DNA from: Betaproteobacteria bacterium
GTDB lineage: Bacteria; Pseudomonadota; Gammaproteobacteria; Burkholderiales; CAIKXV01
Direction: 5' to 3'
NCBI GenBank assembly: GCA_947458835.1
Contig: CANHBC010000013.1
Span: forward strand, 1 to 34,675
Length of the DNA stretch: 34,675 nt
In this document: in pieces, positions 1 to 34,675 of the stretch
How the letters are laid out: every line of letters begins with the position of its first letter
Numbering within the stretch: position 1 is the stretch's first letter
Notes under the pieces: model-generated
Database searches by the model: none
What the model saw: only the letters and a program-made list of their open reading frames with translations
What the model was told of the DNA's origin: nothing
Made by a program: the position numbers and the translations under genes

Positions 1-76
1 AGGTATCCGGCTTGACGATTTTGACCAGATAGCGCAAACTGAAGAATCGCCAACAGCGCACGCGAAAAGACGTCAT
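1..76 (-). CDS. possible 5' end of a divergent CDS running off the window (MTSFRVRCWRFFSLRYLVKIVKPDT...)
   Basis: Open minus-strand frame from ATG (cat at 74-76) to window edge; no clear RBS; too short to identify. Confidence 0.25.
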   Translation of the reverse strand, partial: MTSFRVRCWRFFSLRYLVKIVKPDT

Positions 77-647
77 GACCGGCAGGCACGATGCACAGGC
101 AGTTCCCGTTCGGTCCTTGGCGGCGAAGACCGGTGGCCGATGCGCCGTGTCGTGGGGACATGGCCGCAGCACAGGCTTCACCCTCGTCGAACTGATGGTC
201 ACGGTGACCGTACTGGGCATCCTGCTGTTGACCGCGATCCCGCGCCTGTTCAGCGCCGAGTCGGAAGTCACGGTCGCCGCGACCTCCGACTTCGCCGAGC
301 GGCTGAAGCTGCGCGTGAACGAAGTGCGCAACCGTTACGTCGAGGTGGGCATGGACGCCACGGCTGGCGCGGCCATGGTCCCGATGCGCGACGGCACCTC
401 GGTGCGGGTGCACACCGGAGCGTCCGGCGGATTTCCCGCGGCCGACCCGGAGGGGCTCGGGCGACTGCTTGCCTGCCCCGACTTGAAACAGTGCGACGGC
501 TTCAATGTCCACGTGAACGCGAACGGCACCGTCTACTTCACGCGGATGCCATCGGCCGGGAGCCTGTGCGCGGTGACCTACTATCCGGCGACCGGGGTCG
601 TGGTGAACCACGCGTCGCCTCGAGCCTGCAGGGCGCAGGCGTCCTGA
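75..647 (+). CDS. type IV pilin-like / GspH-FimT-like minor pseudopilin
   Basis: Class III leader/prepilin motif G|FTLVELMVTVTVLGILLLTAIPRLF followed by pilin-like region with C-terminal cysteines. True start may be GTG at 147 (VSWGHGRSTG|FTLVEL). Confidence 0.8.
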   Translation: MTGRHDAQAVPVRSLAAKTGGRCAVSWGHGRSTGFTLVELMVTVTVLGILLLTAIPRLFSAESEVTVAATSDFAERLKLRVNEVRNRYVEVGMDATAGAAMVPMRDGTSVRVHTGASGGFPAADPEGLGRLLACPDLKQCDGFNVHVNANGTVYFTRMPSAGSLCAVTYYPATGVVVNHASPRACRAQAS

Positions 648-687
648 CAGGCCGGCGTACCGTGCACGCGGCTGCGGGCGATCGCCG

Positions 688-1926
688 ATGAGCCGGTTCC
701 TGCTGTGCTGGGAACTGGGGGACCGGCATGCCCACCTGATGCGCCTGTTGCCGCTCGCGCTGCAGTTGCGCGACCTGGGCCATCAGGTGCTGTTCGCCGT
801 CCATGACGTGCAGGCGGGGGCCGGCGAACTGTCCCGGCATGGACTGGCCTTCGTGCCGTCGCCGCAGGCGTTCGACGACCTCGCGCCGGGCCCCGACCAT
901 GACCAGTGCTACGCCGACGAACTGGTGCGTGCCGGGCTCGGTGACCGGGTGGCCCTGCTCGGAATGGTCGAGGCATGGCAGGGGATCTTCAGCCTGTTCG
1001 AGCCGGATGCGCTGGTGATCGACAATGGTCCGTCTGCGCTGGTCGCGGCCTGCGTGTCGGGGTTGCCCCGCCTGGTCCTCGGTGACGGCTATACCCTGCC
1101 GTCCACCCTCGGATGGGCCGCGGTTGACCGGGAGTCGGACGGGATCCGGCGGACGGCGCGGCTGCGTTCCAGCGAGCGGCGGGTGTCCGAGGTGGTCGCT
1201 GGCGTGACGCGGCTGGCGGTTGGCGGTCGGCCATCGGTCCGGACGCACCTGTTCGACCCCGCAGAATGCATGCTGCTGACGGTGGAGGCGCTGGATCCGT
1301 TTGCGCCCCGCCCGGGAACCGTCTACGAAGGTGCCCATGTGCGCACGGATGTGGGCCTGCCCATGAGCTGGAAGGAGGCTGGCCCGCGGGTGCTGCTGCA
1401 CCTTCCGGATCCGGCGCTGGCGCAGCAGGTGGCGGGCGTCCCGGCGCTGGTGGGTGCGGACGTGATCGGCTGGGGCGTACGCGCACGCACGCGTTTCGTC
1501 GAGCTGCAGCAGGCCCGCCCGGCAACCCGGTGGATCGGCAGTGCGATCTGCCTGGACAGCGTGCTGCCGGATGCGGATCTGTGCATCCACGATGGCACGC
1601 ATGGGATGCTGTCGGCCTGCCTGGCAACCGGCGTGCCGCAGATCGTGGTACCGTCTGCCGGATCGAGCCTCGCCCACGCGGTTTGCGCGGCTCGGGAGGA
1701 CGCCGTCGCCATCGTGCCGCGTCTGCGCATCGAGGAGCGTCTGGGTCTGCAGGTGGAGCATGCGTTGCGTGGTCGCGCCATGCGCAGGTCTGCCGCGGCG
1801 CTTCGTCTCAGGCATGCACGGACCGGCGGGACGGGTGTCCGGACGCGCCTGCTGTCGAGGGCGCTCTCGCTCGTGGACCATGATGAAGCGTGGCCGCGCG
1901 TCGAGGCGACGATCGGATCGACTTGA
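688..1926 (+). CDS. UGT-like glycosyltransferase (COG1819-type)
   Basis: N-term GHV-like sugar transferase fold pattern (LLPLALQLRDLGHQVLFAV), C-term donor-binding-like region CIHDGTHGMLSACLATGVPQIVVPS. Confidence 0.65.
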   Translation: MSRFLLCWELGDRHAHLMRLLPLALQLRDLGHQVLFAVHDVQAGAGELSRHGLAFVPSPQAFDDLAPGPDHDQCYADELVRAGLGDRVALLGMVEAWQGIFSLFEPDALVIDNGPSALVAACVSGLPRLVLGDGYTLPSTLGWAAVDRESDGIRRTARLRSSERRVSEVVAGVTRLAVGGRPSVRTHLFDPAECMLLTVEALDPFAPRPGTVYEGAHVRTDVGLPMSWKEAGPRVLLHLPDPALAQQVAGVPALVGADVIGWGVRARTRFVELQQARPATRWIGSAICLDSVLPDADLCIHDGTHGMLSACLATGVPQIVVPSAGSSLAHAVCAAREDAVAIVPRLRIEERLGLQVEHALRGRAMRRSAAALRLRHARTGGTGVRTRLLSRALSLVDHDEAWPRVEATIGST

Positions 1927-2245
1927 TCCGTTGCGCAGATTGCGCGGAGCGGATAGGGTAGCGTTTCGATTCGGGTCGGCGCCTTCCAGCGTTCGCCCCC
2001 GGAGTGGCGGGCTCGATAGTACGTATCGACGTACCTGATAGATCCGGCGTTGGCCTGTGTGACGACGGCGGGCGGGTCGAAGTCCCTGAGCATCGGCTGC
2101 ACGCGCAAGCAACCTTCAACCTGTTGCTGGGCCGGGCGGCGTGGCGATTGCCAGCGTATCGGTCAGCCCGACGCAGGACAGCAGGGGTTTTCGAGGACCG
2201 TCCCGTCCTGCAATCGCGGTTTCCATTCATCCAGAAGGCACACAG

Positions 2246-4387
2246 TTGAAGTCGCTTCGTCGTCGACCTGCGTCTGCCCTGCCTGCATCCGGCCCGGCGG
2301 CTGCAGCCTTCGGTGTCCTCGCGCTGGCATTGGCACTGGCAGTGGCAGTGGCAGTGGCACTGGGACTCGTCCTGGTCGTCCTGTGGCAGCGGTCCCTCGA
2401 GGAGGTCCGGCAGGACACGTTCGAGCGCACGGCCCAGGCGGTCGCGAGCCGCTACGGACAACTGCTCGGTGAATTCGAGCAGTCATCGGCCGCGTTCGCC
2501 TCCGGACCGGCCGTGCTGTCGGCGCTCCAGGATCCGGGTGGGCCGCGCTCGAGCCTGCGCGCGGTGCTCGAACACAGCGCGCTGCGGGAACGCTTCTCGT
2601 CGCGCATCCTGGTCGTCGATGCCGCGGGCGATCCGATCGCCGGGGTACTGTCCGAGCTGCCCGGGGACGACATCCGGGGCCTGTTGCCCGGTCCGATTCC
2701 CGCCGGGGACGTGACGACCCGGGTGGTGCTGGATGGCCGGCGGCTCACGCTCAGCCTGCCGGTAGTGGGTCCGGAAGCCGGGATCGCCGTGGGCCGGCTG
2801 CTGGCGGTCGTCGACCTGGATGACCTGTTCATGCCAGTGATGCGCGGACTGCCGGAGGCGGCGCAATGGACGCTGCAGGTCGGCACCGGAACCCCGGCCA
2901 CACTGCAAGGCGTGGGCTGGATCGACATCCCGGTGCCGACCGACGGTGCGTTGCGGGGCATCAAGCTCCACCTGCAGGCGCACCGGGACGGCGCGGGCGG
3001 TCTTCCCTGGGGGAGCCTCGAAACGGTCTTGCTCGTCCTGTCGGGCGGGCTGGCGCTGGCGGCGCTGCCCATCCTGCGGCGACTGCGTGCGGCGACACGG
3101 GTTCTGCCGGACGGCACCGGCTTCCGGGCGCCGGGTCAGGTATCGGCGATCGCCGACCAGGACCCGGCAGTCGCGCGCTTGAGTGCGGTACAGGCGGATG
3201 TCACCGAACTCATCGAGACGGCGAACGAACTGCGCACCAAGGAAGCGCGGCTGTCGCTCATGTTCGCGCTGAGTCCGGACGGAATGGCGTTGATGGACGC
3301 GGACGGCCGCGTCTTCATGGCCAACGAGGCGTTCCTGCGCTTCGTGCGCCTGGGTCGTGATCAGGTGATCGGCCACACGGCGCCGGAGCTCTCGGCGCTG
3401 CTCGAGCCCCTCGCTGCGCCGGATGAAGCCTGGGAAGGGCTGCCGTCCCCGCTCGACGCGGCGTCCTTTGTCGATGACGATCCGCACCGCCGGCGCCAGT
3501 CGAAGCGCCACAGGCTGCATCTGGTCGACCCGAAGCAGGTGCTGGTGTGCGGCGTGAAGCCGATCCCCGGCCTGGCCAGCCGCGAGTACGTGCTCTACAT
3601 GCGCGATATCACCCGCGAGCACGAGTTCAACGAGATGAAGAGCGAGTTCCTGTCCACCGCCACGCACGAGCTGCGCACGCCGATGGCCTGCGTCCTGGGT
3701 TTCGCCGAGATGCTGGCGGAGGGCTTGTCGACCGCGGAGGATACGCCCGAGCACGCACGCCTGATCTATGAACAGGCCAGGGAGATGAGCCGTACGCTCG
3801 ATGACCTGCTCGACCTCGCACGGATGGAGGCGCGGCGCGCGGGCTCGCTCACCTTCGTCCCGGAATCGGCGGTGGCCATCGTGACCGGACTGGCGCAGAC
3901 CTGGCGTGTCAACGGCGACTCGCGCAGCGTGCAGCTGCAGGTGGCGTGCGATGCCGATGTGTGCGTGTCGGTGGACACACAGAAGATCCGCCAGGTCCTG
4001 CGCAACCTGCTGAGCAATGCCTTCAAGTACTCCACCGCGCCATCGCCAGTGAGCCTGTCGGTGCAGGCAGGGCCCGACGGGCCGGTATTGTTCACCGTGA
4101 CCGACGAAGGCATGGGCATGACGCCCGACGAAGCGCAACACGCCTTCGATCGGTTCTACCGGGCCGAGGGAACGTCCAACGTCAAGGGCAGCGGGCTCGG
4201 GCTCAGCGTGGTGAAACAGATCGTGGAACTGCACGGGGGCACGGTGCGCCTGAGCAGCCTCGTCGGCACAGGCACGGTGGTCTCGGTCGAATTGCCCCGG
4301 ATCCCGGGGACGCGCGGTGAAGCGGGCGCGCTCGACGATGATCGGCCAGGCTTCGATGAAGCCCAGGACCGCCCAGGGCCAGGATGA
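2246..4387 (+). CDS. membrane sensor histidine kinase with PAS domain (HisKA + HATPase_c)
   Basis: Probable TTG start at 2246 with AGAAGG upstream; TM helix; PAS region (LSLMFALSPDGMALMDADGRVFMANEAF); H-box STATHELRTPMACVLGFAEML; N/G boxes (NLLSNAFKYS, DEGMGM, GSGLGLSVVKQIVELHGG). Confidence 0.9.
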   Translation: MKSLRRRPASALPASGPAAAAFGVLALALALAVAVAVALGLVLVVLWQRSLEEVRQDTFERTAQAVASRYGQLLGEFEQSSAAFASGPAVLSALQDPGGPRSSLRAVLEHSALRERFSSRILVVDAAGDPIAGVLSELPGDDIRGLLPGPIPAGDVTTRVVLDGRRLTLSLPVVGPEAGIAVGRLLAVVDLDDLFMPVMRGLPEAAQWTLQVGTGTPATLQGVGWIDIPVPTDGALRGIKLHLQAHRDGAGGLPWGSLETVLLVLSGGLALAALPILRRLRAATRVLPDGTGFRAPGQVSAIADQDPAVARLSAVQADVTELIETANELRTKEARLSLMFALSPDGMALMDADGRVFMANEAFLRFVRLGRDQVIGHTAPELSALLEPLAAPDEAWEGLPSPLDAASFVDDDPHRRRQSKRHRLHLVDPKQVLVCGVKPIPGLASREYVLYMRDITREHEFNEMKSEFLSTATHELRTPMACVLGFAEMLAEGLSTAEDTPEHARLIYEQAREMSRTLDDLLDLARMEARRAGSLTFVPESAVAIVTGLAQTWRVNGDSRSVQLQVACDADVCVSVDTQKIRQVLRNLLSNAFKYSTAPSPVSLSVQAGPDGPVLFTVTDEGMGMTPDEAQHAFDRFYRAEGTSNVKGSGLGLSVVKQIVELHGGTVRLSSLVGTGTVVSVELPRIPGTRGEAGALDDDRPGFDEAQDRPGPG
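2324..2365 (+). repeat. in-frame hexanucleotide repeat (NTGGCA)x~7 encoding LALALAVAVAVALG in TM helix
   Basis: CTGGCA TTGGCA CTGGCA GTGGCA GTGGCA GTGGCA CTGGGA read directly. Confidence 0.85.
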
Positions 4388-4492
4388 GGCTTCCGGCAAA
4401 CCGGCGCTTGCAGCGAAGCTTGCACACTGAATGCTGGTTCGGTAGCGCTGACCGGGCAGTGTGGACGAGCCGTCCCGGGCACCGGGGTGACC

Positions 4493-6190
4493 TCAGGCGA
4501 CGCGGCGGTCCGGAGGGCCTTCGACCGGCAGGGTAAACCGGAACGTGGATCCGTTCCTGCTCGATGCCTGCAGGTCCAGCGTCCCCCCGATCATCCGCAT
4601 CAGGATCTTTGCATGGAACAGTCCGATGCCGAGGCCTCCGCCCTCCGGCCTGGACAGGTTGACGTCCTGCACGAAGGGATCGAACATGAGGCGACGCACG
4701 TCCTCGCCGATGCCTTCGCCCGTGTCGGCGATGTCGATCCGCAGTTCCGGCCCGACGCGCGCCACGTGCACCCTGACCTCGCCGCCATCGGTGTACCGGA
4801 TGGCGTTGTCGAGCACGTTGCCCACGGCCTTGGCCAGCAGGCGGCGATCGGTGTGGATCGTGCCGAGGTCGGGCTCGGCGTCGATCAGCAGGCGCAGGTC
4901 CTTGGCCCGGGCGGCCGGCGCATGCGCCTGTTCGAGGCTTTGCACCAGTTCCGACACGTCGACAGCGTTCGGCTTGAACGGCAGCTGTCCTTCGCCCGCG
5001 CTCTGCACTTCGGTGATCTGGCCGACGATGTCACGGAGCCTGATCGCGGATTCGTGCAGCGTACTTGCGTAGTCCGTCAGTTCAGGCTCGAGGTCCGCCT
5101 GCATCAGCAGTTCGGAGAACCCGAGCACGCCGGTGAGCGGCGTGTGGATCTCGTGGGAGACCATGGTGATGAACCTGGACTTGAGTTCGTTGATCGAGTT
5201 CGCCCGCCGCCGCTCTTCCTGCAGGTCCGAGAGGAGTCGGTCCTGGCGCACGAGGCCGATGCCGATGAAGACAAGCCCGACGACGATCGCACCCGACAGC
5301 ATCAGGCCCAGCGCGAGCTGCTTGCTGCGGTGGCGGTGGTACTGCGCCATGGCTTCGGTCGTCGCCTTCCCGACCACGACGACCAGATCGAAACCCGGGA
5401 TCCGTTCGAAGGCAACGAAACGTTCCTTCCCGTCCACGGAGCTGCGCGCCACCAGCGTGCCGGAGGCGCTCGACCGCATCGTTTGCCATTGTGGACTGTC
5501 GTCGATCCGGTCGCCGGTGCCGATCTCCGCCCCGCCAACCGTTCGTGCGCGTATGACGCCATCCAGACCCACCGTCGTGACGGAGCCGCTCTCACCCAGG
5601 TCGATGCCCTTGTATATCTGGGTGTAGAAGTAGGGATCCACCGACACCACGACCACGCCCATGAACTCACCCGACGGGCTGTCGATGCGTCGCGTGACCT
5701 GTACTGTCCACCGCTTCGATACCCGTCCCAGCACCGGGATGCTCACGAAGGTTCCCTCGGTGAGCCTTTTCGCGTGGACCTGGAAGTGTTCCCGGTCGGA
5801 AACATTGACGGTGCTCGGGCCCAGGTTGGAAAAGACCACGCGGCCGTCCCGGTCGGCGATGGCCAGCTGCACGATGTGGGTTCCACCGACGTCGAACCGC
5901 TTCATGAACTGCGGCGATGGGAGGACGCGTTCTTCGCCGAAATCGGTGGCCACCAGCCGGGCCAGGCGGTCGGCCGTGTCGAAGCCCAGTGACGAATGCT
6001 GCGCCAGCAGGCGGGCGAGGGTCGACAACTGGCGCTCGGTGTACGCGACCTGCTGTTCCCGGTCGGTCTCGAGGGCGTTGAAGAGGGTCATCCACAGCAG
6101 GGCCAGCGCCAGGACGGCGATCAGCCCGCCGACCCGTGCCGATCGTGGCAGTCGGGACAGCTGTGTCCAGGCATTGAGCATGACGGGCAC
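4493..6190 (-). CDS. sensor histidine kinase with periplasmic Cache/PDC-like sensor
   Basis: Two TM segments flanking a PDC-like region; H-box MVSHEIHTPLTGVLGFSELL; HATPase (VGNVLDNAIRYTDGG, DTGEGIG, GGLGIGLFHAKIL). Confidence 0.9.
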   Translation of the reverse strand: MPVMLNAWTQLSRLPRSARVGGLIAVLALALLWMTLFNALETDREQQVAYTERQLSTLARLLAQHSSLGFDTADRLARLVATDFGEERVLPSPQFMKRFDVGGTHIVQLAIADRDGRVVFSNLGPSTVNVSDREHFQVHAKRLTEGTFVSIPVLGRVSKRWTVQVTRRIDSPSGEFMGVVVVSVDPYFYTQIYKGIDLGESGSVTTVGLDGVIRARTVGGAEIGTGDRIDDSPQWQTMRSSASGTLVARSSVDGKERFVAFERIPGFDLVVVVGKATTEAMAQYHRHRSKQLALGLMLSGAIVVGLVFIGIGLVRQDRLLSDLQEERRRANSINELKSRFITMVSHEIHTPLTGVLGFSELLMQADLEPELTDYASTLHESAIRLRDIVGQITEVQSAGEGQLPFKPNAVDVSELVQSLEQAHAPAARAKDLRLLIDAEPDLGTIHTDRRLLAKAVGNVLDNAIRYTDGGEVRVHVARVGPELRIDIADTGEGIGEDVRRLMFDPFVQDVNLSRPEGGGLGIGLFHAKILMRMIGGTLDLQASSRNGSTFRFTLPVEGPPDRRVA

Positions 6191-6192
6191 GG

Positions 6193-6942
6193 TCAGCGAG
6201 GAGCGACGGCTTCGCGGTTGATCTGGTCGCGCAGGTCGATGAAGCGTTGCGCGTTCTCGAGGAACCGAAGCGTGAGTCGTGGGTCGAAATGCAGGCCGGA
6301 CTGCTGCTGGATCATCTCCAGCACCTGGTCATCGGGCAGTGCCTTCCGGTAGACCCGGTCCATGGTCAACGCGTCGAAGTAGTCGATCAGTGCGACGATG
6401 CGTGCCACCTCGGGAATGGCCTCGCCTTCGAGCCCCCTCGGATAGCCCGTGCCGTCGTACTTCTCGTGGTGGCAAAAGGCGATCTCCGCAGCCATCTCGA
6501 GTACCGGGATGCCGCTGCCGCCGAGGATCCGCGCCCCGAACTCCGGGTGACGACGCATCACCGTCCACTCTTCTTCGGTGAGGCCTTGCGACTTCTTGAG
6601 GATGGCGTCGGGAACGCCGATCTTTCCGACGTCGTGCATCGGCGCGGCTTCTTCCAGCAGGGCGGCCTGGTCCTGCGGCCAGCCGCCCAGGCGCGCGAGC
6701 AGGGCGGCCAGCCGCCCGATGCGTACCAGGTGCGTGCCGGTGTCGCTGTCCTTGAATTCGGCTGCGACGGTCAGCCGGTGGAGCGTGTCGCGATGCGCCT
6801 GCTCGAGCAGCGTATAGGCGCGTTCGCGTTCCAGCAGCAGTTCGGCGAGGTCGGACGAGACCTGGCCGAGCTGGTCCAGAAGCTCCTGGGGTCCCGGCGG
6901 CAGCGGATCGGAGGAGGCGTGCGGCGTGCGGGCAGGCAGCAT
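6193..6942 (-). CDS. HD-GYP domain protein (putative c-di-GMP phosphodiesterase)
   Basis: HD motif MHDVGKIGVPDAIL and GYP motif HHEKYDGTGYPRGL intact. Confidence 0.93.
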   Translation of the reverse strand: MLPARTPHASSDPLPPGPQELLDQLGQVSSDLAELLLERERAYTLLEQAHRDTLHRLTVAAEFKDSDTGTHLVRIGRLAALLARLGGWPQDQAALLEEAAPMHDVGKIGVPDAILKKSQGLTEEEWTVMRRHPEFGARILGGSGIPVLEMAAEIAFCHHEKYDGTGYPRGLEGEAIPEVARIVALIDYFDALTMDRVYRKALPDDQVLEMIQQQSGLHFDPRLTLRFLENAQRFIDLRDQINREAVAPR

Positions 6943-6948
6943 CGGCCG

Positions 6949-7374
6949 TCAACCCGGGGAGGATGACAGTTGCGCCCGGACCGTCGCGAGCAGCTCCAGG
7001 GGACTGAACGGCTTGGACATGAAGCGGTCGGCCCCGCTGTCCGCGGCCATCTGCCGGTCGCTCTGCTGCGCGCGAGCCGAAAGCACGATGACATAAGGCC
7101 AGGCATGACCCGCCGCGTTGCGCCGCGCGATGATCTCGCGGCACAGATCCAGGCCATTCGTGCCGCCGGGCAGCATGATGTCGAGGATCGCCAGCGAGTA
7201 GGCGTCCGGATGGGCGTGCAGCAACACGCGCGCAGCGTCACCGCTGCTCGCCTCGTCGATGGGAATTCGCAGCGGCTTCAGTGAGGCATTGACCAGCTTG
7301 CGGATATGTTCATGGTCCTCTACCAGAAGCACGCGCTGCGGGGTTGGGGCAGGGCGTGGGGTCGGATCGGTCAT
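6949..7374 (-). CDS. CheY-like single-domain response regulator
   Basis: RVLLVEDHEHIRK...LAILDIMLPG...IVLSARA...DRFMSKPFSPLEL; ATG at 7374 (internal to the longer ORF). Confidence 0.9.
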   Translation of the reverse strand: MTDPTPRPAPTPQRVLLVEDHEHIRKLVNASLKPLRIPIDEASSGDAARVLLHAHPDAYSLAILDIMLPGGTNGLDLCREIIARRNAAGHAWPYVIVLSARAQQSDRQMAADSGADRFMSKPFSPLELLATVRAQLSSSPG

Positions 7375-7396
7375 GAGGCCGGTGGGTCGTCTGGGT

Positions 7397-8038
7397 TCAT
7401 GCAGTACGCCTGCGCGTTGCGATCCCGGCCTGTACGAAGCCCAGGAGCTGTGCAAAGGGCACCGGCTTTCCGAGTACCGTGACATCCGGGGGGAGGTGGA
7501 ACTTCTTCTCGAGTTCCGCGGTATCCACGCCAGTGATGACGATGATGTTCATGCAATCGAAGGCAGAATCGGCACGCAGCTTGCGGATCACTTCCGCGCC
7601 ACCCAGCTTGGGCAGCACGAGATCGACGATCATCAGATCCGGCAGGTTGCGCGCGGCCTTCAGGATGGCTTCATAGCCGTCCTCCGCGACCTCCAGCCGG
7701 ACCGGGAGCTTCCAGGCTGCGATGCGGGCAGCGTAGAGCTTCAACAGCGCCGGGTCGTCTTCGACCACCAGGATGCTGTATTCGCCGTCGTTGCGCTGGG
7801 TCGGGGGAAATACCCGTCCGGCACGCCGCGCCGTTGCCGGCATTTCGCGTGCACTCAGGTGGGCCTCGATGGCCGAGGCCGGGATGCGCCGGTGTCCGCC
7901 AGAGGTTTTCCAGGCCTGAAGTTCACCCGCCTCGACCATGCGCTGAACCATCGAAAGGGAGACGCCCAACCGGGCTGCCGCTTCCCGGGTACTGAGGTAA
8001 TCCGTGCTGGCTTCCTCCTGGACGACTTTTGCAGCCAT
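7397..8038 (-). CDS. N-terminal excisionase/MerR-type HTH fused to C-terminal receiver domain
   Basis: YLSTREAAARLGVSLSMVQRMVEAGELQAWKTSGGHRRIPASAIEAHL (HTH_17-like) followed by SILVVEDDPALLKLY...DLMIVDLVLPKLGG...VITG...LGKPVPF (REC). Confidence 0.9.
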   Translation of the reverse strand: MAAKVVQEEASTDYLSTREAAARLGVSLSMVQRMVEAGELQAWKTSGGHRRIPASAIEAHLSAREMPATARRAGRVFPPTQRNDGEYSILVVEDDPALLKLYAARIAAWKLPVRLEVAEDGYEAILKAARNLPDLMIVDLVLPKLGGAEVIRKLRADSAFDCMNIIVITGVDTAELEKKFHLPPDVTVLGKPVPFAQLLGFVQAGIATRRRTA

Positions 8039-8110
8039 TACCTCTCCGATTGGTGAAGTGCGTGGGAGTCCGTGGACGACCCTGAAAAATCAAAAAACAT
8101 CGAACACTTA

Positions 8111-8139
8111 AATATAACGGTAAAAGGACGCTTGATCAA
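8111..8139 (-). promoter_or_regulatory. sigma70-like promoter TTGATC-N17-TATATT for the HTH-REC/REC/HD-GYP/HK operon
   Basis: -35 at 8139-8134, -10 at 8116-8111 on minus strand, 17-nt spacer, in an AT-rich island upstream of the CDS start at 8038. Confidence 0.6.
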
Positions 8140-8201
8140 TACGTGCAGCGTATCGGTGCGTATCTGCGCAGGGTTCAATGCATGATCTGACGATAATTCG
8201 C

Positions 8202-9401
8202 TCAGCGCTGCGGGGTCGAATCGCGGCGCACCGGCTGGCCCGACCCAGGCGGCGGGGCTGCCGGGAGTTGCACCGTGACGGTCGTTCCCTTTCCAAGGGT
8301 GCTGTCGAGGCTGACTTCGCCACCGTGGTTGCGGATGATGTCCCTCGCCAGTGACAGACCCAATCCAGTCCCCGGCAGGTGGCGGGTGTTGGCGCCACGG
8401 GAGAAGGGCACGAAGATCCGCTGCAGGTCGGACTCCGCGATGCCGATTCCCTGGTCGGACACGCGGAACTGGACGAGCGTCTTGCCATTCTGCTCGACCA
8501 TTGAGAGGTCCATCTCGACCGGCGATTCCGGCGGGGAATATTTCAGGGCGTTGTGCAGGATGTTGCGCAGCGCCTGCATCAGCTTCTCCTTGTCCGCGAG
8601 GATCTCGATGTCACGCGCACAGGCGTTGGCCACATGGATGCGCTGGCGTTGCGCATTATTGCCATATCCGGCCAGCAGGAACTCGATGAACGGGCCAAGT
8701 GCTGTACGTCGGTACTCGAACGCACGCACGCCCGAGGCTTCGATGCGGGACAGGTCGAGGAGTTCGTCGAGCAGATGCGTCAGTTCGGTGGCGTGGCGGT
8801 GTATCAACCCGGCAAATTCGGAGATCTCTTCCTGGGAAAGCTGCCCGGAGTGGAGGAGTTCGGAGAAACCCAGCACCGTCGACAGGGGCGTGCGGATCTC
8901 GTGTGCCGCCGCGGACACGAAGTCACTCTTCGTACGCGAGACCTGCGCTTCCTGCGTGACATCACGGAAGATGAACACGCAGGCGCCGACGGGCGATTCG
9001 GAGATCTGCAACCGGCGCCGCTCGAGGATGATCTCCGACGGCGTGCACAGCGCCAGCCACTGGCGGTCCCTCGACTCCTGCATGAGCGAATCGCTCGCGG
9101 CGGCGTCCGTTGTCTTCGGCTTCCAGGGCTCGAGTTCTTCCAGGGCAGGCCAGGGGGTGTCCGGCGTGGCACAGGCTCTCAGTCGGGACTCCACCGCTTC
9201 GATCGGCAGGCCAAGCAGGCCCTCCTGCCCGGCATCGATCAATCGGCAGAACGCGTCGTTGGCCGACTCGACGCGCCCGTCTCCGTCCACGAACAGGAAG
9301 CCGTCCGGACTCCTGGAGACAAGGACCTCGAGGTTGCGCCCGAATCGCGGGACGTCGGCGGTCTCGGGGACCTGGGACGCACCGGCGAAGGGTATGTTCA
9401 C
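8202..9401 (-). CDS. soluble PAS-domain sensor histidine kinase
   Basis: GTG start at 9401 with AAGGAG upstream; PAS (LVSRSPDGFLFVDGDGRVESANDAF); H-box SAAAHEIRTPLSTVLGFSELL; HATPase (ILHNALKYSPPE, DQGIGI, GTGLGLSLARDIIRNHGGE). Confidence 0.9.
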   Translation of the reverse strand: MNIPFAGASQVPETADVPRFGRNLEVLVSRSPDGFLFVDGDGRVESANDAFCRLIDAGQEGLLGLPIEAVESRLRACATPDTPWPALEELEPWKPKTTDAAASDSLMQESRDRQWLALCTPSEIILERRRLQISESPVGACVFIFRDVTQEAQVSRTKSDFVSAAAHEIRTPLSTVLGFSELLHSGQLSQEEISEFAGLIHRHATELTHLLDELLDLSRIEASGVRAFEYRRTALGPFIEFLLAGYGNNAQRQRIHVANACARDIEILADKEKLMQALRNILHNALKYSPPESPVEMDLSMVEQNGKTLVQFRVSDQGIGIAESDLQRIFVPFSRGANTRHLPGTGLGLSLARDIIRNHGGEVSLDSTLGKGTTVTVQLPAAPPPGSGQPVRRDSTPQR

Positions 9402-10288
9402 AGCGGTGGCTCCTTCTTGACGAAGGAATCCGACAGGACCAGATAGACCGATTCCGTGACGTCGGCCGGATTGCGGCTTCGGGGGGGGATGGGGGTATCG
9501 ACCGCTCCAGCGCGCGGGGGCGCGCCCTCGGCGTCGAGCAGCCGACCGAGCAGCGAGGCTACATGTTCGACCTTGACCGCCAGCGCCAGTTGCGGGATGT
9601 CCTGGCCGTTGGACAGCGTGAGGCGTCCGACGACCATGCCGACGACCGAGCCCTCGGCATCCAGGACAGGACTGCCGCTGTGTCCGGCCAGCGCATGGGC
9701 CGAGATCTGCATGTGGCGCGGGTCGTCCCGGGGGCCGTCCCTGCCGAAGACGACGCCGGTCTGCACCTTCGGTTGCCTGCCCAGCACGGACGGCAGCGGA
9801 TAACCCACGAAGGACACCGCGCTGCCGAGCCGGGCGGGTTCCACCGCGGTACGCATGCCCTGGTTGGCGCGACGGTTGCCGGGGAAAGCCAGTATGGCGA
9901 TGTCGTTCGCGACGTCCGAAGCCACGAGCCGTGCGCTGAAACGCGCGCCCCAGGCGCTCATCACCACGATCCGGTCCTGGCCGTTGACGACATGGAGCGA
10001 AGTGACCAGGTAGCCGGACTCGCTGAGCCACGCGGTGCCGGTCCGGCGCGCCGTGGTGGGCGGGGCTGCGGGCGGGGTCGCGGGCGCTTTCGCCGCAGGG
10101 GGGTCCTGAAGCACATGGACGCAGTACCCGGCGGCGCAGGTCGAGCCTTCAGGGGGCGTGGGTCCGTCTGCCGCCAGGCCCTGCCCGCAGAACAGCGCCG
10201 TCCACAGCAAGGCGATCGATGCGCACCATCGTGCCCACCGTGTGGAAGCTGCGCCCTTGCGCTCCCGGCGAACGGAACAAGCCTTCAT
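9398..10288 (-). CDS. secreted/periplasmic trypsin-like (S1C-type) serine protease
   Basis: Signal-peptide-like N-term; triad-like motifs YLVTSLHVV (His), DVANDIAILAF (Asp), GHSGSPVLD (Ser). Confidence 0.8.
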   Translation of the reverse strand: MKACSVRRERKGAASTRWARWCASIALLWTALFCGQGLAADGPTPPEGSTCAAGYCVHVLQDPPAAKAPATPPAAPPTTARRTGTAWLSESGYLVTSLHVVNGQDRIVVMSAWGARFSARLVASDVANDIAILAFPGNRRANQGMRTAVEPARLGSAVSFVGYPLPSVLGRQPKVQTGVVFGRDGPRDDPRHMQISAHALAGHSGSPVLDAEGSVVGMVVGRLTLSNGQDIPQLALAVKVEHVASLLGRLLDAEGAPPRAGAVDTPIPPRSRNPADVTESVYLVLSDSFVKKEPPL

Positions 10289-10475
10289 GAGACGCGTGAT
10301 CGGGACCGCGCCAATCGCGTGCCCGCGGCCAACGACCATGGCAGTGTCCGGGCGCTGGCCCAGGCACGCCTGCCGCCGCTGCCAGCGCTCGGCACCGTGC
10401 CGTCGCCACGCTCCAGGGCGGCTGTACGGCGGGGCCGACGGAGGGGCCGGCTGCGCCTTGCATACGGGTTCATTG

Positions 10476-10730
10476 CTACGCTATCTCGTGGACGGGGGGG
10501 GAGGCCCGTTCATTCGTTCGGGGACGCGGATACGCTGGCGAAGCCCCGGTACGCATCGACCGGGGCACGCTGCCCGATGAGGAGCGTGGGGTCCCCGGAA
10601 TGGCGATGATCTCGATGCCTTCCTGGACGTCACGGCACGACAGCAGCACCGCATCCCTGCCGAGCGCCGCGCCGACCTGCCTGCGGGCCGCAGATGCATC
10701 CCCGGCGACGAATCTGTGCAGTACGTGCAA
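10476..10730 (-). CDS. small protein resembling only the N-terminal segment of FlhF
   Basis: TTG start at 10730 with strong SD AAGGAGG at 6-nt spacing (alternative GTG at 10733); translation MHVLHRFVAGDASAARRQVGAALGRDAVLLSCRDVQEGIEIIAIPGT matches the FlhF N-term pattern (xxVxRFxAxDxxxAxRQVxxxLGxDAVIxSxRxVxGGVEIxA). Confidence 0.65.
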   Translation of the reverse strand: MHVLHRFVAGDASAARRQVGAALGRDAVLLSCRDVQEGIEIIAIPGTPRSSSGSVPRSMRTGASPAYPRPRTNERASPPVHEIA

Positions 10731-10893
10731 CACACACCTCCTTCGATGGCTTCCCGTCGAATTGAGCTAATTGAGCAAGCTGGTTTGTACGGTAGTTCGT
10801 TTCAGAACGCAAGCCTGCCGTGCGAGGGCAACGGGGGACGGGCGGGACTGACGGGGCTGAACCGGGGCGTCGAGAGTGACGTTCACGCGCTGT

Positions 10894-10921
10894 GTGCTTG
10901 ATAATCATCGTTATCAAGCAC
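10894..10921. repeat. perfect inverted repeat, 11-bp arms with 6-bp spacer: GTGCTTGATAA-TCATCG-TTATCAAGCAC
   Basis: Read directly; 23 bp upstream of the recombinase ATG. Confidence 0.95.
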
Positions 10922-10944
10922 GCAAAACCTTTTGCCCCTGAGCC

Positions 10945-12891
10945 ATGAACCGACAGTTGTCCCTCCATCACTTTGCTTTCTTCCGGGGCTACCTGGAGGG
11001 GTTGCCGTTGTCGACGCTGGCCCAGCGCTACCTCGAGCAGGGCGGGGAAGACGGGAGCCCGCGACGCACGGTGCAGTTCGTCCGAGACGCGCTGCGTTCG
11101 CTGGCGATGCAGCACGGACAGCTCCGGTATGCACGCGCGCTGGCCATCGATCCCGCGCGCCTGTACGCGCCCGCACGGCCGCCGGCGGGCGACGGGGACG
11201 AGCCTTCGCTGGAGGCATTCCGGCGTGCCGTCGATCCGCGCGGCTTCTACGGAGAAGCCGAACTGATCGAACTGTTCCAGCAGCAATGCGGGCAGCCGCG
11301 ACAGGACCGGCGACAGCAGCGCATCACGCGCCTGCGCAACCTGCAGCGCGAGGCGATCGAGTTTCTCCAGGCGCGCGTGCGGCCCGAGCCGTTGCCAGCT
11401 CATGCGGTCGAGGCCTGGCTGCCGCCGCGCCTGGCTGCGCACCTGATGGCCGCCGGCATCCGGACGCTGGGCGAACTGGTCGCCCGCATGAACACCGGCT
11501 ACCGCTGGTGGGAGACTGTGCCCGGCATCGGGGTCGAGAAGGCCGCCCGGTTGCGGCGGTGGCTGGCGCCCCATTCCGGCGTCGAGGGACTTGCACTGGA
11601 CCGGACGGCGGTGGTGCCCCGCGAGCACCTGGGCAGCGCGAGCGAACTGCTCCGACAGCGACCGGTGCGCACCGAGATCGCACCGCTGGAACGCTTCCTG
11701 GTACCGCGCGAACTCGATGGCAGCCAGGGCAGCCTGCGCGCCGAGCCCGGCCGCGCGCAGATCGCGGCCCGTGACGATGCGGAAGCGATCGCGGCCTGGC
11801 TCAACGCGCGGGGCCGCAATGACAACACCCGCCGCGCCTACCGGCGCGAGGCCGAGCGGCTGCTCCTGTGGTGTGTGCTGGAACGCGGCATGGCGCTGTC
11901 CTCGATCACCGTGGACGACTGCGCGCGGTATCGCATCTTCCTGCAGGCGCCACCCGCGGCATGGGTGGCCCCGCGCAACGTCGAGCGCTGGAGCCCGGCG
12001 TGGCGCCCGCTGTCCGGGCCGCTGTCCCCGCGCAGCCAGCGCACCGCGCTCGCGATCGTCTCGGCGATGTTCGACTGGCTGGTGTCGTGCCAGTACCTGG
12101 TCGCCAACCCGTGGAAGGCGCTGCCCCGTCCGGGTCCGGCGCCCACGCGCGACCCGTCCCGGGCGTTCAGTCATGAGCAATGGGCGGCGATCCGCGGCGC
12201 GGTCGACGCCTTGCCCGACCCGCTCCGGCGGACCCGGATGCGGCTGGTCACCGAACTGCTCTACCACACCGGCCTGCGACGGTCGGAACTGCTGGCCGCG
12301 AGCCTCGGCGACCTGCGTGAGGAAATGCTCGATGGCGAGGCGCTCTGGGTGCTCACCGTCGCCGGCAAGGGCGGACGGAGGCGCGAAGTGCCGATCGTCG
12401 AGGCGGTCATGCGCTGCCCCGATGAAGACCTCGCCGGGCGCGGCCTGTCGGTGGATCCGCGCGATGCTGCACCGGACGCCCCGCTGATCGCGGCCCTCGT
12501 GGGCGAGCCGGGCGGTACAGGTCCGGCGGGTGCACGGACTGCGCCGCGGGGGATGGCTGCGCAGGGCGCCGAGGCTCGCCTGCCGGCGGCGCAGCTCTAT
12601 CGCGAACTGAAGCGGGTGTTTGCTGCCGCCAGCGCGGGGCTGCAGGCGGGAGGGGCACGCGGCGCCGCGCGCGTGGCGCGGGGTTCACCGCACTGGCTGC
12701 GCCACACCTTCGCCACCCACGCGGTCGGGACGGTGCCGCCCGACGTGGTCGGCAGCGTGCTCGGCCACGCGCCGGTGGCCTCGACCCCGCTTCCGGCCGG
12801 CACCGACCTGCGCCGCAAGGCGCGCGGGCTACGGGCGTTCGGTGCCGCGACCGACAACAGCCCGCCTGTACCCTCGTCCCGCCGATCGTGA
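10945..12891 (+). CDS. DUF3701-type tyrosine recombinase/phage integrase family protein, apparently lacking catalytic Tyr
   Basis: N-terminal DUF3701-like region with HhH-like PGIGVEKAARL; catalytic-domain motifs HTGLRRSELL, VAGKGGRRREVPI, HWLRHTFATH, VLGHAPVAST; no Tyr where the nucleophile is expected. Confidence 0.85.
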   Translation: MNRQLSLHHFAFFRGYLEGLPLSTLAQRYLEQGGEDGSPRRTVQFVRDALRSLAMQHGQLRYARALAIDPARLYAPARPPAGDGDEPSLEAFRRAVDPRGFYGEAELIELFQQQCGQPRQDRRQQRITRLRNLQREAIEFLQARVRPEPLPAHAVEAWLPPRLAAHLMAAGIRTLGELVARMNTGYRWWETVPGIGVEKAARLRRWLAPHSGVEGLALDRTAVVPREHLGSASELLRQRPVRTEIAPLERFLVPRELDGSQGSLRAEPGRAQIAARDDAEAIAAWLNARGRNDNTRRAYRREAERLLLWCVLERGMALSSITVDDCARYRIFLQAPPAAWVAPRNVERWSPAWRPLSGPLSPRSQRTALAIVSAMFDWLVSCQYLVANPWKALPRPGPAPTRDPSRAFSHEQWAAIRGAVDALPDPLRRTRMRLVTELLYHTGLRRSELLAASLGDLREEMLDGEALWVLTVAGKGGRRREVPIVEAVMRCPDEDLAGRGLSVDPRDAAPDAPLIAALVGEPGGTGPAGARTAPRGMAAQGAEARLPAAQLYRELKRVFAAASAGLQAGGARGAARVARGSPHWLRHTFATHAVGTVPPDVVGSVLGHAPVASTPLPAGTDLRRKARGLRAFGAATDNSPPVPSSRRS

Positions 12892-13000
12892 GCCACACCC
12901 CTCACGCGCCCGCCTACCGGTACCATCGCGCCTACCGGATTACCCGGCCATGCGCGCTGGATCGCTGATGCGCCGGGGCTTCGACGACACTGAACCGAGA

Positions 13001-14443
13001 ATGCAGGCAACCATGGAACTGGACAACAAACTTCCTGCCGCAGCGCTGGTGGAGCGGCTGGCGCAGGTCGTAGGCCACGCCCATGTCCTGACCGACGCGG
13101 CGGACGTCGCCCCGGCGGTGAGCGACTGGCGCGGCTTCTACAAGGGACGTGCGATCGCAGTGGTGCGCCCCGGCAGCACCGCCGAGGTGGCCGACGTGGT
13201 CCGCGCCTGCGCCGAGGCTGGCGTGGCGATCGTTGCCCAGGGCGGCAACACCGGCATGTGCGGCGGCGCGACCCCGACCATGGACGGACGCACGATCGTG
13301 CTGTCGCTCGCACGGATGAACCGCGTGCTCGCACTCGATCCGCTGAACGACACCATCACCGTCGAAGCCGGCTGCGTGCTGGCCACGGTGCAGCAGGCGG
13401 CCGCCGAGGCCGGCCGGCTGTTCCCGCTGTCGCTGGGCGCGGAAGGCAGCTGCCAGATCGGTGGCAACCTCGCGACCAATGCCGGCGGTGTGAACGTGCT
13501 GCGCTACGGCAACACCCGCGATCTCGCGCTCGGGCTGGAAGTGGTGCTGGCCGATGGCAGCGTGATCGAGGGCCTGCGCGGCCTGCGCAAGGACAACACC
13601 GGCTACGACCTGAAGCAGCTGTTCATCGGCTCGGAAGGCACCCTGGGGGTGATCACCGGCGCGGTACTCAAGCTGTTCCCGATGCCGCGTACCTCGGTCA
13701 CCGCGTTCGCGGCGGTACCCGATCCGACCGCGGCGATCGCGCTGCTGGGCCGGCTGCGCGATCAGGTCGGCAACCGCGTGAGTGCGTTCGAGCTGATCTC
13801 CCGTTTCAGCATCGAGCTGGTGCTCACGCACATCCCGGGTTCGCGCGATCCGCTCGGCGGTACTTCGCCCTGGTATGTGCTGACCAACGTCGACGATCCG
13901 CGCACCGAGTCCGACCTGCGCCCGGCGCTCGAGCAGGCGCTGGCCGATGCGGTCGAGGCCGGGCTGGTCACCGACGCGGTGCTCGCGGAGAGCGATGCAC
14001 AGGCGCAGGCGCTGTGGCGCATTCGCGAGTCGATCCCCGACGCCTCGAAGAACGAAGGGCTGCTCTACCGGCACGACATCTCGGTGCCTGCCAGCGACAT
14101 CCCCTCGTTCATCGACGAAGCCGGTGCCCGGCTCGAGGCGGCCTTCCCCGGGGTGCGCGTGGTCTGCTTCGGGCACATCGGCGACGGCAACCTGCACTAC
14201 AACTGCTACGTGCCAGGCCGGATGCGCGACGATCCGGTGGCGATCGCCGCGACCGACGTGAACGAGGTCGTGTTCCGCCTGGTGCACGAACGTGCCGGTT
14301 CGATCAGCGCGGAGCATGGCATCGGCCAGGCCAAGGTGGCCGAGCTGCCGCACTACAAGAGCGCCGTCGAGCTCGATGTCATGCGCCGGCTCAAGCGGGT
14401 GCTCGACCCGCAGGGCATCATGAACCCGGGCAAGGTGGTCTGA
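13001..14443 (+). CDS. FAD-binding oxidase/dehydrogenase (GlcD/D-lactate or D-2-hydroxyglutarate dehydrogenase-like)
   Basis: FAD_binding_4 motif VVAQGGNTGMCGGATP (as IVAQGGNTGMCGG), IGGNLATNAGGVNVLRYGNTRDLALGLEVVLADG, C-term HIGDGNLHYN, SAEHGIGQAK, DPQGIMNPGKVV. Confidence 0.93.
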   Translation: MQATMELDNKLPAAALVERLAQVVGHAHVLTDAADVAPAVSDWRGFYKGRAIAVVRPGSTAEVADVVRACAEAGVAIVAQGGNTGMCGGATPTMDGRTIVLSLARMNRVLALDPLNDTITVEAGCVLATVQQAAAEAGRLFPLSLGAEGSCQIGGNLATNAGGVNVLRYGNTRDLALGLEVVLADGSVIEGLRGLRKDNTGYDLKQLFIGSEGTLGVITGAVLKLFPMPRTSVTAFAAVPDPTAAIALLGRLRDQVGNRVSAFELISRFSIELVLTHIPGSRDPLGGTSPWYVLTNVDDPRTESDLRPALEQALADAVEAGLVTDAVLAESDAQAQALWRIRESIPDASKNEGLLYRHDISVPASDIPSFIDEAGARLEAAFPGVRVVCFGHIGDGNLHYNCYVPGRMRDDPVAIAATDVNEVVFRLVHERAGSISAEHGIGQAKVAELPHYKSAVELDVMRRLKRVLDPQGIMNPGKVV

Positions 14444-14508
14444 CCGATCCGGGCGCGCGCCGGCTCGCCCGGATCGGCAGGGGCTTCGCCGGCTGCAGAG
14501 GAGAAACC

Positions 14509-15537
14509 ATGCATCCCATCGCCGCGCAACGCGACCGAAGCCGCAGGCGGCCGGTTCGACCTGCACCCGTCGCCATCCTGCTGTCGGGCGCGGCGATCGC
14601 CGCCGCCACCGGGTGTCTGCCGGGGCAGGCGTCCGCACAGCCCTGGCCGAGCCGCCCGGTACGCGCGATCGTCCCCGGCCCGCCGGGCGGCGGCACCGAC
14701 ATCCTGACCCGCGCGGTGACGATGAAGATGGCCGAGAACCTCGGCCAGCCGTTCGTGGTCGAGAACCGCGCCGGCGGCAGCGGCATCATCGGCGTCGAAC
14801 TGGCGATGCGCGCGCCAGCGGACGGCCACACCGTGCTGATGGGCCACAGCGGCACCCATGCGATCAACCTCAGCCTGCGCAAGTCGCTGTCCTACCATCC
14901 CGTCCGCGACTTCACCGCGCTGATGCTGGTGGCGAGCGTGCCCAACGCGCTCGTGGTGCACCCCTCGTTCCCGGCGCGCTCGGTGAAGGAGATGCTGGCG
15001 CTGGCGCGGGCGAAGCCCGGGCAGGTCACCTACGCGTCGGCGGGCACCGGCTTCTCGCAGCACCTGGCCGGTGTCCTGTTCGCCGACCTGGGCGGGGTCG
15101 ACATGCTGCATGTGCCGTACAAGGGCAGCACGCCCGGCATGGCGGACGTCATCGGCGGCAACGTGATGAGCATGTTCCCGAACGTGACCACCGCGATGCC
15201 GCACCTGAAGTCCGGACGGCTGCGCGCGCTGGGCGTCACGTCCGCTGCGCGGTCCGAGGTGCTGCCCGGCGTGCCCGCGATCGGCGAGACGCTGTCCGGG
15301 TACGAGGCGATCGCCTGGTTCGGGCTGTTCGGCCCGGCCGGCATGCCGGCCGACCTGGTGCGCCAGGTCAATGCCGAGATGGCCCGCGCGTTGGGCGACC
15401 CGAAGGTGCGCGAGATGGTGCGCAGCCAGGGCGGCGATCCGGGCGGCGGCAGCCCGACCCAGTTCCAGGCCTTCGTACAGTCGGAGATCGACAAGTGGGC
15501 GCGGGTGATCCGGCGCGCTGGCGTGGAACAGGAGTGA
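14509..15537 (+). CDS. Bug/TctC family tripartite tricarboxylate-type substrate-binding protein
   Basis: WPSRPVRAIVPGPPGGGTDILTR, GQPFVVENRAGGSGIIG, HVPYKGSTPGMADVIGG; GAGG RBS-like upstream. Confidence 0.93.
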   Translation: MHPIAAQRDRSRRRPVRPAPVAILLSGAAIAAATGCLPGQASAQPWPSRPVRAIVPGPPGGGTDILTRAVTMKMAENLGQPFVVENRAGGSGIIGVELAMRAPADGHTVLMGHSGTHAINLSLRKSLSYHPVRDFTALMLVASVPNALVVHPSFPARSVKEMLALARAKPGQVTYASAGTGFSQHLAGVLFADLGGVDMLHVPYKGSTPGMADVIGGNVMSMFPNVTTAMPHLKSGRLRALGVTSAARSEVLPGVPAIGETLSGYEAIAWFGLFGPAGMPADLVRQVNAEMARALGDPKVREMVRSQGGDPGGGSPTQFQAFVQSEIDKWARVIRRAGVEQE

Positions 15538-15558
15538 GCCGGTGCGGCGGCGGCCCGA

Positions 15559-15588
15559 TTGACGCTGCGCGCCGCGGCCTTGTATCTT
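15559..15588 (+). promoter_or_regulatory. possible sigma70-like promoter TTGACG-N18-TATCTT
   Basis: Located between Bug genes, upstream of ATG at 15618. Confidence 0.35.
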
Positions 15589-15617
15589 GGCTTGACCGAT
15601 ATGCGACAGGCCAGGCC

Positions 15618-16619
15618 ATGATCCACCGCTTCCGAACACCCCTGCGCGCCGGAGGCCTCGCTGCATCGGCTGCGGCAGCGCTGCTCCTCGTCGCCGCCCC
15701 GGTGGCGGCACAGTCGGCCGACCGATGGCCCGCGCGGGCGATCCGCGTGCTGATCGGCTACGCGCCGGGCACCTCGATCGACATCAACGGGCGCTTCCTC
15801 GCGCAGCGCCTGTCCGAGGAGTACGGCCAGCCGGTCGTGGTCGACAACCGTCCGGGCGCCACCGGCGCCATCGCCGCCGAGGCGGTGGCCAAGGCGGCGC
15901 CGGATGGCTACACGCTGCTGGCCGGGCCTGGCTCCGGCATCGTCGCCACGCCGTGGCTGCAGAAGGTGCAGTTCGACCCGCTGCGCGACTTCACGCCGGT
16001 GGCGCTGATCGGCGAGTTCGCCTTCCTCATGGTCGCGCATCCGTCGCTGCCGGTGAAGAGCGCGCGCGACGTGCTCGCGCTCGCACGCAAGCGGCCGGGC
16101 GAGATCGCCTATGGATCCAACGGCGTGGGCAGCGCGTTCCACCTGGCCGGCGTGCTGTTCGGCGCGATGGGCAACGTCGACATCCTGCATGTGCCCTATC
16201 GCGGTGGTGGCAACGCCGCACTGGTCGACCTGACCGGCGGGCGCATCCACCTGATGTGGAACAGCCCGGTGTTCCTGCTGCCGCACGTCAAGGCCGGGCG
16301 GTTGCGGGCGATCGCGGTCACCGGACCGAAACGCGTGCCGGCGATGCCCGACGTGCCGACCATCGCCGAGTCGGGCCTGCCGGGATACAGCATGACCGGC
16401 TGGCAGGGCGTGGTCGCGCCGGCGGGCACGCCACGCGAGGTGGTGGCGCGCCTGAACGGCTCGATCGGCAAGGTGCTGGGCTCGGCCGAGGGTCGGGAGG
16501 CCTGGACCGGGCAGGGGATGGAACCGACCGTGCTGTCGCCGGAGCAGTTCGGCGCGATGCTGCGTGCCGACTTCGAGGCCTACGGCAAGCTCATCAAGCG
16601 GATCGCGAAAGAGATCTGA
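15618..16619 (+). CDS. Bug/TctC family substrate-binding protein
   Basis: WPARAIRVLIGYAPGTSIDINGR, GQPVVVDNRPGATGAIAAE, HVPYRGGGNAALVDLTGG. Confidence 0.93.
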   Translation: MIHRFRTPLRAGGLAASAAAALLLVAAPVAAQSADRWPARAIRVLIGYAPGTSIDINGRFLAQRLSEEYGQPVVVDNRPGATGAIAAEAVAKAAPDGYTLLAGPGSGIVATPWLQKVQFDPLRDFTPVALIGEFAFLMVAHPSLPVKSARDVLALARKRPGEIAYGSNGVGSAFHLAGVLFGAMGNVDILHVPYRGGGNAALVDLTGGRIHLMWNSPVFLLPHVKAGRLRAIAVTGPKRVPAMPDVPTIAESGLPGYSMTGWQGVVAPAGTPREVVARLNGSIGKVLGSAEGREAWTGQGMEPTVLSPEQFGAMLRADFEAYGKLIKRIAKEI

Positions 16620-16634
16620 CCGGGCGGGCCTGGC

Positions 16635-17489
16635 TCAGCCCGGCGGCATGCCCTCGGTGGTGCCGGGCTGGTTGTCCAGCCACCACGACGCGAGTTCCCG
16701 GCAGGTCATGAAGCGGGTGCCCGGGCGCGCGGCCATGTAGCCGATGAAGTCCTCGACCACGCGTGCGCGCGCGGCGCGTCCGGATCCGTAGTCCCCCCGC
16801 GGATGCACGGTCAGCGTGACCAGCGTTCCTTCGGCATGCATCGCGTCGAACTCTTCCTTCCACGTCTTCAGCACGCGCACGTGCGAATGGCGCGGCTCGT
16901 AGAAGGTCGCGTCCTGCAGGGGCTGGAACTGCGGCAGCTCGACCAGCCGCCGCCCGTCGTCGTCCCGGACGATGTACGGCCAGTCGTCGTCCTCGAAGCT
17001 CGCGTCGTAGAGGTAGCCCAGGCGGGCGAGGTGGCCGAGCGTGGCCGGGGACAGCAGGCCGCGCGGCGCGCGCCAGCCCACCGGTGCGTGACCACAGGCC
17101 GTGGTCAGCGCCTCGTGCGCCCGCTGCAGGGTCTCGAACTCGGCCTCGCCCAGGCTGCCGTGGTCCTCGAACGCATGGCCGCGCGCGCCGATCTCATGGC
17201 CGCCCTGCAGCACTGCGTCGAGTGCAGCCGGATGGCGCTGCGCATCGGTCGCGGGCACGAACACGGTGGCCTTCGTGCCGGTGTTGGCGAAGGCCTCGAG
17301 CAGGCGAGCCAGCCCGGCGCGCATGCCATATCGGCCGTAGGAGTAGCGGCCGTACAGGTTCTCCTCGCGGGTCTCGGTCAGGTCGACCGACTCGGCGTCG
17401 AAGTTGACGGTGACCAGCACCACGCATTGTGCATTGCCGGGCCAGCGCGGGCTGGCGAGCCGGGGGAGCGAACTAGTCGAAGCTGGCAT
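16635..17489 (-). CDS. polysaccharide deacetylase (NodB/PuuE-like) family protein
   Basis: VTVNFDAE, HEIGARGHAFEDHGSL, GWRAPRG, LGYLYDASFEDDDWPY, TVHPRGDYGSGRAARARVVEDFI. Confidence 0.88.
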   Translation of the reverse strand: MPASTSSLPRLASPRWPGNAQCVVLVTVNFDAESVDLTETREENLYGRYSYGRYGMRAGLARLLEAFANTGTKATVFVPATDAQRHPAALDAVLQGGHEIGARGHAFEDHGSLGEAEFETLQRAHEALTTACGHAPVGWRAPRGLLSPATLGHLARLGYLYDASFEDDDWPYIVRDDDGRRLVELPQFQPLQDATFYEPRHSHVRVLKTWKEEFDAMHAEGTLVTLTVHPRGDYGSGRAARARVVEDFIGYMAARPGTRFMTCRELASWWLDNQPGTTEGMPPG

Positions 17490-18285
17490 GGTTTTCCCTC
17501 ACCCAGTCGGCGAGGCCGCCGACGCTGAAGAAGCGCACGCCTTCATGGCGCTTGATGTAGGTGATCAGTTCCTCGACGATGCGCGCGCGCGCCGGCGTAC
17601 CCGAACCCCAACCGCTGCGCGCATGCACCATCAGCATGTAGTAGCCGTTCTCGTGGTAGAGACTGTCGAACTCCTGCTTCCAGTGTTCGAGTACCTCGGA
17701 GGGTGGCGTCATGCTGAAGCGGTAGAACGGGAAGTCGTCCAGGCTGTAGGCGCTGCTGGGCAGCTCCGCCATGTCGTCCTGGCGCTGGCCGTCGATCTCG
17801 ACCATGTACGGCAGGTCGTGGTCCTTGTCGCTGGAGTCGTAGCGGTAGCCCAGCCGGCGCAGCACGCGCATGGTGCGCGCACTCTTGCGCCCCGACGGCG
17901 AGCGCCAGCCGGTGGGCGGGGTGCCCATCAGGCCGGTCAGGATGTCATGCGTGCGTTCGAGCAGCCCGGCTTCCTCGTCGCCCAGCTCCCAGCTCTCGTG
18001 CAGGTAGCCGTGCGAGCCGATCTCGAAGCCGCGCTGATGGGCCTCCTGCACCAGCTCCGGGTAGCACTCGGCGTCGAAGCCCGGCATGAAGAACGTGGTC
18101 GGCACGCCATGGCGTTCGAACAGCTCCATGTAGCGCGGCATGCCGCAGCGGCCGGAGTAGCGGCCGACCGAATTCGCGCCGAGCGGGCGCAGCTTGCGCC
18201 CGGTCTCGTGCGAGGGGCCGTCGAAGTCGACGGTCAGGCAGACGGCGCAGCGCACGCCGTCGGGCCAGCGGTAACGTCCCTTCAT
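17473..18285 (-). CDS. polysaccharide deacetylase (NodB/PuuE-like) family protein, tandem paralogue
   Basis: LTVDFDGPSHE, EIGSHGYLHESWEL, GWRSPSG, LGYRYDSSDKDHDLPYMVE; overlaps next gene by 17 nt. Confidence 0.9.
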   Translation of the reverse strand: MKGRYRWPDGVRCAVCLTVDFDGPSHETGRKLRPLGANSVGRYSGRCGMPRYMELFERHGVPTTFFMPGFDAECYPELVQEAHQRGFEIGSHGYLHESWELGDEEAGLLERTHDILTGLMGTPPTGWRSPSGRKSARTMRVLRRLGYRYDSSDKDHDLPYMVEIDGQRQDDMAELPSSAYSLDDFPFYRFSMTPPSEVLEHWKQEFDSLYHENGYYMLMVHARSGWGSGTPARARIVEELITYIKRHEGVRFFSVGGLADWVRENHASFD

Positions 18286-18295
18286 CTGTCCTCCT

Positions 18296-19387
18296 TCAAT
18301 CGCTGCCGGGCAGGCCGACCGACCGGTACTCGGACTGGCACGGCTGGCCGGCGGCGATGTGCACCCGGTTCTCCTTCAGGTCGAACACCTGCGAGGACAC
18401 GGTCATCGTCGGCTCGCTGCCCGGGTAGTCGTGCGGATGGCGGCAGATCGAGCGCGGATGGCCGAAGTGATCGCGCAGCGCGTCCTTCACGTCCTCGACG
18501 GTGATCGAACCGATCTTCGGCTCGAGCAGCTGGCGCGCACGGAAGTCGCGGTACAGGCTGTCGCCGGTGTAGAACTTCGCGACGCCGGTGGACTGCGCGA
18601 CCACCGACTGGAAGTGGTTGGAATGGGTGAGCAGCCCGCGCTCCGGATAGACCGGGAACGCCTGCTTCGGGGAGAGTTCGAAGTCGATCGCGACGCCATC
18701 GCGATGCGCGATCAGGTAGTTGCCGGAGGCGCCGCGCGGCGCGCGCACCAGCCGGTCGATCGCGTCGTAGTAGTGGTGTGCATTGAGCACCTGCCGGCGA
18801 AGGATCGGGATCGGCACGCCGACATGCCCGCGGTCTTCGTTCGACACCAGCAGGTTGCCGCAGATTGCGATGCCGTCCTCGTTGAAGCCGTCGCGGCCGA
18901 CCATGCCCGCCTCGACGATCAGGGTCAGTGCCGGCTTGCGCTGCTGGCGGATCTTCAGCACCACGATGCTGTCGACGCAGCCGTTGCGCCAGTCCCAGTT
19001 CTTGCCGACGATCACGCCGCCGTCGCGCGTGGCCTCCGGCAGCACCGCGATGGTCGTGCATTCGGTGGCGGGCTTGAGACCCATCGCGCTGCCATACAGC
19101 AGTTCGGTGCGGCAGTTCACCGCGACGATGTCCTCGAAGGCCTGCTTTGACCCGGCGGCGATGCCCTCCAGTTCATGCAGGATGTCGAGGTCGATCTCGC
19201 GGATCGAGCGTGCGAAGGTGCGCGCCCGCTCCCGCGTGTCGGCGAGCGACAGGCCTGCCTGGCGTTCGAACGACGGCAGGTAGATGTCGAGCGTGCGCTG
19301 CACGCGGTCGGCGGCGAGCCGGCCGTGCGCCTCGCCGCAGTCGTGTGCGCTGCCTTCGATCTCGTGGACGGGGAAGGGCGTGTACAT
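18296..19387 (-). CDS. C45-type (isopenicillin-N acyltransferase-like) NTN hydrolase
   Basis: GSAHDCGEAHGRLAADRV, NCRTELLYG, TECTTIAV (candidate nucleophilic Cys), GVIVGKNWDW, FNEDGIAICGNLL. Confidence 0.85.
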   Translation of the reverse strand: MYTPFPVHEIEGSAHDCGEAHGRLAADRVQRTLDIYLPSFERQAGLSLADTRERARTFARSIREIDLDILHELEGIAAGSKQAFEDIVAVNCRTELLYGSAMGLKPATECTTIAVLPEATRDGGVIVGKNWDWRNGCVDSIVVLKIRQQRKPALTLIVEAGMVGRDGFNEDGIAICGNLLVSNEDRGHVGVPIPILRRQVLNAHHYYDAIDRLVRAPRGASGNYLIAHRDGVAIDFELSPKQAFPVYPERGLLTHSNHFQSVVAQSTGVAKFYTGDSLYRDFRARQLLEPKIGSITVEDVKDALRDHFGHPRSICRHPHDYPGSEPTMTVSSQVFDLKENRVHIAAGQPCQSEYRSVGLPGSD

Positions 19388-19431
19388 GTGGGGCTCCGGC
19401 TCGTCTGGCGCGCTGGCGGGTTGGCGTGGGT

Positions 19432-20460
19432 TCAGGCCCGTGCACCGGTGACTAGCACGGTCCGGCGCTCGTCGATCGACTGCATGATCGCGCGGGTCAC
19501 CTCGACCAGCGCGACGCCGGACTCGCCGTCCGGCAGGTCGGTGCGCGTGCCGGCCAGTTCCGACTCGAAGGCCTCGACCTCCAGGCGGTAGGCCGACGGC
19601 GCGGCAGTGAAGGTTTCCTCGCGGCTGCCTTCGGGCGTGGTGATGGTCAGGACATGGCGGTCGGTCCAGCGCAGCGCGGAGGTCGCGGCCATGCCGCGCG
19701 TACCCTGCAGCACGAAGTCGTTGCGCACGCTGGGCATCTCGCGCGTGGCGCGCACGACCGCCTGACAACCGGTGCCGAGCATCGCGAGCACGGAGATCGT
19801 CTCGTCCGGCAGGCCGGCGCGGCGGTCGGGGTGGGACAGCGCGGCCACCTCGGTGAACGGCAGGCCGGACACCCACTGCACCAGGTCGAGCAGGTGGACG
19901 GCCATGTCGAACAGCGCGCCGCCCTGCCTGACGTCGAGCCGCCAGGGCGCGCGCGCGCCACCCATCGGGCCGTTGCGCTCGAGTGAAACCGCGCGCAGTT
20001 CGCCCAGTTCGCCCGAGCGCACGATCTCGCGCAGCCGGCGGATCGCCGGCTCCAGGCGGATCTGGTGCGCGATGCGCAGCACCACGCCCGCCTTGTGGCA
20101 GGCCTCGGCCATCGCCGCGGCCTCGGCGAGGTCGATCGACAGCGGCTTTTCGCACAGCACGTGCTTACGGTGCCGTGCGGCCGCGAACACCGCCGCACCA
20201 TGCAGCGCGTTGGGCGTGCAGACGTAGATCGCGTCCACCGCGGGGTCTGCGGCGAGCGACTCCGGGTCGTCGTGGACGCCCGCAATGCCGTGGCGTTCGG
20301 CGAATGCGCGGGTCTTTTCGGGGGAACTGCCCAGGCAGGCGACCAGTTCGGAACCGGCGCCCTGCGTGAGGGCGGGGACCATCCACTGCTCGACCAGGCG
20401 CCCGAGGCCGACGACGCCCCAGCGAACCCTGCGGGCGTTGCCTTCCGGACCTGCGGCCAC
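19432..20460 (-). CDS. Gfo/Idh/MocA family oxidoreductase
   Basis: VRWGVVGLGRLVEQWMVPAL, AIYVCTPNALHG, HVLCEKPLSIDLAEA; probable GTG start. Confidence 0.9.
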   Translation of the reverse strand: MAAGPEGNARRVRWGVVGLGRLVEQWMVPALTQGAGSELVACLGSSPEKTRAFAERHGIAGVHDDPESLAADPAVDAIYVCTPNALHGAAVFAAARHRKHVLCEKPLSIDLAEAAAMAEACHKAGVVLRIAHQIRLEPAIRRLREIVRSGELGELRAVSLERNGPMGGARAPWRLDVRQGGALFDMAVHLLDLVQWVSGLPFTEVAALSHPDRRAGLPDETISVLAMLGTGCQAVVRATREMPSVRNDFVLQGTRGMAATSALRWTDRHVLTITTPEGSREETFTAAPSAYRLEVEAFESELAGTRTDLPDGESGVALVEVTRAIMQSIDERRTVLVTGARA

Positions 20461-20468
20461 GTCATTCC

Positions 20469-20488
20469 CCCCTCGTTCGACAGAGGGG
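20469..20488. repeat. inverted repeat CCCCTC-N8-GAGGGG overlapping SD region of the Gfo/Idh gene
   Basis: Read directly; on minus strand GAGGGG is the SD-like region upstream of GTG 20460. Confidence 0.7.
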
Positions 20489-20556
20489 AAGTATACCTCC
20501 GCAGGGTCCGCTGCTTGACCGTCCAGGCACCCCGACCGCGAATGACCGGACCGCGG

Positions 20557-21651
20557 CTACAGTTTGCCGCCGTAGAGCTTCATCGCGTTGCCGCCGCAGA
20601 TCAGGTCACGGTCGGCGGCCGACAGGCGCCGCACTGCCTTGAGTCGGCCCACCGGGTCTTCCTCGCCCATGTCGAACGGGGCATCGGTGCCCAGCATCAC
20701 GCGGTCCGCGCCGACGCGCTCGATCAGGTAGCGCAGCGCGGCCTCGTCGTGCACCAGTGCGTCGTACCAGAACCGGCGCAGCATCTTCTCGGGCGAGGTG
20801 CGGGTGTCGGCCTTCGTGTCCTTGCGTACCTTGTGGCCGTGCACGAAGCGGCCGATCTGGTAAGGGATGTAGCCGCCGCCGTGCGCGAGCACGATCTTCA
20901 GCGTCTTCAGGTCGTCGAGCGCGCCGCTGAACATGAGGTTCGCGGCCATGATCGTGCTGTGCAGCGGATTGCCGATCAGGTTGCGCAGGTGGTAGTTCTC
21001 GGTGCCGCATTCGGGCGTGGCCGCGTTCGGGTGCGCGAAGATGAAGACCTTCAGGTCCTGCGCACGCTTGAGTACCGGACGGAAGCGTGGCTCCGACAAC
21101 TGCTCCTGCTCCACCGAGGTGCCCAGTTCGATCGAACGGAAGCCGAGGTCGCGCACGATGCGCTCGAGCTCGGCGATCGCGGCGTCCGGGTGCTGCATCG
21201 GCAGCGTGCCCATGCCCCTGAGCCGGTCGGGATATGCCGCGACCATCTTCGCGATGCCGTCGTTGGTGATGCGTGCGGCCTGCGCCGCCGCGTCGACGCC
21301 GAGCCAGTACGTCATCACCACCGGGGCCGGCGAGATGAACGACACGTCCAGCCCCTTGCGGTCCATGCCCGCGACCTTGATCGCAGGATCGGAGAACTCC
21401 GGGTACACCGGGAACGCCTGGCCGCCGTCGCGCAGGATCCGACGGCTGCCCTCGCGGGTCTCGATGGTCATCTGGAACCGCTTCGGATCGCGCTCGATCG
21501 CCTCGAGCAGTTCCGCCGGGATGACGTGGCTGTGCACGTCGATGCGTCGGCCGGCACCGGCCCGCTTCACCGTGCGCGCCGTGGATGGCTTCGCCACCGG
21601 CTGTTTCGTCGATGCCTTCGCCTGCCTGCCGTTCTTCTTCGCCGTTGCCAT
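20557..21651 (-). CDS. amidohydrolase family protein (ACMSD-like decarboxylase/hydrolase)
   Basis: RIDVHSHVIPAELL, FIFAHPNAATPE, IVLAHGGGYIPYQIGR, RVMLGTDAPFDMGEEDP. Confidence 0.9.
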   Translation of the reverse strand: MATAKKNGRQAKASTKQPVAKPSTARTVKRAGAGRRIDVHSHVIPAELLEAIERDPKRFQMTIETREGSRRILRDGGQAFPVYPEFSDPAIKVAGMDRKGLDVSFISPAPVVMTYWLGVDAAAQAARITNDGIAKMVAAYPDRLRGMGTLPMQHPDAAIAELERIVRDLGFRSIELGTSVEQEQLSEPRFRPVLKRAQDLKVFIFAHPNAATPECGTENYHLRNLIGNPLHSTIMAANLMFSGALDDLKTLKIVLAHGGGYIPYQIGRFVHGHKVRKDTKADTRTSPEKMLRRFWYDALVHDEAALRYLIERVGADRVMLGTDAPFDMGEEDPVGRLKAVRRLSAADRDLICGGNAMKLYGGKL

Positions 21652-21707
21652 CAGGTCGCCTCCTCGGGGTTGGATCCAGTCGGCCGGGCCGGCCGACATC
21701 TGCCGGC

Positions 21708-22682
21708 TCAATCCGGCTTTACGTTGGCCTTGCGAACCACTGCCGCCCACTTGGCGATCTCGGCGGTGATGTGCGCGCCGAAGGCCTCGGGCGTGCTGCC
21801 GACGATGTCCACGCCGATCGCGTCGAGCTTCGCCTTGAGGTCGCGGCTGGCCAGTGCCTTGACCATCGCCGCATTGGCGCTGGCGATGATCGCGCGCGGC
21901 GTGGCCGGTGGCGCGGCGATGCCGAACCAGGTGCCGGTCTCGACCCCGCCGAAGCCGGCTTCCTTCATCGTCGGCACGCCCGGCACCACTGCGTTGCGGC
22001 GCAGGTCGGCCACCGCCAGCGCGCGCAGCCGGCCGGACTTCACGAAGCCGTCCACGGCCAGCGGGCCGACGAACATCATCGGTACGTGTCCGCCGAGCAC
22101 GTCGTTCACGCCGGGCCCGGAGCTCTTGTACGGAACGTGCACGATGTCGATGCCGGCGACCATCCGGAACAGTTCGCCGGAGAGGTGGGGCGAGCTGCCG
22201 TTGCCGCCGGAGGCGTAGCTGATCGACCCGGGTTTCGCGCGCGCCAGCGCGACGAGTTCCTTCACCGAACGGGCGGGCACCGAGGGGTGCACGACCAGGA
22301 TGTTCGGCTGGGACAGGATCAGCGATACCGGCGCGAAGTCCTTCACCGGGTCGAACGGGAGCTTCATCAGGCTCGGATTGATGGTGTGCGTGGTGGTGAT
22401 CAGCAGCAGCGTGTAGCCGTCGGGCGGCGCCTTGACCATCATCTCGGAGCCGATGGTGCTGCTGGCTCCCGCGCGGTTGTCGATCAGCAACGGCTGGCCG
22501 AACGCCTCGGCGAACGCCGGCTGCACGGTGCGCGCGAGTGCGTCGGCACTGCCACCGGGCGCGAAGGGAACGATCCAGCGGATGGGCCTGGCCGGGAACT
22601 CCGCGGCGATCGCAGCGCCGGCAGGCAGCATCGCAGCAAGCAGGGGAAGCAGCGCGGCACGGATGTCCAAGGTGGCTCGCAT
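21708..22682 (-). CDS. Bug/TctC family substrate-binding protein
   Basis: ATG at 22682 with signal peptide; FPARPIRWIVPFAPGGSADALAR, GQPLLIDNRAGASSTIGSE, HVPYKSSGPGVNDVLGG. Confidence 0.93.
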   Translation of the reverse strand: MRATLDIRAALLPLLAAMLPAGAAIAAEFPARPIRWIVPFAPGGSADALARTVQPAFAEAFGQPLLIDNRAGASSTIGSEMMVKAPPDGYTLLLITTTHTINPSLMKLPFDPVKDFAPVSLILSQPNILVVHPSVPARSVKELVALARAKPGSISYASGGNGSSPHLSGELFRMVAGIDIVHVPYKSSGPGVNDVLGGHVPMMFVGPLAVDGFVKSGRLRALAVADLRRNAVVPGVPTMKEAGFGGVETGTWFGIAAPPATPRAIIASANAAMVKALASRDLKAKLDAIGVDIVGSTPEAFGAHITAEIAKWAAVVRKANVKPD

Positions 22683-22760
22683 CGGTCTGTGGCGCCGCCA
22701 GGATGGCCACGCCAGGCCAAAATGGTAGCAGACGCCTTGTGATAATCTGTCCGAACAGCC

Positions 22761-22772
22761 TGCATCGATGCA
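22761..22772. promoter_or_regulatory. perfect 12-bp palindrome TGCATCGATGCA in divergent intergenic region
   Basis: Read directly, between Bug (22682 -) and hydrolase (22862 +), preceded by CTGT-CCGA-ACAG. Confidence 0.5.
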
Positions 22773-22861
22773 ACGGCATCCATGCATTCCATCCACCGAC
22801 GCCCGGGCATGGAGCCGGGGCCGCTGCCGCATGCGCGGGGACGAGCACGGGGCGCCTGCCG

Positions 22862-23671
22862 ATGACCGCCGAACATCACTGGACCGCGAGCGACGGCACG
22901 CGCCTGTTCTATCGCGTGGACGATTTCACCGATCCGTGGGCCGACGCGCCGACCGTGGTGCTGCTGCACCCGGGCATGGGCAGTTCGCTGCGGCTGTTCG
23001 GCTGGGTACCGCACCTGGCGCGCCGCTTCCGCGTGGTGCGCCCGGACACGCGCGGTCATGGCCGTTCGGCCCCCGGCCCGCTCGACGGGCTCAGCCACGA
23101 CCGGCTGTCGCTCGACCTGTTCGAGCTGTTCGACCAGCTGGGCATCGCGTCCGCCCACGTGATGGGTTCCTCGGCCGGGGGCATGATCGCCGGTCAGGCG
23201 GCGATCCGCCGGCCCGAACGCTTCCGCAGCCTCGCGCTGTACTCGGCTACCGCTGGTATCCCGCCCAGCCGGCCGGCCAAGGGTGACTGGATGGCGCGCG
23301 TGGGCAAGGCGGGCGTCCGCGGGTTCCTGGAACAGACGGTGCGCGATCGCATCGGAGACGCGTCCCCCGCGCAGGTGCAGTGGTATCTCGACTCGGCCGA
23401 AGGGCTGACGGTCGAGTACCTGTCCCGCTTCGTGCCGCTGATGGCGAGCGAGGACTGGACCGAGCGGCTCGCCGCGTTCCCCTTCCCGGTGATGCTCGGG
23501 GTTCCCGACCCGGACCCGATGGTCGAGCGCGCCGAGTACGAGCGCATGCGCGGTTACGTCCGTGACTGCACGTTCGTCACCTTCCCCGGCGCAAGCCACG
23601 GCATGAGCGCGGAGATCCCGGACGCCTGTGCGCTTGCCTACCTGGCGTTCCTCGAAAAGGTTGGCCCATGA
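22862..23671 (+). CDS. alpha/beta hydrolase
   Basis: VVLLHPGMGSSLR, DTRGHGRS, MGSSAGG nucleophile elbow, C-term GASHGM. Confidence 0.9.
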   Translation: MTAEHHWTASDGTRLFYRVDDFTDPWADAPTVVLLHPGMGSSLRLFGWVPHLARRFRVVRPDTRGHGRSAPGPLDGLSHDRLSLDLFELFDQLGIASAHVMGSSAGGMIAGQAAIRRPERFRSLALYSATAGIPPSRPAKGDWMARVGKAGVRGFLEQTVRDRIGDASPAQVQWYLDSAEGLTVEYLSRFVPLMASEDWTERLAAFPFPVMLGVPDPDPMVERAEYERMRGYVRDCTFVTFPGASHGMSAEIPDACALAYLAFLEKVGP

Positions 23672-24492
23672 CCACCGAAGGCCGTTTCACCACCAGCGAC
23701 GGCGTGCGCATCGCGTACTTCGCCGATGACTTCACCGATCCGTGGCGCGACGCGCCGGTGCTGCTGATGCTGCATTCGGCGATGAGCAGCTCGCGCCGGT
23801 TCTTCTCCATGGTTCCGGGCCTTGCCCGGCACCTGCGCGTGGTGCGCATGGATACCCGCGGCCACGGGCAGTCTGAGGTGCCGCCGGCGAGCGTGCCGCA
23901 CGACAAGGAGCGGCTCAGCCAGGACGTGCTCGAGCTGCTCGACGTGCTCGGGCTCGACGCCGTGCATATCCTGGGCGGATCGGCGGGCGGCTATACCGGC
24001 CAGCTGCTGGCGATCCACCACCCGGCGCGCGTGAAGAGCCTGTCGCTGTTCAGCTCCACTCCGGGGTTCAAGGGCGACCAGGGCAAGCGCTGGCTCGCCG
24101 AGGCCTCGGTGCGCGGCATGCGCGCGGTGTTCGGCGAGACCATCGACGAGCGCATCCCGGTCGGCGAGGCCGATCCGCGGCTGGTGCAGTGGGTGCTCGA
24201 CGAGATCTGCAAGAACGACCTCGAGTTCCTGAAGCGCTTCATCGGCCACTGGACCGACACCGACTTCATGGACCAGGTGCATCGTATCGGATGCCCGACG
24301 CTGATCGTCGAGCCGGGTGCGCATCCGATCGGCACCGGTTCCGCCTTCGCGGAGATGGCGAAGCGAATCCCGAACAGCGAGCGGGTGGTCTACGAGAACG
24401 GCCGGCACAACCTGTACGACTATCAGCCCGACCGCTGCGTGGCCGAGGTGCTGCGCTTCCTGCGCCACCACTTTCCCGAACTGCGTCCGTGA
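23668..24492 (+). CDS. alpha/beta hydrolase
   Basis: LLMLHSAMSSSRRF, DTRGHGQS, LGGSAGG, NGRHNL; ATGA overlap with previous gene. Confidence 0.9.
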   Translation: MTTEGRFTTSDGVRIAYFADDFTDPWRDAPVLLMLHSAMSSSRRFFSMVPGLARHLRVVRMDTRGHGQSEVPPASVPHDKERLSQDVLELLDVLGLDAVHILGGSAGGYTGQLLAIHHPARVKSLSLFSSTPGFKGDQGKRWLAEASVRGMRAVFGETIDERIPVGEADPRLVQWVLDEICKNDLEFLKRFIGHWTDTDFMDQVHRIGCPTLIVEPGAHPIGTGSAFAEMAKRIPNSERVVYENGRHNLYDYQPDRCVAEVLRFLRHHFPELRP

Positions 24493-24505
24493 ACGCCGTG
24501 CACGC

Positions 24506-25288
24506 ATGAACCGGCTGGAAGGCAAGGTCGCGTTCATCACCGGCGCAGGCTCGGGCATCGCGCGCGCCGCGGCCTTGCTGTTCGCCCGCGAGGGCGCGAA
24601 GGTGGTCGTGGCCGAGATCGACGGCTCGCTGGGTGCAGCCACGGCGGCGGCGGTCGCCGCGGCGGGCGGCGAGGCGATGGCGGTGTGCACCGACGTCACC
24701 GACGAGGCGAGCGTGCGTGCCGCGATCGATGCGGCCGTGGTACGCCATGGCCGGCTCGACGTGCTGTTCAACTGCGCGGGCGGTTCGCTCAACGCCGACA
24801 GCCCGGTCACCGAGGTCGACCTCGATGTGTGGGACCGTACGATGGCGCTCGACGTGCGTGGGACGATGCTGGTCTGCCGGCATGGCATCCCGATACTGGT
24901 GAAGTCCGGCGGCGGCTCGGTGGTCAACATGTCCTCGGGTGCCGCCCTGCGCGGCAGCAGCCCGAAGCATGTGTACACCGCCGCGAAGGGGGCGATCCTG
25001 TCGTTCACACGCGCGCTGGCCGGTACCCATGCGAAGGACAACATCCGCGCCAACGCGATCTGCGCCGGGCGCATCCTGACCGACCGCATCCTGAACAACT
25101 ACGGTACCGCCGAGGCACCCGGGCCGGTCGCCGACCGGCAGGACGCCGCGGGCCGCGTGCGCGACTATCCGTTCTGGGTCGGGCGTCCGGAGGACATCGC
25201 GCACGTCGCGCTGTTCCTCGCCAGCGACGAATCGCGGATGATCACTGGCGCCACCCTCCCGGCCGATGGCGGCCGCTCCGCCTACTGA
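24506..25288 (+). CDS. short-chain dehydrogenase/reductase (SDR)
   Basis: VAFITGAGSGIARAAA, FNCAGG, NMSSGA...VYTAAKGAILSFTRALA, ITGATLPADGG. Confidence 0.94.
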   Translation: MNRLEGKVAFITGAGSGIARAAALLFAREGAKVVVAEIDGSLGAATAAAVAAAGGEAMAVCTDVTDEASVRAAIDAAVVRHGRLDVLFNCAGGSLNADSPVTEVDLDVWDRTMALDVRGTMLVCRHGIPILVKSGGGSVVNMSSGAALRGSSPKHVYTAAKGAILSFTRALAGTHAKDNIRANAICAGRILTDRILNNYGTAEAPGPVADRQDAAGRVRDYPFWVGRPEDIAHVALFLASDESRMITGATLPADGGRSAY

Positions 25289-25298
25289 AGGACACACC

Positions 25299-26105
25299 AT
25301 GGAAACGCTCGTCGCCAGCGATGGCCTGAAGGTGCGCTATGTCGTCGATGACTACACCGATCCCTGGCGCAAGGCCGAGACGCTGGTGCTGGTGCATGCC
25401 GCGATGGGCAGTTCGCGCCGCTTCTACGCCTGGGTGCCGCACCTCGCGCGCCACTTCCGCGTGGTGCGGATCGACCAGCGCGGCCATGGCGAATCCGGTA
25501 TCCCGGGTCCCGACCAGCTGTCGTTCCGGCGGCTGATGCAGGACGTGGTCGAACTGCTCGACCATCTGGGCGTGGACAAGGCCCACCTGGCCGGGTCCTC
25601 CGCCGGGGGCATCGTGTCGCAGGGGCTGGCGATCCACCATCCGCAGCGGGTGCGCACGCTGGCGAGCTTCGCGTCGGTGCCCGGCATGAAGAAGGTGTCG
25701 ACCGACTATGCGGGCTGGGTCGCGCGCATCGGTGCAAAGGGCGTGGCTACCTTCCTGCGCGAGACCATCGCCGATCGGGTCGACCTGGCCACTGCGAAGC
25801 CGGGCTTCGTCGACTGGTTCATCGCCGAGTCGGCGCGCACGCCGGTGGAGGTGCTCGCGCGCTTCGTGCCGATGATGGCCACGGTCGACCTACAGGACGA
25901 CCTGCCGCGGATCGCCTGCCCGATGCTGGTCGTGGTGCCCGGGGCCGATCCGCTGCACCCCGCCGAGGAATACCGGCCGATCGCCGAGCGGGTGCCCGGC
26001 TGCGAGTTCGTGGTCTACGACGGCCTGCCGCACAACATCACCGATGCGGTACCCGACCGCTGTGCCGAGGAACTGAAGCGCTTCCTGCTCAGGCACGCCG
26101 CCTGA
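25299..26105 (+). CDS. alpha/beta hydrolase
   Basis: LVLVHAAMGSSRRFYAWVP, DQRGHGES, AGSSAGG, DGLPHNI. Confidence 0.92.
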   Translation: METLVASDGLKVRYVVDDYTDPWRKAETLVLVHAAMGSSRRFYAWVPHLARHFRVVRIDQRGHGESGIPGPDQLSFRRLMQDVVELLDHLGVDKAHLAGSSAGGIVSQGLAIHHPQRVRTLASFASVPGMKKVSTDYAGWVARIGAKGVATFLRETIADRVDLATAKPGFVDWFIAESARTPVEVLARFVPMMATVDLQDDLPRIACPMLVVVPGADPLHPAEEYRPIAERVPGCEFVVYDGLPHNITDAVPDRCAEELKRFLLRHAA

Positions 26106-26134
26106 GGCAGGAGAGGAGCCCGGTCTTCCGGTGC

Positions 26135-26152
26135 CGGGCCGCCTGCGGCCCG
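26135..26152. terminator. GC-rich hairpin CGGGCCGC-CT-GCGGCCCG between convergent genes
   Basis: Perfect 8-bp inverted repeat; no clear U tract. Confidence 0.4.
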
Positions 26153-26166
26153 CGCAGCCGGCTGAC

Positions 26167-26976
26167 TCAGGCGCGCGGGAAGCGCCGCTGCAGGAAGGCG
26201 AGCGTGTCGGCGGCGCAACGGTCCGGCAGGTAGTCGCAGATGTTGTGGCGCGCGCCGTCGTAGTAGACGAGTTCGTTGTCGGGGATACGCACTTTCATGT
26301 CCTCGTAGGTCGATGCGTGGCCGACCGGTTCCGCGCCGGGGGCGATCATCAGCACCGGGCAGCGGATGGCGCGGATCTCCTCCATCATGTCCACCGTCGA
26401 CATGTGCCCGACGAAGCGCTGGATGAACGCGAGGTCGTTGTTCGCCGCCTCGTCCAGGAACCACTCGACGAAACGCGGGTCGACCTGGTCGACCGGGAAG
26501 CGGTCGGAGATCGTCTCGGCCAGGAAGGGCCGGATACCCTTCGCACCCATCTGCGGCACCCAGGTGCTGACCTGGCTGCGCGTGAGCCCCGGCGTGGAGC
26601 CGTACAGGACCAGGCTCTTCACCCGCTCGGGATGGTCGATCGCCAGTCGCTGGCCGACATAGCCGCCCGCCGAGTTGCCCAGGATGTGCACCTTGCCCAG
26701 GCCGAGGGCGTCCATCAGCGCGAGCGTGTCCTGCGCCAGGCGCTCGAGCGAGAACGGCGAGGACGGATCGGGTACGCCCGACTGCCCGTGGCCGCGCAGG
26801 TCCATCCGGATGATCCGGTGGTGGCGCGCCAGGGCAGGCACCATCGAATACCAGCGCTTCGAACTGCCGATCGCCGCATGCAGCAGCAGCAGCGGATCAT
26901 CGGGCAGCCAGGGGTCGCTGAAGTCGTCGACCTGGTAGGCGAGGCGGATGCCATCATCGGCGGTCACGTGGGGCAT
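26167..26976 (-). CDS. alpha/beta hydrolase
   Basis: LLLLHAAIGSSKRWYSMVP, DLRGHGQS, LGNSAGG, GARHNI. Confidence 0.92.
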   Translation of the reverse strand: MPHVTADDGIRLAYQVDDFSDPWLPDDPLLLLHAAIGSSKRWYSMVPALARHHRIIRMDLRGHGQSGVPDPSSPFSLERLAQDTLALMDALGLGKVHILGNSAGGYVGQRLAIDHPERVKSLVLYGSTPGLTRSQVSTWVPQMGAKGIRPFLAETISDRFPVDQVDPRFVEWFLDEAANNDLAFIQRFVGHMSTVDMMEEIRAIRCPVLMIAPGAEPVGHASTYEDMKVRIPDNELVYYDGARHNICDYLPDRCAADTLAFLQRRFPRA

Positions 26977-27034
26977 GGCGATCTCCCGGGCGGGAATGTT
27001 GGAAGGAAGGGCCGGGTATACGGTGACGTCGGCC

Positions 27035-28246
27035 TCAGCGAGTGCTGCGTTCGTGCTCCACGGTCACTTCCGGCGGCAGCGCCGAGGCCAGCGTGGCATG
27101 CAGGTAGCAGGTGGTCGCGGCGATCTTCTGCAGCCGCTCGAACAGCGCGTCGGCGGCACCGCCGTTGAGGAACAGGTGCGTGTCGACTGGCAGCGCACGG
27201 CCGGCCAGCGTGCCGTCGGCAAGACTGCCCTCGAGCGCGAACGGGGTGTACTGCACGATGCGCACACCGCCGATGTCGAGCTTCATGTTCTCGATGTAGC
27301 GCGACAGCTGCGTCATGTAGCAGAAGACGATGCCTGCAGACAGGAGGGCCAGTCCGCTCGGGCCCTGGTCGCCGGCGCTTCCAGTGCCAGGCCGCTCGTC
27401 GGTGCGCAGTGCGAAGTGGCTTGCGGCGGGCAGGTCGAGCCAGGTGTTCGTCTCGGTCACCCCGGCCGGATCCAGCCGGTGGCTGTCGCCCACGATCAGC
27501 CGGAGCACGCGGCCCGTGGGCGAGGCCTGCGCCGGCTGGGACACGCCGGGCCGCTGCTCACCGGTTCGGCGCACCAGCGGCTGCAGCGGGTCCGGGCCGG
27601 CGACGGGCCGCGGCGGGCGAGTGTGGACGAGATAGGGATCAGGCGCGTCGGCGGCCGTCGAGGCCGGCAGCGCCCTCACCGGGCGGCGGCGTCCATTCAC
27701 GTAGATCGCGAAGGTATTGACCAGCGGCATGCGCAGCGCTGCGAGCGCCGGTGATGCCGCGAGGGCCCGGTCGACCCAGGCGTGCACCGCGCTGGCCTCG
27801 GCGGGCGACTTGACCCGGACCGTGATGCGGGTGGGCTCGGCCTGTCCGACGGCATCGCCGCGCACGAAGGAACCGGTGAGGCTGTAGCGGTTGTCGAGGT
27901 GGATGCGCAGGTCGTCGACCGGCAGGCCGGCGGCGGCTGCCGTCGCCAGCAGGCGGTTGAAGAGGTCGCCGTGCAGACCGGCGTTGAAGATCCCCAGCGG
28001 GAACGGCGCCAGGTCGGTGCCCGACAGGTGGCGCCCCTCGTCGCTGGTCAGGCGCCACGCGCTGCCGCTGGCGCCCTCGGTGACGACGGCTTCCTTCTGA
28101 TGGTGCGCCATCTGGCGCGCCTCGACGGTGAACACGTCCTGGCCTGCGGTGTTACGCAGTACCGCGGGCCGGGCCGAACCCTGCCGTGCGCGGAAGGTGA
28201 GCGGGTCTCCGAAGGCGTCGATGGTGCCGGCTGCGTGGGTGGTCAT
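27035..28246 (-). CDS. OsmC-like protein with two tandem OsmC-like regions
   Basis: Region 1: FNAGLHGDLFNRLLATAAAAGLPVDDLRIHLDNRYSLTGSFVRGD...; region 2: GLALLSAGIVFCYMTQLSRYIENMKLDIGGVRIVQYTPFALEGS...LQKIAATTCYLHATL. Confidence 0.75.
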   Translation of the reverse strand: MTTHAAGTIDAFGDPLTFRARQGSARPAVLRNTAGQDVFTVEARQMAHHQKEAVVTEGASGSAWRLTSDEGRHLSGTDLAPFPLGIFNAGLHGDLFNRLLATAAAAGLPVDDLRIHLDNRYSLTGSFVRGDAVGQAEPTRITVRVKSPAEASAVHAWVDRALAASPALAALRMPLVNTFAIYVNGRRRPVRALPASTAADAPDPYLVHTRPPRPVAGPDPLQPLVRRTGEQRPGVSQPAQASPTGRVLRLIVGDSHRLDPAGVTETNTWLDLPAASHFALRTDERPGTGSAGDQGPSGLALLSAGIVFCYMTQLSRYIENMKLDIGGVRIVQYTPFALEGSLADGTLAGRALPVDTHLFLNGGAADALFERLQKIAATTCYLHATLASALPPEVTVEHERSTR

Positions 28247-28259
28247 GTCGCGCTCTGGT

Positions 28260-28715
28260 TCAGGCCGTCGGGGCCAGGCCGGCCCGGGTACGCATCAGCA
28301 CGGTCTTGTCCATCTGGAAAACGAGTTCGTCGCGCTGGTTGTAGACGAGGTCGCGGAGCATGACGATGCCGCGGTCGGGTTTGGAGGTCTCGCGCCTGGA
28401 CAGCACCTCGACCTCGGTGCGGATGGTGTCGCCGATGCGCACCGGGGCGAGGAAGCGGCCGCCATCGAGCGCCAGCAGCCCGACCACCGAAGTACGGAAC
28501 AGGCTTTCGGTCATGCCGGTCGAGAACGACATGATCAGGTGGCTCGGGCAGATTCGGCCGCCGTACGGGGTCTTGCGTGCGTACTCTTCGTCGATGAACA
28601 GGGGCACGTGGTAGCCGACGAGCGCGCAGAACAGCGAATGGTCGCCCTCGGTGATCGTGCGGCTGTAGGTGGGGTAGCGTGTGCCGACGGTGAAGTCTTC
28701 GTAGTAGGATGTCAT
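28260..28715 (-). CDS. MaoC-like hot-dog fold protein
   Basis: YYEDFTVGTRYPTYSRTITEGDHSLFCALVGYHVPLFIDEEYARKTPYGGRICPSHL, FLAPVRIGDTIRTEVEV. Confidence 0.88.
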   Translation of the reverse strand: MTSYYEDFTVGTRYPTYSRTITEGDHSLFCALVGYHVPLFIDEEYARKTPYGGRICPSHLIMSFSTGMTESLFRTSVVGLLALDGGRFLAPVRIGDTIRTEVEVLSRRETSKPDRGIVMLRDLVYNQRDELVFQMDKTVLMRTRAGLAPTA

Positions 28716-29774
28716 GTGATCACGGTACGGACTGCGGGGAAGCCCTTGGCGCGATTGTATGCTGGCAGCGAGGCCCTGGCCGCTGCGAAACGTCGGCGCG
28801 GCGCCTGTGCGGGCGCCGCCATCCTCCTGGCTGCGATGCTGGCCGGCCAGGCGCCGCCCGCGCGCGCGCAGGCGCCCTGGCCGGTCAAGCCGATGCGCAT
28901 CGTCGTGCCGGTGGTGCCGGGTTCGTTCACCGACGTCGTTGCGCGCGCGCTCGCGGCCGAGATGGGCGAGTCGCTCGGGCAGCCGGTGCTGGTCGAGAAC
29001 CGTGCCGGCGCGGGCACGACCATCGGCGCGGCCACCGTCGCGAAGGCCAGCGCCGACGGCTACACGCTGCTGATGACGGAGAACTCGTTCTCGATCGCGC
29101 CGGCGCTGTATGGGCGGCAGATGACCTACGATCCGGTACGCGACTTCCAGCCGGTGACGCTGGTCGCCGAGGCGCCCACGCTCTGGTTCAGTCGCATGGA
29201 CCTGCCTGCGCGCACGCCGAAGGAACTCGTACAGCTCGCGCGCAATCGTCCGGGCGAGCTCACCTTCGCCACCGGTGGCAACGGCACTTCATCGCACCTG
29301 GCCGCCGAGCTGTTCATCGACCGCCAGCGCCTGAAGATGGTGCACGTGCCGTTCAAGGGCGTGGCCGGGTCGATCGCGGAGGTGATCGCCGGGCGCGTGG
29401 ACATCGGCACCTCCAGCATCGCGAGCGCGGCCGCTCCAGTCCAGGCCGGGCGCATGCGCGCGCTGGCGGTCACCGGCCCGGAGCGCAACCCGCTGCTCCC
29501 CGAGGTGCCGACCTTCGCCGAGTCCGGCTTCGGCGACTACGACATGCCGATCTGGTTCGGTCTGATCGGACCGGCCGGACTGCCGGCCGAGCGTCTGGAC
29601 CGACTGCATGCCGAGATCGTGCGCGCCGCCGGCCGTCCGCGGCTGCGCGAGCTGTTCGCCGCCCAGGGCGCGCGCGCGCTGCTGGTGCCGCCCCAGGCGT
29701 TCACGAAGCGGGTACATGCCGAGATTGCCCTGTGGCGCGAGGTGATCCCGCGCGTGGGCATCCGTGCCGAGTGA
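28716..29774 (+). CDS. Bug/TctC family substrate-binding protein
   Basis: WPVKPMRIVVPVVPGSFTDVVAR, GQPVLVENRAGAGTTIGAA, HVPFKGVAGSIAEVIAG; start uncertain (GTG 28716 or TTG 28755). Confidence 0.9.
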   Translation: MITVRTAGKPLARLYAGSEALAAAKRRRGACAGAAILLAAMLAGQAPPARAQAPWPVKPMRIVVPVVPGSFTDVVARALAAEMGESLGQPVLVENRAGAGTTIGAATVAKASADGYTLLMTENSFSIAPALYGRQMTYDPVRDFQPVTLVAEAPTLWFSRMDLPARTPKELVQLARNRPGELTFATGGNGTSSHLAAELFIDRQRLKMVHVPFKGVAGSIAEVIAGRVDIGTSSIASAAAPVQAGRMRALAVTGPERNPLLPEVPTFAESGFGDYDMPIWFGLIGPAGLPAERLDRLHAEIVRAAGRPRLRELFAAQGARALLVPPQAFTKRVHAEIALWREVIPRVGIRAE

Positions 29775-29869
29775 GGGGCACTCGCGGTCACCCCGCGCGG
29801 GCTGGACGCCGCCCGCCTTCCGGCCCACCCGATGATCCGGTGCATTCCAGGAACGAACCAACCGACCCG

Positions 29870-30871
29870 ATGATGAAGATACCGACGCCCACCCGACGAC
29901 CGATCCCCGCGCGGCTGCTCGCGGCCTGTGCGATGCCGCTGCTGCTCGCCACCACGACGGCGCATGCACAGCAGCAGGGCTGGCCGTCGCGACCGCTGCG
30001 CATCGTCGTCGGCTTCACCGCCGGAGGCCCGGTCGACCTGGTCGCGCGCATCGTCGCCCCGCGGCTGGCCACGCCGCTCGGCCAGCCGGTGATCGTCGAG
30101 AACCGGCCGGGTGCGGATGCCAACATCGCGATGGAAGTGGTGGCGCGCGCGAGCCCGGACGGCTACACGCTGCTGCTGATCCAGCCCGGCGTCGCGATCA
30201 ACCCGCCGCTCTACGGCAAGGTGCCGTTCGATCCGCTGAAGGATTTCGCACCGGTCGGCCTGATCGGGGAGTCGCCGAACATCGTCGCCGTCCATAACGG
30301 GCTGCCGGCGAACACCATGCAGGAACTGCTCGCGCTCGCGCGGGCGAAGAAGGGCGGCCTGTTCTACGGCGCGACCTCCAGCCCGACGCTGCTCGCCACC
30401 GAACTGCTCAACACCCTGGCGGGCGTGCAGACCGTGCGCGTGCCGTTCAAGGGTGCACCGCCCGCGCTGGCCGCGCTGATGTCCGGCGAGGTGCAGATCG
30501 TCTTGAGCAGCATCGGTACGCTGCTGCCGCTTGCGCGCGCCGGCAAGGTACGGGCGCTGGCGGTGACCAGCGCGAAGCGCAGCGCCGCGGCGCCGGACCT
30601 GCCCACGGTGCAGGAGGCTGGCGTTCCCGGCTTCGTCGCGACCACCTGGTACGGACTGGCCGCCACCGGCGGCACGCCGCGTCCGGTCATCGATCGGCTC
30701 AACGCCGAGTTGCGCAAGGTACTGGCCGATCCCGAGGTGCGCACCCAGCTGGCCGGGCAGGGCATCGACGAGCCTTCGCCAGGCACGCCGGAGCAGCTCG
30801 GGTCGCTGATCCGCAGCGAGCTGGCGAAGTGGGAGAAGGTCGTGCGTGCCTCGGGGGCCTCCGTCAACTGA
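29870..30871 (+). CDS. Bug/TctC family substrate-binding protein
   Basis: WPSRPLRIVVGFTAGGPVDLVAR, GQPVIVENRPGADANIAME, RVPFKGAPPALAALMSG. Confidence 0.93.
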   Translation: MMKIPTPTRRPIPARLLAACAMPLLLATTTAHAQQQGWPSRPLRIVVGFTAGGPVDLVARIVAPRLATPLGQPVIVENRPGADANIAMEVVARASPDGYTLLLIQPGVAINPPLYGKVPFDPLKDFAPVGLIGESPNIVAVHNGLPANTMQELLALARAKKGGLFYGATSSPTLLATELLNTLAGVQTVRVPFKGAPPALAALMSGEVQIVLSSIGTLLPLARAGKVRALAVTSAKRSAAAPDLPTVQEAGVPGFVATTWYGLAATGGTPRPVIDRLNAELRKVLADPEVRTQLAGQGIDEPSPGTPEQLGSLIRSELAKWEKVVRASGASVN

Positions 30872-30926
30872 TCGGTGAACCGATCGACAACCCGGGCGGC
30901 GGCCGGTGCGCCCGCGCGCCGGCCGC
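30870..30926. terminator. two hairpins between convergent genes: GATCGGT-GA-ACCGATC and GCGGCCGG-N12-CCGGCCGC
   Basis: Perfect inverted repeats at 30870-30885 and 30899-30926; first overlaps the Bug stop codon. Confidence 0.4.
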
Positions 30927-30928
30927 GC

Positions 30929-31321
30929 TCAGCCGATCAGTGCGGTCGCCTTGATCTCGATCAGCGCGCCCGGCCGGATCAGCCCGGCGACCTGCACGCC
31001 GGTGGCGGCCGGGTAGGGGCCGTCTCCGAACACCTTGCGCCGCACGGACGCGGTCTTCGCGTAGCCGTCCAGCGTGGTGAAGTATTCGGTGGTCTCGACC
31101 ACGTTCTCGAACGATGCACCAGCATGCGCCAGTACTCGCCCCATCTTCTCGAAGATGTATTCGGTCTGGCGGACGATGTCCCCCGGTCCGACCAGCTCGC
31201 CGTTCTCGTCGGCGGCGGTCATGCCTGAGATGAACAGCAGGTTGCCGGCGCGCACCGCGGCGGAGAACGTGTAGCGCGGGTTCCAGCCGGGCGGAACGAC
31301 GGCAGTGAAGGGTCGGGTCAT
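30929..31321 (-). CDS. RidA/YjgF-YER057c-UK114 family protein
   Basis: LFISGMTAADENGELVGPGDIVRQTEYIFEKMGRVLAHAGASFENVVETTEYFT...GVQVAGLIRPGALIEIKATALIG. Confidence 0.9.
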   Translation of the reverse strand: MTRPFTAVVPPGWNPRYTFSAAVRAGNLLFISGMTAADENGELVGPGDIVRQTEYIFEKMGRVLAHAGASFENVVETTEYFTTLDGYAKTASVRRKVFGDGPYPAATGVQVAGLIRPGALIEIKATALIG

Positions 31322-31809
31322 CGGGAGAGTTCCTGGTCAGTGGGCTCGACGGCCGGCGTGCGGCAGGCGAGCAGGTAGGCATGGAAGCCTTCGGCCACCG
31401 GCGTGCCGGCGGCGTTGGAGACGCGAACGATGAAGCGCACGATCCCGCGCGTGCCATCGCGCGAGCGCCGCGTGCTCTCGACCTCGAACGCGGTGCGGAT
31501 CGTGTCGCCTTCGAGCACCGGGGCGAGGAAGCGCATGCCCTGCTCCAGGAAGGCGACCATCGATGCCTCGAGGCGCGAGGACAGCGCGGTGGCGCCGAGT
31601 GCGCCCACCGCGGCCACCAGTAATCCGTGCGCGACTGGCGCGCCGAATCGGGTGCGGCGCGCGTACTCGGGATCGTAGTGGATCGGGTGCGCATCGCCGG
31701 TGAGCTCGGCGAAGGCACGGAACGCGGTGCTGTCGAGACGGCGCTCCTGCCCTGGCCAGTGCTGGCCGGGCGAGAAATCCTCGAACCAGAGCGGCGTCGC
31801 CTCGCTCAT
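31318..31809 (-). CDS. MaoC family dehydratase/hydratase
   Basis: WFEDFSPGQHW, ELTGDAHPIHYDPEYARRTRFGAPVAHGLL, FLAPVLEGDTIRTAFEV; ATGA overlaps on both sides. Confidence 0.92.
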   Translation of the reverse strand: MSEATPLWFEDFSPGQHWPGQERRLDSTAFRAFAELTGDAHPIHYDPEYARRTRFGAPVAHGLLVAAVGALGATALSSRLEASMVAFLEQGMRFLAPVLEGDTIRTAFEVESTRRSRDGTRGIVRFIVRVSNAAGTPVAEGFHAYLLACRTPAVEPTDQELSR

Positions 31810-32861
31810 TCGGCCTTGACGCCGGCGGCGCGGACCGCCTGCACGAACAGGTCGATGTCGGCGCGCAGCTGCTTCGCATACTCGGCCGGCGTGCTGCCGA
31901 CCGGGTCGATGCCCATGGCCGCGAGCTTCTGCAGCGAATCCGGATGGCGCACCGCCCGGGCCATCTCCGCGGCCAGGCGCTCGACCACCGGGCCAGGCGT
32001 ACCCGCGGGCGCGAGCACGCTCACCGACGGCAGCAGTACGAAGTCCTTCACGCCCAGTTCGGCGAAGGTGGGCACGTCGGGCGCCTGCGCACTGCGCGCC
32101 GGGCTCGCCACGCCGAGCAGCCGCACGGTGCCGGCCTTCACGTGCGCGGCGACCGTGGGCAGCACCGTGAACAGGGCTGGCACTTCGCCGGCCACCAGCG
32201 CCGGCGTGGACTGGCCGCTGCCCTTGTAGGGCACGTGCACCAGGTCGATGCCCACGCGCAGGCGCAGCATTTCCATCGCCAGATGATGCGGGCTGCCCAC
32301 GCCGGAGGAGCCATAGGACGCATTGCCGCCGCGCCCCCGGGCGAAGGCGACGAACTCCTTCAGCGTCGACACACCGGTGCCCGCGTTCACCGCCAGGAAG
32401 AACGGCGAGGTGCCGAGCAGGCTGACGGGTGTGAAGTCGCGTCGGATGTCGTACGGCAGCTTCGGCGTCATCGCCGGGGTGATCGCCGTCTGTCCGAGGT
32501 CGGCCACCAGCAGCGTGTAGCCGTCGGGCAGCGCGCGTGCGACCAGTTCGGTGCCGATGATGCCGCCGGCTCCGGGACGATTGTCGACCAGCACCGGACG
32601 GCGGAAGGCATCGCCCAGGCGTTGCGCGACGATGCGGCCGAGCGTGTCGGGGAGTCCCCCGGGCACGTAGGGCACCACCATCCGGACCGGGCGCGACGGA
32701 AAGGCTGAAGGGTCGGCACCCTGGGCCGCGGCCGAGGGCACCACGGGCGACCACGGCAGCAGCGCAGCCAGTGCGGCGAGCACGGTTGCAGCGCGGGCGG
32801 CACGCAGGCTGATGCGACCGTGCACGGTCGAAGTGAAGGGGACGGGGAGGGTGCGGGCCAC
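31806..32861 (-). CDS. Bug/TctC family substrate-binding protein
   Basis: FPSRPVRMVVPYVPGGLPDTLGR, RRPVLVDNRPGAGGIIGTE, HVPYKGSGQSTPALVAG; probable GTG start. Confidence 0.9.
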   Translation of the reverse strand: MARTLPVPFTSTVHGRISLRAARAATVLAALAALLPWSPVVPSAAAQGADPSAFPSRPVRMVVPYVPGGLPDTLGRIVAQRLGDAFRRPVLVDNRPGAGGIIGTELVARALPDGYTLLVADLGQTAITPAMTPKLPYDIRRDFTPVSLLGTSPFFLAVNAGTGVSTLKEFVAFARGRGGNASYGSSGVGSPHHLAMEMLRLRVGIDLVHVPYKGSGQSTPALVAGEVPALFTVLPTVAAHVKAGTVRLLGVASPARSAQAPDVPTFAELGVKDFVLLPSVSVLAPAGTPGPVVERLAAEMARAVRHPDSLQKLAAMGIDPVGSTPAEYAKQLRADIDLFVQAVRAAGVKAE

Positions 32862-32988
32862 GATCTTTCCATGCCGTTCGGACAGCCGCGATGATACGCC
32901 GGCCGCTGGCGGCGGTCCGTCGAGCCCTGGCGGGTGCAGGGGCATCGGTTAACATCGGCGGCTGCACAGCGAAGGATCCGGATCAGCC

Positions 32989-34191
32989 ATGACGACTGCA
33001 GCCAAGATGCTCGACGGGGTACGGGTGATCGACCTCACGTCGGTGGTGTTCGGCCCCTACTCGACGCAGATCCTGGCCGACTACGGTGCGGACGTCGTGA
33101 AGGTCGAGGTACCCGACGGCGACATCATGCGCTACGCGGGGCACGCGCCCGAACGCGGCATGGGGCCGGTGTTCGTCAACCTCAACCGCGGCAAGCGGTC
33201 GATCGTGCTCGACATCCGCACGCCCGGTGGCAAGGCCGCGCTCGAAGCCCTCATCCGTGGGGCCGACCTGCTCGTGCACAACGTCCGGCGCAAGCCGATG
33301 GCCCGGCTCGGCTTCTCGGCGCAGGCCTGCGCCGCGCTCAACCCGCGGCTGCTCTACTGCGCGGCGACCGGATTCTCCGAGGCGCACGAACTGGCCGATG
33401 CACCGGCGATCGACGACGTGATCCAGTGCGCGGTCGGCCTCACGGAACTCAACGCCGATGCCGATGGCACGCCTCGGCTGGTGCCCAGCCTGGTCGCCGA
33501 CAAGGTCGCTGGCCTCGCGCTCGCCTCGGCGATGCTCGCCGCGCTGGTGCGCCAGCGCACGACCGGCCAGGGCGGCACGGTCGACGTGCCGATGTACGAG
33601 ACGCTTGCCTCCTTCAGTCTCGTCGAGCACCTGCAGGGGGCGACGTTCTCGCCCGACGGCAGCGTCGGCTACACCCGCGTCACCCGCGAAGGCCGGCGCA
33701 TCTACCGGGCGAAGGACGGCCATGTGTCGATGACGCCCTACAGCAACGAGCAGTGGGCGCGCTTCTTCCGGGCCGTCGGCCGCCCGGACATGGCGACCGA
33801 TCCGCGGGTCACCGACCCCGCAGTGCGCGGTACCCGGTTCCACGAGCTCTACGACGTGATCGAGTCGGTTGCGCATACCCGCACCGTCGCCGAATGGATC
33901 GCCCTTGCGCGCGAGCTGAACATGCCGGCGATGCCGGTGGTGTCGCTGGCCGAGGTCGCGAACGATCCGCAACTCGAGCGCAGCGGAGCCACCCAGACGC
34001 GCGCGTTCGCCGGCATCGGGCCGGTGAAACACCTGTCCTCGCCGGGCTTCTTCGATGGCGAGGCCGCACGTCATCCTGCCAACGCCCCCCGGCTGGGCGA
34101 GCACACCCGAGCGCTGCTGCGCGAGGCCGGCTACGACGAGTCAGGCATCGCCGACCTGCTCGCCACCGGCGCCGCGCGCGCACTCGACTGA
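32989..34191 (+). CDS. CaiB/BaiF (family III) CoA transferase
   Basis: LDGVRVIDLTSVVFGPYSTQILADYGADVVKVEVPDGD, NLNRGKRSIVLDIRTPGG, IDDVIQCAVGL. Confidence 0.95.
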   Translation: MTTAAKMLDGVRVIDLTSVVFGPYSTQILADYGADVVKVEVPDGDIMRYAGHAPERGMGPVFVNLNRGKRSIVLDIRTPGGKAALEALIRGADLLVHNVRRKPMARLGFSAQACAALNPRLLYCAATGFSEAHELADAPAIDDVIQCAVGLTELNADADGTPRLVPSLVADKVAGLALASAMLAALVRQRTTGQGGTVDVPMYETLASFSLVEHLQGATFSPDGSVGYTRVTREGRRIYRAKDGHVSMTPYSNEQWARFFRAVGRPDMATDPRVTDPAVRGTRFHELYDVIESVAHTRTVAEWIALARELNMPAMPVVSLAEVANDPQLERSGATQTRAFAGIGPVKHLSSPGFFDGEAARHPANAPRLGEHTRALLREAGYDESGIADLLATGAARALD

Positions 34192-34253
34192 ACCCGGCGG
34201 GGTCGACCCGGCCCCGACCCACGATCCTTCAGCGAACTTCCGGAGCCCAGCCG

Positions 34254-34628
34254 ATGGAACAGCCCCCGCGCATCGTCCACCCCGACACCCTGCCGGCCTA
34301 TTCGCCGCCCGGCCATGGCGGAACCGTCAATCGCCGCCTGGTCGAGGCCTCGCTCGGTGCCGGGCTCGAGATGGTGCTGGGCGAGGTCGCGGCCGGTGGC
34401 GCCGCGCATCCTCATTCGCATGACACGGCATGGCAGATCGTGATGGTGCTCGAAGGTTTCCTGGAGCACTCGGAGCCGGGTGAGCCGCCCCGGCGCTGCG
34501 GTCCCGGCAGCGTGATCCGCATCCCGCCCGGCTGCGTGCATGGCGCACGCTCGCTCGATGGTCCGGCGAAGGTGGTGGTCATCTACAGCCCGCCGCTGCC
34601 GGCGGAGGGCGGATTCCGGCCGGCCTGA
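34254..34628 (+). CDS. cupin-domain protein
   Basis: GAAHPHSHDTAWQIVMVLEGFLEHSEPG...GSVIRIPPGCVHG. Confidence 0.88.
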   Translation: MEQPPRIVHPDTLPAYSPPGHGGTVNRRLVEASLGAGLEMVLGEVAAGGAAHPHSHDTAWQIVMVLEGFLEHSEPGEPPRRCGPGSVIRIPPGCVHGARSLDGPAKVVVIYSPPLPAEGGFRPA

Positions 34629-34675
34629 GCGCGAGGCTGCCTGATCCGTCATCCCCGCGCGACGAGCCGTCGCCC

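Follow-up and report, generated by a model that had tools for sequence, protein, structure and literature searches.

Smyshlyaev et al. (2021, PMC8138268) assign proteins carrying the DUF3701 domain to the TnpR subgroup of simple tyrosine recombinases, which has a helix-hairpin-helix motif whose function is unknown. TnpR of Tn4401 shares the DUF3701, core-binding and catalytic domains with the protein described here (33% identity over residues 137–634 of the latter), and AATAA-N6-TTATC lies approximately 50 nt before the tnpR start, which is also the position of the repeat at our locus. Relatives are present in 1394 plasmid records, with 171 near full length, and at least seven plasmids carry one in the vicinity of parA/parB or rep (Sulfuricystis pSTJ2, Burkholderia pBMUL01 and pBMC401, a Burkholderia vietnamiensis plasmid, Caballeronia p1 and p2, and Robbsia p2). 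The recombinases of pSTJ2, pBMUL01, pBMC401, the two Caballeronia plasmids and Robbsia p2 show 36–39% identity to our protein; most are full-length including the N-terminal part, and several have a core-like site with a 6-nt centre upstream. Among viral contigs, distant integrases alone matched. Among solved structures, the folds closest to that of our protein are XerD, XerA and XerH, belonging to the Xer/dif and single-recombinase Xer (XerH/difH) systems, and dif resembles our site in its inverted arms and 6-nt spacing. Two arms around a short centre are the geometry of tyrosine recombinase core sites, as in dif and loxP.

We analysed a stretch of 34,675 nucleotides from a betaproteobacterial genome (hereafter the window), which encodes a DUF3701 recombinase with the following features.

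10945–12891, plus strand: DUF3701 tyrosine recombinase gene, 648 amino acids, with Pro617 at the nucleophile position (ORF, Pfam, alignment and codon comparison)
11365–11628, plus strand: DUF3701 domain (PF12482), residues 141–228, scoring 79–84 bits against a cut-off of 26.9
12226–12786, plus strand: catalytic domain (PF00589, Phage_integrase), residues 428–614, with R445, K475, H583, R586 and H608 intact (Pfam)
12793–12795, plus strand: codon CCG at the nucleophile position, which is Tyr in 32 of 32 aligned relatives

The reading frame is open from ATG to TGA (1944 nt), and the DUF3701 domain lies N-terminal of the core-binding and catalytic domains, as in the DUF3701/TnpR subgroup. In a 33-member alignment, R445, K475, H583, R586 and H608 occupy the conserved R-K-H-R-H columns, where the sole exception is a Thr for Lys in the copy of genome G002. 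At the position of Pro617 the remaining 32 members all have Tyr, and no Tyr follows Pro617 anywhere in the window protein, which rules out an alternative nucleophile further downstream. An earlier note on this DNA had read an open frame with R, K, HxxR and GH motifs, a Pro in place of the nucleophile and no later Tyr; the alignment bears out each of these points. Of the six catalytic positions, the protein lacks Tyr alone. It is thus a tyrosine recombinase by descent, without the nucleophile that an active one must have. Because this residue is missing, strand cleavage is expected to be dead, in agreement with the catalytically dead protein that the note had proposed.

The codons around this position read ACC CCG CTT CCG GCC GGC ACC in the window, ACC ACG CTG TAC ACC CGC ACC in genome G009 and ACC GCG CTG TAT ATC CGC GGC in G002. 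Four of the six bases differ between CTT CCG of the window and CTG TAC of G009. The reading frame is maintained on both sides of the nucleophile codon and RRKARGLRAFGA aligns, which rules out a frameshift at this point; with four bases changed and the frame kept, neither a single base-calling error nor a frameshift explains Pro617. The predicted structure of the window protein is of limited overall confidence (pTM 0.42), and pLDDT stays below 50 in the loop and helix surrounding residue 617. Since it is also below 50 there in the intact G009 protein modelled from the same alignment, the models are uninformative on the effect of the prolines.

Close homologues within the genus are found in only two other genomes, G009 (79% identity) and G002 (72%), both of them metagenome-assembled genomes in the public genome scan. 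Both retain Tyr, as does every wider homologue whose C-terminus was inspected. Because all 32 aligned relatives, including the two closest, carry Tyr, the loss is specific to the window lineage, and the clade-wide loss that had been raised for checking is ruled out. The Lys replaced in G002 is that of the catalytic β-hairpin (K475 in the window protein; GKG to GTG), and the G002 sequence is divergent just past its Tyr. Of the three members known from this genus-level group, two have therefore lost a catalytic residue, a different one in each case. The G002 copy (L004) also has Leu at the invariant W413. In both G009 and G002 (L003 and L004), the recombinase ORF and a Bug/TctC-type receptor gene overlap at their 3′ ends, tail to tail, so their C-terminal tail past RAFGA is not homologous to that of the window protein. 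The record carrying the G002 copy, CAMDXD010000050.1, belongs to an assembly titled Bordetella parapertussis and groups with the genus of the window in the genome search; the species label of this metagenome bin looks doubtful.

Two further features precede the gene.

10891–10924, no strand: inverted repeat with 14-nt arms and a 6-nt centre, putative cognate core site/operator (repeat and enrichment searches)
10876–10905, plus strand: promoter-like element GTGACG-18-GATAAT, with its −10 hexamer placed where the left repeat arm ends on the inside (one found; mean of 0.1 in shuffles)

The arms of the repeat (10891–10904 and 10911–10924) are 93% complementary, with one mismatch, and 6 nt apart; its core is TGCTTGATAA-TCATCG-TTATCAAGCA (10895–10920), with exact arms. 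With up to three mismatches allowed, the pattern was absent from all 100 shuffled sequences, so the inverted repeat first noticed at 10894–10921 is real. GATAA-N6-TTATC is matched at 10 of 10 positions, at −45 relative to the gene. The repeat is a single copy in its own genome (up to three mismatches), and the only other such site in eleven genus genomes is located 5′ of the G009 gene, with identical arms and the centre TGAGAG; G002 has no upstream repeat. The G009 gene and its repeat reside at a locus unrelated to that of the window. The shared arms at unrelated loci, together with the enrichment across the family described below, support the association of the repeat with the recombinase that the earlier note had assumed, and suggest that it is the cognate core site of the window recombinase. 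The same promoter layout is found in G009, with TTGCCA-18-GATAAT at the equivalent place. It is plausible that the window protein retains binding to this site and may repress its own gene via the promoter-overlapping repeat.

Similar sites are distributed across the DUF3701 family. Inverted repeats with arms of at least 10 nt are present upstream of 13 of 31 non-redundant members versus 90 of 1077 control windows (12 of the 13 having an even centre compatible with 6 nt), repeats with a 6-nt centre upstream of 12/31 versus 42/1077, and GATAA-N6-TTATC at nine or more of ten matches, a criterion defined in this analysis and absent from the literature, upstream of 13 of 39 members versus 19 of 2035 control windows; as related sequences are non-independent, enrichment p-values are descriptive only. 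Many of the sites lie approximately 45–70 nt before the start, including those of Caballeronia p1 and p2, Acidovorax pACP4.2, Ideonella-group members and Tn4401 tnpR, and many relatives have no recognizable repeat under the criteria used. In Tn4401 tnpR (L176, K. aerogenes plasmid), AATAATCGTTATTATC is located about 50 nt before the start and matches the GATAA-N6-TTATC core at 9 of 10 positions; it is a candidate core resolution site of Tn4401. The recombinase site is single in the 6.4-Mb genome G065, where it lies near the gene on a 116-kb plasmid contig. The Burkholderia branch has the site GAAGGGN4ATAG-N6-CTATN4CCCTTC, with one or two per genome. Some Burkholderia genomes have a second site with no recombinase close to it, and a model with strictly one site would not lead one to expect this. 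At two loci (L161 in G105:C22 and L162 in G101:C9), perfect Burkholderia-type sites have no recombinase within 5 kb; such sites may serve a recombinase in trans or remain from a gene that has since disappeared.

The most economical role for the DUF3701 family would be the resolution of multimers or cointegrates at a single cognate site by the gene, and we use the label resolvase because of the neighbouring genes, the architecture of the site and the name given to Tn4401 TnpR. We did not find the apparent layout of this family, a two-armed site with a 6-nt centre and GATAA/TTATC inner ends just 5′ of the gene, described elsewhere; it recurs beside parAB on many plasmids of Burkholderiales and in front of Tn4401 tnpR. 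Through this layout, the recombination sites of a resolvase group that is widespread but unstudied become open to direct testing, and this family-wide single-site architecture may be a more useful result than the dead recombinase.

The surroundings of the window gene differ on its two sides.

2000–10700, no strand: stretch without orthologous counterpart in ten other genus genomes (sensor kinases, HD domain, trypsin-like protein)
12885–13048, plus strand: decayed 3′ end of an NAD(P)-binding oxidoreductase gene, the intact form of which is present in G005 and G009 (neighbour comparison)
13001–14443, plus strand: FAD-linked oxidase, where the genus-wide syntenic backbone begins (synteny)

The oxidoreductase remnant abuts the recombinase stop codon and places the right-hand border of the foreign stretch within approximately 10 nt of it. 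The gene thus lies where a foreign or rearranged stretch (genomic island) ends on the right. Within the remnant, CGCCTACCGG occurs twice as a direct repeat, at 12911 and 12929. A search for the left border in the window's own genome did not find it; it lies outside the contig stretch examined, and no direct repeat flanking the island (attL/attR) was identified. An empty-site comparison of the G009 and G002 loci through neighbour-gene orthologues in G004 and G001 gave no clean junction. The sole core-like site lies 2 kb inward of the right border and is single in the genome, and a role as the island attachment site is not supported. No parA, parB or rep was present among the neighbours examined, and those on the right belong to the genus-wide chromosomal backbone. 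The distance of this copy from partition genes would have removed the selective reason to keep an active resolvase.

Selection was estimated on a three-taxon tree of the window, G002 and G009 genes by the Nei-Gojobori method. The resulting ω values, which are rough because dS of approximately 0.7 is partly saturated and the window branch is resolved by three sequences only, with both near relatives metagenome-assembled, are 0.26 for the window branch (95% interval 0.18–0.36), 0.31 for the G002 branch that lost Lys (0.22–0.45) and 0.10 for the intact G009 branch (0.07–0.15). The first two are about three times the value of G009, yet far below 1. Constraint on the gene therefore appears relaxed but real where a catalytic residue is gone, so that the purifying selection asked about in the earlier note is present in weakened form. 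Random substitutions yield a stop in 2.7% of cases, and a fully neutral branch at a dS of 0.38 is expected to carry about 20 stops, whereas none is observed. By this measure, and with indels left out of account, neutral drift can cover at most about the final 15% of the branch. Window-specific changes are enriched at residues 592–630 around the lost Tyr (8/28 versus 50/457, p = 0.012), and those at highly conserved positions include S610P, T613S and Y617P. The ω values and the clustered changes would fit a catalytic function that was lost while the rest of the protein is still kept or has just recently been released.

We consider it probable that the window gene is an orphaned resolvase-type recombinase at an island edge, dead for cleavage, under relaxed rather than absent constraint, and in early degeneration. 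The ancestral protein would have bound its own core site, by both arms, immediately 5′ of the gene. Two copies of the site would synapse when replicons or transposon copies fused, and cleavage by Tyr would resolve the dimers or cointegrates to monomers, while the occupied site would also shut the promoter of the recombinase itself. On the chromosome, distant from partition and replication genes, the window copy presumably no longer had this resolution job. Tyr was then lost in the window lineage, and the segment around it now seems to change fast, while the site and the remainder of the protein are intact. Today the protein most likely neither cleaves strands nor recombines DNA, it would probably still bind its site and repress its own promoter, and the gene would be in early degeneration.

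The earlier note had offered a repurposed regulator or early decay. A repurposed clade is not supported, as all other homologues examined carry Tyr, and sequence alone cannot separate a regulator from early decay. That the dead recombinase has been selected as a sequence-specific DNA-binding protein, repressing its own promoter or controlling a neighbour by way of the repeat, is unlikely in our view. The long open frame with its low ω and missing stops would agree with it, as would the perfectly kept repeat arms, the retention of all other catalytic residues, and the promoter-like −10 overlapping the repeat in the same layout as in G009, the closest relative. Such a regulator would, however, be confined to one lineage with no second Tyr-less relative and to a genome with no other copy of the site to control; the constraint may date mostly from before the Tyr loss, and the window-specific changes cluster in the C-terminus. 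A genus-wide version, in which independent losses of Tyr (window) and Lys (G002) converted the protein into a non-cleaving self-repressor acting via its former recombination site, is more doubtful still.

An ordinary pseudogene, which lost its function very recently and is simply drifting, is rather less likely than the reading above. It would account for the raised ω of the window branch, for the non-conservative changes at nearly invariant active-site positions (the three substitutions named above) and for the decayed remnant next door. The gene nevertheless has neither stop nor frameshift, and the fit is borderline: raising ω from 0.10 to 0.26 needs a branch that is neutral for approximately 18% of its length, slightly above what the missing stops allow. 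Tyrosine recombinases act as tetramers, and XerC and XerD show mixed use. The window protein might accordingly work in trans, as a non-cleaving partner in a mixed tetramer to which another recombinase supplies Tyr, and a weakly similar host recombinase is encoded in the genome (G000:C237). This is very improbable, as the genome encodes no other DUF3701 protein and no Tyr-bearing relative of the same arm preference was found. An error of sequencing or assembly at the Tyr codon, conceivable in a draft genome of 257 contigs, is highly unlikely in view of the four changed bases, the frame kept on both sides and the neighbouring residues that have changed too.

Compared with Tn4401 TnpR, the orphaned window recombinase lacks the catalytic Tyr and is not beside a Tn3-type transposase; as the two align from residue 137 only, it also has approximately 137 extra N-terminal residues. 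The plasmid DUF3701 recombinases keep Tyr where examined and reside in plasmid maintenance clusters, whereas the window copy is chromosomal and Tyr-less. Xer proteins lack both DUF3701 and the N-terminal domain, the window protein lacks their Tyr, and its scores of 69 and 55 bits against the NCBIfam XerC and XerD models are far from the curated cut-offs of 335 and 330. Natural Tyr-less recombinases that keep the other catalytic residues and their site would be ready test cases for whether a recombinase turns into a regulator or dies. The DNA-binding domain of a tyrosine recombinase has been reused as a regulator in the ALOG domain proteins (PMC3537659). These are eukaryotic and have lost the whole catalytic domain, whereas the window protein keeps that domain and misses the nucleophile alone.
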